A model generated the notes under the pieces. That model was not told the DNA's origin. It did not search any database and was given only the letters and a program-made list of their open reading frames with translations. A stretch of 64,000 nt of DNA, taken from positions 62,001 to 126,000 of the forward strand of contig NZ_BJDH01000006.1 of NCBI RefSeq assembly GCF_005405005.1, written 5' to 3'. The translations under genes and the position numbers were made by a program. Positions 1-64,000 of this stretch are shown here, piece by piece (within the stretch, counting starts at the first letter, position 1; the number at the start of each line of letters is the position of its first letter). The DNA is from Lactiplantibacillus daoliensis (lineage in GTDB: Bacteria; Bacillota; Bacilli; Lactobacillales; Lactobacillaceae).

Positions 1-83
1 CACATAAGCCAGAAAGTCATTTGTTATATAAAGTCCACGATCCCACTGGTCAATCGGCCATGGAAGAAGACTCTGACAAGTAA
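1..83 (+). CDS. azlC: 3' end of AzlC-type branched-chain amino acid exporter subunit (partial)
   Basis: An open frame enters from the left edge and stops at TAA 81-83, giving a charged 26-residue tail that ends in EEDSDK. It lies 20 bp upstream of azlD. AzlC, the large subunit of the AzlCD branched-chain amino acid exporter, almost always precedes azlD. The assignment rests on this position; the visible tail alone carries no family motif. Confidence 0.6.
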   Translation, partial: HKPESHLLYKVHDPTGQSAMEEDSDK

Positions 84-103
84 GGCACAGAGGGGTTTTA
101 ATT

Positions 104-454
104 ATGCAATCAGTCAGTTCAATGAGTAGTTTGGACCACTTTTGGTTGGTCATCTTTTGTGCCATCGTGGCGTTTATTCCACGTTTTTTTCCATTATTAT
201 TCTTCACGAAACGTAAAATTCCAGAATGGTTTAACGAATGGATGCGGTTCGTACCCGTGTCGTTATTTACGGCGCTAGTTGTGAAGAGTGTCTTTATCGA
301 TAGCAAATATCAAATCATGACGTCGGGGAATCTAGGGATGATTATTTCGGCTATTATTGTCGGCTTCATTGCCTTTAGAACCCGGTCAATGACTTTATCC
401 GTGGTGATTGGCTTAGTGTCGGTGATGATATTTGTATTAGTACTGCATATTTGA
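104..454 (+). CDS. azlD: AzlD family branched-chain amino acid transport subunit
   Basis: The 116-residue hydrophobic protein has about four membrane segments and the AzlD-type IPRFFPLLFF motif near residue 25, matching the family in length. AzlD pairs with AzlC to export branched-chain amino acids and their analogues. A GAGGGG ribosome site lies about 10 bp before ATG 104. It follows the azlC tail by 20 bp, so the two are probably co-transcribed, and a hairpin with a T-run follows at 471-498. The substrate is inferred from the family. Confidence 0.85.
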   Translation: MQSVSSMSSLDHFWLVIFCAIVAFIPRFFPLLFFTKRKIPEWFNEWMRFVPVSLFTALVVKSVFIDSKYQIMTSGNLGMIISAIIVGFIAFRTRSMTLSVVIGLVSVMIFVLVLHI

Positions 455-470
455 AAATGACTTTAACGAT

Positions 471-498
471 GGGACTAGCATAGGCTGGTTCTTTTTTT
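471..498 (+). terminator. Rho-independent terminator after azlCD
   Basis: GGGACTAGC pairs with GCTGGTTCT (some G-U pairs) around a 4-nt loop and is followed by a run of seven T. It lies 17 bp after the azlD stop. Confidence 0.7.
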
Positions 499-562
499 TA
501 GAACGGAACGAGGTTCACACAACACAATGGACGGAATTGAGCGTCCTAAAAGGAGGTTTAAG

Positions 563-1279
563 ATGACTTGGCTATTAGTGCTTATTCCTGGCTTTTTAGC
601 CGGCTTGGTTCAAGGACTAACAGGGTTTGGCGCTGCAATTATTATGATGATTTTCTTACCACAACTGTTGCCAATCAATCAAAGCGCTGGGGTGGCCGGC
701 TTAATTATGGCGGCCAGCGTGATTACGATGGTCATCCGCTATCGTCAACATATTCAGCTTAAACGGATTATTGTGCCATTTGTGATGTATGCCAGTGTCG
801 CTACCTGGTCGGTGCATTTGAGTAAGGTGTTGGACGTTCAACTATTACGAACACTTTTGGGGGGACTGTTGGTTGGGCTGGCGGTTTATTTCACGCTTTC
901 GAAACAAGCCGGAACGCAACCTTATCCATTCTATATTGCGGGGGCATTTATGATTATCTCAGGCTTTTTTAATGGCCTGTTTGGTATCGGTGGCCCACTG
1001 ATGGCACTGTATTTTCTTTCTTTAGCCAAAGAAACTGAAGATTATATTGCTAATTTGCAGACGTTTTTCTTGATGGATGTGATCACGATTACGAGTATTC
1101 GAGTCGCTAATGGTATTTTGAGACCTGCTGAGATTCCGATTGTGTTAATCGGGATGGTTGGGGCGATTTCAGGAACTGTTTTAGCGAGTCGCATTTTACC
1201 ACATATGAATATGCGCATGGTTCGACGCGCGATTTACGCTTTTATCGGGCTGAGTGGTTGTTATTATTTGATCTTTTAA
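563..1279 (+). CDS. TauE/SafE family sulfite/organosulfur exporter-like permease
   Basis: The 238-residue protein has about eight hydrophobic segments and two related halves. The motifs GLVQGLTGFGAA near the N-terminus and GFFNGLFGIGGPLMALYF in the middle are the duplicated glycine-rich signature of TauE/SafE (DUF81) permeases. These are known or proposed to export sulfite, taurine-derived sulfur compounds or organic acids; the substrate here is unknown. The start is ATG 563 because AGGAGG at 551-556 sits just upstream. An upstream ATG at 527 would place that site inside the gene. It appears to be a single-gene transcript. Confidence 0.85.
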   Translation: MTWLLVLIPGFLAGLVQGLTGFGAAIIMMIFLPQLLPINQSAGVAGLIMAASVITMVIRYRQHIQLKRIIVPFVMYASVATWSVHLSKVLDVQLLRTLLGGLLVGLAVYFTLSKQAGTQPYPFYIAGAFMIISGFFNGLFGIGGPLMALYFLSLAKETEDYIANLQTFFLMDVITITSIRVANGILRPAEIPIVLIGMVGAISGTVLASRILPHMNMRMVRRAIYAFIGLSGCYYLIF

Positions 1280-1287
1280 CAAAAAAG

Positions 1288-1317
1288 CATCGACAGCCCA
1301 GTTAAGGGTTGTCGATG
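1288..1317. terminator. Bidirectional terminator between convergent genes
   Basis: A 12-bp stem (CATCGACAGCCC / GGGTTGTCGATG) with a 6-nt loop. The A6 run before it becomes a T-run on the minus strand, so it mainly serves the HTH gene that ends at 1321. Confidence 0.75.
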
Positions 1318-1320
1318 TGT

Positions 1321-1752
1321 CTAGTTTGCGGCAGTAATCGTGCCTAAACCGTATTGAAATAAGAGTTCATCGGTTTGATTGAGTTCGAAATGTTGTACGA
1401 GGGCAAAAATGATTAAGGCATCCCACTCGTCTTTTGCATAGAGTGGCGCATAACCTGTGCGTTTTAGCATCGTATTGGTCTCATCTAAAGATAATTTAAA
1501 CCCAAATCCGAGTGCCAGCATGCGTGACCGACTCGGACGGCGTTTACCATCAAAATATTGATAGCCGGTTGTCGGTGTGAGGTTAGCCTGGCGGATCACC
1601 ACACTTTTAGTTTTTCCCTTAATGTGCAATAATTCGGCTAAATATTCGGCAGGCTCGAAATGCGCAAAGTTGGCTTCGACATTTGTCATAAATTGGTCGG
1701 CCCCTTTAGCGTGCATGATTTCGTTGAGCAATTCTGATGTTTTTTGTTCCAT
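1321..1752 (-). CDS. Small helix-turn-helix regulator-like protein (XRE-like)
   Basis: The 143-residue soluble protein has a probable helix-turn-helix around residues 45-85 (SVVIRQANLTPTTGYQYFDGKRRPSR), resembling XRE-type domains. The C-terminal ~50 residues are helical and unrecognised. Its stop is next to a hairpin at 1288-1317. It points away from a small membrane-protein gene and a Ser/Thr kinase gene, and the three form a compact group with the kinase in the opposite direction. A kinase-controlled regulator is an attractive reading but is inference. A weak GAGG site lies 13 bp before the ATG. Confidence 0.55.
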   Translation of the reverse strand: MEQKTSELLNEIMHAKGADQFMTNVEANFAHFEPAEYLAELLHIKGKTKSVVIRQANLTPTTGYQYFDGKRRPSRSRMLALGFGFKLSLDETNTMLKRTGYAPLYAKDEWDALIIFALVQHFELNQTDELLFQYGLGTITAAN

Positions 1753-1834
1753 AACTGGATTACCTCAAATGTTCATTAATGATTCAAGTGTACCAGAATT
1801 AGCTTCATTAAATGGTTAAATGTCGGTTAGACAC

Positions 1835-2209
1835 TTACTTTCTTAAGGCTAAACCACCAGCAATGATAATTAAGAGTCCACTCAAAATACCAAAGTAACT
1901 GACAAACACAATATTTAACACGCCGCAAGCAATAATGAGCCAACCCATTAATTTGTGATTCTTATTGATTAAAGCAGTCAAAACAATTGCAAGTGCTGAA
2001 ACAGCAATACAAGCACCGCCCAAGCCACCGATACTGCCACTGCCGCTGGCGCCAAAAGCACTGCCGAGGCCACCAATGGCAATGGCGATAATTCCAGCAA
2101 TCATTCCAAAGATACCGCCGACAATTCCGAGGACTAACTCGGCTGTGCGAGAGCGATTTACTGGGACTGATTTTTGATTAGTTTCATTAACGAGAGTTTC
2201 TTTTGACAT
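1835..2209 (-). CDS. Small tetraspanning membrane protein (DUF4064/DUF4190-like)
   Basis: The 124-residue protein has a short polar N-terminus (about 22 residues) and then four hydrophobic segments. The first two are joined by a Gly/Ala/Ser-rich loop (GGLGSAFGASGSGSIGGLGG). This layout resembles DUF4064/DUF4190 membrane proteins, whose function is unknown. A clear GGAGG ribosome site lies before ATG 2209. It is encoded between the HTH gene (same strand) and the kinase gene (divergent, 67 bp apart), so the intergenic stretch 2210-2276 must hold both divergent start regions. Confidence 0.6.
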   Translation of the reverse strand: MSKETLVNETNQKSVPVNRSRTAELVLGIVGGIFGMIAGIIAIAIGGLGSAFGASGSGSIGGLGGACIAVSALAIVLTALINKNHKLMGWLIIACGVLNIVFVSYFGILSGLLIIIAGGLALRK

Positions 2210-2276
2210 GGTAATTCCTCCAAATTTTTAAGTGTGACTATAAGTATTGAAAATGATTAAGAAAGGAGCTGGCGAG

Positions 2277-3338
2277 ATGTTACCGATTGTTCAAGCGATG
2301 CAACTGCTAGCAGCTCATGATTACACCCCATTAGGGCCATTAATTACGGGACGCGAGTTTCCACTGTTAGTCCAGCAGCAACAAGTCGTGTTTGTTGCTA
2401 AGCTAATCACAGCGGCCGAACTACCAATTGCTGAAAAGTTAAAAGCACAACCAATCCCTCTAATGCCACGTGTTCAAGCTGTTTTACAAGCCCCAGATTG
2501 CCGACTGAGTATCGAAACGTTGATCAATGGTCATTCTTTGGCAGATGAATTAGCTTGCCAAGGGACGTTTAACTCAGCTGAAGTAAAACAAGTGGCTTTA
2601 GATATCGGCCAAAGTTTGCGCCAGCTAGCACAGTTAGGTGTTGTGCATCGGGATATCAAGCTAAGTAACATTATGGTGAGTCACCGACATTATTACCTGA
2701 TTGATATTAGTGCCGCCCGTGAATATCAACGTAATAAGAGCAGTGATACCCGACTCCTTGGGACGAGTGGTTTTGCGGCACCAGAAAATTATGGCTTTGC
2801 CCAAACGGATGGTCGTAGTGATATTTATTCACTTGGAATTGTGTTGAACTGTTTGCTGACTGGTAAGGTTCCAACGACCCGGCAAGCTACCATGACGCAG
2901 TTAACGACGGACGAGTATTGGCGTCCAATCATTGAACGAGCGACGGCGATTGATCCGCAACAACGTTATCAAACTGCAACAGCTTTTCTGACAGCCATTA
3001 CACCGCAACAACGGTCAAAGCCCACGCTAGTACCAGGTAAACAGTGGCTGTTGCGTATGTGGCCACGGGTCAGGAAAATACTATGGTGGTCGTATGCCGT
3101 GTTTTGGCTCATCATTGTGCTGGCGAGTTTTACTGATTCACAGCCACTAGATCAAATCGTTACGCTGAGTGCTATTTTTATTATGATTGGCTTGCCAGTA
3201 GTCTTGCATCTTGTCAATCGTTGGATTTATGACCGCGTTAACCAACTCGGTAGGTTCCATTATCGATGGTGGCTGCGCGCTGCCGAGGCCATCATAGTCC
3301 TATTGTTGATCAGTTGGATTGGTCAGTACATGTCATAA
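2277..3338 (+). CDS. Membrane-anchored Hanks-type Ser/Thr protein kinase without sensor ectodomain
   Basis: The 353-residue protein has an N-terminal kinase fold with a VAK motif lysine, the catalytic loop HRDIKLSN at about 124-131, DIS in place of DFG at about 143-145 (the metal-binding Asp is kept) and an APE motif (AAPENYG). About three hydrophobic segments follow in the last 100 residues. No PASTA repeats are present, so it is not the cell-wall kinase PknB/PrkC. The start is ATG 2277, with GAAAGGAG 8 bp upstream; an upstream TTG at 2247 would bury that site. Kinase activity is plausible because HRD, Lys and Asp remain. Its targets are unknown; the divergent HTH protein is a candidate. Confidence 0.8.
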   Translation: MLPIVQAMQLLAAHDYTPLGPLITGREFPLLVQQQQVVFVAKLITAAELPIAEKLKAQPIPLMPRVQAVLQAPDCRLSIETLINGHSLADELACQGTFNSAEVKQVALDIGQSLRQLAQLGVVHRDIKLSNIMVSHRHYYLIDISAAREYQRNKSSDTRLLGTSGFAAPENYGFAQTDGRSDIYSLGIVLNCLLTGKVPTTRQATMTQLTTDEYWRPIIERATAIDPQQRYQTATAFLTAITPQQRSKPTLVPGKQWLLRMWPRVRKILWWSYAVFWLIIVLASFTDSQPLDQIVTLSAIFIMIGLPVVLHLVNRWIYDRVNQLGRFHYRWWLRAAEAIIVLLLISWIGQYMS

Positions 3339-3407
3339 CTCACCTGAACACAACTCCTAGCATAGCCGGAAGCTGTGCAAAAGGCTTATGCAAGTTGCAT
3401 AATTTAT
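3339..3407. other. Short spacer before family-A element, with left 8-bp direct repeat
   Basis: No gene is seen between the kinase stop and the repeat element. The last 8 bp, TAATTTAT (3400-3407), recur exactly at 3897-3904 on the other side of the element and look like a target-site duplication. Confidence 0.6.
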
Positions 3408-3896
3408 CTAAAAGTTGAAAGACTCAAAAGCATCACAAATGTCGCAGTACCAGAAACGATTTACCTAGCGCTCCGTCAGTCAAAACCGGTGTGCTGTGGG
3501 GGACGGCGCCAGCCAAGGTGCGGTCTGCCGCCTCAATTCAAAGCCGATAAAACACGTCTTTGAATTGCCCTGCGAGATTAGTCGGCGTTCTTGACTGACT
3601 AATCTCGCCGACACTGCACACCGATTTTGACTGACTCCACTAAACATAAATAACTGATTTATCCTCTCAAAACTACTGATTAGCTGGAGGTTGTTGCTGA
3701 TAGCATCGGATGGTCCGGGAGATTTGCGGTTTTGGCAAAGTTTCCGGGCGAGGTTCAAGACGTTTCTATGGCTTGAACCGGTCCCTCGTCCGCATATTAT
3801 CGGCAACAACCGGAAGCGGCAGTAATCGACTAGTTTTCATGACCCAATTGTTGATGCCCTCGAGAAGACCGGCAATTTTTAACTTTCAACCGTTAG
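3408..3896 (+). repeat. Family-A MITE-like structured element, copy 1
   Basis: This 489-bp non-coding element is closely similar in sequence and order to the element at 47699-48211 and, in reverse, to that at 51006-51398. Its ends are imperfect inverted repeats (CTAAAAGTTGAAAG and CTTTCAACCGTTAG) flanked by the 8-bp direct repeat TAATTTAT. Inside, TCAGTCAAAaCCGGTGTGC (3476-3494) pairs with GCACACCGATTTTGACTGA (3616-3634), with one mismatch. A second half holds further GC-rich hairpins. Short open frames here are not conserved between copies. It is probably a non-autonomous transposable element; no transposase is present. Confidence 0.8.
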
Positions 3897-3905
3897 TAAT
3901 TTATA

Positions 3906-3950
3906 AAAATAGCGCTGAAACCAGATTAATCCTGATTTCAGCGCTATTTT
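3906..3950. terminator. Strong bidirectional terminator
   Basis: A 15-bp perfect stem, AAAATAGCGCTGAAA / TTTCAGCGCTATTTT, has A and T tracts at its ends. It lies 10 bp from the cfa stop on the minus strand and can end transcription from either side. Confidence 0.85.
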
Positions 3951-3959
3951 AAATTTAAG

Positions 3960-5153
3960 CTATGCGTTAACGGTATTGTCTTCGTACATGTATTCGCGAG
4001 TCATTGGGAGGTTCTGTGAAGAAGGTCCTTTAGAAACGAGATATTGCATGACGTCAATGTTCCCTGATTGGAAGGAAGCGGCACAGGCTTGGAGATAAAG
4101 ATCCCACATCCGCGTGAAGCGGGTACCCATCTTGGCTTCGATTTCAGCGCGTTTGGCATTGAAATTTTCGTCCCATAGTTCAGTGGTCCGTTGGTAATGA
4201 CGACGTAACGTTTCCACGTCATCGACTTGTAAGCCACAGTCCACGATGTGTTGTAGGTTTTCGGTCATACCAGGAACATAGCCACCTGGGAAGATGTATT
4301 TGTCTAACCAGCCGTTAGTTGCGCCACCTTGTTGACGGGTAATCCCGTGCAATAAGGCCACACCATCGTCTTTAAGATGCTTTTTAACGTCTTTAAAGTA
4401 CATTTCCAAGTTATCTTTACCGACGTGTTCAAACATCCCAACACTGGTAATGTAATCATATTGTTCGTTGCCTAATTCACGGTAATCTTCCAACCGGACT
4501 TCAGCGACATCACTCAAACCTTCGTCTTCGATGCGTTTAGCAACGAGGTTGTATTGTTCTTTAGATAACGTAATTCCAACGACTTTTAAGTTGTATTCCT
4601 TAGCGGCCGTTAACATTAACGTTCCCCAGCCACAACCAATGTCGAGCAAAGTTTTGCCAGGTTGTGGATTGAGTTTTTGAATGATGTGATGAACTTTGTT
4701 GATTTGGGCAGTTTCCAGGCTGTCGTCTTCATTCTGGAAATAAGCACATGAATACGTCAACGTGGAATCTAGCCACATTTCATAAAAGTCATTACCGACA
4801 TCATAATGGCTCTGGATGTCTTCTTGACTCTTCTTTTCAGAGTGAGATTGTTTAGGCATGAATTTTTTGAGCTTAGAATCATTGAAAAAGCTATTTGCTG
4901 ATTCGTAAGCTGATTCAATGAGCTTTTGAATACTGCCATCGATTTCGATGACACCGTCCATGTAAGCCTCGCCTAACGCAATTGAGGCATTTTTAGTGAT
5001 TTCGCGAACTGGAATCGCCTTTTTAAAAGTCACAGTTACTTCTGGGGTACCGTCACCACCATAAGTTTCGCTGCTACCGTCCCAGTAATTAACCTTAACT
5101 GGAATATTGAAAGAGCGGCTTAAAAAGGTGTGATAAAAAGTCTTTTCTAGCAT
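3960..5153 (-). CDS. cfa: Cyclopropane-fatty-acyl-phospholipid synthase
   Basis: The 397-residue SAM-dependent methyltransferase adds a methylene bridge to the double bonds of membrane phospholipid acyl chains, a change associated with acid and stationary-phase stress. Diagnostic motifs are [14 protein letters not shown] at 116-129, YSCAYF near 134-139 and the SAM motif LLDIGCGWG at 169-177; the length is normal. An AAAGGA site lies before ATG 5153. A good promoter (TTACAA, 17 bp, TATAAT) is read on the minus strand at 5193-5221. The gene is monocistronic and ends at the strong hairpin 3906-3950. Confidence 0.95.
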
Positions 5154-5192
5154 TAGAATAAGGATCCTTTCTCGATAAAAAATACAACTGTT

Positions 5193-5221
5193 ATTATACG
5201 CCTATGAAAACAGTTTTGTAA
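5193..5221 (-). promoter_or_regulatory. Sigma-A-like promoter for cfa
   Basis: On the minus strand, TTACAA (5216-5221) and TATAAT (5193-5198) are 17 bp apart, about 40 bp before the cfa start codon. Confidence 0.75.
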
Positions 5222-5287
5222 GCACAATGCACCGCGATGGATTTGCTAAAATGGTATAATAGGACATCAACGAATGGGGGTGTCATC

Positions 5288-6232
5288 ATGAAGAAATGGC
5301 TTTGGGCAGTTGTGACGATTGTGATTGCGTTGGTTGTCGGCGGCTATACATATTCACATCATCAATTACAAGAGCAAGGTTATGCGGCCGACATGCAGAG
5401 TGGGAAGCAAGCAATCAAAGCGAAGCGGTATTCAGACGCTGAGGCGGCTTTTACCCGGGCATCACGCACAATCATCAATGATACTGTGGCACAACGTTAC
5501 TTGTCACAGACCCAAACCTTTGTTGCTGGTCAGCAAGCCATCACCGAACGTCGATTTGAAGCTGCCCAGACAGAATTTACAACTGTTAAAACGCTGAAAA
5601 AAGGTTCTAGTGTTTTGGTGGCACGTTCCCAGACGGCGCTGGCGCTATTGGATACGATCATCAGCCAACGTAAACAAGACAACAAGCTGTATCAGAAGGC
5701 ACTGGATTTGAATCAGGCGAATGAATTTACAGATTCAAATGGTGTCTTAATGGTACTTTTCCAAAATAAGCAGTTTACCAAAGACTATTATCAGGATATC
5801 TATCGCAAAGCAAAGGGATTACGCCACGAAAACAATGCCGCATTGAAGTCATTGACCGGTTCAACCCCAATCACTAATAATGAAACGCAGACGGTCACGT
5901 CGAATGCTAATAAGACGAGTGAGCAACCGGCAAAATCTGCTGAATCGCAACCTGCTAAACAAGCACAAAGTTCATCGACGAGTCAATCATCATCAGCGAC
6001 AACCAGTTCTGCACAAAGTAGTGCGGTGACGACAGAGAGCTCATCGGCCACAACCAGCTCGAGTACGACGGTAGATGCTGCAGGTATCCAGGCAACACGG
6101 GATGAATTAAATGCTGCTGGCCTAGATGGTAATCACTTCACGGATGCACAGATTCAGGCGATCATGCAGCAGGCCGCCGCGGCGCACATTTCGCCAGTCG
6201 AGGCAGTGCGCCAAGGACTGTCACAACCATAA
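5288..6232 (+). CDS. Membrane-anchored protein with helical repeat domain and Ser-rich linker
   Basis: The 314-residue protein starts with an uncleaved signal-anchor (residues 2-23), continues with a helical domain of about 170 residues (TPR-like spacing, AFTRASRTI and EFTTVKTL repeats) and then a Ser/Thr/Ala/Gln-rich linker (about 195-265). It ends in a small helical domain containing ALDGNHFTD-like text and PVEAVRQGL. The function is unrecognised; an envelope-located protein is likely. The start is ATG 5288 because GGGGGTGT lies just upstream. An extended -10 (TGGTATAAT) at 5252-5260 would fall inside the longer frame from 5237. A terminator follows at 6273-6319. Confidence 0.7.
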   Translation: MKKWLWAVVTIVIALVVGGYTYSHHQLQEQGYAADMQSGKQAIKAKRYSDAEAAFTRASRTIINDTVAQRYLSQTQTFVAGQQAITERRFEAAQTEFTTVKTLKKGSSVLVARSQTALALLDTIISQRKQDNKLYQKALDLNQANEFTDSNGVLMVLFQNKQFTKDYYQDIYRKAKGLRHENNAALKSLTGSTPITNNETQTVTSNANKTSEQPAKSAESQPAKQAQSSSTSQSSSATTSSAQSSAVTTESSSATTSSSTTVDAAGIQATRDELNAAGLDGNHFTDAQIQAIMQQAAAAHISPVEAVRQGLSQP

Positions 6233-6272
6233 TTTATTAAGATTTTAATATCGGTATGGAAGCATACTTTAC

Positions 6273-6319
6273 AATCACCGAGAAAACACTTGAAATTAAG
6301 TGTGAATCGGTGATTTTTT
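6273..6319 (+). terminator. Terminator after the Ser-rich anchored protein gene
   Basis: AATCACCG pairs with CGGTGATT, and ACACTT with AAGTGT inside it; a T7 run follows. Confidence 0.8.
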
Positions 6320-6629
6320 TATAAAAACTGTTATAAATATAGGAGTAAGGACAGATTAATTTCTATGCTTATTTGTTAGTTGAACCGTGGGGGCAGTCAG
6401 ATTTATATCACTTTGGGGCATTTTTTTACAACTTTAATGTCAAAATAGGTATAAAAATGACTATTTTGTGTACTATTTCTGTTTGATGCTTTAGAATATT
6501 AACAAGATTAGGGGGTTAAGGTGTGATACCGATTGACCGAATACATGGCAGCACCAATAGACAAGATTGTTTGTCAAGTTTGGTCAATTAAGGTTGTTCG
6601 GTCAGGTGGTGTGCACACCGAAATTTAGT
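6320..6629. other. Leader region before ROK regulator
   Basis: About 310 bp with no supported gene. It is AT-rich and includes a perfect 12-bp palindrome, GGTGTGCACACC (6608-6619), 10 bp before the likely start of the ROK regulator gene. The palindrome could be an operator or a small hairpin near the ribosome site. Confidence 0.45.
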
Positions 6630-7784
6630 ATGATTATTAATAAACATGTCATGCGTAGTACGAACGAGAAGCAAGTCCTGCAGCAAGTTATCAATGAAGG
6701 ACCGATCAGTCGTAGTCAAATTTCCCGTAACTTAAGTCTAAACAAGGTGACGGTTTCTGATATTTACAACCAGTTACTCCGGGCACAATTCATCAAGGAA
6801 ATTGGTTGCGGCGTCAGCACTAAAAATGGTGGTCGTAAACCAGTGATGGCGGAACTCAATGTCAACTATGGCTTTGTTGCCAGTATCGATTTATCCGTAG
6901 ACGCGGTGAAGTTAATGTATTCACGGCTCAATGGTAAGATTCTACATTTCCAAAGTTTCAAGACAACCGATATGACGTTAACGGATGTCATTGATTTGAT
7001 TGAAGATCAGCTACGAAATGTTGATGATTATGGTACCGTCCATGGCTTGATGGGGGTCGCAATTGCACTAGACGGCATTATTTACGAAAACAAGATTTTA
7101 AAGACACCAATCAAATGTTTAGCACATTTTGATTTGGCGAAATATTTACGCGACAAACTGCGTATCCCAGTTATGCTTGAAAAGAAAGCAAACTTAACGG
7201 CCGTATTTGAACGAGATTTTCATGACAATGAAATCTTTAATAATGTTGTATCGGTCGTTGTTCGGGATGAGATCCATGCCGGAATTGTTGCGGATTCACG
7301 GTTATATTCTGGTCATGAAGGTGAAGCTGGTGAAGTGGGCACGGCGTTACTCGAAGATCGTACGGTTGAAAATCACATGGAATCTGCTAATGAATATGCT
7401 TCCGAAAAGTCCTTATGGGCAAAATTGAAAGCGATTAAACACGTGGATCGGTTGGATTTAACCGCGGTTAAACATGATTATATTAATCATGATCCAGAAG
7501 TGACCAAAGTATTTGATGATTTTGTTTACTACCTGTCGAAGGTCGTTTCCAATGTTTCCACGGCCTTTGCACCAGATGTGGTTGTTTTGAATACTAGCGT
7601 TTTGGAAATCTTGCCACAATTGTTGACGGATCTACGCGATACTACCGCGAAGATGTCGTCACCAACCCGTCAAGTCCCAATTATTGCAACGAAGAATGTT
7701 CAATCGGCCGCCTTACTTGGTGGGGCTTCCGAAATCATTCATCAGGCACTTGGACTTGAAAGCTTAAAGATGCATTTTTCATAA
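6630..7784 (+). CDS. ROK family transcriptional regulator (NagC/XylR type)
   Basis: About 384 residues. An N-terminal winged helix-turn-helix (QVINEGPISRSQISRNLSLNKVTVSDIYNQLL, roughly residues 18-50) is joined to a ROK sugar-kinase-like domain that ends before residue 385. Members usually repress sugar-catabolism genes and respond to a sugar. No sugar operon is adjacent, so the target is unknown. The glycine-rich GHEGEAGEVGT motif is present, but the cysteine-rich zinc motif of typical ROK kinases is not evident, which fits a regulator. Start choice is uncertain: ATG 6630 gives a normal N-terminus but only a weak ribosome site; ATG 6651 and TTG 6567 are alternatives. Confidence 0.8.
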   Translation: MIINKHVMRSTNEKQVLQQVINEGPISRSQISRNLSLNKVTVSDIYNQLLRAQFIKEIGCGVSTKNGGRKPVMAELNVNYGFVASIDLSVDAVKLMYSRLNGKILHFQSFKTTDMTLTDVIDLIEDQLRNVDDYGTVHGLMGVAIALDGIIYENKILKTPIKCLAHFDLAKYLRDKLRIPVMLEKKANLTAVFERDFHDNEIFNNVVSVVVRDEIHAGIVADSRLYSGHEGEAGEVGTALLEDRTVENHMESANEYASEKSLWAKLKAIKHVDRLDLTAVKHDYINHDPEVTKVFDDFVYYLSKVVSNVSTAFAPDVVVLNTSVLEILPQLLTDLRDTTAKMSSPTRQVPIIATKNVQSAALLGGASEIIHQALGLESLKMHFS

Positions 7785-7793
7785 TTGTTTCAG

Positions 7794-7833
7794 AAAAAAC
7801 GTGTAAGGCTAGCGATAGCTTTACACGTTTTTT
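7794..7833 (+). terminator. Terminator after ROK gene
   Basis: AAAAAACGTGTAA pairs with TTACACGTTTTTT around a loop that contains a short GCTA/TAGC pairing. Confidence 0.85.
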
Positions 7834-7917
7834 GCGTAATAATGACGGACTTTTCATGTTTATTGAATCCTTTTCAGTTAGAATAGAGGTAAGGGTAAGT
7901 AGAGGAGTGGATGTTAC

Positions 7918-8994
7918 TTGGAATTATGGTCACGGTTTGTCCACAACGTGCGGCTACGGCGGGCTTGCGTGTTAGTGTTAATTTGTCTGGGGCTCTATTT
8001 AGCGTCCAGCATGTTGAGTATTATTTTGTTAACGTTTATTTTCACGTTTTTGGTGACACGGTTGGTTCGATTCATTCAGCGCTGGGTAAAGATTCCAAGT
8101 ATGCTGATTGTGATCACCGTTTATGCATTAGTCGTTTTGGGATTGTATTTTGCGGTGACGACTTATCTGCCTCAATTAATCAAACAAACTCTTTCAACGT
8201 TTGAATCGGTTTACCGATTCTATCAGGATCCATCGCACGACACGAATGAATTCTTGTCGTGGGTCACGAATTATTTCCAAGAATCTGAGATTTTAAAGCA
8301 AGCTAAAACTGGTATTTCGGTTGTTTTTAAATATATTACGAATATCGGAAATATGGGGCTGACGTTCTTCTTGTCGTTTATCTTGAGTTTCTTCTTTACG
8401 GTTGAGGATCAGCAGATGCGTCGGTTTTCCAAGCGTTTTTTAACCAGTACCTTTGGCTGGTTTTTCCAAGACGTGTACTTCTTTGCTAAGAAGTTCGTCA
8501 ATAGCTTTGGGGTCGTGTTGGAAGCCCAATTTCTGATTGCGATTGTGAATACGGTCATTACAGTTATTTTTATGGCCTTTTTGCACATGCCACAGCTGAT
8601 CAGTTTGGGCTTGATGATCTTCCTGTTAAGCTTGATCCCGGTGGCTGGCGTTATCATTTCGCTGATCCCGCTCTGTTTGATTGCGTACTCAGTCGGTGGT
8701 TTTCGCTATGTTGTCTACATGGTGATCATGATTGCTATCGTGCACACGCTGGAAGCGTACGTGTTAAATCCAAAATTTATGGCAAGTCGGACGGAACTGC
8801 CAGTCTTTTACACTTTTGTTGTCTTACTGGTCAGTGAACGTCTATTTGGCGTCTGGGGCTTGATCGTCGGTGTCCCAATTTTTAACTTTATTTTGGATAT
8901 TATCGGCGTGAAACCGGTTCACGGGCTGAAACCGAAAATTCATTTGAAAAAAAGTTTAAATTCTGACCATGATTCGGGAAATAACCCCGGATAA
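7918..8994 (+). CDS. AI-2E family transporter (PerM/YueF-like)
   Basis: The 358-residue protein has about seven to eight membrane segments. The C-terminal layout, with SLIPVAGVIISLIPL, EAYVLNPKFMASRTELP and FGVWGLIVGVPIFNFI, is typical of the AI-2E/PerM family. Despite the family name, many members are thought to be ion or metabolite exporters, so the substrate is open. The start is TTG 7918, with AGAGGAG about 10 bp upstream; no ATG in frame fits better. It is followed by a promoter-like gap of about 70 bp before gpm. Confidence 0.8.
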   Translation: MELWSRFVHNVRLRRACVLVLICLGLYLASSMLSIILLTFIFTFLVTRLVRFIQRWVKIPSMLIVITVYALVVLGLYFAVTTYLPQLIKQTLSTFESVYRFYQDPSHDTNEFLSWVTNYFQESEILKQAKTGISVVFKYITNIGNMGLTFFLSFILSFFFTVEDQQMRRFSKRFLTSTFGWFFQDVYFFAKKFVNSFGVVLEAQFLIAIVNTVITVIFMAFLHMPQLISLGLMIFLLSLIPVAGVIISLIPLCLIAYSVGGFRYVVYMVIMIAIVHTLEAYVLNPKFMASRTELPVFYTFVVLLVSERLFGVWGLIVGVPIFNFILDIIGVKPVHGLKPKIHLKKSLNSDHDSGNNPG

Positions 8995-9066
8995 TATTTT
9001 GATTTTTCGGCGTTTCAGTGTAAAATAAGTGAAGTAAATAATAAATGAAAGAGGTCATTAACTGCT

Positions 9067-9759
9067 ATGGCAAAATTAGTATTGATTCGTCACGGTCAAA
9101 GTGAATGGAACCTGTCAAACCAATTTACGGGTTGGGTTGACGTTGATTTAAGTGAAAAGGGTGTTGAAGAAGCTAAAGCTGCTGGTAAGAAAGTTGCCGA
9201 AGCTGGCTTGAAGTTTGATTATGCCTTTACTTCAGTTTTGACTCGTGCCATCAAGACATTGCACTACGTTTTGGAAGAATCTGACCAACTTTGGATTCCT
9301 GAAACCAAGACTTGGCGCTTAAACGAACGTCATTATGGCGCATTACAAGGTTTGAACAAGAAGGAAACCGCTGAAAAATACGGTGACGACCAAGTTCATA
9401 TCTGGCGTCGTTCATATGACGTTTTACCTCCATTATTGAGTGCTGATGATGAAGGTTCAGCTGTTAACGATCGTCGTTATGCTGACTTAGACCCTAACAT
9501 CGTCCCTGGTGGCGAAAACTTGAAGGTTACTTTGGAACGGGTTATGCCTTTCTGGGAAGACCAAATTGCTCCAAAGTTGCTCGATGGTAAGAACGTCATC
9601 ATCGCAGCCCATGGTAACTCATTACGTGCCCTTTCAAAATACATCGAACAGATTTCTGACGATGATATTATGAATCTTGAAATGGCTACTGGTGAACCAG
9701 TTGTCTATGATTTCGACGAAAAGTTGAATGTCTTAGGCAAAGAAAAGTTAGGCAAATAA
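9067..9759 (+). CDS. gpmA: 2,3-bisphosphoglycerate-dependent phosphoglycerate mutase
   Basis: The 230-residue enzyme interconverts 3- and 2-phosphoglycerate in glycolysis. The phosphohistidine motif [10 protein letters not shown] lies at residues 6-15, [11 protein letters not shown] near 90, and the second catalytic His is in AAHGNSLR near 181. The length is usual for Gram-positive dPGM. The codon use is biased toward frequent codons, as in highly expressed genes. GAAAGAGGT precedes ATG 9067, and a strong hairpin follows at 9788-9818. A diverged 3' duplicate lies at 14768-14980. Confidence 0.95.
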
Positions 9760-9787
9760 TTAGCTAATTATTTACTGATTTTAGAAG

Positions 9788-9818
9788 AAGCGCCCGCACT
9801 TGTGGGGGGCGCTTTTTT
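9788..9818 (+). terminator. gpmA terminator
   Basis: AAGCGCCC pairs with GGGCGCTT and is followed by T's. A near-identical hairpin follows the truncated gpm copy at 15009-15038. Confidence 0.85.
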
Positions 9819-9951
9819 ATGGCTCTAAATTCGGCTAAGTTGCGATAACTTAGGGTGAGTTTGGCAATTTGTGACAACAAACGGACGCTAAATGGACACT
9901 ACTACTTTCAATTTAGTTTGTTAACTTTCTGAAAATCAAGGAGGACTTTAC

Positions 9952-10167
9952 ATGTATGATGAAGCAGAATTATTAGAAGCCAAACGGCAAATTGATTCAA
10001 CCTTGCATAAGATTCGTGAAGTTGTGAAGACTTTTGAAGCTAAGGATGATCCATCACGGTATAAGTCTCAATTGACACTGGCTAAACGTCGATTGAAAGC
10101 TTTTGGGATTGCTAATCAGTTGATTGAAGATAAGTTAGCGGAGTTGAAAGCAGCTAGTGGACGCTAA
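9952..10167 (+). CDS. Small helical protein of unknown function (71 aa)
   Basis: The 71-residue charged, strongly helical protein (many Lys, Glu, Leu) may form a coiled coil or helical hairpin. No family is recognised. AAGGAGG lies 9 bp before ATG 9952, so it is a credible gene. It sits between gpm and copy 1 of the 81-aa gene. In the otherwise parallel segment at 14768-15507 this gene is missing: the sequence jumps from the gpm-downstream region to the end of this gene, joining at a shared GCTA. Confidence 0.6.
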   Translation: MYDEAELLEAKRQIDSTLHKIREVVKTFEAKDDPSRYKSQLTLAKRRLKAFGIANQLIEDKLAELKAASGR

Positions 10168-10299
10168 ATGGGCACTAGCCATTAAGATTTAGAGATACTC
10201 GAGCATGAGTTGAAAATGACTCTCCGGGACCTCCCACATCTCCTACGAGAGTTGGCATAAGATTAAGACAAAGAGAATTGATAAGGGGTATTTGAATAC

Positions 10300-10545
10300 A
10301 TGAGTGAAACAGCAGCAAACGAAGTCACACAACGCGAAATGATCCGGATTATTGGGCTGTTCCGTAAGAATGGTTTTAAAGGTGAATACGTGAGTTTCCA
10401 ACATGTTGTTGATGAAGGGGCTAGTTACTTCGTTGTCATGTCTGATGAAAATAATGGGACGCAGGGCTTATTTAAAGCTGATTTGTTAGCTGGGACGATT
10501 GAATTCCAATATATGTTGGATGAGAATCACGCAGTAGCTAAGTAA
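10300..10545 (+). CDS. 81-aa paralogue array protein, copy 1
   Basis: The 81-residue soluble protein has a predicted alpha/beta make-up: REMIRIIGLFRKNGF helix, then beta-rich YFVVMSDENNGTQGLFKADLLAGTIEFQYM. The family is unrecognised. Three intact copies (10300, 11493, 15259) and one decayed copy (about 15637-15718) occur within 6 kb. The proteins differ at only a few residues while third codon positions differ often, so the sequence is under constraint. GGGG about 10 bp before ATG (GGGGTATTTGAATAC) is the shared ribosome site. Confidence 0.7.
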   Translation: MSETAANEVTQREMIRIIGLFRKNGFKGEYVSFQHVVDEGASYFVVMSDENNGTQGLFKADLLAGTIEFQYMLDENHAVAK

Positions 10546-10674
10546 ATGGAATTGAACAGTTTAAAAAAACAGTAATGTAGTTAGGAAGGAAACCCTGATT
10601 TTTCGGGATAATTCTAAAGTAATATTTGTAGTTGAAGATATGGTATTATCTATATTTGGTTTTGGGGGGATAGT

Positions 10675-11415
10675 ATGAATTTTATAATGACTCATTTTTC
10701 AGGGATATTAGAATTATTAACAGCTATTATTGGTTTTCTTCAAGTTACACATGCAAGGAAAAATGATAGAGTAATTCAAAATGAAATAAGAAGTAACAAC
10801 TTCAATACTAATAATGTTAATGGAAACAATAACACCGGTAATATGAGTATTGCACAAACTATCATTTCAACGGGTAGTAGTGAATCTAATGATAAAGAAT
10901 GGCGGAGAAATAAAGAACAACATGGCTATTTTTTTATTGTTATTTTTATAGTGTTCCTGATAGTTACATTTATGCCGCTCTTTTATCAGTCCGGAAAATT
11001 TACAATAACTGGCCTTGATCTAATGCACAAAGAATATATTGCACGGAAGTCATTAATATTGTTTATAAGATGTGTATCGATTTTCTCTTTTGTTTTACTA
11101 ATCAATTATTGGTTTTTTAGAAAGCCGTGGATTCAAAAGCAAGAGCATGAAATTTCTATACTTATTCCACTAAGAATAGTTGCCGCTATTTTGTGGACTC
11201 TGGTCCCATTTGGTATTGCATGGTTAAGCATGAGGTTGAGTAGCGAGAATGTTCCAACATTTATTTTAATTGCTTATGTAATATCACTGTTTTGGTATCT
11301 TAAGCTTTTTTATAATATTTCAATTCTTAATACTTATTATTTTTTCAAAAAAAGTAACATATGGACTCATGTATTGGCATGGGTGCCAACGATAGTTCTA
11401 CTACTTTTAATTTAA
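10675..11415 (+). CDS. AT-rich multispanning membrane protein, unknown (cargo)
   Basis: The 246-residue protein has an N-terminal hydrophobic segment (residues 4-22), an Asn-rich polar stretch (NNFNTNNVNGNNNTGN, about 42-58) and then about four more membrane segments, with SSESNDKEWRRNKEQ before the second. No family is recognised. Base composition is clearly more AT-rich than the neighbours and rare codons (ATA, AGA) are common, which suggests transfer from elsewhere. TTTGGGGGGATAGT provides the ribosome site. It lies between copies 1 and 2 of the 81-aa gene, so it is cargo in the array. A role in defence or bacteriocin immunity is only speculation. Confidence 0.6.
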   Translation: MNFIMTHFSGILELLTAIIGFLQVTHARKNDRVIQNEIRSNNFNTNNVNGNNNTGNMSIAQTIISTGSSESNDKEWRRNKEQHGYFFIVIFIVFLIVTFMPLFYQSGKFTITGLDLMHKEYIARKSLILFIRCVSIFSFVLLINYWFFRKPWIQKQEHEISILIPLRIVAAILWTLVPFGIAWLSMRLSSENVPTFILIAYVISLFWYLKLFYNISILNTYYFFKKSNIWTHVLAWVPTIVLLLLI

Positions 11416-11492
11416 GAGTATATTATTGGTAAAATGCAGAATGATTAAATTTTTTTGTAATAGGATTCAGATGTATAGGGGTATTTGAGTAC

Positions 11493-11738
11493 ATGAGTGA
11501 AACAGTAGCAAATGAAGTCACACAACGCGAAATGATCCGGATCATTGGGTTGTTCCGTAAGAATGGGTTTAAAGGCGAATACGTGGGTTTCCAGCACGTC
11601 GTTGACGAAGGGGCTAGTTACTTCGTTGTGATGTCAGATGAAAACAATGGAACTCAAGGCTTATTTAAAGCCGACTTGTTAGCTGGGACGATTGAATTCC
11701 AATATATGTTGGATGAAAATCATGAAGTTGCTAAGTAA
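11493..11738 (+). CDS. 81-aa paralogue array protein, copy 2
   Basis: The 81-residue protein matches copy 1 except for about three residues (A5V, S27G, A78E), while many codons differ silently. Only the last ~20 bp before the ATG (ATAGGGGTATTTGAGTACATG) resemble the leader of the other copies; farther upstream the sequence is that of the AT-rich membrane gene region. This marks a recombination joint just before the ribosome site. Function unknown. Confidence 0.7.
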   Translation: MSETVANEVTQREMIRIIGLFRKNGFKGEYVGFQHVVDEGASYFVVMSDENNGTQGLFKADLLAGTIEFQYMLDENHEVAK

Positions 11739-12231
11739 ATAGAACTAGTTGAAAAGGTGGTTAACGTCACCTCTTCTGGTTCTCTGTCAAACAACCTAAA
11801 GTCAGAGGTATCAAGATTGTCGTTACAATTTTGATGCCTCTTTTACTATACTTAAATTGAGGTTGAAGTTAGCATTGCGACTCCGAATATTGGTGATTGC
11901 CAAATAACGCTGGTAGCTCAAGCTGGAAGTCAATCGCCAATTTAAAATTTTTCCAGAATCTCGCTTAAGATTCAACGTAGTGTATTTGTACCAAGCTCAG
12001 CCTTGCACTAGAGAGTATATTTTCGATATTTGCTCAGCACAGTTCCAGTATGTTATTTAAACACGCGCATAAAATGTTTTAGGCTTTCAAAAAATATTCC
12101 CCAATTATGTTGACCAGATCGATGGTTGTTGATAAAAGATATCTAGCATAAATTGATCTTTTCCTCTAAAATGTTCAGCCTCATAGGCACATAATCCAGC
12201 AGTTGAAACATTACAAATATTTTCAGACCCT
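11739..12231. other. Gene-poor spacer with terminator, before integrase remnant
   Basis: About 490 bp without a supported gene. A hairpin after copy 2 (AGGTG/CACCT) and a stronger one at 11804-11845 (AGAGGTATCAA / TTGATGCCTCT plus T's) end transcription. The rest is unassigned and may be decayed mobile DNA. Confidence 0.5.
11804..11845 (+). terminator. Terminator downstream of 81-aa copy 2
   Basis: AGAGGTATCAA pairs with TTGATGCCTCT (one G-U) and is followed by TTTTA. Confidence 0.65.
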
Positions 12232-12801
12232 ATGAGGACTAAATCAGATGATAAGAAATTTATGGCGATTGCTGATTTCAAGAAGATTAGGAACTTTTTG
12301 CTAAGCTATCATTATAAATTGACGGATGTAGATCGGTTGGCATTACTGATAATATCGCAATCTGGACTGCGTGTCGGTGAATGTTTAGCACTTAAGTATG
12401 ATGACATCGATTTTCTTCATAAGACGCTACCTCCTCGAGTAGTTAGCATATTAGATTAGTGGGTGAGGTATCATCGGCAAGCTCTATTTAGAAATGGTGT
12501 AAGCAACCCGGACCATTTTCTATTGTGGAATAAAGAAGGCCGATTGCCCCGTTCTAGTTCAATCAATACAGCATATCATCAAGTTCAAAAAAAGTTAGGA
12601 GTGGAACCAAAGTTCAGTATGCATACGCTTAGGCATATGTTAGCAAGCTTGATGGTCGGAAGCAAGGATATCTCGTTGAGTTATGTTTCAAAGTATCTTG
12701 GGCATGCTAGTGTTTTGATGACGCAGAAATACTATATTGGGCTGTTGCCCGAACAGGTAGAGGTGGAAGCTGGTAAAGTTGCAAAGGTGATAGCAGAGTA
12801 A
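12232..12801 (+). pseudogene. Tyrosine recombinase (phage/ICE integrase) remnant
   Basis: Two same-frame pieces, split only by TAG at 12457-12459, carry the catalytic landmarks of a tyrosine integrase. SGLRVGECLALKYDDID holds the first Arg, HTLRHMLAS the HxxR, and KYLGHASVLMTQKYY the final His and nucleophile Tyr. The stop falls where ILDQW would be expected, so CAG to TAG is likely. The segment between the first Arg motif and RVVSILD is too short by an estimated 25-35 residues, and the N-terminal arm- and core-binding domains are mostly absent. The gene is therefore dead in three ways. It marks the patch as a former mobile element. Confidence 0.85.
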
Positions 12802-12807
12802 TTATTG

Positions 12808-12847
12808 AAAGATAGGCCATTATTGGCCAGTGACCTATCTTTTTTTT
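12808..12847 (+). terminator. Terminator between integrase remnant and OLD gene
   Basis: AAAGATAGG pairs with CCTATCTTT, and an internal GGCC..GGCC pairing extends it; eight T follow. Confidence 0.8.
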
Positions 12848-12896
12848 GTTAATATTGTATGATTACTGTATATAACAGTGATCAGGGGGCATTTGA

Positions 12897-14591
12897 ATGA
12901 TTGAATCATTGACCTTTAATGGCTATAAAAATTTTTCAAAGGAATCGATGAGTGGATTTGAAGAAATTTATCCGATTAATTTAATAATTGGGAAAAATAA
13001 CATTGGTAAATCTAGCTTATTACAAATGATTACAAGTCTATCGACTAGAGATTTATTCAATAAATGGGGAAAACAAGCTGATGTTGTGCGGATAACATGT
13101 ACTGCAAGTAAAAAGAGAATTGAAAAATTTTTTAGCAGTAGAACTGGTGGTGGTGATATATATGGTAATCACTGGAGGTATGGTAAACAATTTGTAGGAT
13201 ATATGGTAAGAGGAGAGTTGATTTTTAATCAGTCACGCGGTGTGTCTGTAAAAAATGTGCAGGTGAGCGAGTCACGGGATAATTTGAATGATTTTAAAAC
13301 TCCAGAGCAAGGGATTGATGAATGGACCTATCTAATTAGTGGTTCTGTTATGGATGAAGTGAATCAGACTATCGTAAGGTTGTCTGCTGATAGGAACATG
13401 ATTCCTGAAGTTGCACAAAATGAAATGAGTGTATTGTCAGATGGAAGTGGCGCGACTAATGTAATAAGAGCCTATTTAAATAAGTCTAAGTTAGATAGTA
13501 ATCGTGTTCAAAAAGATTTGCTAAATGCTTTAAATACGATAATGCAGGGTGAAGATTTTTTCTCAGATATCGTTTCTCAGGAAATAGATGAAGAAGATAA
13601 TCCGCATTGGGAAACGTTCTTGACTGAGAAGGATAAGGGACAAATAGCATTATCTGATTCTGGTAGTGGATTACGAACAATCTTATTGGTATTAGTAAAG
13701 CTATTTTTGGTCAAAAAGGGATCGGTGTATGTTTTTGAGGAGTTAGAAAATAATTTACATCCTGCCATACAGCGAAGTTTGTTTAGATTTATTTTTAAAT
13801 GGATCAAAGACAATAATGTATATCTATTCTTAACTTCACATTCTAATATTCCTATCGATATGTGTATCTCAGATGATAAAGCACAAATTATACATGTTCA
13901 TAAGGCTAACGGGGGAGTTGTAGCAACACCTGCAGTTAGTTTTAGACAAAACGATGATATTTTGCAGGATCTAGGTGTTCACGGTAGTGACTTGCTACAA
14001 TCAAATGGCATTATTTGGGTTGAGGGCCCTTCAGATCGAGTTTATTTGAATGCATGGCTAAAGTTGTTATCTGGTGGAAAAATTATTGAAAATAAGCATT
14101 ATCAAATAATGTTTTATGGTGGAAGGCTCCTTGCACACCTGTCAGGAACTCCTAAAAATGAGCTGATTTCGTTATTATTGGCTAATCATAACTCTGCTAT
14201 TATTATGGATAGTGATAGAACGAGTAAAGGTAAAAGAATAAATGTAACCAAGAATAGGGTGAAAAGGGAATTCGAAGATGCTGGCAAATTTGTTTGGATT
14301 ACAATGGGTAAAGAAATTGAAAACTATTTGTCACCACGTGTTCTTTCACAATATTTTGGGAAAAATAATTCAAATTTAGAGTTAGAACAATACGCTAAGA
14401 TTAACGAATATCTAGATGAAAAATATAAACAACGGCAGTCTGCCTTTCAAGGAAAACAATATACAAGTAATAAAGTCGGAAACTCGCGTAAGATTGTGTC
14501 ACTATTTAGTGATGCGGATTTAGATGTTTTAGATTTGCGTCGACAAATGCAAAAATTATTGGATACTATTACTATTTGGAATAAAATTTAG
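12897..14591 (+). CDS. OLD family ATP-dependent endonuclease (ABC-type ATPase + TOPRIM), candidate phage defence
   Basis: The 564-residue protein has an N-terminal ABC/SMC-like ATPase with Walker A GKNNIGKSS (32-40), a signature-like SDSGSGLRT (about 257-265), Walker B VFEELENNLHP (E281-E282) and a switch His in LTSHSN. The C-terminal TOPRIM half has WVEGPSDR (Glu 376) and MDSD (438-440). That combination defines OLD/GajA-type nucleases. No UvrD/GajB-like helicase gene follows, so it fits a stand-alone class 1 OLD rather than Gabija. OLD proteins can act against phages, but activity here is inferred. Strong AT-rich codon use and the adjacent dead integrase indicate acquisition. GATCAGGGGG precedes ATG 12897. 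Confidence 0.85.
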   Translation: MIESLTFNGYKNFSKESMSGFEEIYPINLIIGKNNIGKSSLLQMITSLSTRDLFNKWGKQADVVRITCTASKKRIEKFFSSRTGGGDIYGNHWRYGKQFVGYMVRGELIFNQSRGVSVKNVQVSESRDNLNDFKTPEQGIDEWTYLISGSVMDEVNQTIVRLSADRNMIPEVAQNEMSVLSDGSGATNVIRAYLNKSKLDSNRVQKDLLNALNTIMQGEDFFSDIVSQEIDEEDNPHWETFLTEKDKGQIALSDSGSGLRTILLVLVKLFLVKKGSVYVFEELENNLHPAIQRSLFRFIFKWIKDNNVYLFLTSHSNIPIDMCISDDKAQIIHVHKANGGVVATPAVSFRQNDDILQDLGVHGSDLLQSNGIIWVEGPSDRVYLNAWLKLLSGGKIIENKHYQIMFYGGRLLAHLSGTPKNELISLLLANHNSAIIMDSDRTSKGKRINVTKNRVKREFEDAGKFVWITMGKEIENYLSPRVLSQYFGKNNSNLELEQYAKINEYLDEKYKQRQSAFQGKQYTSNKVGNSRKIVSLFSDADLDVLDLRRQMQKLLDTITIWNKI

Positions 14592-14767
14592 TGGATATTT
14601 GCTGTTTCCTGAATAAAAATTAAAAAACCAAATTCTAATATTTATGTTATAAATCCCGTTAACTTAAGGTTTTGTATGATGAGCTTGACTAATAATGGAC
14701 ACTACTAATTTCTGACTAATGCTTGGATATGCTGTAGTAGCAATGGTTAGAGGTATATTAAGGCTCT
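14592..14767. other. Junction spacer upstream of truncated gpm
   Basis: No gene seen. ATGGACACTACTA (14694-14706) also occurs downstream of the intact gpm (9892-9904), which suggests a former recombination joint. Confidence 0.4.
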
Positions 14768-14980
14768 CCTTTCTGGGAAGACCAAATTGCTCCTAAGTTG
14801 CTTGATGGTAAGAACGTCATCATCGCAGCCCATGGTAACTCATTACGTGCCTTAAGCAAGTACATTGAAAACATCTCTGATGATGATATCATGAACTTGG
14901 AAATGGCTACTGGTGAACCAGTTGTTTATGACTTCGATGAAAAATTGAACGTCTTAGGCAAAGAGAAGTTAGGCAAATAA
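14768..14980 (+). pseudogene. Truncated second phosphoglycerate mutase 3' end
   Basis: Codons for the last 70 residues of a phosphoglycerate mutase ([12 protein letters not shown] through GKEKLGK) match residues 161-230 of the complete gene at 9067-9759 almost exactly in protein but with scattered synonymous differences. The first 160 codons, including LIRHG, are absent. An ATG at 14798 could start a 60-residue peptide without an active site. The downstream hairpin and spacer are also duplicated. The synonymous drift points to a donor from a different strain or an old duplication rather than a recent copy. Confidence 0.9.
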
Positions 14981-15008
14981 TCAGCCGATTATTTACTGAT
15001 TTTATAAG

Positions 15009-15038
15009 AAGCGCCCGCTTAGTGGGGGGCGCTTTTTT
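15009..15038 (+). terminator. Duplicated gpm terminator
   Basis: AAGCGCCC / GGGCGCTT plus T's, parallel to the hairpin at 9788-9818. Confidence 0.8.
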
Positions 15039-15258
15039 ATGGCCCAAAATTCGGCTAAGTTGAGATAACTTAGGATAAGTTTGGCAATTAATGACAAATT
15101 CGGACGCTAGTGGACGCTAAATGGGCACTAGCAATTAAGATTTAGGGACGCATGGAGTTGACTGAAATAGGTACCCGTGAGCCCCCGTAGCATCCGCGGG
15201 AATGCGAAGCGTAAGCGATTGAATAAGAAGACAAGAATTGATAGGGGTATTTGAATAC

Positions 15259-15507
15259 ATGAGTGAAGCAACAAATGCAAACGAAGTTACACAACGCGAA
15301 ATGATCCGGATTATTGGCTTGTTTCGCAAGAACGGTTTTAAGGGCGAATACGTCAGTTTCCAACATGTCGTTGACGAAGGGGCTAGTTACTTCGTCGTGA
15401 TGTCAGATGAGAATAACGGAACACAAGGCTTGTTTAAAGCAGACTTGTTAGCTGGGACGATTGAATTCCAGTATATGTTGGATGAAAATCATGAAGTTGC
15501 TAAGTAA
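15259..15507 (+). CDS. 81-aa paralogue array protein, copy 3 (82 aa)
   Basis: The 82-residue copy has a slightly altered N-terminus (MSEATNANEV) and then a sequence nearly identical to copies 1 and 2. The start is ATG 15259 with GGGGTATTTGAATAC before it; a TTG 21 bp upstream only extends the frame through that site. It lies in the second gpm-like unit, which lacks the 71-aa gene. Silent differences from copies 1 and 2 are numerous. A hairpin with a T-run follows. Function unknown. Confidence 0.7.
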   Translation: MSEATNANEVTQREMIRIIGLFRKNGFKGEYVSFQHVVDEGASYFVVMSDENNGTQGLFKADLLAGTIEFQYMLDENHEVAK

Positions 15508-15519
15508 ATAGAACGAGTT

Positions 15520-15549
15520 GAAGGGATGGCTGTTGCTATCTCTTTTTTT
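15520..15549 (+). terminator. Terminator after 81-aa copy 3
   Basis: AGGGATGGC..GCTATCTCT pairing with a T7 run. Confidence 0.55.
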
Positions 15550-15636
15550 GATGCATATGAAGACTATCAATATTAATTTGAAAGCTGGTATACTTTGCAA
15601 TGACTTTATAAAGTGTAGAATCTATGACTGTCGAGA

Positions 15637-15718
15637 TAAGCTTGAATAAGCCGAGAAACCAGTAAAGACGATTGAATTCTAATATATGCTGAATGAAAAT
15701 CATGAAGTTGCTAAGTAA
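15637..15718 (+). pseudogene. Decayed fourth copy of the 81-aa gene (3' fragment)
   Basis: The last ~17 codons (TIEF.YMLNENHEVAK) align with the 3' ends of the intact copies; the Gln codon of EFQYM has become TAA. Weaker similarity reaches back to about 15637. A terminator-like hairpin follows at 15731-15760, as after the other copies. Confidence 0.75.
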
Positions 15719-15730
15719 ACAGATTAATTT

Positions 15731-15760
15731 GGAAGGGATGGGTAACACCATTTCTTTTTT
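15731..15760 (+). terminator. Terminator-like hairpin after decayed copy 4
   Basis: GGAAGGGATGG and CCATTTCTTT pair imperfectly around a short loop; six T follow. Confidence 0.55.
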
Positions 15761-15897
15761 AGTACGACGAATTTACAATTGAAGCGCAACATTAATTAAA
15801 TGAAGCAGAAAGTTCCCTCAAGCTAGGATTAGCGATTCGTATTGTAGTCCTAAATGGGATGCTTACTGAGCCAAATGTAATTATGGGTTGCACCTTT

Positions 15898-16827
15898 TCA
15901 GTGGTACATGCCCCTGATCGTATCAATTGCCGCTAAATACCCGGTTTGCAAAGCTTTAGGCGCTAAAATTTGGACATTGGTTCCGAGGGACAATAAATAT
16001 TGAATCATATAGTCGTACTCATCTTGGTTGTAGCCACCGAACAAATAGTCCTGACCATCAATGCATTCAAGCTGCATGTTCGTATAGTGGTTACGCTGCA
16101 CGATTTCACGACCACGCGGGGTGAGCTTGCACCGATATGCAATATTATGATGTTGTTGGTCATAGGCTATTTGGCGTTGTTTAAGATCCTCATAACTAAG
16201 CTGGGCCGGTTGCTCAGTATCGGTGAGCGCAGTCACCGTATCGCAACGAATGATTTCCCAGTGTTGCGTCGTGAGATTCACGCCACTGACGAACCAGACA
16301 CCGTTACGGAAAAGCAGATCGAATAGCTGAAATCGTTGTGGCGTTTTGGTGGCTTTCAGCTGTAGCGCGACTACCGTTTCATTCAAAATGGCGTTTAACA
16401 GTGGCCGCAAAAGTTTGGGCCCATCGAGATTAGGAATTGTATAGTAATTGACGACTTCTTGCAATCGGGTCACTTTTTGTTGCTCAGCCAGAGGTAAGGT
16501 GGCCATGAGCTTTTGATAAATCGTGGTGTAGGATTTTTCGAAGGGGATCGCTGATAGTAGACTTAGCGCTTTGATGGCAAAAAAGAGGGCGTTGATTTCT
16601 TGAATATTTAATAATACGGGAACCCACAGTTGGCGTTTGGTCAGCTTATAGCCGCCGTAACGGCCGGGTTCAACGTAAAAGGTAAGTCCTAACTGTTCTA
16701 AGGATTGAATATCACGCAGGGCAGTACGTTTTGAAATGTTAAAAGCGGTCATTAAGTCGTTGACGTGGAACTCATTTTTGTAGCTCAAGAAAATTAACTC
16801 TTGGTTTAAACGTTCAGAACGGTCCAT
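15898..16827 (-). CDS. HTH-WYL domain transcriptional regulator (YafY type)
   Basis: 309 residues. An N-terminal helix-turn-helix (VNDLMTAFNISKRTALRDIQSLEQLG) is followed by a beta-hairpin wing (GRYGGYKL), and a WYL-type domain occupies the C-terminal two thirds. WYL domains sense ligands, often nucleic-acid-like, and these proteins regulate metabolic or stress genes. The start is ATG 16827 with GGAGG just upstream; the longer GTG-initiated frame from 16842 would start inside the ribosome site. It is divergent from an azoreductase gene 101 bp away, so it probably controls that gene. Confidence 0.8.
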   Translation of the reverse strand: MDRSERLNQELIFLSYKNEFHVNDLMTAFNISKRTALRDIQSLEQLGLTFYVEPGRYGGYKLTKRQLWVPVLLNIQEINALFFAIKALSLLSAIPFEKSYTTIYQKLMATLPLAEQQKVTRLQEVVNYYTIPNLDGPKLLRPLLNAILNETVVALQLKATKTPQRFQLFDLLFRNGVWFVSGVNLTTQHWEIIRCDTVTALTDTEQPAQLSYEDLKQRQIAYDQQHHNIAYRCKLTPRGREIVQRNHYTNMQLECIDGQDYLFGGYNQDEYDYMIQYLLSLGTNVQILAPKALQTGYLAAIDTIRGMYH

Positions 16828-16928
16828 TTGAAATTCCTCCACAAAAAGTTTTCAATGGTGACGATGATTGGCACCTTTGACGCTTAGTATAGACCTTGTT
16901 GAAAGATAAAAGAAATGAGGACTAACTA

Positions 16929-17582
16929 ATGATGAAAACTTTATTGATTAATGCGCACCCTGATTTTCGTAACGCCGCCCACTATTCTGTTCAAATGGCA
17001 CAAGACTTTTTGGCCCAGTTTCGGACCGCTTTTCCGAACGAGACCGTCGACGTTTTGAACCTATACGATACTGAAATTCCGCAAGTCACGACTGCAGAAT
17101 TGCTGGGTGTGTGGGAAAAGCAAACAGTGCATGTTAGCTTGAGTGCTGCAGAACAACATATTTATGAGGTTAATCAGCGGTTACTGGCCCAGTTTAAAGC
17201 ACATCACCGTATTGTCATTGCAACGCCGCTGCATAACTTTAACGTGACGTCGAAGTTAAAGGATTATATGGATAATATTTTAGTCGCACGCGAAACATTT
17301 CGGTACACGGAAGCTGGCTCAATTGGTTTAATGACGGACAATTACAAAGTAATGTTGTTACAGGCTAGCGGCGCTATTTATACTCGGAATGACCGCTACA
17401 CGCCGATGGAATTTTCACGGCTGTATTTGGATAAAATGTTTACTGAAATTATGGGCTTTGATGCCTTTTACATGGTTCGGATTCAAGGTACCCAGACACA
17501 AGGCGTCGATATTAGCCAGGCGGTTAAAGCTGGGCATGCTGAGTTGACGGCGGCGTTTCTTGAATTTTATCAACAGCTTTAA
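16929..17582 (+). CDS. azoR: FMN-dependent NADH-azoreductase / NAD(P)H quinone reductase
   Basis: The 217-residue flavodoxin-fold protein has the family's start LINAHPDFRNAAHYS and TPLHNFNVTSKLKDYMDNIL, and YTRNDRY in the region that contacts FMN. AzoR enzymes reduce quinones and azo compounds by two-electron transfer from NAD(P)H. The tandem ATG ATG at 16929/16932 follows AATGAGG. The divergent WYL regulator is the likely controller. Other NAD(P)H:quinone reductases of this fold cannot be excluded. Confidence 0.85.
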   Translation: MMKTLLINAHPDFRNAAHYSVQMAQDFLAQFRTAFPNETVDVLNLYDTEIPQVTTAELLGVWEKQTVHVSLSAAEQHIYEVNQRLLAQFKAHHRIVIATPLHNFNVTSKLKDYMDNILVARETFRYTEAGSIGLMTDNYKVMLLQASGAIYTRNDRYTPMEFSRLYLDKMFTEIMGFDAFYMVRIQGTQTQGVDISQAVKAGHAELTAAFLEFYQQL

Positions 17583-17790
17583 TTGGTTTTATTCTGGACG
17601 GTGCTGACATTTATAGTGTGGCATAAGATTTATGTGGAGTCGGAAGTTTTACTCGATAGTAAAAGTATGAAAGAAAAGTCAGTCTTATCAGAAAAATTTT
17701 TGAGATTAAAAATGAAATCCGGATAAAATGCGTAACTAATAATTATCGTGGTAAAAATCATGAAAAGATAATTATTGGGGGAGATCTGAT

Positions 17791-18309
17791 TTGAAAAGCG
17801 TAAAGTTGATTAGTTTGGGATTATTGTTAGTCACAATGGGGACTGTTTTAGTGGGATGTAGTATTGAAAACAAGTCGTCAAGCGCTGACTATGCAACGAG
17901 CAGTTCCGTGGCAGAGTCTGCTACTAGTTCATCATCAGCATCTAGTAAAGCAGAAACAGAATCATCCAAGCGAGAATCCAGCAGTGAGAGTAGTCAGTCA
18001 GCTAAGAGTCAGGCTAGTAGTTCGAGTGCTAGTTCAGCAAGTGCTGCTTCTAGTGCGACCGCATCAAGCACGCAGGAGTCAGCTAGCATGGCATCTAGTC
18101 AGTCGCAGCCCGCACCCATTCAAATCCCGAGTCGGTCAGGGGCGTCGACTGCTGGTGATCAGCGGGTTTGGGGAAGCCGGCGGACTAAGCGATACTATAC
18201 CCCTGCACAAAATTACCGTGGCTTCCGGCCACATAATGCGGTTCCTTTTGAAAATGAGGCGGCAGCCCAAGCGGCTGGGTACACTCAGGCCTCTCGACGT
18301 TCGCGGTAA
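17791..18309 (+). CDS. Ser-rich lipoprotein, unknown function
   Basis: The 172-residue protein starts at TTG 17791 with GGGGGAGA upstream. A lipoprotein signal peptide ends in the lipobox LVGC (Cys about 23). A low-complexity Ser/Ala/Glu linker of about 80 residues follows, and then a short basic C-terminal region (WGSRRTKRYYTPAQNYRGFRPHN...ASRRSR). It should be attached to the membrane outer face, with the linker crossing the wall. The repeated TCA/AGT Ser codons make a low-complexity DNA tract. A terminator follows at 18449-18480. Function not recognised. Confidence 0.7.
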   Translation: MKSVKLISLGLLLVTMGTVLVGCSIENKSSSADYATSSSVAESATSSSSASSKAETESSKRESSSESSQSAKSQASSSSASSASAASSATASSTQESASMASSQSQPAPIQIPSRSGASTAGDQRVWGSRRTKRYYTPAQNYRGFRPHNAVPFENEAAAQAAGYTQASRRSR

Positions 18310-18448
18310 CCGGACTTTGTCATTATTAGTGTGGCAGTAACGAGATTCAGCTTTCAAACGAGGACCAACCATGTTATTATTAACAGGTAGACGTTACCCA
18401 TGGTCGGGTATGTTCGAAAATCCTGACAATTGCGTTGTGAGGTGATTA

Positions 18449-18480
18449 GCTCTCGGATTGTAAAATTCGAGAGCTTTTTT
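18449..18480 (+). terminator. Terminator after lipoprotein gene
   Basis: AGCTCTCG pairs with CGAGAGCT, followed by T6. Confidence 0.8.
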
Positions 18481-18584
18481 GCGAGGTAACAAGACTTATT
18501 CAGTGTGAGCTAGTATTGTAGAGCTGAATCAATGAATTGGAATGTCTTTCAAAATAAAATAAATACATCGTACTACATAGATGC

Positions 18585-18627
18585 TAAAAAACACGGTCCG
18601 TCCCTTATCAGGATGAACCGTGTTTTT
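18585..18627. terminator. Terminator for the MarR gene (minus strand)
   Basis: AAAAACACGGT pairs with ACCGTGTTTTT, with an inner partial pairing; A and T tracts allow use in both directions. Confidence 0.75.
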
Positions 18628-18640
18628 GGCGACAATCGTT

Positions 18641-19159
18641 TCAAAGAAACCAGTCGCGCAACCGGTCTGTAATGCTGTTACGAAAATTGCTGTACCAGGT
18701 TGGATTGGCGGTACTGATTTCGTCATATAGGCTGTCATTCATTTTTGTCAAAATAGTGGCTAACTGGTCTAGCTCGGTGTCGCTCAAGCCTTTTAAGTAG
18801 GCTGGGACTTTTGCCGATTCTTTGCCGGCACTTTTTCGGCCGGCGTCGGTCAGGCGAATGATTGTCTTGCGGCGATCAGTTGTCGACTTTTCTTTAGTCA
18901 CTAAATGCTTTTTGACCAGTTTATTCACAAATTCGGCGGTGGACTGCGCCGTTAGGTTCAAGCTAGTCGCGAGATCTTTTTGTGAGAGCCCGTCGGTTTG
19001 GGAGAGCGCCAACAGAATTTTACCTTGGCCTTGAAATAGTGATTGGTGTTCACCCTTGTCCGCGTGCGTGCGGTGATAGATTTCATCGGCGGTGTGCTTG
19101 ACCATATTGAATTCGATCAATTTACCAGCCGCGTTTTTTTGTTTAACTAAATTAGGCAT
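18641..19159 (-). CDS. MarR family transcriptional regulator
   Basis: The 172-residue winged-helix protein has a recognition region LSQKDLATSLNLTAQSTAEFVNKLVKKHLV and a DRRKTIIRLTDAGR wing, the core MarR signature. The start is ATG 19159, with GGAGGCG 6 bp upstream; a longer frame to 19237 reaches into the divergent promoter. It is divergent from an ABC drug-exporter pair. MarR proteins usually repress a neighbouring efflux system and release DNA on binding phenolic or lipophilic ligands. The inverted repeat around the exporter promoter is the likely operator. Confidence 0.85.
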   Translation of the reverse strand: MPNLVKQKNAAGKLIEFNMVKHTADEIYHRTHADKGEHQSLFQGQGKILLALSQTDGLSQKDLATSLNLTAQSTAEFVNKLVKKHLVTKEKSTTDRRKTIIRLTDAGRKSAGKESAKVPAYLKGLSDTELDQLATILTKMNDSLYDEISTANPTWYSNFRNSITDRLRDWFL

Positions 19160-19230
19160 CAGAATCGCCTCCATACAGCCATTATACCTGACAATGTTTT
19201 GAAATGGCATCCAGAATTTTGCCGAAGTTG

Positions 19231-19259
19231 TTGACAAATTAATCAGGGGGCCTTATGAT
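19231..19259 (+). promoter_or_regulatory. Promoter for the ABC exporter operon
   Basis: TTGACA (19231-19236) and TATGAT (19254-19259) are 17 bp apart. An in-frame ATG at 19255 is part of the -10 box, which rules it out as the start of the ABC gene. Confidence 0.8.
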
Positions 19260-19286
19260 ATATTTTGTTCAGGGGGACCTGATTAA
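19239..19286. promoter_or_regulatory. Candidate MarR operator: TTAATCAGG / CCTGATTAA inverted repeat
   Basis: Perfect 9-bp arms at 19239-19247 and 19278-19286 flank the -10 box. TCAGGGGG also occurs twice as a direct repeat (19243 and 19268). A protein bound here would block the exporter promoter. Assignment to the adjacent MarR is inference. Confidence 0.55.
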
Positions 19287-19311
19287 AAATAAAGCGCAAG
19301 AGGGCATTGCT

Positions 19312-20247
19312 ATGACAACAGTGAAAGCAATTGAAGTGAGTCATTTAACTAAAAAATTTGGCAATAAGACGGTCGTTGATGATATTTCGTTTGAGGTACA
19401 ACCGGGTGAAGTTTTCGGTCTCTTGGGTCCCAACGGTGCGGGTAAAACGACGACGCTACGGATGATAACGACGTTACTGAAGGCCGATGCGGGCCAAGTT
19501 AAAATCTTCGGTCACGATACGGTCAAAGAAGGACGATTGGCGCGGTCGATGTTCGGGTTGACGGGCCAATATGCTTCCGTAGATGAAGGACTTTCGGCGC
19601 GGCAGAATTTGATGATTTTCGCCCGTTTAAATGGGCTTTCACGTCAGGCCGCTAAGCAACGAACAACCGAATTACTGACAGAATTTTCATTAGAACATTC
19701 GGCGGATAAAGCGTTGAAGAATTTCTCAGGTGGAATGCGGCGTCGGCTGGACTTAGCCGTTAGCTTGATTACTCGGCCAGCACTTATTTTCCTAGATGAA
19801 CCAACGACTGGCCTAGATCCACGGACGCGCACGCAGATGTGGACCACGATTCGCCAGTTAGTCCAGCAAGGGTCAACGGTTGTGCTGACCACGCAATATC
19901 TTGACGAGGCGGATGCCTTAGCAGATCGACTCGCCGTCATCGATCACGGTAAAGTAGTGAAAATGGGGACACCAGCGGAATTAAAGCAACAAGTTGGTGG
20001 GACAAAGTTAGCCTTTACGGTCAATGAGCAGACAGAAGTGGCTGCCGCAGTGAAACTATTGGCCGCGCAAGTGTCTGGGGCCGTTCAGCAAACTGGTCAG
20101 CAATTGCGCGTTAGTTTGAAACAGCTCGCGCAACTGACGCCAATTTTGACGGCACTAACTCAAGCTAAGATTACAATCAGTCAACTATCGGTGCAAGAAC
20201 CGTCGCTAGATGATGTCTTTATGGCGTTGACTGTCGGCAAGAATTAA
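19312..20247 (+). CDS. ABC transporter ATP-binding protein (DrrA-like)
   Basis: 311 residues with Walker A GPNGAGKTT, signature FSGGMRRRLDLA, Walker B LIFLDEPTTGLDPRTR and a DrrA-like C-terminal domain. These ATPases drive ABC-2 permeases that export drugs, polyketides or lipids. The start is ATG 19312 (AGAGGGC upstream); the longer frame from 19255 would begin inside the promoter. The permease gene follows 16 bp later. Regulation by the divergent MarR protein is likely. Confidence 0.9.
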   Translation: MTTVKAIEVSHLTKKFGNKTVVDDISFEVQPGEVFGLLGPNGAGKTTTLRMITTLLKADAGQVKIFGHDTVKEGRLARSMFGLTGQYASVDEGLSARQNLMIFARLNGLSRQAAKQRTTELLTEFSLEHSADKALKNFSGGMRRRLDLAVSLITRPALIFLDEPTTGLDPRTRTQMWTTIRQLVQQGSTVVLTTQYLDEADALADRLAVIDHGKVVKMGTPAELKQQVGGTKLAFTVNEQTEVAAAVKLLAAQVSGAVQQTGQQLRVSLKQLAQLTPILTALTQAKITISQLSVQEPSLDDVFMALTVGKN

Positions 20248-20263
20248 GAAAGGGGTCTGCAAG

Positions 20264-21037
20264 ATGGAAGTACAAACACACAGAGGTAATGTTTTAATGA
20301 ATACCGCAACGATGGCTTATCGCAACTTATTGAAAACCGTGCACAATCCTGATCAATTTATGGACGTGATTGTGCAACCGGTGATGTTTATGCTAATGTT
20401 TGGCTACTTATTTGGCGGCGCGATTGCTGGCGGGGTACACGCGTATCTACCGACGATTGTTCCCGGAATTTTGATTCAAACGATGTTGTCAGCGTCCTCT
20501 GGTTCCGGGTCACAAATTAGAGAGGATCTTGATTCAGGGGTTTTCGACCGGTTCAAATCTTTACCGATGGCGCACATTGCCCCACTTGCTGGCCAGCTCT
20601 TTGGCGATATTTTACGCTTGATCATCGCGACAATCACGTCGTTGACGACGGGTTATCTCATGGGTTGGCGTCCGACGGTTGGCTTTGGTTGGATCATTGT
20701 CATCGGGTTGTTAGCCATTTTAACGGGATGGGCCTTGTCATGGCTGTTTGCGTTAGTGGGGTTATTAGCTAAGAGTGCCGGCGCCGTTCAGAGCTTTTCA
20801 TTGATTACAATGCTTGTTTTGTCGTTCATGTCGAATGCTTTTGTACCGTTAAAGTCACTGACGAAACCGTTACAGGTCATTGCCCACTTGAATCCCGTGA
20901 CTTATGTGATTACCGCGATTCGTCAAATCTTGGCAACGGGGAGTTGGACTCACGAAGCCTTGTTGGTTTTAGGTTTTGATATTTTGATTGTAGCAATCTT
21001 TGCGCCACTTACGGTTTGGGCGTACGACCGTAATTAG
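20264..21037 (+). CDS. ABC-2 type permease (DrrB-like)
   Basis: 257 residues with about six membrane segments and the ABC-2 landmarks NPDQFMDVIVQPVMFMLMFGYLFGG near the N-terminus, REDLDSGVFDRFKSLPM in the middle and HLNPVTYVITAIRQ near the C-terminus. It forms the membrane part of the exporter with the preceding ATPase. AAGAAAGGGG precedes ATG 20264; an internal ATG at 20297 is a possible alternative. A perfect bidirectional terminator follows at 21191-21240. Confidence 0.88.
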   Translation: MEVQTHRGNVLMNTATMAYRNLLKTVHNPDQFMDVIVQPVMFMLMFGYLFGGAIAGGVHAYLPTIVPGILIQTMLSASSGSGSQIREDLDSGVFDRFKSLPMAHIAPLAGQLFGDILRLIIATITSLTTGYLMGWRPTVGFGWIIVIGLLAILTGWALSWLFALVGLLAKSAGAVQSFSLITMLVLSFMSNAFVPLKSLTKPLQVIAHLNPVTYVITAIRQILATGSWTHEALLVLGFDILIVAIFAPLTVWAYDRN

Positions 21038-21190
21038 CGTGAGTGTTGGTTAGAGTGACAGACGGTCGAGCTAAAAAAGTGCATCGGTCTCATAGAAGCT
21101 TAAATGACGAGCCTAAGCAGTACAGTTTTCTGACTTAGTTTTACTTTATGAAGCAAGTGTATTTAAAACAACGTACGCAAAGTTGAATTT

Positions 21191-21240
21191 AAACTAAAAG
21201 AAACAGCCATCATTTTTTCGATGGCTGTTTCTTTTAGTTT
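21191..21240. terminator. Bidirectional terminator between ABC exporter and surface-protein gene
   Basis: A perfect 21-bp stem: 21191-21211 pairs with 21220-21240 (starts AAACTAAAAG, ends CTTTTAGTTT) around an 8-nt loop. A- and T-rich ends suit both strands. Confidence 0.85.
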
Positions 21241-21254
21241 GTTCCGAATGATGA

Positions 21255-23948
21255 TTAGTTCTTTCGCCGATGAATTGCGCCGGCCCAAGCGATTAGACTG
21301 CCGAATAGGGCAAATCCAAGTAGTGAGCTACCACGGCGTTCATTGGTCTTTGGTAAAGTTGCGCTCTTTGAAGTTGAAACTGGGACTAATTTTTCGACCG
21401 GTTGCGGTGCCGTTAAATGAATCAGGTCACCTTGGGACTGGTTATCGGTTCCTGGAACTGTCGTCGTTGGTTTAGTTGGTGTTTCTGGATCAGGCTGTCC
21501 AGGGTTAATCTTGTCATCGTCCGTAGTGATGGTCTCGTAAACATAAATGACTTGGACGTCATCTTTATCAAAAGTCCCACTGGCATTAGTCGGTGCCTTT
21601 TTCAGCCGATAAGTGTCGGAGTCGTTCAAGGCTTGTGTGCGATAGGCGGTCCCGACTTGTCCTGTGAGAACAGTTGCAGGGGCGATTTGAATCCCGTCTT
21701 CATCAACGTGAGTGACGATGACTCGTCCCGTAGTTGCTGGCGTTACTGGTGGGGTCACAGCATCTTTACGATAGATGAAGATGACTGTGGCATTGTTTTC
21801 AGCATATTGACCACTAGCTGAACCGACTGTGGATTGATAAGTGTGACCCGCAATTTTCGGCGCAGTTAGCGTGTAGTCTGTGCCGACTTGACCAGTATGA
21901 ACATCGTTGGGCTGTAATGTTTGGCCGTTTTCATCTTGATATTGAACTGTGACATTGGCTGTAGCAATATCGTAAATAAAGGTTACGTCAATAGGGTCCT
22001 CGGTATAGGTCCCGGTGGCATTACTGGTCGTTGAATGATAGTTATAACCCAAGATTGTTGGTGCTTTGGTTTGATAGTTCGTGCCGACTCGACCAGTTGT
22101 TTGCGTGTCTGCCTGAATTGTTTTACCCGTCGTATCTTGATAATGTGTGGTGACGGTTGAGTTCACTTCGTCATAAATAAAGGTGATCTCAATTGGATCT
22201 TCAGTGTACGTTCCAGTAGCGTTACCAGTTGTTGAACTGTACTTATAACCAAGCAAGGTTGGCGCCTCAAATTGATAGTCCGTACCAACTTGTGCCGTGG
22301 TTTGTGTATCCGCTTGAATCGTATTGCCAGCCTTATCTTGATAATGCACCGTGACGGTTGAAGTTGTCATATCATAAACAAAAGTGACGGTTTGTGCTGT
22401 ATCCGAAAAGGTTCCAGTTGCGTTTTCTGGGGTGTTTCGTAAATGATACCCAGCGATAGATTTGACTGGTGCTTGATAAGCGTCACCCTCAAGACCAGAT
22501 AGAATCGTGTCTTCAGCTAAAGGTTTGTTATCAGTATCAACATACTTGACGGTCACATCTTTAGCATAATTGACAATAATGTAGGGCGTGAAAATATCCG
22601 CAATTTCATTACCGGCGCTGTCTTTAAGCGCGGAAACTAAGTAATAGGTATACGGATTTTGGATCACTGAAAACATGTTAGGATATGGACTAACAGTTGG
22701 GCCAGGCATAATTTGATTGTAAGTAACTTGATAATTGATTTGATCGCCAGTTAACGTATTGGACGCACCACTGTAATAAAGTCGGGCAGTTGGATTTTTA
22801 TCGTTGCCTGGAACGTCAAAGACAATGCGGCTTAAACTGCCAGTAGTCTGTAAGTTAAGTGTGACACCTTTTGGCGGCTTGACTGGGTTCGTTAAGCTGT
22901 ACTGACCAGTTGTTGGCACTCGAACGACATCTTGGTAGATGAGTTGGCCACTGTAGTAGAAATATTTAGTATACTGTGCCGCGTTTAAAGAAGAAAAATC
23001 AGAAATTTGGTTATTGGCTAAGTTCAAATCAACTAGCTGTTTTAAGTTAGCGAGTGGCGTAATATCTGAGACCCGTTGGCCAATTAATTGTAGTCTGGTT
23101 AAGTTTGTTAATGCTGCCAACGGCGTGATGTCGGTAATATCAGCTTGCCAGTGTACATTTGGTGTATTGAGATCGTTCAATAAATTTAAATCGGTGATAT
23201 TAGTCGCATATTCCAGTCCAGTTAGTGAAAATGAGGTTTTGCCATCAATATAAGTAGAAAAACCAGAAGCATCTAATTTCTTGAGGAATAATAAGTCCTG
23301 CTTGGTAATGTCATTGACACTCGCCCAAGTTTTACCAGCGTCACTTCGGTTTAAGTTACTTAATACCATTTGCTGTAAGGTCTGATTGGGCATCCAGTCA
23401 TTAATATTCTCGTCAACTCGAACGGTTGCTCGAGATTGAACCGCCGCCGGACGGATGACCGTATTTTGTGGTGCTGTCGGGGTATCGTTGACTGGCTGTG
23501 GAGTTGCGGCGGTAGTTGTTGCATTAGTGGTATCAGTGGTTGGCACTTCAGTGGGTTTTGGTGTTGTGACAGCCTTCTTGTCGACAGCGTTGCCAGTTGG
23601 CACAGTTGTCTCGTTTTTTGAAGCTGATTGTGAGCCCTGATTGTTAGAACCACTGACTGTGATAGTGTTTGTGTCAGTTTTCGGTGTGTTGATTGTGGGT
23701 TCAGCGGGACTCTCAGGTGTCACTACTTTATTGGGAGCGGCTTCCTGACGAAGCGTCACGGCCTTTTCAGTTGTGGAGACAGTGACGGTGCTAGTTTGTG
23801 GCTGATTTTCATCAGTTGACGTTGTCGTTGCGGCCTGGGCTAATTGATCGTGCCAAGCGCCGAATGCCAGAACTGAAGTGGTGATTCCGGCAACAAGCCA
23901 CAACTTACCTTTCTTATACATGTGAAAATGCTCTTTTTGAGTAGACAT
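21255..23948 (-). CDS. LPxTG-type surface protein with LRR and five MucBP repeats
   Basis: 897 residues from ATG 23948 (GGGGGAAA upstream). The N-terminus has a KxYKxGKxW-type signal peptide (MYKKGKLWLVAGITT) and a Thr/Pro/Gln-rich stretch to about residue 185. A leucine-rich repeat domain follows (ITPLAALTNLTRLQLIG, ITPLANLKQLVDLNLANN; roughly 190-330), then a beta-rich domain. Five MucBP repeats run from about 464 to 802, each with a VxVxYxDxxG start and TGTYxxxPxxVTFIYD-type end. It ends in LPKTNE, a hydrophobic segment and RRKN, the sortase anchor. It is likely a mucus- or host-binding adhesin; the ligand is not shown. Confidence 0.92.
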   Translation of the reverse strand: MSTQKEHFHMYKKGKLWLVAGITTSVLAFGAWHDQLAQAATTTSTDENQPQTSTVTVSTTEKAVTLRQEAAPNKVVTPESPAEPTINTPKTDTNTITVSGSNNQGSQSASKNETTVPTGNAVDKKAVTTPKPTEVPTTDTTNATTTAATPQPVNDTPTAPQNTVIRPAAVQSRATVRVDENINDWMPNQTLQQMVLSNLNRSDAGKTWASVNDITKQDLLFLKKLDASGFSTYIDGKTSFSLTGLEYATNITDLNLLNDLNTPNVHWQADITDITPLAALTNLTRLQLIGQRVSDITPLANLKQLVDLNLANNQISDFSSLNAAQYTKYFYYSGQLIYQDVVRVPTTGQYSLTNPVKPPKGVTLNLQTTGSLSRIVFDVPGNDKNPTARLYYSGASNTLTGDQINYQVTYNQIMPGPTVSPYPNMFSVIQNPYTYYLVSALKDSAGNEIADIFTPYIIVNYAKDVTVKYVDTDNKPLAEDTILSGLEGDAYQAPVKSIAGYHLRNTPENATGTFSDTAQTVTFVYDMTTSTVTVHYQDKAGNTIQADTQTTAQVGTDYQFEAPTLLGYKYSSTTGNATGTYTEDPIEITFIYDEVNSTVTTHYQDTTGKTIQADTQTTGRVGTNYQTKAPTILGYNYHSTTSNATGTYTEDPIDVTFIYDIATANVTVQYQDENGQTLQPNDVHTGQVGTDYTLTAPKIAGHTYQSTVGSASGQYAENNATVIFIYRKDAVTPPVTPATTGRVIVTHVDEDGIQIAPATVLTGQVGTAYRTQALNDSDTYRLKKAPTNASGTFDKDDVQVIYVYETITTDDDKINPGQPDPETPTKPTTTVPGTDNQSQGDLIHLTAPQPVEKLVPVSTSKSATLPKTNERRGSSLLGFALFGSLIAWAGAIHRRKN

Positions 23949-24474
23949 AATTATTTCCCCCATGGATTAATAAACGATTGCTCAAATACATGATTAGAAT
24001 GGGTTACTTGATTAAATTAGGATTCACGTATATTGTTGACTGGCGATTAACTTAATTAGGTCGGCATAAAATTAACCGGGTCGACTTTATCACTTGTTTA
24101 AAGATGAACCGATTAATAGTGAACTCCATTCACTTTTTATATTATCATAAACGTTTGACGTATTCACCATTTAATAGTTAATATGTTTAAATTTATGTTT
24201 GAAAATTTAAAATAATCAAAAGAGTAACAGTCGCAAACTACTTAGATCAGAATTTTGGGTCCAATTGAACGACTTAAGTGACGGAGTCAACAAAAAAATT
24301 TCAGAGTACCTGAAGTTCCATTTTTTATCTGTGATTAGGTAGTTAATTATTAGAGTGTCAAAAGTGATGATAAACCTGTTTTGGGTAAGCGTATAAACTG
24401 GCAAGGAATCATCCTAAAATGTTTGTTTTAATGATATTGAAATTCCAAAATATTTAATACAAAGCACTTGGGTA
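23949..24474. other. AT-rich intergenic region upstream of surface-protein gene
   Basis: About 525 bp with no credible gene on either strand; small frames lack ribosome sites. It should hold the promoter of the minus-strand surface-protein gene, but no clear one was picked out. Confidence 0.5.
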
Positions 24475-24614
24475 TTACTAATTTGATTAGTAAAACCTGA
24501 TATACTGGTTGGAAAGTTAAGAACGGGGTTTTCGATAGTTGTAATGCTAGGCGCGCACTTGTGCCACGCCAGCATCATTAAGTCTGATAAAGAGTAGTCT
24601 GATGTCTTTTTTTA
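24475..24614 (+). ncRNA. Candidate small structured RNA with palindromic upstream site
   Basis: TTACTAAT-TTG-ATTAGTAA (24475-24493), with perfect 8-bp arms, precedes a TATACT -10 at 24501-24506. The presumed transcript contains nested pairing GCTAGGCG..CGCCAGC with GCAC..GTGC inside (about 24546-24573). It then has a weaker CATCA/TGATG stem and a T8 run at 24605-24612. No open frame spans it. The -35 is not convincing and no known RNA family is recognised. Confidence 0.3.
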
Positions 24615-24717
24615 CCTGTATTTTGTAAAGGTGACCGTAGTACGCTAATGTCATTACAAAAGTGTTTTTAGTTATGATATTATAAAATTAACAAAAAATT
24701 CTTTCAGGAGAACGACT

Positions 24718-25206
24718 ATGAAAACCGATTTGAAGACTGCACGACAAACGTTGAAGGCTGAGAGTAGGGCTTATCAGGTTTATAGTTACTATCTAGCGAT
24801 CCCTATTCTTTTTATTGGAACTATGATTGTGACTTATTTTGGTTACAGTAATAATAGTATCGGCGTGGTGATACTGGTTTTAACGATTTTTGCACATGTA
24901 GGCGCTAGCAAATTAAAACTCGCGTCAAAACGGAAGTACGTGGCGCCAATTCTAATGTATATTGCAAATGTCATTGCATTGGTGCTAATGCCAGTATTAT
25001 TCAGCGATATGTCGGCTGGCGGCAATGGGGATAGCTATTTTGCGCTGATTGGACTAATTGTTGTTCCAATTGAAATCATCACGATTATTTTCTTCTTCAT
25101 TAGTGCGCATGATCTCAAAAAAGCTTATCCAACCATGAAACAGGATACTAAGCAAGCACGTGAAACGTATAAGCAGTTGAAGCAAACTAGCAAATTAAAT
25201 TCATAA
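24718..25206 (+). CDS. Small membrane protein, unknown
   Basis: The 162-residue protein has about four membrane segments between residues 22 and 135, with charged Lys-rich ends (ETYKQLKQTSKLNS at the C-terminus). It is not recognised beyond a generic small integral membrane protein. TTTCAGGAG lies 8 bp before ATG 24718, and TATAAAAT at about 24681 may be its -10. A hairpin follows in the intergenic repeat at 25216. It is a single gene with no informative neighbours. Confidence 0.6.
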   Translation: MKTDLKTARQTLKAESRAYQVYSYYLAIPILFIGTMIVTYFGYSNNSIGVVILVLTIFAHVGASKLKLASKRKYVAPILMYIANVIALVLMPVLFSDMSAGGNGDSYFALIGLIVVPIEIITIIFFFISAHDLKKAYPTMKQDTKQARETYKQLKQTSKLNS

Positions 25207-25215
25207 GAAATTCAA

Positions 25216-25390
25216 GAGTCTGGGACAATACCCCAGGCTCATTTTTGTCATTCCTAATATTTATAGTCGAAACGTGGAACAGAAGATCACGAATGCAACA
25301 GAGCTACGAAAGTCAAACGATTGAAAATGCCAATCATTCGACTTCCTAGGCTATGCTCGGTAGCAGACCGATTTTTGTCCCACTCTCTTT
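25216..25390. repeat. Intergenic inverted-repeat element (GTCTGGGACA type) with terminator
   Basis: GAGTCTGGG pairs with CCCAGGCTC at 25216-25240 and is followed by T5, so the left part works as a terminator. GAGTCTGGGACAA at the left also mirrors TTTTTGTCCCACTCTC near 25373-25388, giving an outer inverted repeat. From general knowledge, GTCTGGGACA-type motifs recur between genes in lactobacilli. No frame is supported inside. Confidence 0.5.
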
Positions 25391-25656
25391 TTGTTACTGA
25401 AGGTAGTGATCGTTACTCGGTAGAACAATAAGGATATTGTTCATTTGTGAACTATATTATTTTTAGCGAAATTCGATTTTAAAGTTAGCTAACGTACTGA
25501 AAATATAGACATTTTACTAATTTTGTAAAGATTTAATTCAAAAACGCCTTTGAACTTTGTGCAAGATTGAACTACAATAAAAGCGTAAACAAAAGTGATC
25601 CATTGCTTGGTTTGTTTGGCTGATTTTGATGTTGAGAGTTTCAAGGAGGTAATATC
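25391..25656. other. Leader region of ppsA
   Basis: About 265 bp of AT-rich DNA without a gene; it contains the candidate cre-like site at 25578-25591 and the AAGGAGG ribosome site for ppsA. Confidence 0.5.
25578..25591. promoter_or_regulatory. cre-like site upstream of ppsA
   Basis: TAAAAGCGTAAACA matches the CcpA consensus WGWAARCGYTWWMA at 12 of 14 positions. PEP synthase is a gluconeogenic gene, for which carbon control would make sense. Weak on its own. Confidence 0.35.
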
Positions 25657-28059
25657 ATGAGTAGTCGCGATACAGCAAATGTTTTATGGTTTAATGAATT
25701 ACATCGTGAGGATGTTAGCTTAGTTGGTGGGAAGTCTTCTTCGTTGGGAGAAATGACCTCTTCAATGGATGTGCCGGTACCATACGGTTTCGCCACCACT
25801 GCCCGGGCTTATCGTTATTTTATGGATAAGACGGGGTTAAACGATAAAGTTAACGCGTTACTTAATGGTATTGTGGACTACGAAGATTCGGACGAATTGC
25901 ATAAAACTTGTGAACAAATCCGTAACTTAATCGTTGGTGCCACAATGCCAACCGATTTAGCAAACGATATTCAAAAAGCTTACGTTGATTTGGCCGATAA
26001 AATGGGTCAATCCGATCCCTTTGTCGCCATCCGTTCCTCCGCAACGGCCGAAGATTTACCGAATGCCTCGTTTGCTGGTCAACAGGAATCTTATTTAAAC
26101 ATTAAAGGTGCTGCTGACGTAGTTAATCGAGTTCAACAATGTTATTCGTCACTGTTTACAGATCGGGCGACTTATTATCGTCATAAGCAACAGTTCCCAT
26201 ATGAAAAAGTTGCCTTGTCAGCTGCCGTTCAAATGATGGTCTTCTCAAAGGCTTCAGGGATTATGTTCTCTGTTAATGTTGCTAATGGTGATGATTCTAA
26301 AATTGTGATCGATGGGATTCGTGGCTTAGGCGAATACATCGTTTTAGGTAAAGTGACGCCTAACCACTTTGTTGTGGACAAAGCTTCACTTAAAATTGTT
26401 GAAAGAAATGTGGTTAAACAACCAGTTGAGTTGATGCGGGTAGCCAATGGTGGGACGAAAGAACAACCAGTCCCCGCTGAACTACAAGATAAACAAGTTT
26501 TGACGGACAGTCAGGTCATTGAGTTAGCTGGGTATGCGAAGGAAATTGAAAAGCACTACGGTTGTTACATGGATATGGAGTACGCTTTAGATGTGAATAC
26601 TGATCGGCTTTGGATTGTTCAAGCTCGTCCAGAAACCGTTTGGTCACAACGCAATAAAGGCAAAGCTAGTGATACTGGAGATGATAACGTGGTTGCAGAA
26701 GCGGATGCAAAAGTTGTTGTACGTGGCTTGCCAGCGAGTCCCGGTTTAGCAACAGGGGTTGTGCATGTTATCGATAGTCCAAAAGATATCGACAAGTTCA
26801 AGCAAGGCGAAATCTTGGTTACCTTGATGACCTCGCCTGACTGGGTTCCTGCAATGAAGAAAGCGGCTGCGATTGTCACGAATAATGGTGGAATGACCTG
26901 TCACGCGGCGATTGTTTCACGGGAAATGGAAATTCCATGTATCGTTGGGACAGAAAGCAAGCATGTTGCGGCAACTAGTGTCTTAAAGACCGGCGATATC
27001 GTCACGGTTGATGCTAAAAATGGGGTTGTTTATCAAGGTAAAATCGAAAGTATGCTCAAAAAAGCCGCTCCAGCAACGCCAGCTGGTGGACAAGTCGTTG
27101 CGGCTGAAACCTTTGCACCAACTGCAACTGGTGTCATGATGAATTTGGGCGACCCAGACTTAGCTGAAAAGTATTCATCATTACCAGCTGACGGGATTGG
27201 GCTCATGCGTGAGGAATTCCTCTGGACCACTTATATCCATGAGCATCCGCTCTACTTGATTGAAGAAGGTCACCCAGAAAAGGTGGTCGACATGTTGGCG
27301 GACGGCATCTCTAAGGTTGCTCGGGCCATGTCACCACGGCCAGTTGTGTTACGGCTCTCCGACTTCAAGTCGAGTGAATACCGGAAACTCAAAGGTGGCG
27401 AAAAGTTTGAACCGCACGAACCAGCTGATTTGTTAGGCTGGCGGGGTGCTTCACGGTATTACGATCCGAAGTACATCAATGCCTTCAAACTTGAATTAGC
27501 AGCCGTCAAGAAAGTTCGGAATGAATTTGGTTTGAAGAATCTGAACGTCATGATTCCATTTGTCCGGACCGTTGATGAAGCCCAAAAAGTGACTGATATC
27601 ATGAAGGGTGAAGGCCTGGTTCGGAATGCGGACTTCAAGGTTTATATGATGGCTGAAATTCCATCAAACATTATTTTAGCGGACAAATTCAATCAGTTCA
27701 TTGATGGTTACTCGATTGGCTCGAACGACTTAACGATGTTGCTCTTGGGCTGTGATCGGAATAATGACACGGTTGCTAGTCTCTTTGACGAACGGAATCT
27801 CGCGGTTAAACGTGCGATTCGCCACTTGATTAAGACGGCGCATAAGGATGGTAAGACGGTTTCAATTTGTGGGCAAGCACCGTCTGAATTCCCTGACTTC
27901 ACAAACTTCTTGATTCAGAGTGGCATTGACTACGTTTCCGTTAACCCAGATATGGTCAAGGAAACGAAGCGCAACGTGGCTCACTTTGAACAACGGATTA
28001 TGTTGGACAAAGCTACGGGACGTGGGCTACAAGATCCAACGGACTATGATTGGGAATAA
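25657..28059 (+). CDS. ppsA: Phosphoenolpyruvate synthase
   Basis: The 800-residue enzyme converts pyruvate and ATP to PEP, AMP and phosphate in gluconeogenesis. Domains in order: ATP-grasp pyruvate-binding (SLVGGKSSSLGEM, FVAIRSSATAEDLPNASFAGQQESYLN), the swivelling phosphohistidine domain (NNGGMTCHAAIVSREMEIP, His 416), and the PEP/pyruvate TIM barrel (GLMREEFL, SICGQAPSE with Cys 738). The length is typical. TCAAGGAGG precedes ATG 25657. A terminator follows at 28089-28122. It could be confused with pyruvate phosphate dikinase, but the length and motif spacing fit PpsA. Confidence 0.95.
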   Translation: MSSRDTANVLWFNELHREDVSLVGGKSSSLGEMTSSMDVPVPYGFATTARAYRYFMDKTGLNDKVNALLNGIVDYEDSDELHKTCEQIRNLIVGATMPTDLANDIQKAYVDLADKMGQSDPFVAIRSSATAEDLPNASFAGQQESYLNIKGAADVVNRVQQCYSSLFTDRATYYRHKQQFPYEKVALSAAVQMMVFSKASGIMFSVNVANGDDSKIVIDGIRGLGEYIVLGKVTPNHFVVDKASLKIVERNVVKQPVELMRVANGGTKEQPVPAELQDKQVLTDSQVIELAGYAKEIEKHYGCYMDMEYALDVNTDRLWIVQARPETVWSQRNKGKASDTGDDNVVAEADAKVVVRGLPASPGLATGVVHVIDSPKDIDKFKQGEILVTLMTSPDWVPAMKKAAAIVTNNGGMTCHAAIVSREMEIPCIVGTESKHVAATSVLKTGDIVTVDAKNGVVYQGKIESMLKKAAPATPAGGQVVAAETFAPTATGVMMNLGDPDLAEKYSSLPADGIGLMREEFLWTTYIHEHPLYLIEEGHPEKVVDMLADGISKVARAMSPRPVVLRLSDFKSSEYRKLKGGEKFEPHEPADLLGWRGASRYYDPKYINAFKLELAAVKKVRNEFGLKNLNVMIPFVRTVDEAQKVTDIMKGEGLVRNADFKVYMMAEIPSNIILADKFNQFIDGYSIGSNDLTMLLLGCDRNNDTVASLFDERNLAVKRAIRHLIKTAHKDGKTVSICGQAPSEFPDFTNFLIQSGIDYVSVNPDMVKETKRNVAHFEQRIMLDKATGRGLQDPTDYDWE

Positions 28060-28088
28060 GCTTTAAAAATTAGATAAATCATAATTTG

Positions 28089-28122
28089 AATCGCATCTGC
28101 CAACTGGTGGTTGCGATTTTTT
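28089..28122 (+). terminator. ppsA terminator
   Basis: AATCGCA pairs with TGCGATT, with GCCA/TGGT pairing inside, followed by T6. Confidence 0.7.
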
Positions 28123-28200
28123 GGTGATTTTGGAAGACTGTGCGTGTTCTGTAATGTGCTATGATGATTAGGAAGTCAAAAATTAGGATGGGTGTTAAAA

Positions 28201-28536
28201 ATGGATTCGGACTTAAAAAAGCAGTTATCAACACTATCAATGTATGAACGCGCAATTCTCATGTTCTGCCTGCGTGCTTATTTTAAGAGTGGTAATTATC
28301 AAAATGAACTACCTTTAGGCGAAATGCTACCGGATGTGGCGGCAATCTTCGATGTTAACCCGACGGTGACGGTTTTTGCGAAATTAGAAGCGCTTCAAAT
28401 GTCAGCGGCTAATGGTCCCAAGTTGGCAGTGAAAGTTTTTGATTCAATGACTTATGAGAAAACTGGCCAACAATTGGTCACGGTTTTGAATAAGCAAGCG
28501 GACTTAAAAGCCTTACTTGAAATTGTTGAAAAGTAG
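28201..28536 (+). CDS. Conserved-looking small protein, unknown (111 aa)
   Basis: The 111-residue soluble, mostly helical protein is not recognised. The start ATG 28201 is preferred over GTG 28192 because AGGATGGG sits 8 bp before it and overlaps the GTG. The N-terminal part (LSTLSMYERAILMFCLRAYFKSGNY) could be an amphipathic helix pair. A small gap and a possible promoter separate it from ppsA. No neighbours give a clue. Confidence 0.55.
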   Translation: MDSDLKKQLSTLSMYERAILMFCLRAYFKSGNYQNELPLGEMLPDVAAIFDVNPTVTVFAKLEALQMSAANGPKLAVKVFDSMTYEKTGQQLVTVLNKQADLKALLEIVEK

Positions 28537-28697
28537 TTAGGCACCATTAAGATTGTCGTTGGAAAGTGATTTTTAACACTTCGGCGGCTTTTTTCGTTAA
28601 GTTGGTTTGCTGGAGCAGCTGAGTAATTAATTTCGGTTGTTTGAGAACTGCTAACTTGCCTCATAGAAGCTTTAACAAATATGTTTTGGGGGAGATT

Positions 28698-29057
28698 ATG
28701 TTACAGAAAAATATTGTGAGGAATACTGATAATAATTTTAAAATGGGCTTCGAATTCATACTGGATCCCAATGGTTACATTGAAGTTTATACAAATGAAA
28801 CTGCTGTCAAAATATATTCGCTAAGTGATGATATACCAACTATTGTTAAAGTAGTCGTTGATGTGCGCCTGATTAATGAGTATGTAAAGAGCGGTTTTCA
28901 TCATCCGAAAAGACTAAATCAGTTTGACTCGCTAAATAAAATGACAATTGGTAACAACGAAATAGCACTTCACGGTCCATACTCAATCTATTATGCAGAT
29001 GTCGATCCGTTTGTGAGTACATTTCCGAGAATATATATAATATCAAGCAATGTTTAG
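28698..29057 (+). CDS. Hypothetical protein (119 aa), AT-rich
   Basis: 119 residues from ATG 28698, with GGGGGAGA upstream; the longer frame from 28641 would run through that site. It is soluble and beta-rich, and not recognised. Codon use is more AT-rich than that of ppsA, with several ATA codons, so it may be a recent arrival. It ends before a convergent LysR gene. A spurious frame is possible but unlikely given the good ribosome site. Confidence 0.5.
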   Translation: MLQKNIVRNTDNNFKMGFEFILDPNGYIEVYTNETAVKIYSLSDDIPTIVKVVVDVRLINEYVKSGFHHPKRLNQFDSLNKMTIGNNEIALHGPYSIYYADVDPFVSTFPRIYIISSNV

Positions 29058-29132
29058 CTTAGCATGCTTGTAATTATAGATTGGGTTGTCTGTTCTGATC
29101 ATAAAAATAAGTCAAGATAATAGAATTTGAAT

Positions 29133-30020
29133 CTAATCTTGGCCTTTAACTTTTTTAAGAAGCTCAATACACTGTAGTTGCTGTTCGTTTGGGATAAAGG
29201 ATTTACGGACTGCCATTTGCATATAGCAATTGATGGCTTGACTGGGTTGAAGTGGTATTTTAACCACATTGGAACTAATTGAAACGGAACCGTCAATGAC
29301 AAAACCGATGCCGAGATTACGTGCAACTAGTTTTTCCACGAGCTGGCTGCTGGGAGCCTCGTAAATGATTTTTGATCTAACGTTGCTTTGTAGACAGTAA
29401 CGTTCCAAGGCGGAGTTTGGTAGTGAATGTGGTTCACGGGCAATTACTGACACTCCCTGTAAATCAGTGGCTTGTATCAGGTCTAAGTGACTGAGGGGAT
29501 GTTGTGTGTTTGCAAGAACACACAGTGGGTGTATTTCGAGTGGAAAGACTTGTAAATCGTCAGATTGTAGTGGCTGCAGTGAAGAAAAAATTGCTGCATC
29601 AAGCTTGTGATGACGCAATTTTGTGAGTAATTGTTCGGAGATGGACACTTCGGTTGTCACTGCCTGCAACAGGTTATGGTGGGCAAAAGTTTCGATGACT
29701 CTTGGAAGCCACAGCCCACCAGCCACATGTGAAAATCCCAAGCGTACCTTTTGGTCTTCTGCATGTTTGACTTCTAGGTCGACTTGGGCGAATTCTTGAA
29801 TGAGTTTGCGAGCCTTGATATATAAAACCTGACCAGCTGCGGTTGTGATTAGACGTGAACGGTGATCTTGATGGGTCATAAGTTGGGTAGCGTATTTCTT
29901 TTCTAATCGTTTTAAAGCCGCGGAAATTGCTGGTTGGGTTACCTTAAAATGTTTGGCAGTTGCCGTGTAATTGCCGCTTTCAACAAGATGACAAAAGTAT
30001 TTTAAATCACGCTCATTCAT
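29133..30020 (-). CDS. LysR family transcriptional regulator
   Basis: 295 residues. The N-terminal winged HTH (YFCHLVESGNYTATAKHFKVTQPAISAALKRLEKKY) is typical LysR, and a periplasmic-binding-type effector domain follows. The start is ATG 30020, with GGAGG 8 bp upstream (a TTG directly before is less likely). It is encoded downstream of, and on the same strand as, the DASS transporter, 76 bp apart. It probably controls that transporter and the divergent flavoprotein reductase, by analogy with citrate/malate LysR regulators. Confidence 0.85.
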   Translation of the reverse strand: MNERDLKYFCHLVESGNYTATAKHFKVTQPAISAALKRLEKKYATQLMTHQDHRSRLITTAAGQVLYIKARKLIQEFAQVDLEVKHAEDQKVRLGFSHVAGGLWLPRVIETFAHHNLLQAVTTEVSISEQLLTKLRHHKLDAAIFSSLQPLQSDDLQVFPLEIHPLCVLANTQHPLSHLDLIQATDLQGVSVIAREPHSLPNSALERYCLQSNVRSKIIYEAPSSQLVEKLVARNLGIGFVIDGSVSISSNVVKIPLQPSQAINCYMQMAVRKSFIPNEQQLQCIELLKKVKGQD

Positions 30021-30096
30021 CAAAAAAACCTCCTCTAAACTAAGTTAAGTATAGCCTAAATTAGTTTAGAAGCGGTTTTTATTTCGTTAATTATAA

Positions 30097-31512
30097 CTAC
30101 CAAATTCCAATGACTTTGGTCCATAAGAGACCACCGCCAAGCCAGATGATATTGAAGATAACTCCAATTAAAGCACTTAATTGCCACCATTCTTTATTGG
30201 TCACATAACCGGTGCTGGAGAAGAAGGCTGCCGTGCCGGCGGAATAGGGGGTGGTTGACAGGTAGATTGAGCCACAAAATGCCAGCAATAAAGCAGCCAA
30301 CGTTGGTGGCACGCCTGTTCCAATGGCAACCGATAAGAAACCTGCGTATAAAGCGGAAATCTGAGTAGCGATACTTGGGAACATGTAATGTAGATAGAAA
30401 TAAGCAAGAAAGAGGATAATGATGACAAAAATCCAAGGCATCCCATGTAGCGCATGACCCAAGACTTTGGAGAACCATGGGAAAAATCCTAGTACCATCA
30501 ATTTTTTGGACATTAACATGATAATGGATAACCAAGTTAAAATATTCCAGGCAAAGCTTTCATTCAGCATATCTTTAGTCGTAATGACCCCGGTGATTAA
30601 GAGAATTGCAACGGCAATGAAACTGACTTCCGTTGCGTCGATGCCGAAGTGGGCACCAGCAAGCCATAAGAAAATGGCAAGGATAAAAGTCGAACCCATG
30701 ATCTTTTCACTCATAGTCATTTTGCCAATTTCTTGAAGACGTGCATCTGCCCATGCATGCGCATTGGGCGTTGATTTGATTTCTGGTGGATAAACTTTGT
30801 ATAGCACAAATGGAATAATTAGTAGCGAAAGCAAGCCGGGGACACTTGCAGCCGCAAACCATTGAAGCCAAGAAATGGTGATTCCTTGGGTCTTAGCAAA
30901 TCCTAGGGCAATCATGTTGCCAGCTAATCCAGTTAAAAACAAGCCGGAAGTCACGTTATCAATCTCGTATTCATTAAAAACTAAAAATGAGCCGAGTTTG
31001 CGTTGAGTCCCGTCTTTAGGATCGGACCCCATCTCGTGAGATAGGTTATCAATGATGGGATACATAATGCCGTTTGCACGGGCATTGTTACTAGGAATAC
31101 CAATAGCCAGTACGGTGTCGACCGCTGACAAGGCATAGGCTAATCCTAAAGTGTGCTTTCCGAAGAGTTTAACGAATACGTAGGCAATCCGTTTGCCTAG
31201 TCCGGACTTGATGAAACCAGCGGCCATGAACATGCACATGGCAATTAGCCACGCAGTAGAATTCCCAAAACCGGCGGCGACTTCATCCATAGAAAAAATT
31301 CCAGTTAATGTTGCAATGGTGATCCCAATCAAAGTTGTGCCCATCATTGGGAGTGGTTTTGTGACACAAGCAATGATGGTTGCGATGAAGATGGCGAATA
31401 AGTGCCAAGCAGTCGGACTGATTTCGGCTGGCTTGAATGGTGTCAATAGCCAAATGACAATTCCGAGAATCAATGGCAGGATGAAAGCTTTCCAATTAAT
31501 TTTATTAAGCAT
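30097..31512 (-). CDS. DASS family anion:Na+ symporter (di/tricarboxylate transporter)
   Basis: 471 residues with about 12 membrane segments. It has the duplicated DASS motifs (AVDTVLAIGIPSNNARANGIMYP in the first half and STTPYSAGTAAFFSSTGYV in the second). Members carry succinate, malate, citrate, tartrate or 2-oxoglutarate. The divergent three-domain flavoprotein suggests a substrate such as fumarate or malate, imported and reduced as an electron sink; this is inference. GAGGGG lies before ATG 31512. The 540-bp divergent region to 32052 contains a good cre site. Confidence 0.85.
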   Translation of the reverse strand: MLNKINWKAFILPLILGIVIWLLTPFKPAEISPTAWHLFAIFIATIIACVTKPLPMMGTTLIGITIATLTGIFSMDEVAAGFGNSTAWLIAMCMFMAAGFIKSGLGKRIAYVFVKLFGKHTLGLAYALSAVDTVLAIGIPSNNARANGIMYPIIDNLSHEMGSDPKDGTQRKLGSFLVFNEYEIDNVTSGLFLTGLAGNMIALGFAKTQGITISWLQWFAAASVPGLLSLLIIPFVLYKVYPPEIKSTPNAHAWADARLQEIGKMTMSEKIMGSTFILAIFLWLAGAHFGIDATEVSFIAVAILLITGVITTKDMLNESFAWNILTWLSIIMLMSKKLMVLGFFPWFSKVLGHALHGMPWIFVIIILFLAYFYLHYMFPSIATQISALYAGFLSVAIGTGVPPTLAALLLAFCGSIYLSTTPYSAGTAAFFSSTGYVTNKEWWQLSALIGVIFNIIWLGGGLLWTKVIGIW

Positions 31513-32051
31513 AATGTGGACCCCTCTGTGTGACGATTCAAATAGTGAAGAAATGGAATACCTACAGATGGCGCAACCGTCGCCATCAAGCTTGATAATA
31601 AATTCACATGAATGGACATATGCACACGGCTTTTTGAACTTTCACGTTGTATCATAACTTTTATTTTGTTTCTGTCAATGACTAATCTAAAAAATAGAGC
31701 GGATAATTAGGACGAAATCAGTTGAAAATACTGTTAAATATGTCTAAATCTAGCATACTAGGCATTTGGCTTGATGAGAGGACGCCACATAGTTAAGGGA
31801 TAATCACTATGATAATTATAAATATTATTGATGATTATCAAACTATTATTTCGCTTGAGTAAGCGCTTTATGCACTTAGTATTGACAATTGCACTTTAAA
31901 AAAAGATGAATTTTGACCGTCATGACAATCTTTTTGACAGGATAGCTAAAATTTCACATTGTTTTTTTCTGAATAGTGGTTATATTGACTTTGTGAACAA
32001 CCACACGCTACTTTTTGAATTTTACGTTTAAAAATAAAAGGACTGTTAACT
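31513..32051. promoter_or_regulatory. Divergent control region between DASS transporter and reductase
   Basis: About 540 bp without a gene. It is strongly AT-rich near the middle, holds a cre-like site at 31858-31871 and a TTGACA near 31933 upstream of the reductase. LysR binding here would allow coordinated divergent control, but no clear LysR box was identified. Confidence 0.5.
31858..31871. promoter_or_regulatory. cre site (CcpA) in divergent region
   Basis: AGTAAGCGCTTTAT matches WGWAARCGYTWWMA at 13 of 14 positions, about 180 bp before the reductase start. Carbon-catabolite control of both divergent units is likely. Confidence 0.6.
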
Positions 32052-34409
32052 ATGAAGTTAGTCGCAATCGTTGGTACAAATGCTGAGAAATCTTATAATC
32101 GTGAATTACTACATTACATACAACAGCACTTTAGCTCAAATGTCACGATAACGGTGGCTGAAATTGATCAAGTGCCACTGTTCAAAGAACCACAGGCGGA
32201 TGATGTGTTGCCAACAACTGTTCAAACGTTAGCAGCACAGATTGAAGCTGCGGATGGCGTCATTATTGGGGTGCCTGAATATGATCATGCAGTTCCAGCT
32301 GCACTTAAAAGTGTGATTGAATGGTTATCTTGCACGATTCATCCACTAACTGGTAAACCATTAATGATTGTCGGGACATCATTGGGAATTCAAGGAACTT
32401 CTCGCGCACAAGATGAATTACGCTTAATTTTAAATGCGCCAGGCGTTGATGCCGATGTGTTACCTGGTAATGAATTTATGTTGAGTTTTGCGCCCAAGGC
32501 CTTTGATGCTGATGGCAATTTGGTCGATCAACGCACAGTGAGTTTCTTGGAAAGTTGTTTTGCCCATTTCACACAGTTAGTGAAAATGCAAAACGGCGCT
32601 GCCACGTTGAAAGTTAACTGGCAAGGAAGTTATGATGTTATCGTGCTCGGCTTTGGTGGTGCAGGCGCTTCAGCAGCTCGTTTTGCGGCTGATCAAGGTG
32701 CGCATGTGTTAGTCGTCGAAGCCGCACCTTATGGCCGTGAAGGTGGTAATACTCGTTATTCTGCACAACATGTCGTTATGGGCAACGACTTAGATCAATT
32801 AACGGACTATTATCATGCTTTAGGTGCACCATTTACAACGCCTGAAAAGACTTTGCAGGCATATTTACGCGGGATGAGTCAAATCCCAACTTATTTTAAA
32901 AAGTATCTTGGGATTAAGGCAGTTAGTTGGAAGCGTGATATTAAACCTGGTGATGCGGTTGCGGTCAAAAAGACTATGGCTGAATATCCTGAATTCAAAG
33001 GAAGCGAAACGGTTGATTTTGCGTTAGTTCATAAGCGCGATATGGATGCTGGATTATGGAAAGTTTTACGGCAAAAAGTCATGGAACGCACAGATAAAAT
33101 CGATATTTGGCTCGACTCACGGGCACAAAAATTGATTCAAGAACCCGGTACTGGCGTTGTTCGTGGGGTGCAAATCAAACGTCATGATCAAGTCTTAAAT
33201 ATTCATGCCAACAATGGGGTCGTTTTGGCGACGGGCGGTTTTGAGAATAACCCTGAACTTGTGCAAACATACTTGCACAGTGAACATTTAACGCCACTTG
33301 GAACGTTATATAACCGTGGTGATGGGGTCAAAATGGCGCAAGCCGTTGGCGCAAAAATGTGGCACATGGCCAATTACGAGTCTCATGGCGTTTTGCCGGG
33401 TTTAACTTTTAAGGAAGGTCCCAACAAACGTGGTCGTCAACTCAATTGGCCATTATTGAAGCAAGGAAGTATTTTGGTAACTGCCGATGATGGGACTCGT
33501 TATTTCCCAGAAGATTCACCACACCGGCATGGTCATATTCAAACACATGGGTCATGGCTGATTCCAATGAAGAATCAACACCCATATTTGGTCTTTGACC
33601 AGACACAATATAATGATTTCAAACGAGAACTCAATGAAAATGGTCGGCTACCTTATCCAGAGTTTATGAAAAAACTGATTTCCGCAACGTCCCTTACGGA
33701 TTTAGCGGTACGAATGTCGGTCCCGGCTGAAAACCTGAAAATGACTGTTTCCCGTTTTAATCAATTCAAAAAATTAGGTCAAGATTATGCCTTTGGACGC
33801 CATCCCGAAAGCATGCGTTGTTTTGATAATGGCCCATACTATGCGATTGCGGTTGCGAATGATGTTTTGAATACGCAAGGTGGACCACAACGCAATGAAA
33901 ATGCCCAAATCTTGAATACCGAAAATCAACCAATCCCGCATCTCTATGGGGCTGGTGAACTCGGTGGGATTGTCTCAAATTGTTACCAAGGCGGTGGTAA
34001 TCTGACTGAGTGCTTAGTCTTTGGTAAGTTGGCCGGTGAAAATGCGGCAGCCGTCAAAGCCGATGCAGACGAGGTTAATGCTTCTGATGCGAACGGTGTC
34101 AATGATATTGCTGATGCGGAAAAGGCCGCACAAGTTACACTTGGCACTGACCAGTATTTAGGTAGTTCAAATAGTGGGCTTGGCGGTAAAATTACCGTGC
34201 GGGTCACATATCGTCAAAAACAGATTGAAAAGGTTGAGGTAATGCAACACCACGAAAGTGAAGATGTTGGCTTGGTAGCCGTTGAACAGTTGCCAAAAGC
34301 GATTGTAGCGGCGAACTCGGCTGATGTTGATGCGATTTCTGGGGCTTCTGCTTCCAGTCGTGCAATTAAAGAAGCGGTTCAAGATGCATTGAAACAGGTT
34401 CATGCCTAA
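32052..34409 (+). CDS. Three-domain flavoprotein reductase (fumarate/enoate reductase-like)
   Basis: 785 residues. Domain 1 (about 1-185) is a NAD(P)H:FMN reductase fold (VGTNAEKSYNRELL, GVPEYDHAVPAALKSVIEWL). Domain 2 (about 195-670) is an FAD-binding fumarate-reductase core (VIVLGFGGAGASAA, EGGNTRYS, GGGNLTECLVFGKLAGENAA). Domain 3 (about 693-783) is FMN-binding, with DAISGAS near 759-765 like the Dxx[S/T]GA[T/S] flavinylation motif. One chain could thus move electrons from NAD(P)H to fumarate, urocanate or a cinnamate-type acid. The divergent DASS transporter favours a dicarboxylate. The flavinylation partner ApbE is not in the window. Terminator at 34427-34475. Confidence 0.88.
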   Translation: MKLVAIVGTNAEKSYNRELLHYIQQHFSSNVTITVAEIDQVPLFKEPQADDVLPTTVQTLAAQIEAADGVIIGVPEYDHAVPAALKSVIEWLSCTIHPLTGKPLMIVGTSLGIQGTSRAQDELRLILNAPGVDADVLPGNEFMLSFAPKAFDADGNLVDQRTVSFLESCFAHFTQLVKMQNGAATLKVNWQGSYDVIVLGFGGAGASAARFAADQGAHVLVVEAAPYGREGGNTRYSAQHVVMGNDLDQLTDYYHALGAPFTTPEKTLQAYLRGMSQIPTYFKKYLGIKAVSWKRDIKPGDAVAVKKTMAEYPEFKGSETVDFALVHKRDMDAGLWKVLRQKVMERTDKIDIWLDSRAQKLIQEPGTGVVRGVQIKRHDQVLNIHANNGVVLATGGFENNPELVQTYLHSEHLTPLGTLYNRGDGVKMAQAVGAKMWHMANYESHGVLPGLTFKEGPNKRGRQLNWPLLKQGSILVTADDGTRYFPEDSPHRHGHIQTHGSWLIPMKNQHPYLVFDQTQYNDFKRELNENGRLPYPEFMKKLISATSLTDLAVRMSVPAENLKMTVSRFNQFKKLGQDYAFGRHPESMRCFDNGPYYAIAVANDVLNTQGGPQRNENAQILNTENQPIPHLYGAGELGGIVSNCYQGGGNLTECLVFGKLAGENAAAVKADADEVNASDANGVNDIADAEKAAQVTLGTDQYLGSSNSGLGGKITVRVTYRQKQIEKVEVMQHHESEDVGLVAVEQLPKAIVAANSADVDAISGASASSRAIKEAVQDALKQVHA

Positions 34410-34426
34410 CAGTTTGAAATAAATAA

Positions 34427-34475
34427 CGTCATAAGTGTGCTGGGCAAGGTTGTCCGGGACACTTTTTGACGTTTG
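34427..34475 (+). terminator. Hairpin after reductase gene
   Basis: AACGTCA/TGACGTT with AGTGT/ACACT inside; T5 follows the inner stem. Confidence 0.6.
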
Positions 34476-34543
34476 GGCTACAATGAAATTAAGTCAGTAC
34501 GAAGTAGTTAGTGTAAATTGAGTTTTAGAAAGTGCAATTGTTA

Positions 34544-35695
34544 ATGAAAACGCGTTTATATACAAAAGATGTCAAGTTAGTCTTGGCAGCTAGTTTTTTC
34601 TTTTTAATGAATCCCATGTTGATCAATCCGGTTATTGCCGGTTTCGCTACTTCGGTCGGGGCCAACAGTTTATTGGCTGGTGTCGTTGCCGGAGCGACTA
34701 ATTTAACGTCATTACTATTACGACCAGTGGCGGGTAATTTAACGGATCGAGTTTCCAAATATCATTTAACGCTTGTGGGTGGCAGCCTGTTTGTAATTGC
34801 TAGCGTGGGTTATAGTCTAACGACGAATATTCAGTTAATTATTATTTGCCGGATTATTACTGGGATTGGTTACACGCTCTGTTCGGTTTGCATGGCAACC
34901 TGGATGGCCAGTCTGTTGCCGGCGGATCGTATCGGTTCGGGGATGGGAATCTATGGCCTGGCTAACGCCATGGGGATGGCGGTTGGGCCAGCATTAGCGG
35001 TTTATTTATACGCCCATTTCAGTTATCAGCTGGTCTTTTGGACCTCGGCGGGGTGTAGTCTACTCATGTTGATCCTGATTCAGTTTGTGGGTAATCGCGG
35101 AATTCCGCGCTCCGTTAAGGCCACTCAGGCGGTCAAACGGTTTCGAATCGTGCAACCGAAAGTGATTCCGGTGGCCATAATTTTAATGCTGTTTTCGTTG
35201 CCTTATTTTGCGACCCAAACCTATATTGTGAGCTACATTGCTCAGCGGCATTTTTCAGTCTCGGCTGGAGCATTCTTTCCCGTCTATGCCATCATTTTAC
35301 TTGGCTTGAGATTGGGATTACGTGATTTATTTGATCGAGTACCATTCAGTAAATTTTTCTGGATTTGCCTAGGCTGTAATCTCGTTGGGGTATTGGCACT
35401 CATTGATTTGAACAATTGGCTAATGTTAATTATTGCGGCACTGGGGCTGGCTGCTGGCTATGGATTGATGTACTCGATTTGCCAAGCAAAGGCGCTGACC
35501 TTAGTTCCTGACAGTGATCGTGGGCTAGCGAACAGTACTTTTTATATTGGGATTGACCTAGGCATGACACTCGGACCAATGTTTGGCGGTTTGATTAGCA
35601 CACTTTTACCATGGACATGGTTCTACCCAGTGATGATGATCACGTTGCCAGCGGTTGTGCTAGTTTATTGGTTAAACCGACGTGACTTGGCGTAA
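34544..35695 (+). CDS. Major facilitator superfamily transporter
   Basis: About 383 residues with 12 predicted membrane segments and MFS signatures such as AGATNLTSLLLRPVAGNLTDRVSKY between helices 2 and 3 and SGMGIYGLANAMGMAVGPAL in helix 5. It is probably a drug or metabolite exporter; the substrate is not indicated. The start is ATG 34544 (AAAGTG about 10 bp upstream) or GTG 34532; neither site is strong. It stands alone after the reductase terminator. Confidence 0.8.
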   Translation: MKTRLYTKDVKLVLAASFFFLMNPMLINPVIAGFATSVGANSLLAGVVAGATNLTSLLLRPVAGNLTDRVSKYHLTLVGGSLFVIASVGYSLTTNIQLIIICRIITGIGYTLCSVCMATWMASLLPADRIGSGMGIYGLANAMGMAVGPALAVYLYAHFSYQLVFWTSAGCSLLMLILIQFVGNRGIPRSVKATQAVKRFRIVQPKVIPVAIILMLFSLPYFATQTYIVSYIAQRHFSVSAGAFFPVYAIILLGLRLGLRDLFDRVPFSKFFWICLGCNLVGVLALIDLNNWLMLIIAALGLAAGYGLMYSICQAKALTLVPDSDRGLANSTFYIGIDLGMTLGPMFGGLISTLLPWTWFYPVMMITLPAVVLVYWLNRRDLA

Positions 35696-35807
35696 AATTA
35701 GTTGGTTCAATGATTGTTGAGACACACTGTAGGCAGGATGATCGATTTTAGCGTCAGTACGCGTTATTCTTAAATCGGGTAGTTGTTTGATGAAGGAGAA
35801 ATGAAAA

Positions 35808-36203
35808 ATGACCACTATTAAATTAAGTGATGCTTTTGTTGCACTATTGGCACGTAAACAGTTGACGGATAAAAATTTAGTTTTAATAACGGATGACGGT
35901 GGTGGCAAGTACTCTTTACAGGGTGGTGCTTGCTCGATTGGTACGAAATTCACGATCATTGTTCTGGATCAACCGGATGCAGATTATTCAATTAGACTCA
36001 ATAATGCGCAGGGAATCCAGTTATGGACGTCCAATTATGATTTAATGTTTTTGAATACTGGCGTGGCTTTGGATTATGATCAAGGTCGTATTTCAATTAA
36101 AGATGATGCGCATATTTTGGATCGCGCAGTTCAAATTGCCGATGGCGCAACGGTTCTTGCCGCCTTTAAGCAAGGTGTGATTGCTCATAGCGAGTCATGT
36201 TAA
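35808..36203 (+). CDS. HesB/IscA-like iron-sulfur biosynthesis family protein
   Basis: The 131-residue protein resembles the lactobacillar branch of the Fe-S_biosyn (HesB-like) family: KYSLQGGACSIGTKFTIIV in the middle and a beta-rich fold ending in DHILDRAV-type text. Classic A-type carriers have three conserved Cys; only one internal Cys and a terminal SESC are seen here, so iron-sulfur function is doubtful. GAAGGAG precedes ATG 35808. It is monocistronic and ends at a bidirectional hairpin. Confidence 0.6.
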   Translation: MTTIKLSDAFVALLARKQLTDKNLVLITDDGGGKYSLQGGACSIGTKFTIIVLDQPDADYSIRLNNAQGIQLWTSNYDLMFLNTGVALDYDQGRISIKDDAHILDRAVQIADGATVLAAFKQGVIAHSESC

Positions 36204-36231
36204 TCGGTACGTATTTTTTATACTAGTAATC

Positions 36232-36286
36232 AAAAAGATAGTCGACCTCTGAAGTCAAATGTGATTTCAGAAATCGGCTATTTTTC
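36232..36286. terminator. Bidirectional terminator between convergent genes
   Basis: AAAAAGATAGTCGA pairs with TCGGCTATTTTT (G-U allowed) and TCTGAA with TTCAGA inside. Confidence 0.75.
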
Positions 36287-36303
36287 TTGTTTTATGACTA
36301 AAA

Positions 36304-39162
36304 TTAGAAACGTTTACGGGCGAGATAACTAATGGTAATTAGGCCAAGTAGACCCATAATTAATCCGAGTTGACTTGCTTTTTCACCAGTTGCCGGTAAT
36401 TTCTTAGCGGCACGTTGTTGGCTTGTGCTGACAGTCGGTTGAGGCTGTGTTGTTGGTTGTTGTGAACTAGATGCGACGGTCTTAGCGGGTTGAGGTGTTT
36501 TACCAGGATTAATGGTATCACCGGTTTCGCTACTGCCAGAATTGCCCGCAATGACATGCAGTTTCACAATTAAGGTTTGACCATCGCTAGTACTCAAAGT
36601 GACTTGATAACTGCCGACTTGCTTGAGGTTAGCTTGGCTAAGGTCAACTTTAACGTCAATTGCGTGGCCGTCTTTATCTTTGGCGCTGGCTTTGAAATCG
36701 CTGGCGGTTGGAGTTGCACCGTTGACGGTCATCGTGTAGTCTTGCCCGGTTAACTGCCGTTGATCTTGACTGGTCGACTGTTTTTGATAGTAGTAACTAA
36801 CGGTTTGAGCTTGTGCGCCGAAGGTACCAGTTGGCTGGCCGGTCGTTTTGACATGAGTGTAGCCGGCAATTGTTTTAGCAGTTGTCGTGTATGCAGTATT
36901 CAGATCACCAGTTAATGTTGTGCTGGCAGCGATTGACTGCCCGGATAAGTCCAAATAATTAACGATCACCTGACCCTGATTGGCTGTCTGCTTAGTGTAC
37001 GTTAAGGTCACTGTTGGTGTAGTCGCTCCAAATTTGCCGGTTAAGTCACCATTGGCCTTCTGATATTGATAATTCGTGAAGGTTGGTGGTGTAATGGTAT
37101 AAGGTGTTTCAATTGTCCCGGATAATTGGGAATCTGGGGCGAGCGTTTTACCGTCAGCTGTCTGATATTTAACGATAACTTGTCCTTGTTTGTCGGTAGT
37201 CGCTTTGTAGGTTAAATTAACCGTCTGGGGTTCTTTCGTGAAACTGCCTGATAAGGCACCATCAGCATGTTGGAACGTATAGCCATCGATATTGATTTGG
37301 CTAATCGTATATGGCGTTGCCACGTCGCCAGTGAGTGTTTTGGCAGGCGCTAAGGCTTTGCCTTGATCATCCAAGTAGTTGATTGTGACGGTACCTTGAG
37401 TTGTCGCTGCCTCATAAGTGAGGGTGACAGTTTTGGGTGTTGTGGTATAGGTCCCGGTTAAGTCACCAGTCTTGAAAGTATAGCCAGAAATGGCTTTCTT
37501 TTCAATGGTATAGGAATTGTCAACCGGCCCAGTTAGCGTGGTGGCGTCGGCGGTTTTTTTGCCGTTGTTATCGACATAATTGACCGTTACTGTCCCTTTA
37601 GCGGCGTCTTTTTGATAAATGAGATTAACGGCGCGGTTCGTGGTGGTATAAGTACCGGTTAAGTCACCGGATTGATAGCTGTAGCCATCAATTGATTTTG
37701 GCTCGATGGTATAAGCACTACCGAGCTTACCGGTCATAGTTTGTGGTGCCGCGATACTTTGCCTATCAGCATCTAAATAATTAACGGTGATGCTACCCTC
37801 AGTGGGCTGTGACTGGTATCGTAAGGTGATCGTTTGAGCAGTTCCGCTAATCGTGCCAGTTAATGGTGTATCATCTTGGGTTCCCTGGTAAGAATAATTA
37901 TCGATGGCTGGTGGCGTGATGGTAAAGGGATCATCAATGGAACCAGTAATAGTTGTTGCGTCCTTGATATCCTTGCCAGTATCGGCATCGACATATTTGA
38001 CGGTTACCGGTTGTGAAGCTTTGGGTTGCCAAACGAAAGTGTCGGTTGCTTGGGTTTTAGTGCCATCATAAGCATCCACCAATTGGCTGGTTGTGAGTAC
38101 TTGGTCGCCATTAGGCTGACTGACAGTTCCTGTGCCAATATTTTGCCAATAGCCGGTGTATTTGTTGGTTTCAGTGATTGACGGCAGGCCAGTGCCAGCA
38201 AGAGTAGAATAGGGGCCAAGTTTTAGTTCTTTTAGGACACTAGCGTAAGTGAACATTTGCCGGGTGCCACCATATGAATTACCTAATTGGCGCATGTCAA
38301 ACGATGACATGTCGATTTTTTGTATTCTGGAAAAAGTGAACATGCTTTCCATGCTGGTAATATGGCTCGTGTTTTCCCAGCCAGTTGTATTGATTGCGTT
38401 AGCCTGGAGTTGATAGCCAAAAGTTGCTAAATTAACTTTGGCAGCTTTGAAGTTCCAGCCAGATAAGTCCAATAAGTTGAACAAGCGGTTGCCGTTCTCA
38501 TCAAGGGCACCTGTGCGCGAAAAAGCCATCGAGGCGCTCGTTAACGAACTGACATCCCAGCCACTCAAGTCAAGTTTACCAATTAAAGCGGTTGCAAAAA
38601 ATGTGCGGTTAAGAGTTCTGAGGTTACTGGTTTGCCAGCCCTCGATTCCAGTCAAATCTGTTAGCTGTGAATCCGTTGAGAAGAGATCATCCATAGAAAT
38701 TGTTTGGCTGGTATCGACCTTTTCAAGACCATCAATTTGAGTGAGGTTTGATAACCCCGCGAATAGTCCGGCGGCGTATGTGTTAAAGGTGACTGGGCCA
38801 GTAATTTCAATCTTGGTGATTTGGTCACTGTAGGCAGCCCAAGGAGAGGTTTCGGCGCTATGGCTTGCAAAGTCACCAGGACCAATGGTTAGGGTGCCAT
38901 CTTGTAAGGACCACTCACTTGATCCAAATTTACCTGTAATAGGATCAGCAGTAGCTGCTGGTGCTTCGGCCAAAGCCATCAAACTGAGATTCGATGTTAA
39001 TGGTGCAGTTGGCGAGGTCGTTAAAGACGTATTGGTCAACGGCTGGTTATCCAAAGTGTCAGCACTTACTGGAAAGCACTGGCTTGTCGTCATAAGTCCG
39101 AATCCTAACAGAACTAGGCTAATGAGGTGCCATGAGTGCTTGAACAACGGTTTAATAGACAT
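36304..39162 (-). CDS. LPxTG surface adhesin with BspA-like region and six MucBP repeats
   Basis: 952 residues. A signal peptide (about 1-34) is followed by a BspA-like/DUF285 leucine-rich region (about 100-340: LDLSGWDVSSLTSASMAFS, IDMSSFDMRQL). Six MucBP-type repeats run from about 385 to 792 (VTVNYLDxxGK...GYTF...GDLTGTY pattern), followed by a small Ig-like domain and a Pro/Gln/Thr-rich wall-spanning stretch. The anchor is LPATGE near 925, a hydrophobic segment and RKRF. AAAGGAG lies before ATG 39162. It is probably an adhesin. It differs in signal peptide and repeat content from the 21255-23948 protein. Confidence 0.92.
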   Translation of the reverse strand: MSIKPLFKHSWHLISLVLLGFGLMTTSQCFPVSADTLDNQPLTNTSLTTSPTAPLTSNLSLMALAEAPAATADPITGKFGSSEWSLQDGTLTIGPGDFASHSAETSPWAAYSDQITKIEITGPVTFNTYAAGLFAGLSNLTQIDGLEKVDTSQTISMDDLFSTDSQLTDLTGIEGWQTSNLRTLNRTFFATALIGKLDLSGWDVSSLTSASMAFSRTGALDENGNRLFNLLDLSGWNFKAAKVNLATFGYQLQANAINTTGWENTSHITSMESMFTFSRIQKIDMSSFDMRQLGNSYGGTRQMFTYASVLKELKLGPYSTLAGTGLPSITETNKYTGYWQNIGTGTVSQPNGDQVLTTSQLVDAYDGTKTQATDTFVWQPKASQPVTVKYVDADTGKDIKDATTITGSIDDPFTITPPAIDNYSYQGTQDDTPLTGTISGTAQTITLRYQSQPTEGSITVNYLDADRQSIAAPQTMTGKLGSAYTIEPKSIDGYSYQSGDLTGTYTTTNRAVNLIYQKDAAKGTVTVNYVDNNGKKTADATTLTGPVDNSYTIEKKAISGYTFKTGDLTGTYTTTPKTVTLTYEAATTQGTVTINYLDDQGKALAPAKTLTGDVATPYTISQINIDGYTFQHADGALSGSFTKEPQTVNLTYKATTDKQGQVIVKYQTADGKTLAPDSQLSGTIETPYTITPPTFTNYQYQKANGDLTGKFGATTPTVTLTYTKQTANQGQVIVNYLDLSGQSIAASTTLTGDLNTAYTTTAKTIAGYTHVKTTGQPTGTFGAQAQTVSYYYQKQSTSQDQRQLTGQDYTMTVNGATPTASDFKASAKDKDGHAIDVKVDLSQANLKQVGSYQVTLSTSDGQTLIVKLHVIAGNSGSSETGDTINPGKTPQPAKTVASSSQQPTTQPQPTVSTSQQRAAKKLPATGEKASQLGLIMGLLGLITISYLARKRF

Positions 39163-39378
39163 GATTTTACTCCTTTACAATTAGTAAGTATATTTAATTA
39201 TCATTATTCAATTTTATTATAATATGGTTCCAAACCCCTGTATACCGGTACTGTATCAGGGGTGTGAACTAATTTTGAAATGAATGCCGCTATGTCAATG
39301 TTTATGCAGCCTATTTGTTTATATATTTCGTTAATTCTGATGAACATATAAATTGATTTAATGTTATTGAGCTACTAT
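39163..39378. other. Upstream region of adhesin gene
   Basis: About 215 bp with no gene. ACCCCTGTATAC and GTATCAGGGGT (about 39233-39267) form a near-perfect inverted repeat that could be an operator or hairpin. AGCTACTAT at 39370-39378 is the left direct repeat of the family-B element. Confidence 0.45.
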
Positions 39379-39774
39379 ACACTTGGTGCTAGTTGACTTA
39401 AATTGCCACTCTGGTTGGTCCAGAATCGGCTGGAACGTAGTGGCCGCGTTTGGAAGCCAAAGTGCGGTCTTCCAAGCCGGGCTTTATCTAAGTCGGAAAA
39501 TCACCGACCAAGATAAACGACACCACTGAGCCAATTCTGGCCCGCCCGGCGTTATTTAACGAAAATTAACGCTTATCTATTGTCGACCATAAATTGAGCC
39601 GAAAGGTTGGTTCCTAAAATGCTCAGCCGTGTCGTTGGCCTTAGTGCGAGTGGTCTACTCGGACTTAGACCAAGGTCAGTTTTGAAGACCGCTTTTTGGC
39701 TTCAAAATGGCCCACGGCGTTCCAGCGTTTTAGGAACCAACCGGCAGGTGGCAATTTCAACTAGCACCAAGCGT
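39379..39774 (+). repeat. Family-B MITE-like structured element, copy 1
   Basis: A 396-bp non-coding element. Its ends are 18-bp inverted repeats with one mismatch (left ACACTTGGTGCTAGTTGA; right is its complement ending CACCAAGCGT). It is flanked by the 9-bp direct repeat AGCTACTAT (39370-39378 and 39775-39783). Inside are two hairpin clusters: one with GCCAGAATT/AATTCTGGC-like pairing and GGTGTCGTT-type arms, the other with GGTTGGTTCCTAAAA paired to TTTTAGGAACCAACC. A related copy is at 62521-62872. No transposase; open frames inside are not conserved. Confidence 0.8.
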
Positions 39775-39783
39775 AGCTACTAT

Positions 39784-40110
39784 ATGTTTTGCGATAGTTA
39801 ACATCTGATGCTGATTGATTTTTAGTCGCTTCATTTTTTAGAGACTAGGTTATTTTACAACCAATATTTTTTTATTTATTTTTACACCTACTTCAAAGTA
39901 CGAACCAATTATTTTAGCGCTTACATTCATACTTACATAGCAATCACTGAAACCGGTTCGATTGAGACCAGACCACTAGGCGATTATGAATAAGCCTCGT
40001 TTTAAAATCCGTCTAGACCAATGAAAGACAATTGAAAAAGCGCTTTCTTTCCTGTAAGCTTAGCTCTGAATTAAGATTATCGCACTTATTTATTTCTAGG
40101 GGGAAAACAC
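39784..40110. other. Upstream region of nagE
   Basis: About 325 bp of AT-rich DNA without a gene; it contains the cre-like site at 40035-40048 and the AGGGGG ribosome site of nagE. Confidence 0.5.
40035..40048. promoter_or_regulatory. cre-like site upstream of nagE
   Basis: AAAAAGCGCTTTCT matches WGWAARCGYTWWMA at 12 of 14 positions with the AARCGYT core intact. PTS genes are common CcpA targets. Confidence 0.5.
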
Positions 40111-42096
40111 ATGAAAGCTTATTTACAACGCATGGGTCGGTCATTACAATTACCCGTTGCGGTTTTACCAGCTGCGGCGTTGCTCGTCGGGATTGGTAAT
40201 TGGTGGGCGTCGTACAGTCCAGATGTTGTCGCTCATTTCTTACAGGCTGGTGGGAATGCTGTTTTAGGACAATTACCACTGTTATTCGCAGTCGGTTTAG
40301 CATTGGGGATGTCGAAGGATAAGGACGGAGCGGCAGCTTTGGCTGGTTTAGTCGCCTTTGAAATGCCAACCAACGTTTTGAAACCAGAATCAGTGGCCAC
40401 TTTGTGAAATCTCAAAGTGACGGCGGTTGATCCTTCCTTTGCCCAAATCGGGAATGTTTTTATTGGGATTTTATCTGGGTTAATTGCGGCGGCACTTTAT
40501 AACCGTTTCCATGAAACTAAGTTGCCAATGGCGCTATCATTCTTTAGTGGGAAACGCTTAGTGCCAATTTTGGCGGCACTAGTGATGCTGGTTGTGAGTG
40601 TCGTATTACTATTAGTTTGGCCGCCAGTTTATAATGTTTTGGTTGCCTTTAGTAAATTCATTTTAGGGTTAGGCGCTGTGGGGGCTGGATTATACGGCTT
40701 CTTCAACCGGTTATTGATTCCAACTGGCTTGCATCAAGCTTTAAATTCGGTGTTTTGGTTTGATGTTGCTGGTATCAATGATATTGGTAAGTTTTTGGCT
40801 TCTAAAGGGGTCAAAGGGGTTACCGGGATGTATCAAGCTGGTTTCTTCCCAGTCATGATGTTTGGGTTACCAGCTGGCGCCTATGCGATCTATCGCAATG
40901 CCTTACCAGAACGTAAAGTTGAAACGGCTTCTCTAATGTTGGCTGGGGCGTTTGCCTCATTCTTTACCGGAGTTACGGAACCCTTGGAATTCTCGTTCAT
41001 GTTTGTGGCTTGGCCATTATACGTGTTGCACGCAATCTTTACCGGGCTTTCATTAGCTTTTGCGGCCTTCATGCATTGGACTGCCGGCTTTGCTTTCAGT
41101 GCTGGCCTGGTTGACTTCGTGTTGAGTTTGAAAAATCCAATTGCGAACCACCCGTTAATGTTAGTACTACAAGGTCTAGTAATGGCGGCGATTTACTACT
41201 TCGGATTCGATTTTGCGATTAAGAAGTTTCATTTAATGACTCCTGGTCGCGAACCGTTGACGGCTGCGGATGAAGCAGAAGCAATTGATGTGTCTGCAGA
41301 TAGTACGGATGATAAATACACGATTCAAGCGAAGAAAATCTATGCTGCCTTGGGTGGTTCTGAAAACTTAGAAGTTGTCGACAATTGTACGACGCGTCTA
41401 CGTTTGCAACTTAAAGATACTGATCAGATTGATGAAGCTGCCATCAAGCGGACGGGTGTCCCTGGCATCAATAAGTTAGATAAACACAATTTGCAAATCA
41501 TCGTCGGGACGGAAGTTCAATTTGTGGCAGATGCGTTATCGCAATTGAAAGCAACTAATGCACCGATGACAACAACGACCACTGAAAGTGCGGCTTCCGT
41601 AGAAGCTGTCCCAGTAGATAACACGAAGTCTGGTTTGACCGCTGATTTCTACAGTGTGGCGGATGGGACCTATTTGGATATTGAACAAGTACCAGATGAA
41701 ACCTTTGCCAAAAAGATGTTGGGCGATGGCTTTGCCATTGAACCAATGACGGGCATCATTACCGCACCAGTTGATGGAACGGTGACGACAGTCTTCCCAA
41801 CTAAGCATGCGATTGGATTCAAGACGGAATCTGGTTTAGAAGTGTTGTTGCATATGGGGATCGACACAGTTGAACTGAAAGGGGCACCTTTCGATGTCCA
41901 AGTGAGTGATGGTCAAACGGTCAAACATGGTGAGGTAGTTGCCAAGGTTGACCTGGATGCGATCAAGGCTGCTGGCAAACAGACGCCAATGATTGTGATT
42001 ATTACGAATATGGGCACAGTTGGGTTATTGAAGTTTAAGATCATGTCGAATGAAGTGGACACGAACTCTAAAATTTTAACTGCCACAACTAAATAG
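40111..42096 (+). pseudogene. nagE: N-acetylglucosamine-type PTS transporter EIICBA, interrupted by an in-frame TGA
   Basis: Two same-frame parts make a 661-codon EIIC-EIIB-EIIA protein, split by TGA at 40405-40407 (codon 99). EIIC begins LQRMGRSLQLPVAVLPAAAL, as in NagE. EIIB has DNCTTRLRLQL (Cys 426) and EIIA has LLHMGIDTVELKG (His 581). The frame is otherwise perfect and the sequence around the stop (VATL-stop-NLKVTAVDP) reads through naturally, so one base change is enough. A 559-residue piece from 40417 could only start at a non-standard site and lacks the first EIIC helices. It is probably inactive in this strain, unless the stop is a sequencing error or is read through. Confidence 0.85.
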
Positions 42097-42106
42097 CGTT
42101 TATGAA

Positions 42107-42147
42107 AGCTGAGTAACTGGTCAATCCGGTTGCTCGGCTTTTTTTTA
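42107..42147 (+). terminator. nagE terminator
   Basis: AGCTGAGTAAC pairs with GTTGCTCGGCT (G-U pairs), then T8. Confidence 0.8.
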
Positions 42148-42438
42148 TAAATGAAACCTAATGATTAACTGTTAGGCTTCTTGAAATCTAATTCAAATTT
42201 TTGGAATTTTATACAATTTTGAATGAGGTTCCTGTACCTTTCACACCAATTGAATTGGCTTAGAATGGAAAGCTAAACTTTGACCAAGTAGTGTAATTGA
42301 TTGAAAACAATCACATAACTATATGAAAAGCATACAAAGTCTTTACGAATCACTGAGGTAGATATTTACATTTATTCATTAAGATTGAATTTATGTTTTT
42401 AGTATTGCCTATAAATTTAAGTGGAGTGATAACTTTAT
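42148..42438. other. Upstream region of surface phosphatase gene
   Basis: About 290 bp, AT-rich, without a supported gene; it ends in GTGGAGTGA before ATG 42439. Confidence 0.45.
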
Positions 42439-45429
42439 ATGAAGCCTCGAGTCCTAATAACGACCCTGACTTGTTCAGTAATTCTTGCCTCAACTATTAC
42501 CCCGGTAATTGCCGCGGTAACGCCACAGCTGCCAACGACGACGGCGCCTAATAATATGACGATGACAACCCTAACACAACCAATTCCAGCGTTGGATTTG
42601 TCAAAAAATACGATAGTTGATGTTGATTTTTCAAAAGGTATTTTGCAAGACACTAAAAATCCTAAAGCAGCTGTAACGGCTGTTGGGCAGCCACAGTTAA
42701 CGACTGATCCAGAGGTAACTGGTAAAGTCGCTAAATTTGATGGTCAGTCCGGCTATTTATTGCCATATACCAATGATCGGTTTGCCCAGCTTGCTAGTGG
42801 AACGACAATTGAAGCCTATTTCAAGGATGACGGTGCTCAGGCTGGTGAACATGAAATTTTTTCTAATCAAGAAAGCGGTGGCTTAGGCCTTGGTGTTCAC
42901 AATGGTCAGGTTATCTTTTATGCTCACGTTGGGAAAGGATACAAAGAGCCGAAGTCCAAGTTACGTCCAGGTAAGTGGGTCCACGCTGTTGGAGTATATG
43001 ACCAACAGGGACATACTGCTAAACTCTATTTAGACGGCAAATTAGTCTCATCAGTTGACGCACCAGGAACACTCAATGGTCCGCAAGGCACTGGAACAGC
43101 TAATTTTGTCATCGGTGGGGATAGTGGTAAGAATAATCGACTTCAATACCCATTGACGGGTACTGTGCAAGTGGCCCGATTATATGATCGTGCTCTCACA
43201 GATGCTGAAGTTAGTGGCTTGAACCAGGTTATTCAGCGGGGTAAGCATGAATCTGTTGCCAAAAAGCAAGTTGGTCAGCCAGGTCTATTTGGTGCCAATG
43301 ATGTTGCTATCGGTCACACTTACGGTTTAAATGTACACGTGCGCGAAGCTCAACTTGGCGGATCCGACGCCTTTACGACCGAAATGCGCTACGATGCTAG
43401 CAAGTTTGATTTTGTTAGTGCTAATCAAACATTGGGTGGGAATGATGTGACTAAGGTTGAAGTGGTTGCACCTGGTCAAATTAAAATTACAACGACTGCC
43501 AAATTGAGCCCATCCCAATTCGAACGTTACGATCAGACTCGTTTGGCTCATATTAATTTAAAGGCCAAGGCTAGTGGTAAGGCTTGGTTATATCTAAGAA
43601 CGTTAAAGGCTGATGGTAAGACGCCAGATTTTGCTTCACAAGCTGTCACGATTCATGCGCGCGATGCGCAAGACTATAATGGCGATGGTGTGATTGGAAT
43701 CGGAGACTTGGCTTTAGCACCAGGTGATGAGAAAGGGTTAATTGCGTCAAAATCTGAAATTAAGCCCTACAAGCATGTCGTTGTTTTGACGACTGATGGT
43801 GGTGGAAATCCTTGGGATCCGAAGGGAATGTACTATGCACATGATAACCGGGAATTGGCACAATGGACGACAGATCCAGCTATTTTAGCCAAACGGAAGA
43901 ATACGTACACATTGGACTTATTTAATAAAAAATTTGCGATGAGTACGACGGCCCATTCTGTTAACCCGGCAGTTTCGGCTCAAAATTATACTTCGATGCT
44001 ACATGGTCGACCATGGGAAACGTTACCACAGGAATATCGTGTCACGAACGGAAGTGCCGAGCACCATTATTTTGCTGACTTTAGCAAAACTAAGCCCGAA
44101 TTTGCGTCAGTTTTTAAAGTTTTACAACAGCACAATCCACACCAAGGCACTGCTGCTTTTGCGGAATGGAAGCAAATCTTGAATGGGATTACGGAACCGG
44201 ATGCCCCAGTCATGACACAACCGTCCGCAAAGCTGAAATCCTTCGACGATGTTGCAGATTATATTGGTAAGCCTGAATTTACCAATACGTCATTAGTATA
44301 CATGCAAAGCGATTATATGGATGGTCAAGGTCATGGTCATGGTTGGTACAATGATAATTACTGGCAGCAGTATGCTAAATATGATGATTTATTTAAAAAG
44401 GTCATGGATAAATTGGAAGCTACTGGTCATGCCCACGATACTTTAGTAATTGCGAATGCGGATCATGGTGGTCATGGTCAAGGGCACGGTCAAGATAGAA
44501 CTGAACCAAATGAAAATATTTTCTTAGCAATGGGTGGCGAAACCATCGATAGTGGGCGTCGCTTACAAGGTGGTAGTAACGCTGATATTAGTGCGTTAGT
44601 TTTAGATGCGCTAAAAGTGCCCAAGCCCAATTATATGTTAGGTCAAGTTTTTGACAAGACAGCTTTTCTAGCCCAAACCGATTTGAAAAAGAAGCATCGC
44701 GAAGTTGAAGGACTTAAGCTAACGCATTCTGATCAACGAGTGGCTATAAAGCTGACCAATCCACAAAAGAATCATACGACGCGTGCCATTGAGATGCATC
44801 TGGATTTAGCTGGTCGTTCGATTGATAAGATTGACGTGCCAACCGGTACTAAAATTGTGCAACAAACGGTGGCAGAAGGTATGTTGAAGTTAGTCCTGAG
44901 CTTTGATAAGCAACCGACTACTGATTTAGCACTCATTAAGTTAACACCTGCCAAGGTTAAAACGTCTAAATTAGTCACACTTCAACAATCAATGTTGGGA
45001 ACGTCTAAGGGTGAAGAAGTGTTGGTCGATCTTGATAATGATACCAAGCTAGAGGCTGATAAAGATCTGGTGGCAGTAAAGCCAGGGCAGACTGATACAA
45101 CAAAACCAGGAACAGAAGGCAAACCAGGTATGGAAGGCAAGCCAGGAACAGACGGTAAACCAGGTACAGAAGGCAAGCCAGGAACAGATGATAAGTCAGG
45201 TACGGACGGTAAACCGGGAACAGATGGCAAGTTGGGTTCAGATGATAAGTCAGGATCGAATGTTACACCAAGTTCAGAAAGCAAAAAGACAGCTAGTTCA
45301 ATGAGTAATAAATTTGCTAGCTGGTTACCGCAAACTGGTGAACAGGTTCAAACCGTATTATCCGTGATTGGTGGGGTATTATTAGCGATTAGTGGTGGTG
45401 TCTTTATTTGGTGGCGCCGCCAACGTTAG
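42439..45429 (+). CDS. LPxTG surface protein: LamG, cohesin-like, dockerin-like and alkaline-phosphatase-superfamily domains
   Basis: 996 residues. Signal peptide (about 1-27); LamG/concanavalin-like domain (about 55-270: GTTIEAYFKDDG, KLYLDGKLVSSV); cohesin-like beta domain (about 285-408); one dockerin-type calcium loop DYNGDGVIGIGDLAL (412-426). A phosphodiesterase/sulfatase-type catalytic domain follows (about 440-740: VVVLTTDGGG, NYTSMLHG with a possible Ser/Thr nucleophile, NADHGGHGQGHG metal ligands). Then comes a collagen-like GKPGTEGKPG tract (about 893-940) and the LPQTGE anchor near 964. It likely cleaves a phosphate or sulfate ester at the cell surface; the substrate is unknown. 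Confidence 0.88.
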   Translation: MKPRVLITTLTCSVILASTITPVIAAVTPQLPTTTAPNNMTMTTLTQPIPALDLSKNTIVDVDFSKGILQDTKNPKAAVTAVGQPQLTTDPEVTGKVAKFDGQSGYLLPYTNDRFAQLASGTTIEAYFKDDGAQAGEHEIFSNQESGGLGLGVHNGQVIFYAHVGKGYKEPKSKLRPGKWVHAVGVYDQQGHTAKLYLDGKLVSSVDAPGTLNGPQGTGTANFVIGGDSGKNNRLQYPLTGTVQVARLYDRALTDAEVSGLNQVIQRGKHESVAKKQVGQPGLFGANDVAIGHTYGLNVHVREAQLGGSDAFTTEMRYDASKFDFVSANQTLGGNDVTKVEVVAPGQIKITTTAKLSPSQFERYDQTRLAHINLKAKASGKAWLYLRTLKADGKTPDFASQAVTIHARDAQDYNGDGVIGIGDLALAPGDEKGLIASKSEIKPYKHVVVLTTDGGGNPWDPKGMYYAHDNRELAQWTTDPAILAKRKNTYTLDLFNKKFAMSTTAHSVNPAVSAQNYTSMLHGRPWETLPQEYRVTNGSAEHHYFADFSKTKPEFASVFKVLQQHNPHQGTAAFAEWKQILNGITEPDAPVMTQPSAKLKSFDDVADYIGKPEFTNTSLVYMQSDYMDGQGHGHGWYNDNYWQQYAKYDDLFKKVMDKLEATGHAHDTLVIANADHGGHGQGHGQDRTEPNENIFLAMGGETIDSGRRLQGGSNADISALVLDALKVPKPNYMLGQVFDKTAFLAQTDLKKKHREVEGLKLTHSDQRVAIKLTNPQKNHTTRAIEMHLDLAGRSIDKIDVPTGTKIVQQTVAEGMLKLVLSFDKQPTTDLALIKLTPAKVKTSKLVTLQQSMLGTSKGEEVLVDLDNDTKLEADKDLVAVKPGQTDTTKPGTEGKPGMEGKPGTDGKPGTEGKPGTDDKSGTDGKPGTDGKLGSDDKSGSNVTPSSESKKTASSMSNKFASWLPQTGEQVQTVLSVIGGVLLAISGGVFIWWRRQR

Positions 45430-45456
45430 CCCTTTTTAGCAATTAAAATGATTAAG

Positions 45457-45497
45457 TAAAAGCTGACCAGCAGATTGATTGTGCTGGTCAGCTTTTA
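45457..45497 (+). terminator. Terminator after surface phosphatase gene
   Basis: AAAAGCTGACCAGCA pairs perfectly with TGCTGGTCAGCTTTT. Confidence 0.85.
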
Positions 45498-45590
45498 ATG
45501 TTGTGAACTAATAAATTGACAGACCTTCCGAAGTATCGTAACTTGAAAGCGTGAACAAATAAACTTAACTAATCAGGAGGCTGATATTTT

Positions 45591-46163
45591 ATGGCAGCAA
45601 TTACGATTTTTGGTAAAGGTAACATGGGTCAAGCAATCGGCGATGTGTTCAAGCAAGGCGGCAATGAGGTCAGCTACTTGGATAATGGCGATCCAATTAA
45701 GAATTTGGGCGACATTGTCGTTTTAGCTGTACCATATTCAGCTGCAATTAGTATCGCAAAAGCTAATCCAACTGCATTAGTTGGTAAAATTGTGATTGAT
45801 ATTACCAATCCGTTGAACTTTGATTCTTGGGACGACTTAGTGGTTCCAGCAGGGACCTCAGCTGCAGAACAAATTAAGCAGTTATTACCAGATTCAAAGG
45901 TTGTCAAAGCTTTCAATACGACTTTTGCGGCAACGCTTATGAGTCGTAAAGTTGGTGGGCAACAGACCACGGTGATGGCTGCGAGTGATTCGGATGAAGC
46001 TAAAGAAACTTTAGCTACTGCTTTGAAGGATAGTGGCGTCGCTTATATTGATGCTGGTGCCTTAAAACGTGCACGTGAATTAGAACGTTTCGGTTTCTTG
46101 CAAATGACTTTAGCAGCCAAGGAAACGATTGGCTGGGATGGCGGCTTCGCTGTCGAAAAGTAA
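45591..46163 (+). CDS. NAD(P)-binding oxidoreductase (F420-dependent-reductase-like fold)
   Basis: The 190-residue protein has a Rossmann start ITIFGKGNMGQAIGDVFKQGG and the NPL motif DITNPLNFDSWDDLVVPAGTSAAEQI of NADP oxidoreductases related to F420:NADP reductase (PF03807). Lactobacilli lack F420, so a different redox partner is implied. KVVKAFNTTFAATL and GALKRARELERFGFLQM are also typical. CAGGAGG precedes ATG 45591. It is a single gene and ends at a hairpin at 46174-46206. Confidence 0.8.
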   Translation: MAAITIFGKGNMGQAIGDVFKQGGNEVSYLDNGDPIKNLGDIVVLAVPYSAAISIAKANPTALVGKIVIDITNPLNFDSWDDLVVPAGTSAAEQIKQLLPDSKVVKAFNTTFAATLMSRKVGGQQTTVMAASDSDEAKETLATALKDSGVAYIDAGALKRARELERFGFLQMTLAAKETIGWDGGFAVEK

Positions 46164-46173
46164 ATCCGATTTA

Positions 46174-46206
46174 AAAAACAGTCATCCAAGTTGGGTGGCT
46201 GTTTTC
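46174..46206. terminator. Bidirectional terminator
   Basis: AAAACAGTCATCC pairs with GGGTGGCTGTTTT around a 4-6 nt loop. Confidence 0.75.
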
Positions 46207-46213
46207 TTCTGAT

Positions 46214-46519
46214 CTAAAATTTTTTGTTGTTAATCATTGCAGCGTTATATTCGGTCCAGGCCGAGATGTGGTGACGTTTTTTATAGGCTTTCCAAGTGGC
46301 CTTAGTCACCCAGACCTTTTCAATCCGATTATCAACAGGGGATACGAGAACCTGACCAGCGAATTCTGCATAGAGAACATAAACGAGAATGACTAAAATC
46401 GGTGCATACAGTTTTTGCATGATGAAAATTGACAGTAAAAATGCAATGACAAAAATATAGTCTGCCGTAGAATGTCGACGGTAGTACTTGGTGTTGTCAT
46501 CTAAAATTTGTTTAGCCAT
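46214..46519 (-). CDS. Small membrane protein, unknown (101 aa)
   Basis: The 101-residue protein has two hydrophobic segments (about residues 21-60) and basic ends (KVWVTKATWKAYKKRHHISAW). CAAGGAG lies before ATG 46519. No family is recognised. It is convergent with the oxidoreductase gene and tandem with, but upstream-separated from, the alcohol dehydrogenase gene on the same strand (111 bp). Confidence 0.6.
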   Translation of the reverse strand: MAKQILDDNTKYYRRHSTADYIFVIAFLLSIFIMQKLYAPILVILVYVLYAEFAGQVLVSPVDNRIEKVWVTKATWKAYKKRHHISAWTEYNAAMINNKKF

Positions 46520-46630
46520 GATGGGCAGGGCTCCTTGTATAGTCTTTTTTAAAGTATAGCATAGTCTAATGTGAAAACGTCACCAATAGCAAAATGCGAG
46601 GCATTTGTTATTGATGACGTTTTAGGTTGT

Positions 46631-47671
46631 TCAGTCAATTGTGATTAGTGCTTTAATCGCTTCACGATTTGTCATTGCTTGGTAAGCCGCGTCAATATCA
46701 TCAAGTTTGAAACGCTTAGTGAAGACTTTACCCGGATGAATGTCGCCATCTAAAACAGCTTTCAACAAGACTTGTTTGTCATAAGTTGTCACTGAAGCAG
46801 GACCACCGGCAATAATTGTATTGCGATAGAAGGAAGCGGCCATATCCATCTTAGGTTCATGTGGTAATCCAACTCGACCAACGATCGCACCAGGACGAGC
46901 TGCTTTCATGGCCGTTTCGTTAGATAACTCAGTCCCAACACATTCCAGTACGGCATCAGCACCGGCGTTGTTGGTCAGAGTCATGACCTTGGCAATAGCA
47001 TCGTCACCACGTTCAGCGACGATGTCCGTTGCACCAAATTCGAGCGCCAATTGTTGCCGGTCGGCGTGCCGACTCATGGCAATAATCCGTTTCGCACCAC
47101 GCATTTTGGCAGCAATTACCCCGCATAGACCAACTGCACCGTCACCAACCACGACAACGGTATCACCAGTTTTGACATTGGCGACCCGGGCGGCGTGGTA
47201 GCCGGTTGCCATCACATCGGCCAAACTGAGCAAGGAATTTAGCATAGCATCACTGTAGTCAGCGGGTTGCCCAGGAATTTTAACTAAGGCCCAGTCACCA
47301 TGTTGAAAACGGATGGTTTCGGCTTGAACACCATCACTAAAGTTATCACTGTGGTTTTGGCAATCACCATCAAAGCCAGCGAGACAAGCGGCACAGTGAC
47401 CACAACCATGTGTAAATGGCGCAATCACGAAGTCGCCGGGTTGGACGGTCGTGATGTCTGACCCAACACTTTCGACAATACCAATGGCTTCGTGGCCGGA
47501 ATTTTCGGAATGCGCAGCTTTGTCTTCTAAGCCACGATAGGCCCAGAGATCTGAGCCACAGACACAGGTCCGAACAACGTTAATAATGACGTCATCGGGA
47601 GCCTGGATGGTTGGCTTAGCAATATCTTCAACGGTCACTTGACCGGCTTTCATAAAAACAGCACTTTTCAT
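46631..47671 (-). CDS. Zinc-dependent alcohol dehydrogenase (MDR family)
   Basis: 346 residues. Catalytic zinc region CVCGSDLWAYRG and GHEAIGIVESVG; structural zinc CGHCAACLAGFDGDC; Rossmann VVVVGDGAVGLCGVIAA. It oxidises or reduces an alcohol/aldehyde with NAD(P); the substrate is not indicated. AAAGGAG lies before ATG 47671. A family-A element (47699-48211) begins 27 bp upstream of the start codon, and a promoter-like site lies on the far side of it at 48224-48252, so transcription may now be altered. Confidence 0.88.
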   Translation of the reverse strand: MKSAVFMKAGQVTVEDIAKPTIQAPDDVIINVVRTCVCGSDLWAYRGLEDKAAHSENSGHEAIGIVESVGSDITTVQPGDFVIAPFTHGCGHCAACLAGFDGDCQNHSDNFSDGVQAETIRFQHGDWALVKIPGQPADYSDAMLNSLLSLADVMATGYHAARVANVKTGDTVVVVGDGAVGLCGVIAAKMRGAKRIIAMSRHADRQQLALEFGATDIVAERGDDAIAKVMTLTNNAGADAVLECVGTELSNETAMKAARPGAIVGRVGLPHEPKMDMAASFYRNTIIAGGPASVTTYDKQVLLKAVLDGDIHPGKVFTKRFKLDDIDAAYQAMTNREAIKALITID

Positions 47672-47698
47672 AATGGAGACTCCTTTATTATTGTTTAG

Positions 47699-48211
47699 CT
47701 TAAGGTTGAAAGAATCAAAAGCAGCACAAATATAGTAGTATTAGTAATCACTCCGTCAGTCAAAATCGGTGTGCGGTGGGGGACGGCGCTAGCCAAAGGA
47801 CGGTCTAGCCCCTCAATTCCAAGCCGATAAAACCGTCTTTGAATTGCCCGGCAAGATTAGTCAGCCAAGAACGCCGACTAATCTTGCCGACACTGCACAC
47901 CGATTTTGACTGACTCCGCTAAGCGTAATTAACTGATTTACAGACTTAGCTGGAGGTTGTTGCTGATAGCATCGGACGTGCAAGCGGTGTTTGACCGGCG
48001 TTTCTTGCCGGCCTTACACCACGGACGGTCCGGGAGATTTGCGGTTTTGGCAAAGCTTCCGGGCGAGGGTCAAGACGTTCCTAAGGCTTGAACCGGTCCC
48101 TCGTCCGTATGTTATCAGTAACAGCCGGAAGCGGGAGTAACCAACTAATTTTCACCGCCTAATTATTGACATAGTGGTGCAGACCGACAACTTTTAACTT
48201 TCAACCTTTAG
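47699..48211 (+). repeat. Family-A MITE-like structured element, copy 2 (best preserved)
   Basis: A 513-bp non-coding element. Ends: CTTAAGGTTGAAAG (47699-47712) and CTTTCAACCTTTAG (48198-48211), inverted repeats with 13 of 14 matches. It is flanked by the 8-bp direct repeat TTGTTTAG (47691-47698 and 48212-48219). A perfect 19-bp hairpin pairs 47756-47774 with 47895-47913 and encloses AAGATTAGTC/GACTAATCTT. The right half has more GC-rich arms, including a CGTGCAAGCGGTG..ACACCACGGACG cluster. Sequence and order match copy 1 throughout. Probably a non-autonomous mobile element. Confidence 0.85.
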
Positions 48212-48223
48212 TTGTTTAGCTTA

Positions 48224-48252
48224 ATTATAGAAATAATCGTCAGGCATGACCA
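48224..48252 (-). promoter_or_regulatory. Probable original promoter of the alcohol dehydrogenase gene
   Basis: On the minus strand, TGGTCA (48247-48252) and TATAAT (48224-48229) are 17 bp apart. It points toward the element and, beyond it, the adh gene. The -35 is only partial. Confidence 0.5.
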
Positions 48253-48310
48253 GTGCTTATTTTGAATGCTTAGCAATACAGACGAGGTATGGCTGTTGTA
48301 AGGCGCTGAA

Positions 48311-48346
48311 TCTTACCGTTGACAAACGTAAACGATGACGGTAAGA
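48311..48346. promoter_or_regulatory. Inverted repeat overlapping copper-operon promoter
   Basis: TCTTACCGT and ACGGTAAGA are perfect 9-bp arms (48311-48319 and 48338-48346) that cover the promoter spacer. It may be a regulator site or an upstream hairpin. Confidence 0.45.
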
Positions 48347-48347
48347 T
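48319..48347 (+). promoter_or_regulatory. Promoter of copper operon
   Basis: TTGACA (48319-48324) and TAAGAT (48342-48347), 17 bp apart, about 60 bp before the first gene. Confidence 0.7.
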
Positions 48348-48360
48348 AGCTTTTGTGGTT

Positions 48361-48370
48361 TACAATTGTA
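48361..48370. promoter_or_regulatory. cop box (CopY/CopR-type operator)
   Basis: TACAATTGTA fits the TACAnnTGTA operator of CopY-type copper repressors. It is 13 bp downstream of the -10 box. No copY gene is in the window, so the regulator must be encoded elsewhere. Confidence 0.7.
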
Positions 48371-48408
48371 ATCGTTCACAACAAGGTTAAGACATGGAGG
48401 AGTAGCAG

Positions 48409-48780
48409 ATGACAAAATTAATTGTTTTACTAATTGGCCTAATCATTATTGCTTTTATTCTTTGGTGGTTTTTCGGTAAACATGACGTGACAAGTACGGA
48501 AGCAGCGGTGACCGCTGAACGTCAATCCGTTGATATTACAGTTAGTGGCGGGTATTCTCCTGAACAGGTCGTTCTAAAGCAAGGCGTGCCAGCCGTTTTG
48601 AATTTTACGCGTAAAGATGCGTCAACTTGCTTAGATCGGGTGGTATTTAGCGATTTTGGCATTAATCAAGAATTACCTAAAAATCAATTAGAAGCGATTG
48701 AAATTGATACTAGTAAGCCTGGCGAATATGACTGGGCCTGTGGAATGGATATGTTCCATGGCAAAGTAATCATTAAATAG
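48409..48780 (+). CDS. Membrane-anchored cupredoxin-domain copper-binding protein
   Basis: The 123-residue protein has an N-terminal membrane anchor (about 3-22) and a cupredoxin-like beta domain. Possible ligands are DASTCLDRVVF and the C-terminal WACGMDMFHGKVIIK (Cys, Met, Met, His). It starts the copper operon 39 bp after the cop box; GGAGGAG precedes ATG 48409. It probably binds copper at the membrane and passes it to the ATPase; this is inferred from the operon and family. Confidence 0.82.
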   Translation: MTKLIVLLIGLIIIAFILWWFFGKHDVTSTEAAVTAERQSVDITVSGGYSPEQVVLKQGVPAVLNFTRKDASTCLDRVVFSDFGINQELPKNQLEAIEIDTSKPGEYDWACGMDMFHGKVIIK

Positions 48781-48793
48781 CGGAGGAAACATC

Positions 48794-49066
48794 ATGATTG
48801 AAAATAAACAGAGTGTTACGGTCACTGTTGCTGGTAGTTATCAACCAGCGGTCGTTAATTTGAAACAGGGGGTTCCAGCTGAAGTGACTTTCGTCCGGAC
48901 CAGTGATCAAGGCTGTTTAGATATCGTTCATTCGAATGAGTTAGCTTTTGAAACAGCACTGCCCTTGAATCAACCACAGACAGTTACGGTCCCTACGGAT
49001 CAGGTGGGAGACTTTGAGTTTAGTTGTGGCATGGACATGTTTTCAGGAAGAGTGGTGATTTCCTGA
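48794..49066 (+). CDS. Soluble cupredoxin-domain protein
   Basis: The 90-residue protein is related to the C-terminal domain of the preceding gene but has no anchor. It has the same ligand pattern: [10 protein letters not shown] and [25 protein letters not shown] lies before ATG 48794, 13 bp after the previous stop. Its stop overlaps the ATPase start (ATGA), so translation is probably coupled. It may be a cytosolic copper carrier in place of CopZ. Confidence 0.82.
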
Positions 49067-50997
49067 TGAGTGTGACTAAGCGGTTTTGGCTTTCATTAGT
49101 GTTGTCATTGCCAATGTTAGCGAACATGATTTTGATGCCATTCGGTTGGATTTTGCCTGGTGGTAACTGGACACAGCTGGCACTGACGACCATTATCATG
49201 CTGGCTTCGGCGGGACCATTTGCCCAAAGTGCGTGGGCGTCATTTAAGAAGCATCATTCCAATATGGACACTTTAGTGGCGATCGGAACGATGACGGCCT
49301 ATCTGTATAGTATTTATGCTATGACGACTCATCAACCAGTTTTCTTTGAAAGTGCGGCGTTTGTCACGGCATTTGTCTTGTTAGGGCAGGTTTTCGAAGA
49401 GCGGATGCGCAATAATGCGTCCGATGCCGTTGAAAAGTTAGCAAATCTGCAAGCTAAGGATGCGGAAGTTTTGCGTGCTGGTCAGTTCGTCAAATTACCA
49501 CTGTCTGAGGTGGTTTTAAACGATGTGATTCGGGTAAAGCCGGGTGGAAAAGTACCCGTTGATGGTGTCATTGTCAAAGGCAGTTCCAGTGTTGATGAAT
49601 CAATGGTTACCGGTGAAAGCATGCCGGTTTCAAAGCAGGTCGATGATAATGTCATCGGGGCAACCATGAATGGCACGGGGACATTCTTGTTAAAAGTGAA
49701 TAAAGTTGGCGATCAGACCATGTTGTCACAAATTGTGGACTTGGTGAAGAAAGCCCAGAATAGTCATGCGCCAATTCAAAAATTAACTGATAAAGTTTCG
49801 GACATCTTTGTGCCAGTCGTCTTAATTTTGGCTATTTTAACGTTCTTAACTTGGTACATTTTCTTGGATGCGAGCGTGGCCCGGGCGTTGATTTTTGCCG
49901 TTTCCGTGGTCGTGATTGCTTGTCCTTGTGCACTCGGTCTAGCGACACCAACCGCTTTAATGGTCGGCACAGGTCGTGGCGCCAAAATGGGTATTTTGAT
50001 CAAGAATGGTGAAGTTTTGGAAGCTGTTAATGATGTGAAAACTGTCGTCTTCGATAAGACGGGGACAATCACCGTTGGCAAGCCACAAGTCACTGATATT
50101 GTTGGCGATGAAGCCCAAGTTCTTCAAATTGCGGCGAGTTTGGAGGTATCTTCGGAACATCCGTTAGCAGCGGCGATTCTTACCCGTGCGAAAACCGCCC
50201 AGATTACGGCGAAGGCTGTGGATAATTTTCAGGCTATTGAAGGTAAAGGTGTTTCGGCGATTATTGATGGTAAAACAGGATTCGTTGGTAACAATAAGTT
50301 ATTGACTGATTTTAAGTTTGATAATGTCTTGGTACAACAAGAAATTAAATTGCAAAATGAAGCTAAGACGGTGGTCTTTGTCGGCTTAGATGATCGGATT
50401 ATCGGGATGATTGCGGTTCAAGATGTGCCGAAAGCAACGTCCAGCGAAGCGATTGCTAATTTGAAAGCCCGGGGGTTGAAGACAGTCATGTTGACTGGTG
50501 ATAACCAGCGGGTTGCGCAAGCGGTGGCGGCTCAAGTCGGGATTGATGAAGTTATCGCGGATGTTTTACCTGGTGATAAGGCCGAACAAGTTCAAGCCTT
50601 TCAAAAAAATGGTAAGGTTGCTTTTGTTGGCGATGGGATTAATGATGCCCCAGCTCTGACCATTGCGGATGTCGGGATTGCCATGGGTTCTGGGACAGAT
50701 ATTGCGATTGATGCCGGCGGGATTGTGTTAGTCAAAAATGACTTACGTGATGTCGATAAAGCATTGGCATTGAGTCGGAAGACGTTTAATCGGATTAAGC
50801 TCAACTTGTTCTGGGCCTTTATTTACAACGTCCTCGGGATTCCGGTCGCTGCTGGTGTCTTCTTCGCCATTGGCTTTACTCTGAGTCCAGAATTAGCTGG
50901 ATTTGCAATGGCCTTCAGTTCACTGTCAGTTGTCACGAGTTCAATGTTGTTGAATAAAGCTAAGATTAGCTCGAAGGTTAGAGCAGTCGAAGTTTAG
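49066..50997 (+). CDS. copB: Copper-exporting P1B-type ATPase (CopB-like)
   Basis: 643 residues. The start at 49066 overlaps the previous stop; an upstream frame from 49024 only extends into the cupredoxin gene. Motifs: CPC in helix 6 (Cys 286 and 288), phosphorylation site [12 protein letters not shown] (Asp 330), EHPLAAAIL nucleotide motif, [10 protein letters not shown] and [11 protein letters not shown]. No N-terminal metal-binding domain is present, which fits CopB or a system served by separate cupredoxins. It exports copper (Cu+ or Cu2+). Last gene of the operon. Confidence 0.92.
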
Positions 50998-51005
50998 TAA
51001 ATGAT

Positions 51006-51398
51006 ATAGAGGCTGCAAGTGAAAATTGCCTGTCTTCACCACCATGTCAATCATTAGGCGGTGAAGACTAGTCGATAATTGCCGCTTCCGGTTGTTGCCG
51101 ATAACATGCGGCCGAGGAACCAGGTCAAGCCTCAGGAACGTCTTGACCCTCGCCCGGAAGCTCCGCCTAAATCGCAAATCTCTCGAACCGTCCGTGGTGT
51201 AAGACCGGCAAAAAGCGCCGGTCTTACACCACCCGTACGTCCGATGCTATCAGCAACAACCTCCAGCTAAGTCAGTAGTTCTTTTTGGATAAATTCATTA
51301 TTGACTGATGGAACGCTGAGTTTTGGCAAGTCTACTTTAGACGTGACGGTTACTGGTACTGCTGCAGTTCTAATGTTTTTGAGTCTTCCAATCTGTAG
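51006..51398 (-). repeat. Family-A MITE-like element, copy 3 (inverted, internally deleted)
   Basis: A 393-bp element that matches copies 1 and 2 in reverse. The long second-half hairpins are well kept (GGTGGTGTAAGACCGGC..GCCGGTCTTACACCAC cluster), but the first-half 19-bp hairpin (the TCAGTCAAAATCGG arms) is missing. Ends are degenerate (CTACAGATTGGAAG read on the minus strand) and no flanking direct repeat was found, so it is an older copy. It starts 9 bp after the copB stop and may serve as part of the operon's 3' end. Confidence 0.75.
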
Positions 51399-51409
51399 AT
51401 GAGAAAGTC

Positions 51410-51454
51410 AAAAGCCGTCCCCAAACCAATTGACCGGTTTGCAGACGGCTTTTT
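51410..51454 (+). terminator. Terminator after copper operon and element copy 3
   Basis: AAAAGCCGTC pairs with GACGGCTTTTT, with CAAACC/GGTTTG inside. Confidence 0.8.
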
Positions 51455-51600
51455 GTTATGCTTTGATAAAAATCACTAAATTCCGAATGAATTAGTTTGT
51501 TGGCAATAATTACTAAAGAAGTTTCCTTAAATGCCGAATTATTATATTGATTGATGAAATAAAGTTCACGAATTTTATAAAAACGCCTGTTATTTCATCG

Positions 51601-51613
51601 AATGTTCTGTTAT
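51601..51613. promoter_or_regulatory. PurBox-like site upstream of purine permease
   Basis: AATGTTCTGTTAT matches the reverse PurBox AWWGTTCGGWWWT at 12 of 13 positions and overlaps a TATAGT -10-like box. A weaker match lies at 51656-51668. Purine control by PurR is a reasonable guess. No purine riboswitch aptamer was recognised. Confidence 0.35.
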
Positions 51614-51684
51614 AGTATTCATGAAATAGTTAACATTTGCGTGTTCAGGAACTATATTGTTCGTATTCTAAGGAGGAATTGATT

Positions 51685-53145
51685 TTGGATAAGTTTTTCA
51701 AGCTCAAGGAATCAGGTACTACGGTCGGCACTGAAATTGGCGCGGGGGTGACGACTTTCTTCGCCATGTCGTACATTTTATTCGTTAATCCACAGATACT
51801 AGGTCAGACGGGGATGCCGCAACAGGCCGTATTCTTAGCCACAATTATTGCGTCGGTAGCAGGGACATTAGTCATGGGATTATTTGCTAATGTGCCCTAT
51901 GCCCTCGCTCCTGGGATGGGTTTGAACGCATTCTTCACTTATACCGTAGTCATGAGCTTAGGCTTTTCGTGGCAAGAGGGATTAGCCTTAGTGTTCTTCT
52001 GTGGCATTATCAACATTGTGATTACTGCGACCAAGATCCGGAAAATGCTAATTTCTGCCATTCCGATTAATTTACAACTCGCAATCAGTGGTGGGATTGG
52101 GGCCTTCATCGCCTACGCTGGTTTGAAAAATGCGAACTTTCTTAATTTTACGACGGATGCCACTAGTATTACGTCAATCAACAGTAAAGTTTATAACGCG
52201 GCACAAACGACATTTCAACATGGCGTTAGCACGGTTGTTTCAAACGGGAGTGTGACGCCAGCCTTACAAATGTTCAATTCCCCGGCACTGGTATTAGCCT
52301 TAATTGGGTTGATCTTAACAGTCATCCTTAAGGTGAGAAAGGTTCCCGGCGCCTTGCTGATTGGGATCTTAGCAACGACTGTCATTGGGATTCCAATGGG
52401 CGTGACAAATTTACACGTCGCAAGTGAGTATTCAATCGGCGCTTCTTTCCATCAATTAGGCACAACTTTCTTAGCGGCCTTTTCATCAAAAGGGATGGGA
52501 TCTTTGTTTGCATCACAGAATCGACTGATCTTGGTGTTGATGACGATCTTGTCATTTAGTTTGTCAGATACGTTCGACTCGCTCGGAACTTTCATTGGGA
52601 CTGGGCGTCAAACGGGGATTTTCTCAGGCGAAAAAGAAATGGCGCTCGAACAGGCACCAGGTTTTAAGTCAAAATTAGATAAGGCGCTATTTGCAGATTC
52701 AATTGCGACCGGCGTAGGTTCCATCTTCGGTACCTCGAACATCACTACTTACGTCGAGAGTTCAGCCGGAATTGGTGCTGGTGGCCGAACTGGTTTAACT
52801 AGTGTCGTTGTGGCAATTTTATTCTTACTTAGTTCCTTAGCATCGCCACTGTTAGCCATTATTCCGACAGCAGCCATTGCGCCATCATTAATCTTAGTCG
52901 GGATCATGATGATGAGTTCCTTCAGCAAGATTCCATGGTCTGACTTGAATGAAGCCATTCCAGCATTTATGACGGCCTTTATCATGGCATTCGCGTTCAA
53001 CATCACCTATGGGATTGCGGCTGGGTTCATCTTCTACTGCATTATTCGAACCGTCAATGGCAAAGCCAAGACTGTTCACCCACTCATTTGGGGTGTTTCC
53101 GCTTTGTTCGTCATTAACTTCTTAGTCTTAGCATTAGTTAGATAA
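51685..53145 (+). CDS. NCS2/AzgA family guanine-hypoxanthine permease (PbuG-like)
   Basis: 486 residues with about 12-14 membrane segments. Motifs include EIGAGVTTFFAMSYILFVNP at the N-terminus, ALAPGMGLNAFFTY, FSLSDTFDSLGTFIGTG and TTYVESSAGIGAGGRTG, the AzgA-type purine permease signature. The start is TTG 51685, with AAGGAGG 8 bp upstream; the frame from 51637 has no ribosome site. It takes up hypoxanthine, guanine or adenine by proton symport. Terminator at 53152-53198. Confidence 0.9.
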   Translation: MDKFFKLKESGTTVGTEIGAGVTTFFAMSYILFVNPQILGQTGMPQQAVFLATIIASVAGTLVMGLFANVPYALAPGMGLNAFFTYTVVMSLGFSWQEGLALVFFCGIINIVITATKIRKMLISAIPINLQLAISGGIGAFIAYAGLKNANFLNFTTDATSITSINSKVYNAAQTTFQHGVSTVVSNGSVTPALQMFNSPALVLALIGLILTVILKVRKVPGALLIGILATTVIGIPMGVTNLHVASEYSIGASFHQLGTTFLAAFSSKGMGSLFASQNRLILVLMTILSFSLSDTFDSLGTFIGTGRQTGIFSGEKEMALEQAPGFKSKLDKALFADSIATGVGSIFGTSNITTYVESSAGIGAGGRTGLTSVVVAILFLLSSLASPLLAIIPTAAIAPSLILVGIMMMSSFSKIPWSDLNEAIPAFMTAFIMAFAFNITYGIAAGFIFYCIIRTVNGKAKTVHPLIWGVSALFVINFLVLALVR

Positions 53146-53151
53146 GTCCAA

Positions 53152-53198
53152 AAAACAGGACCAGCGTATCATTTCGATACGCCGGTCCTGTTTTTTTT
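53152..53198. terminator. Bidirectional terminator
   Basis: AAAACAGGACC and GGTCCTGTTTT, with GCGTATC/GATACGC inside, then T8. Confidence 0.85.
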
Positions 53199-53204
53199 GA
53201 GTAC

Positions 53205-54077
53205 TTAAGCGGTTGGAAAGGTTTCAATCAGTTTGGTAATGAGTGGGGAAACTTGCGCTTGTTCACTGGTCAAGTAGGTCGCATAGATGGTCATGGTGGC
53301 ACTTGGGTCGGTGATGGGAAGCGTAACTCGGTTGTTGTCAGTTGCCGAGGGACGTTGATCAGTTGGTTTCAATGGCACGATATTAGTACTGAAAAACGGG
53401 AAATCAGAATATTGTGTGATTTCAGAAAAGGCATCGCGCTGTGTTTGATAGAAAAAGTGTGCCGTCGGAATCGCTTCTTGAATAAGCCGTCGCCAAGGAC
53501 CTATCTCTTGCAGCACGATAAAGCTGAGATCCTTGAGCTCGGCAAAAGTAATGCTGGCTTGGTTGGCCTGATACATAAATTTATTGAGATGGACCGATAG
53601 TTGTTCCTTGCCAATCGATTGCGAGCTGAGTTGGTCGTCGATGATTTCTTGGTTAGAAAAAATAATGGCATAGTGGTGGCTCGTTAATGCGGTTTTGATT
53701 TTGTCAGTTGGTAAGAGTTGCGAATCCACCTTGACCTGTTCGGATTTAGCGTACGGGGCTAACAGGATGAGTGGCCCCGGGATGGTCGCTGCTAGCCTCA
53801 GGATTCGTTGGGAGTTATCGAAGTTACGGATGGTTGTTACTAAGTCTTGATTAGCCTGTAGTAAATCGGTCGCCTTTTTAGCAGCCAGTTGACCAGTGAC
53901 CGTTAAACTGATTCGATTGGGCTGCCGGTCAAACAGTTGAACACCGAAGTCTGTCTCTAGTTTTTGTAAGCCACGAGTGACGGTTGGTTGTGTGACGTGT
54001 AACTGCTCGGCAGTTTTAGCCAATGTGCCAGTGTTGGCAAAGGCCGCAAGCTCTTGTAATAAGTAGTTATCTAACAT
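53205..54077 (-). CDS. LysR family transcriptional regulator
   Basis: The 290-residue protein has the LysR HTH (ELAAFANTGTLAKTAEQLHVTQPTVTRGLQKLETDFGVQLF) and an effector-binding domain. GAGGTG lies before ATG 54077. It is divergent from the two aldo/keto reductase genes (116 bp apart), which are its probable targets. The intergenic stretch has a TATAC-type repeat (GTATACGTTAATTGTATAC, 54092-54110) that may be part of the operator. Confidence 0.85.
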   Translation of the reverse strand: MLDNYLLQELAAFANTGTLAKTAEQLHVTQPTVTRGLQKLETDFGVQLFDRQPNRISLTVTGQLAAKKATDLLQANQDLVTTIRNFDNSQRILRLAATIPGPLILLAPYAKSEQVKVDSQLLPTDKIKTALTSHHYAIIFSNQEIIDDQLSSQSIGKEQLSVHLNKFMYQANQASITFAELKDLSFIVLQEIGPWRRLIQEAIPTAHFFYQTQRDAFSEITQYSDFPFFSTNIVPLKPTDQRPSATDNNRVTLPITDPSATMTIYATYLTSEQAQVSPLITKLIETFPTA

Positions 54078-54091
54078 TTGAATTCACCTCA

Positions 54092-54110
54092 GTATACGTT
54101 AATTGTATAC
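54092..54110. promoter_or_regulatory. Candidate LysR-type operator
   Basis: GTATAC and GTATAC flank CGTTAATT in the LysR/AKR divergent region; the spaced palindromic hexamers resemble a LysR box. Assignment is inference. Confidence 0.4.
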
Positions 54111-54193
54111 TAGCATGCTAAAGTAGTAATTTTCAAACATTGTGGCTGGGGTTAAAGTAATCACAGTTAAATGAAGGAAAGTAGGCAACTTAA

Positions 54194-55063
54194 ATGAGTA
54201 CAATTCCAACAGTAAAATTGAATAACGGCGTCGAAATGCCACAACTGGGTTTCGGCGTGTTTCAAGTTCCAGATTTAGCCGCATGTGAAACTGCGGTAAC
54301 TGAAGCTTTGGCCGCGGGCTATCGGCTAATCGATACGGCCACTGCCTATCAGAATGAAGCTGCGGTTGGCCGAGCGATTAAGAAGAGTGGGATCAAGCGC
54401 GAAGAGGTGTTCGTTACTTCTAAATTATGGGTTTCTGACTTTACTTATGATCGCGCTAAAAAAGGTATCGAGGGGTCATTGACACGTTTAGGCGTGGATT
54501 ATATTGATTTATATTTGTTGCATCAACCGTATGGCGATGTGATGGGGGCTTGGCGGGCCCTAGAAGAGGCATATCAAGCCGGTAAGATTCGTGCCATTGG
54601 GGTCTCTAACTTTTATGGTGATCAGTTAAAGAATTTGGAATTAACGATGAACGTTAAGCCAGTTATTAATCAAATTGAAGTTAATCCATGGTATCAACAA
54701 CCAACGGAAGTGGCTTTCAATCAAAGTGAAGCGGTTCGGGTCGAAGCTTGGGCCCCGTTTGCGGAAGGCAAGCATGACATTTTTACGAATTCAACGATTG
54801 CTGAAATTGCGCGAGCCCATGGCAAAACGGTTGGGCAAGTCATCTTACGCTGGTTATTACAACGCGGGATTACCGTGATTCCTAAGTCAGTACATCCAGC
54901 TCGAATGACGGAAAATATGGCCGTTTTTGACTTCGAACTGAGCTTAACGGAAATGCAAACGCTGGCGACCCTTGATCGAAACGAGAGTCAGTTTTTTGAT
55001 CATCGAGATCCAGTCACGATTGAACAAATTTTCGGCACCAGTCTCAAACAACTAAAGGAGTAA
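54194..55063 (+). CDS. Aldo/keto reductase, first of tandem pair
   Basis: 289 residues. The TIM-barrel AKR has the pattern GVEMPQLGFGVFQV, DTATAYQNEAAVGRAI (catalytic Asp and Tyr), SKLWVSDF (catalytic Lys) and LHQPYGD (catalytic His). IPKSVHPARMTEN is the NADPH phosphate-binding motif. It reduces aldehydes or ketones; the substrate is unknown. It is followed 5 bp later by a second AKR, so both are in one operon under the divergent LysR protein. Confidence 0.88.
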   Translation: MSTIPTVKLNNGVEMPQLGFGVFQVPDLAACETAVTEALAAGYRLIDTATAYQNEAAVGRAIKKSGIKREEVFVTSKLWVSDFTYDRAKKGIEGSLTRLGVDYIDLYLLHQPYGDVMGAWRALEEAYQAGKIRAIGVSNFYGDQLKNLELTMNVKPVINQIEVNPWYQQPTEVAFNQSEAVRVEAWAPFAEGKHDIFTNSTIAEIARAHGKTVGQVILRWLLQRGITVIPKSVHPARMTENMAVFDFELSLTEMQTLATLDRNESQFFDHRDPVTIEQIFGTSLKQLKE

Positions 55064-55068
55064 TATAA

Positions 55069-55929
55069 ATGACAGCAACAATCAAGCTAAATGATGGTAA
55101 TGAAATTCCCGTAATCGGTTTTGGGACCTTTCAAATTCCTAATGATGGGTCAACCTATCGCGCTGTTAGCGACGCATTAAAACTAGGTTATCGCCATATT
55201 GATACCGCCGTAGCCTACTTTAATGAAGGTGAGGTTGGTCAAGCGATTAAGGATAGTGGAATTCCACGTGACCAAATCTGGGTGACCAGTAAATTATGGT
55301 TACAAGACTTTGGCTACGATGCGGCGACCAAAGCAATCGACACTTCCTTAGCCAAGTTAGGACTAGCCTACATGGATCTTTACTTGATTCATCAACCTTA
55401 TGGCGATGTTCCGGGGGCATGGCGGGCGATGGAAACTGCTCAGCAAGCCGGCAAGATTCGGTCAATTGGTGTTTCTAATATGACACCCAAGATTTGGCAA
55501 AAATTTGTACCACAATTTGCAACAAAACCAGCCGTGAACCAAGTGGAATTTAACCCTTATTTTCAACAGCGACCATTACGACAGTTGCTAGCGCCGGATG
55601 ATGTTAAGTTGGAAGCGTGGGCGCCATTAGGCCAAGGTAACCAAGCGTTGTTGAAAGAACCAGTGATTACAGCACTAGCTGAAAAATATCACAAGGACGC
55701 GGGCCAAATTATTTTACGTTTTGAGAATCAAAGTGGTGTGATTGTCTTTCCAAAATCTGTTCATGTTGCGCGGATTAAGAGCAACTTAGATATTTTTGAC
55801 TTTGAGTTGACTAAGGCTGAAATGGCGGAACTCGAACAATTAGATACGGGTAAGGGCCGTCATGATCCGGATGCGGCCGGTGTACAGGAAAGCTTATTGA
55901 ACGCCTTTGACGTACATGCGGCAGACTGA
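55069..55929 (+). CDS. Aldo/keto reductase, second of tandem pair
   Basis: 286 residues, about half identical by eye to the preceding AKR and with the same catalytic tetrad context (DTAVAYFNEGEVG, SKLWLQDF, IHQPYGD, FPKSVHVARI). The tandem placement suggests an old duplication with later change of specificity. AAGGAG about 10 bp upstream overlaps the end of the first gene. A hairpin at 55934-55965 closes the operon. Confidence 0.88.
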   Translation: MTATIKLNDGNEIPVIGFGTFQIPNDGSTYRAVSDALKLGYRHIDTAVAYFNEGEVGQAIKDSGIPRDQIWVTSKLWLQDFGYDAATKAIDTSLAKLGLAYMDLYLIHQPYGDVPGAWRAMETAQQAGKIRSIGVSNMTPKIWQKFVPQFATKPAVNQVEFNPYFQQRPLRQLLAPDDVKLEAWAPLGQGNQALLKEPVITALAEKYHKDAGQIILRFENQSGVIVFPKSVHVARIKSNLDIFDFELTKAEMAELEQLDTGKGRHDPDAAGVQESLLNAFDVHAAD

Positions 55930-55933
55930 TTAG

Positions 55934-55965
55934 AAAAGTCATCTTCGTTGTAGGATGGCTTTTTT
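55934..55965 (+). terminator. Terminator after AKR pair
   Basis: AAAAGTCATC pairs with GGATGGCTTTT, followed by T's. Confidence 0.75.
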
Positions 55966-56138
55966 GTTGATTTTAAGTATTTTCAAATTAAGACACACCT
56001 GTGTAAAATAGTGCTGCATCCATAGATCTATTTTGCATCGGTATCGGTACAAATAATCATTTTTGTTTGTTGAGTCATGTTGTTTATGATAGTTTGCTAT
56101 AATTAGGGCTATGAATGTTCAGAACAACGGAGGAACCA

Positions 56139-57299
56139 ATGAAAAAGCAGGATTATCAATTAACGATCCCGGCAGAAATCGGGGAACATTTTCAACTTAA
56201 AGATCAGGATTCAGCAAAATTGATTGTTAAACGGGGCCGGTTGGTCGTACAGTTCGAGGATTCACACCTGAATATTTTTCAAAAGCGCGTGTGGTTGTGG
56301 CCGGTGATGTTGGCCTTGGTTGCAAGCATTGGTTATTATATTTATTGTTTAACACAAAACATTAAGTCCGTGGAACTGAGTGGTGACAGTTCACTAGCGA
56401 CAGCGATTATTGTCATCGGCGTGGTGATGGGAATGTTACTATTTGCGGGTTTCTTTATCCACGATAGAAATAATCCGCATAATCATTTCAGTAAAAATAT
56501 TTATTGGCGAAACTTTCCGGTGATTGTATTATCTTTTACTTTGATCTTAGCGCTCATTCTAATTGGCGCGATGTGGTTACTGGGGGTCATTTTTAACGGC
56601 GCCAGGTTTGATTTCTTCACCGCTAGTATCATCTTATTTGTTTTTTGCGTGGTGGCGAACTTTGCCATGGTTTACGTTTCACTAATTGTGGATGCCAGTC
56701 TCTTGTCAACGGTTTTGACGTTGGTGATTATTAGTGGTGTTGCGATTTCGATGGCCGTGAATAATCAGCGCTATTGGTGGCAACATAACTTGAGCTTTTT
56801 AGGAACCAAGAGTGCTTCCAGTGGCTGGGGATTTAACGCAACGCTGATTTTTGCGGCGCTGCTGATGATTGCGTTAGTCGACTATTTGTTTGTCAGCTTG
56901 CACAGCGCTTTTCCACAATCACGGCGACTCTTTGTGCTACGGGCCCTACTCACGGTTACGGCTGTCGACCTTGGCTTGGTCGGGGTCTTCCCGAACAATG
57001 CCTGGTCACATCAGGTCCACGATCAGTTTGCAATTATCTTGGTTTATTTGATTATTGCACTAATTGTCGGGATTCGCTGGCTGTTACCGAATGTCACCAA
57101 GGACTTTCTCTACTTATCTTATGGTGTGGGAGTTGCGTTAGTTGTGGCTGAAATTCTGTTTCAAGGGATCGGCTACTTTTCATTGACTGCTTTTGAGGTT
57201 GTCGGCTTTTTGATGGCATTTGGGTGGCTCCTGATGTTATTGGGTCGCATTGAAGCGCTGATTGATACTGGAATTGAAAGTAAGATTATCAAAAAATAA
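56139..57299 (+). CDS. AbrB-like N-terminus fused to multispanning membrane domain (DUF998-like)
   Basis: 386 residues from ATG 56139 (CGGAGG upstream; the frame from 56115 runs through that site). The first ~45 residues (YQLTIPAEIGEHFQLKDQDSAKLIVKRGRLVVQFED) have the swapped-hairpin pattern of SpoVT/AbrB DNA- or protein-binding domains. About ten hydrophobic segments follow, in a DUF998-like arrangement (GVFPNNAWSHQVHDQFAIILVYLI). The fusion would place an AbrB-like dimer on the inner membrane face. Function unknown. Confidence 0.7.
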   Translation: MKKQDYQLTIPAEIGEHFQLKDQDSAKLIVKRGRLVVQFEDSHLNIFQKRVWLWPVMLALVASIGYYIYCLTQNIKSVELSGDSSLATAIIVIGVVMGMLLFAGFFIHDRNNPHNHFSKNIYWRNFPVIVLSFTLILALILIGAMWLLGVIFNGARFDFFTASIILFVFCVVANFAMVYVSLIVDASLLSTVLTLVIISGVAISMAVNNQRYWWQHNLSFLGTKSASSGWGFNATLIFAALLMIALVDYLFVSLHSAFPQSRRLFVLRALLTVTAVDLGLVGVFPNNAWSHQVHDQFAIILVYLIIALIVGIRWLLPNVTKDFLYLSYGVGVALVVAEILFQGIGYFSLTAFEVVGFLMAFGWLLMLLGRIEALIDTGIESKIIKK

Positions 57300-57373
57300 A
57301 TCAGTTAGTCTAAAAGTAGGTACCAACAGGGCTTTGAATAATGATTGAAGAACCTAGACCAATTTACAAAAAA

Positions 57374-57387
57374 TGAAAGCGCAAATA
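57374..57387. promoter_or_regulatory. cre-like site upstream of the bgl promoter
   Basis: TGAAAGCGCAAATA matches WGWAARCGYTWWMA at 12 of 14 positions. It lies just before the -35 box; a second partial cre (57395-57408) overlaps the -35. Confidence 0.5.
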
Positions 57388-57393
57388 AAATCC

Positions 57394-57422
57394 TTGCAAT
57401 CGTTTTCGCTCCCCGTTATACT
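57394..57422 (+). promoter_or_regulatory. Promoter of bglG-bglP-bglA operon
   Basis: TTGCAA (57394-57399) and TATACT (57417-57422), 17 bp apart. The RAT element starts 15 bp after the -10. Confidence 0.75.
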
Positions 57423-57437
57423 AAGAAACTGTAAATA

Positions 57438-57473
57438 AGGATTGTTACCGCTAACACGTTAGTGGGCAAAACC
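57438..57473 (+). promoter_or_regulatory. RAT (ribonucleic antiterminator) 1 for BglG/LicT
   Basis: Starts GGATTGTTACCGCTAAC and ends GTTAGTGGGCAAAACC, the consensus RAT of LicT/SacY/BglG antiterminators. Its 3' AAAACC is also the first arm of the terminator at 57468-57540, so protein binding and termination are mutually exclusive. Confidence 0.88.
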
Positions 57474-57540
57474 TGATAATTTTGAAGACCGTGATATACT
57501 AGTAACTATCACTGGTCACAAAATTGTTGGGTTTTTAATT
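57468..57540 (+). terminator. RAT-controlled terminator 1
   Basis: AAAACC..AATTTTG (57468-57484) pairs with CAAAATT..GGGTTTTT (57519-57536); GACC-GTGATA / TATCAC-GGTC pair inside. T's follow. It lies in the leader of bglG. Confidence 0.8.
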
Positions 57541-57568
57541 TTGGACCAAGAGTCGAGGGGTGTGAGGC

Positions 57569-58414
57569 ATGCAAATTAAGAAAGTTTTCAATAATAATGT
57601 TTTGCTTGCTGAACAGCAGGGTCACGAAGTCGTCTTAATCGGCAAGGGTCTCGGTTTTCAGAAGAAAACAGGAGATTACGTTGATGAAAGCTTAGTGACG
57701 AAAACTTATACACCGACCGCTGACAATTGGCTGGCGAACTTTCAATCATTGATGAGCGATATTGAGCCTGAGTACTTCGAGCTAACGTCCGAAATTATTG
57801 AGTTGGCTGAAAAACAGCTCAATACCAAGTTTAACGGTTACTTGTTGATTTCTTTGACCGACCACATTCATTTTGCAGTCTATCGGCACCAACATCAGAT
57901 GGATATTAAAAATGAAATTCTGTGGGAGATTAAACGAATCTATCACCAGGAATACGAAGTGGGTCGGCAAGCTTTAGCGCTAATTTCGAACCGGTTCGAT
58001 GTTCAATTACCGGATGATGAAGCTGGGTTCATTGCGATGAAATTCGTAGAGAACAGCATGTCGGATTCCAATGGGGATCAAACCGTGGCGATGACAAAAT
58101 TGATCAATGACATCTTGAATATTGTGAAGTATCAATTGTCATTGACCATGAGCGAAGATAGCTTAAGCTTGCAACGTTTCTTAGTCCATTTACGATTCTT
58201 TGCCGAACGGTTAACGTTGAAACAAGCGGATAAGTCGGCCGGCACAGAGGATGAATTCTTATTTGAACACGTGTCACAGAAATATCCACAAGCCTTCGCG
58301 TGTGTGACAAAAATTGTGGCTTTCATTCAGAAAACGACGGCGCAACCGGTGTCAATGAATGAACAAATTTATTTAACGATTCATATTCAACGTATGTTGA
58401 ACGAAGCACAATAA
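57569..58414 (+). CDS. bglG: BglG/LicT family transcription antiterminator
   Basis: 281 residues. The RNA-binding CAT domain (about 1-55: KKVFNNNVLLAEQQGHEVVLIGKGLGFQKK) is followed by PRD1 (about 65-170, with His in LTDHIHFAVYR and YEVGRQAL) and PRD2 (about 175-281, with HLRFFAERL and TIHIQRML). When activated by HPr and not phosphorylated by the EII, it binds RAT RNA and prevents termination. Two RATs flank this gene, so it controls itself and bglPA. GAGGGGTG precedes ATG 57569. Confidence 0.92.
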   Translation: MQIKKVFNNNVLLAEQQGHEVVLIGKGLGFQKKTGDYVDESLVTKTYTPTADNWLANFQSLMSDIEPEYFELTSEIIELAEKQLNTKFNGYLLISLTDHIHFAVYRHQHQMDIKNEILWEIKRIYHQEYEVGRQALALISNRFDVQLPDDEAGFIAMKFVENSMSDSNGDQTVAMTKLINDILNIVKYQLSLTMSEDSLSLQRFLVHLRFFAERLTLKQADKSAGTEDEFLFEHVSQKYPQAFACVTKIVAFIQKTTAQPVSMNEQIYLTIHIQRMLNEAQ

Positions 58415-58422
58415 TTATAGCG

Positions 58423-58452
58423 GGATTGTAACTATTCAATTAGGCAAAACCC
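58423..58452 (+). promoter_or_regulatory. RAT 2 between bglG and bglP
   Basis: GGATTGTAACTATTCAATTAGGCAAAACC keeps the conserved 5' GGATTGT and 3' GGCAAAACC halves (shown here in two parts: GGATTGTAACTATT and CAATTAGGCAAAACC). Its 3' end overlaps terminator 2. Confidence 0.82.
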
Positions 58453-58506
58453 AAGTGATTCACTAAACGTCTATCATGGCGATTAGTGGGTGACTTGGGT
58501 TTTTAG
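58446..58506 (+). terminator. RAT-controlled terminator 2
   Basis: AAAACCCAAGT..CACTAA pairs with TTAGTG..ACTTGGGTTTT, with T's after it, just upstream of bglP. Confidence 0.82.
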
Positions 58507-58526
58507 TTTTTTAGGAGGAAGAGAGT

Positions 58527-61867
<3,341 letters not shown>

Positions 61868-61921
61868 ACCCTACCCATGGTTATCTGCCGCCATAATTGT
61901 GGGCCCTTGTAAGCCAATATA

Positions 61922-61957
61922 TAAAATCCTGCCAACTAATTGCTGGCAGGATTTTTG
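61922..61957. terminator. Bidirectional terminator overlapping the end of a gene
   Basis: AAAATCCTGCCA pairs with TGGCAGGATTTTT. The last codons and stop of the minus-strand gene ending at 61936 lie inside this hairpin. It also ends the bgl operon. Confidence 0.8.
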
Positions 61958-62484
61958 TGTTTAACGATAAGCATATTCGGGAGCATCTGTCGAACTTTCA
62001 TCGCGGCATGTTCGGTGTTTAGTGTTTGGATGATCGTCTCTAAGTCAGTTGTTTCGGTCATATCATCGCGAAAGGAGTGCACGATGAAACTGTGATAGAT
62101 CACTTGTCCCGTTGCGGATAAGTAAAACCAGTTCGGCTGGACAAGCTTAGCATCTTTTTTAATTGCCATATCTGGCCAAACAAGAACTTTGATGCCGTTA
62201 TCGATAGGATATTGGTCAAGTTGCCAGCCGAGATCAAAGTTAGACACTTCTTGCCAGCGTTGGATTTTACTGTGCTTAATTGCGTAGTAGACGATACTAC
62301 AGTCTGTTAGCTTGGAATTGTGATTCAGTTCCGCTTTAGTGAGTGGCTGGTAACTAGGTTTCGGTTTGAGCTTTGTCTGATTAACGGTCGCTTTTGGGGT
62401 CGGTTGTGAGTGCAAGGCGAACCAACTGCCGCCAATCGCGAGAATAATTAGTATTGGTAGTAAAAATAGGATAATTTTCTTCAT
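61936..62484 (-). CDS. Secreted or membrane-anchored protein of unknown function (182 aa)
   Basis: 182 residues. The N-terminal hydrophobic segment (about 4-24) is an anchor or signal peptide, followed by a Thr/Lys/Pro-rich linker and a soluble C-terminal domain (from about 55: LTDCSIVYYAIKHSKIQRWQEVS..., WPDMAIKKDAKL). Not recognised. AAGGAAG lies before ATG 62484. The 3' end is embedded in the terminator hairpin. A family-B element lies 36 bp upstream of its start. Confidence 0.6.
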   Translation of the reverse strand: MKKIILFLLPILIILAIGGSWFALHSQPTPKATVNQTKLKPKPSYQPLTKAELNHNSKLTDCSIVYYAIKHSKIQRWQEVSNFDLGWQLDQYPIDNGIKVLVWPDMAIKKDAKLVQPNWFYLSATGQVIYHSFIVHSFRDDMTETTDLETIIQTLNTEHAAMKVRQMLPNMLIVKHKNPASN

Positions 62485-62520
62485 GACTTAAAAGACTTCC
62501 TTTAATTTGTAAAAAATAAA

Positions 62521-62872
62521 TTGGATCGTATTTGCCACTCTGGGTGATTCGAAATTAGCTGGAACGTGGTGGCCACGTTTGGAAGCCGAAGTGCGGTCTT
62601 CCAAGCCGGGCTTTTTCTAAGTCGGAAGTCCATCGACTAAGAAAAACGACACCACTGAGCCAATTTCGAATCACCCGACGTTTGGTATGTGTTCAATTTA
62701 GCCGATAGGTTGCTTGCAAAAATGCTCAGCCATGAAATTGGTCTTAGTGCGGGTGTTTTTCCCGGACTTAGACCAAGGTCAGTTTTAAAGACCGCCCTTT
62801 GGCGTTAAAATGACCCATGGCGTTCCAGCATTTTCGCAAGCAACCGGTAGTCGGCAAGCTAGCAAGTCTCAA
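62521..62872 (+). repeat. Family-B MITE-like structured element, copy 2
   Basis: About 350 bp, matching 39379-39774 throughout the core (shared GCTGGAACGT, GAAGTGCGGTCTTCCAAGC, ACACCACTGAGCCAAT, GACTTAGACCAAGGTCAG). Hairpin arms such as GGTTGCTTGCAAAAATGC / GCATTTTCGCAAGCAACC are kept as pairs although the letters differ from copy 1. Ends are degenerate and no flanking direct repeat is visible, so it is an older copy. No coding function. Confidence 0.75.
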
Positions 62873-63036
62873 GTAGACTTAATTAATTAAATTTAAGAGA
62901 TATAATCACATAAATAAATTATAAATTTGTTATCAAATTTCAACGTCGTTATTTTTTGGCTTCGATATTATTAAAGATAACTGTTAATTTACCAAGAGTT
63001 GGGTAAATGACAACAATTCAGAAATGATGGGGCGAA
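62873..63036. other. AT-rich region upstream of YjeM-type gene
   Basis: About 160 bp without a gene; probable promoter region of the transporter gene, with ATGGGGCG as its weak ribosome site. Confidence 0.4.
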
Positions 63037-64000
63037 ATGATGGCTGAAAAAGAGAATAAGATTACGTTAACCGCGTTAGTCATGATGATATTTACGACGG
63101 TGTTTGGCTTTGCCAACAGTACAGTCGCATTCTATCTGATGGGCTACGCGTCGATTCTGTTTTATCTATTAGCGGCGGTGCTGTTCTTTATCCCGTTTGC
63201 CTTGATGATGGCAGAATATGGTGCTGCGGTCAAATCGGATGACGGTAGTGGGATGTATCAGTGGTTACAGGTGAGCGTGAACGCGAAGTTTGCATTTGTT
63301 GGGACATTTATGTGGTTTGCTTCCTATATCATCTGGTTGGTCTCAACTTCGGCGAAAGTCTGGATCCCATTTACAACGACCTTTTTTGGAAGTGATCAAA
63401 CGCAGAAGTTTGCGATGTTTGGTCTAAATGCAACACAAGTTATTGGGATCTTGTCCTGTTTATGGATGGTGTTAGTCACTGTGGTCTCCATCAAAGGGGT
63501 CAAGGGGATTGTCCGGATTACTAGTCTGGGCGGCTTGGCCGTCACAAGTTTGAATGCGATTCTGTTAGTGGTTTCTGGGATCGTGCTGGCATTAAACCAT
63601 GGGCAGTTGGCACAACCATTTGTCCATGCGTTGCATTCACCAAATCCTGATTATCAAGCTCCAGTTGGTTTAATGAGCTTTGCTGTCTTTGCAATTTTTG
63701 CTTACGGCGGTTTGGAAGTTTTAGGTGGGATGGTCGATAAGACAAAAAATCCCGAAAAGACTTTTCCACGCGGTATTATGATTTCCGCGGTTATTATTAC
63801 CCTCGGCTATGCCTTGGGGATTCTCTGCTGGGGATTTAGTACGAACTGGGATGCAGTTTTATCTGATCCTTCTACTAATATGGGTAATATTAGTTACGTC
63901 ATGATGAAAAATTTAGGCTATGTTTTAGGGCAGTCGCTAGGATTGACAACGGCGACAAGCACTACGATTGGGCTATGGTTCGCACGGTACACTGGTTTAG
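63037..64000 (+). CDS. yjeM: YjeM family amino acid/GABA-type transporter (partial, runs off the window)
   Basis: 321 codons are visible and the frame is open to the window end. It has about eight membrane segments so far. It follows E. coli YjeM closely as remembered: MIFTTVFGFANSTVAFYLMGY near the N-terminus, FVGTFMWFASYIIWLVSTSAKVW, FAIFAYGGLEVLGGMVDKTKNPEKTF and WGFSTNW. YjeM belongs to the APC superfamily (glutamate/GABA branch); the substrate is not established. Tandem ATGs at 63037/63040 are possible starts. Confidence 0.85.
   Translation, partial: MMAEKENKITLTALVMMIFTTVFGFANSTVAFYLMGYASILFYLLAAVLFFIPFALMMAEYGAAVKSDDGSGMYQWLQVSVNAKFAFVGTFMWFASYIIWLVSTSAKVWIPFTTTFFGSDQTQKFAMFGLNATQVIGILSCLWMVLVTVVSIKGVKGIVRITSLGGLAVTSLNAILLVVSGIVLALNHGQLAQPFVHALHSPNPDYQAPVGLMSFAVFAIFAYGGLEVLGGMVDKTKNPEKTFPRGIMISAVIITLGYALGILCWGFSTNWDAVLSDPSTNMGNISYVMMKNLGYVLGQSLGLTTATSTTIGLWFARYTGL

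Follow-up and report, generated by a model that had tools for sequence, protein, structure and literature searches.

In the window, by which we mean the whole 64-kb stretch of Lactiplantibacillus DNA analysed here, several copies of an 81-aa gene (p81) follow the phosphoglycerate mutase gene gpm and are separated by unrelated genes, which raises the question of how such an array is built. A sequence-only reading of this DNA had proposed an acquisition site at which repeated homologous recombination at p81 brings in cargo from other strains. The array is best read as the debris of insertions of mobile DNA with anti-phage genes at a fixed point in gpm, and we consider it highly probable that site-specific integrative elements targeting the chromosomal gpm have piled up and decayed in this interval.

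Most of what had been described in the array was recovered (Table 1), including three intact p81 copies and a dead one and the AT-rich membrane-type frame between copies 1 and 2. For the cargo between copies 2 and 3, the broken tyrosine integrase and the gpm 3' fragment stood, while the supposed OLD nuclease is better called an OLD/AriA/GajA-like ATPase, with an OLD-type TOPRIM match under the Pfam cut-off. The first frame of the interval, of 71 aa (p71), is a gene distinct from p81. The gene p81 is indeed repeated, but the repeated block is larger and takes in the gpm 3' end and its terminator, positions 9547-9901 and 14768-15119 forming a direct repeat that is 88% identical. The 14-nt gpm core has two matches at up to 2 mismatches in the 64-kb window, both of them exact; at least two such matches also occurred in 6 of 100 shuffled windows. 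No tRNA genes were found in the window, and a tRNA was accordingly rejected as the insertion target.

Table 1. Features of the gpm-p81 array, in window coordinates
Feature	Position	Strand	Remarks
gpm, 2,3-bisphosphoglycerate-dependent phosphoglycerate mutase type	9067..9759	+	chimeric: local type over nt 1-480 (9067-9546), other origin over nt 481-690
core CCTTTCTGGGAAGA	9547..9560	+	attL side; putative crossover site
left direct repeat, spanning the gpm 3' end with its terminator and a spacer	9547..9901 (locus numbering 3548-3902)	+	
p71, 71-aa ORF	9952..10167	+	separate gene; behind gpm in 13 loci
p81 copy 1	10300..10545	+	
246-aa membrane-type ORF, AT-rich	10675..11415	+	no family match at E<=0.001
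p81 copy 2	11493..11738	+	likeness to copy 1 begins at 11477; gpm core absent before copy 2
broken tyrosine integrase, IntB family	12187..12801	+	in two ORF pieces (12232-12459, 12463-12801); no N-terminal part found
564-aa ATPase, OLD/AriA/GajA-like, AAA_15	12897..14591	+	defence-type cargo
core, second copy	14768..14781	+	attR side; preceded by unrelated DNA
displaced gpm 3' fragment	14768..14980	+	from codon 161
p81 copy 3	15259..15507	+	
p81 3' remnant	~15650..15718	+	

Displaced gpm 3' ends were compared at the DNA level in 11 genomes of 6 genera, giving 14 ends that are partly non-independent (two in G249, three in G283, the same junction sequence in G283a and G240, and an apparent relationship between G006 and G010). 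In all 14, similarity to gpm is lost upstream of nt 474-484, with 68-100 of 100 nt matching gpm below the core and 11-20 of 60 nt above the edge. The edge lies at nt 479-484 in 12 of them, directly before the core TTCTGGGAAGA. Neither G001, whose junction lies inside the core, nor the second fragment of G006, which begins at codon 185, displays the edge. Displaced ends found at the protein level in 5 more genomes bring the total to 8 genera of Lactobacillaceae, and the core consensus CC[A/T]TTCTGGGAAGA, at gpm codons 161-165, is the common break across these 8 genera. Direct repeats begin at the core in G000, G006, G010, G072, G098, G140, G249, G283, G287 and G240. Two core matches were present in 19 genomes, 17 of which were examined, and 2 of these were without a displaced gpm end; in G004 the two pieces lie on separate contigs. 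The core pattern gave 0 matches in viral contigs. The gpm reading frame is intact in all 21 genomes of the genus, as well as in G098, G140, G249, G283, G287 and G240. From these alignments, the insertion point appears to be gpm codon 161 and not p81.

Three pairs of sister species differ by 0.2-0.8% over gpm nt 1-480 (1, 2 and 4 differences) versus 7.6-13.3% over nt 481-690 (24, 16 and 28 differences), and when pooled they place the change-point at nt 494 (489-494), where the core ends; the pair G000/G001 by itself gives nt 362. Since this step at the core has no counterpart in eno, which differs by 2.5, 1.0 and 0.5% in the same pairs, the elements probably supply gpm with a new tail. No rise past the core is seen in two of the 12 species pairs, G010/G015 and G018/G019, the latter with 1 difference. 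The displaced tail of G000 is 95.8% identical to G009, G003 and G020 versus 87.9% to its own intact tail, and G004 has an intact tail of the L. plantarum type and a displaced tail of the local type. Displaced and intact tails are 99.5 and 98.4% identical in G006 and G010, so no foreign origin is evident there. These comparisons show that in several species the gpm sequence past the core came from another lineage. Matches to the gpm tail were also found in 5 plasmid and 4 phage records. Among the records H26, H27, H28 and H21, the first three are unannotated and no element was seen in them, and H21 holds an entire gpm gene, on a plasmid of L. crispatus; our guess is that the phage records with a gpm tail represent host DNA.

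A family of tyrosine integrases, IntB, occurs in 13 of 301 sampled Lactobacillaceae genomes. In 8 of the 13, of which all but G153, G216 and G262 (about 30%) were examined, it is on the same contig as a gpm end, whether intact or displaced; the integrase contigs fetched for G278 and G180 are without gpm. In G249 IntB ends ~190 bp before the displaced core, and by such proximity IntB would seem to go with the gpm core. The integrase lies within the island in G249, G140, G098, G266 and G010, is broken in the window and in G006, and was not found in G283, G240 or G287, the loci of the first two giving no IntA/IntB match. The window piece scored 20.4 bits against TIGR02249 (IntI-type), for which the cut-off is 265; the intact integrases were scanned with Pfam alone. 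IntB has no relatives in viral contigs, and in phages and plasmids its matches are all below 60% identity. One or two tyrosine integrases are found in the fullest elements, alongside genes for a DNA polymerase A, a D5-type primase, a small HTH protein and a DUF1643 protein. Stacked units without integrase are found in G283, where four cores have genes in between, and in G240, which has two cores. Much of the scanned cargo looks like anti-phage defence. Among the 29 proteins scanned with Pfam, a minority of the ORFs, there were no relaxase or conjugation genes, nor were capsid, tail or packaging genes found in the partial set of proteins scanned.

As had been stated from the letters, p81 is unrecognised: searches of Pfam, NCBIfam, PADLOC and PHROGs gave no family at E<=0.001, the closest PHROG being at E 0.0046, and the idea of a phage gene or a known defence gene was set aside. 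No relatives were found in plasmids, phages or viral contigs. Its predicted fold has one helix and four strands (pLDDT 83), and that model has no PDB match at E<=0.001, the best being at E 0.25. The gene lies behind gpm in 21/21 Lactiplantibacillus genomes, one per species, and 13 of the 21 have extra copies or remnants with adjoining genes that differ among species, which upholds the idea of an acquisition site; one weak p81-like match, in G015 (46%, residues 9-40), was left out of this count. The origin of the DNA elsewhere is likewise borne out, parts of the arrays being closer to other species than to the same genome's own copy: the p81 remnants of G017 and G011 are 85.0 and 91.9% identical to sister species versus 66.9 and 76.9% to their own p81. 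In our best reading, p81 is a gene that travels behind the gpm tail.

These observations suggest the following course of events. A circular element would carry a site that the integrase recombines with the gpm core. Because the element would supply the C-terminal third of the enzyme anew, gpm would stay whole, and the old gpm 3' end would be shifted to the far side of the insertion. In Lactiplantibacillus and two other genera p81 usually lies behind the gpm end, and each insertion would therefore add a p81 copy. What remains after later insertions, deletions and loss of the integrase may then be an array of p81 and gpm fragments in which cargo is stranded, in many cases anti-phage genes.

Cargo would also come to lie between p81 copies if this gene recombined homologously with DNA of other strains. 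As the sequence-only reading had noticed, the copies share their protein sequence but differ at silent sites (18-25 synonymous versus 1-2 non-synonymous differences). The copies come from different lineages, and copy 2 of the window and the G035 copies begin just upstream of the p81 start codon, with no gpm end. We nevertheless hold this mechanism to be very unlikely, because the displaced ends have a single common breakpoint in gpm (codons 158-162), found also in genera where the p81 search came up empty, and because the integrase family accompanies the gpm site. The same insertions occur without p81 nearby in G098, G140, G249, G283, G240 and G287, whose fetched loci hold no p81 at E<=1e-5; p81 was thus also discarded as a required partner of the integrase. 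A local gpm-p81 block that was duplicated in tandem and decayed, and that received its cargo by chance afterwards, would fit the tandem order and the near-identical gpm tails of G006 and G010, yet we regard this history as extremely improbable. The window p81 copies are 87.8-90.6% identical over 71 codons, with dN 0.006-0.012 and dS 0.63-1.18 (the invalid rows of the third G001 copy, put out of register by an indel, were left out); such dS is at the between-species level, and the copies are therefore not recent tandem duplicates. Moreover, the displaced tails of G000 and G004 are nearest to other species, and one edge recurs in 6 genera with unrelated DNA above it.

Insertion into gpm could have a tentative addition, in which p81 codons 62-66 are a second attachment-like site for the same integrase and blocks are exchanged between the gpm and p81 sites. 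The 3' remnants of G000, G011 and G017 start at these codons and the 5' remnants of G012 and G016 stop there, of 223 positions this spot matches the 23-nt gpm site best in 12 of the 14 copies scanned (out of 28), and window copy 2, which has no gpm core before it, might mark p81 as a second landing point. We find this doubtful: only 13-14 of 23 bases match, the scanned copies are related and come close to one observation, and the remnants in G008, G009, G013, G035 and G106 break at other places.

With integrative insertion at gpm, food and probiotic lactobacilli would have a site at which defence genes land recurrently, and a conserved metabolic gene would have its C-terminal third repeatedly replaced from outside. 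Such replaced tails make gpm a misleading phylogenetic marker, and the site with its integrase could become an insertion tool for lactobacilli. A gpm integration site, a gpm element family and a chimeric gpm were not found in the literature searched, which was largely without subscription papers.

Islands that restore a gene's tail, with tandem accretion, are already known. Islands that insert in a gene via a tyrosine integrase and restore its 3' end (Islander/TIGER) are described in PMC4383910 and PMC12884075. The gpm elements resemble them in the fixed point in a conserved gene, the replacement 3' end on the island, the displaced fragment at the far end and the integrase; they differ in that the target is gpm, the replaced tail is ~210 nt and, in the p81 genera, a whole further gene is repeated too. 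Units that keep their ends but have no integrase (CIMEs), and the tandem accretion of ICEs and IMEs, are treated in PMC5704250 and PMC7563491. Similar units with kept ends are stacked at one site in G283 and G240, but unlike ICEs and IMEs the scanned proteins here include no conjugation or mobilisation genes, the fullest elements having a polymerase and a primase instead. Phage satellites (PICI, P4-like) carry an integrase, a small HTH protein, a primase and defence cargo in 10-17 kb. The gpm elements share all of these features, including the size, but are without close relatives in phage or viral collections. In integron cassette arrays, short units that each bring a recombination end of their own are stacked at a single site. 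The short units of G283 are of this kind, whereas here the integrase is phage-type and the repeated end is a gene's 3' end. Speculatively, gpm might be the entry point of an integron-like cassette system of the Lactobacillaceae, in which short cassettes (a gpm 3' end and 1-3 genes, often for defence) would be added serially at codon 161 by an integrase able to act in trans, and the newest cassette would supply the C-terminal part of the enzyme, so that it would be hard to lose by simple deletion.

The window holds an array of an 81-aa gene, p81, of which three copies are intact and a fourth survives as a 3' remnant. As the sequence-only reading had proposed, cargo lies between these copies. 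Copies 1 and 2 are separated by a membrane-type ORF of 246 aa; the space between copies 2 and 3 contains a broken tyrosine integrase, an ATPase of OLD/AriA/GajA-like type and a 3' fragment of the phosphoglycerate mutase gene gpm. Its claim that the copies diverge mostly at silent sites also held (dS 0.63-1.18, dN 0.006-0.012). The repeated unit exceeds p81, as it also takes in the 3' end of gpm with its terminator and spacer. The 246-aa ORF is AT-rich, matched no family and had no relatives in the other fetched loci.

Displaced gpm 3' ends were found in five of the 21 genus genomes compared (G000, G001, G004, G006 and G010), and in all of these except G001 they begin at one identical base preceded by unrelated DNA. 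This breakpoint lies near a 14-nt sequence at gpm codons 161-165, hereafter the core. With <=2 mismatches allowed, the core pattern is present in 229 of the 301 family genomes, in line with the conservation of gpm, and its reversed control gave 0 among the matches listed. At least two same-strand matches occur in 19 of the 301; of the 17 examined (all but G172 and G229), 15 had confirmed displaced gpm ends (10 by DNA, five by protein) and two did not (G114, G237). In 14 displaced copies from 11 genomes, which are partly non-independent (two from G249, three from G283, with G283a and G240 sharing one junction), the stretch that matches the same genome's gpm exactly extends up to nt 474-484, and the edge falls at nt 479-484 in 12. 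Above it 11-20 of 60 bases agree, and below it 68-100 of 100. The edge is invisible in G001, which is joined within the core, and in a further G006 fragment that starts at codon 185. Three unannotated records filed as phage (OR846836.1, OR848167.1, PQ520398.1) hold gpm-like DNA that is probably host DNA.

In several species, the intact gpm gene is itself chimeric. Among species comparisons, all based on one genome per species, the pairs G000/G009, G003/G017 and G011/G020, picked for near-identical gpm 5' parts, have 1, 2 and 4 differences in nt 1-480 and 24, 16 and 28 in nt 481-690. Their pooled change-point is nt 494 (range 489-494), the last core base, and eno, differing by 2.5, 1.0 and 0.5%, has no such step. 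Nine other pairs have a smaller 5'/3' contrast (none in G010/G015, one difference in G018/G019), and G000/G001 by itself places the change-point at nt 362. The displaced tail of G000 is 95.8% identical to other species against 87.9% to its own intact tail. G004 combines an intact tail of L. plantarum type with a displaced tail of local type, each on its own contig, and within each of G006 and G010 the intact and displaced tails are almost identical. Both G017 and G011 retain an old p81 3' end attached to the sister species' downstream sequence; read from that arrangement, it marks the limit of the replaced block. The replaced gpm part contains the histidine of AAHGNSLR, a catalytic residue in this enzyme family.

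At E<=1e-40, relatives of the tyrosine integrase IntB were found in 13 of the 301 genomes. Of the ten examined (all but G153, G216 and G262), eight have a gpm end, intact or displaced, on the IntB contig (G000, G006, G098, G140, G184, G249, G266, G280). The IntB contigs of G278 and G180 have no gpm end, that of G278 stopping ~190 bp after IntB. The gpm repeats of G249 are 15.0 kb apart. Between them lie genes for a DNA polymerase A, a D5-type primase and two integrases, a DUF1643 gene and a small gene resembling the HTH gene of G140; the displaced core follows ~190 bp after the end of IntB. G140 (13.8 kb) and G098 (11.7 kb) have a single IntB, and the G266 span is 16.8 kb. DUF1643 immediately precedes IntB in G249 (two contigs), G278, G184, G266 and G010 and is placed elsewhere in G140 and G098. 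IntB and a related integrase, IntA (~34-36% identical), share one element with DUF1643 directly before IntB.

The breakpoints, repeats, element genes and chimerism are observed, and they most likely reflect insertion into gpm. We infer that a circular element would enter gpm at the core by integrase action, that its own gpm tail would complete the gene and keep it active, and that the old tail would be displaced away from gpm. Arrays would arise by repeated insertion, and what the window shows by integrase loss and internal deletions. In the genera that have p81, the elements would bring a complete p81 gene along. Four gpm cores with intervening genes occur in G283 and two in G240, with no integrase matches in their fetched loci. 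Units of 1-3 genes are stacked there between gpm 3' ends, and G283, G240 and G006, which represent two genera, share an AlbA-type protein of 486 aa.

Behind gpm, p81 is found in 21 of 21 genus genomes, four Secundilactobacillus loci and a genus labelled g16, being absent from the fetched stretch of one g16 genome, G287. A profile search found it in 14 of 151 family genomes (3 of 40 genera), and 14 columns are invariant among 27 proteins. Additional copies or remnants occur in 13 of 21 genus genomes (G000, G001, G004, G006, G008-G014, G016, G017), a count that leaves out a weak match in G015. Several remnants start or stop near p81 codons 62-66, where the sequence resembles the gpm core, and this may be a second landing site. 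In G035, of another genus than the window's, a 28-nt p81 3'-end piece is repeated 6.6 kb downstream with one mismatch, possibly another element end. A methyltransferase-like gene lies between a gpm end and p81 in G001, G004, G005, G008, G010, G012 and G014, with relatives at other places in G018 and G019.

Locations of array, element and cargo features (G, genome; L, locus fetched from a genome)
Feature	Location	Strand	Remark
Direct repeats of gpm 3' end, terminator, spacer	window 9547-9901 and 14768-15119		88% identity
246-aa ORF	window 10675-11415
p81 remnant ends and core-like sequence	window 10480-10510, 15660-15690; L045, L051, L046, L050		near codons 62-66
28-nt p81 piece	L082 (G035), 2648 and 9229	reverse
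Methyltransferase-like gene	L033, L036, L038, L041, L044, L046, L048		family by reading sequence
IntA/IntB pair	L107 4211-5353 and 2339-3547; also L108, L111, L112; L043/L044	(-) in L107
Stacked units	L113 (G283), L115 (G240)	reverse
OLD/AriA/GajA-like	window		defence-family match
DndFGH	G010		defence-family match
Ppl-like PHP-ATPase	G006		defence-family match
PD-Lambda-5	G013		defence-family match
AlbA/HATPase protein	G006		defence-family match
Type IIG R-M	G249, G140		defence-family match
Retron-type reverse transcriptase	G140		defence-family match
BnzB	G249		defence-family match
Endonuclease fragment	G266		defence-family match
AbiH	G283		defence-family match

Much of the cargo scanned matched defence families. 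PADLOC (E<=1e-5) gave a model match for 13 of 20 proteins from other genomes and none for seven; the ORFs were hand-picked, so this is no rate, and as profile matches their defence function is putative. The remaining cargo appears metabolic from its translations, including transporters and oxidoreductases. No report of gpm as an integration target was found in the literature searched. Tandem CIMEs are already known, as are genomic islands by which the target gene regains its 3' end (PMC12884075, PMC5704250, PMC7563491, PMC4383910).
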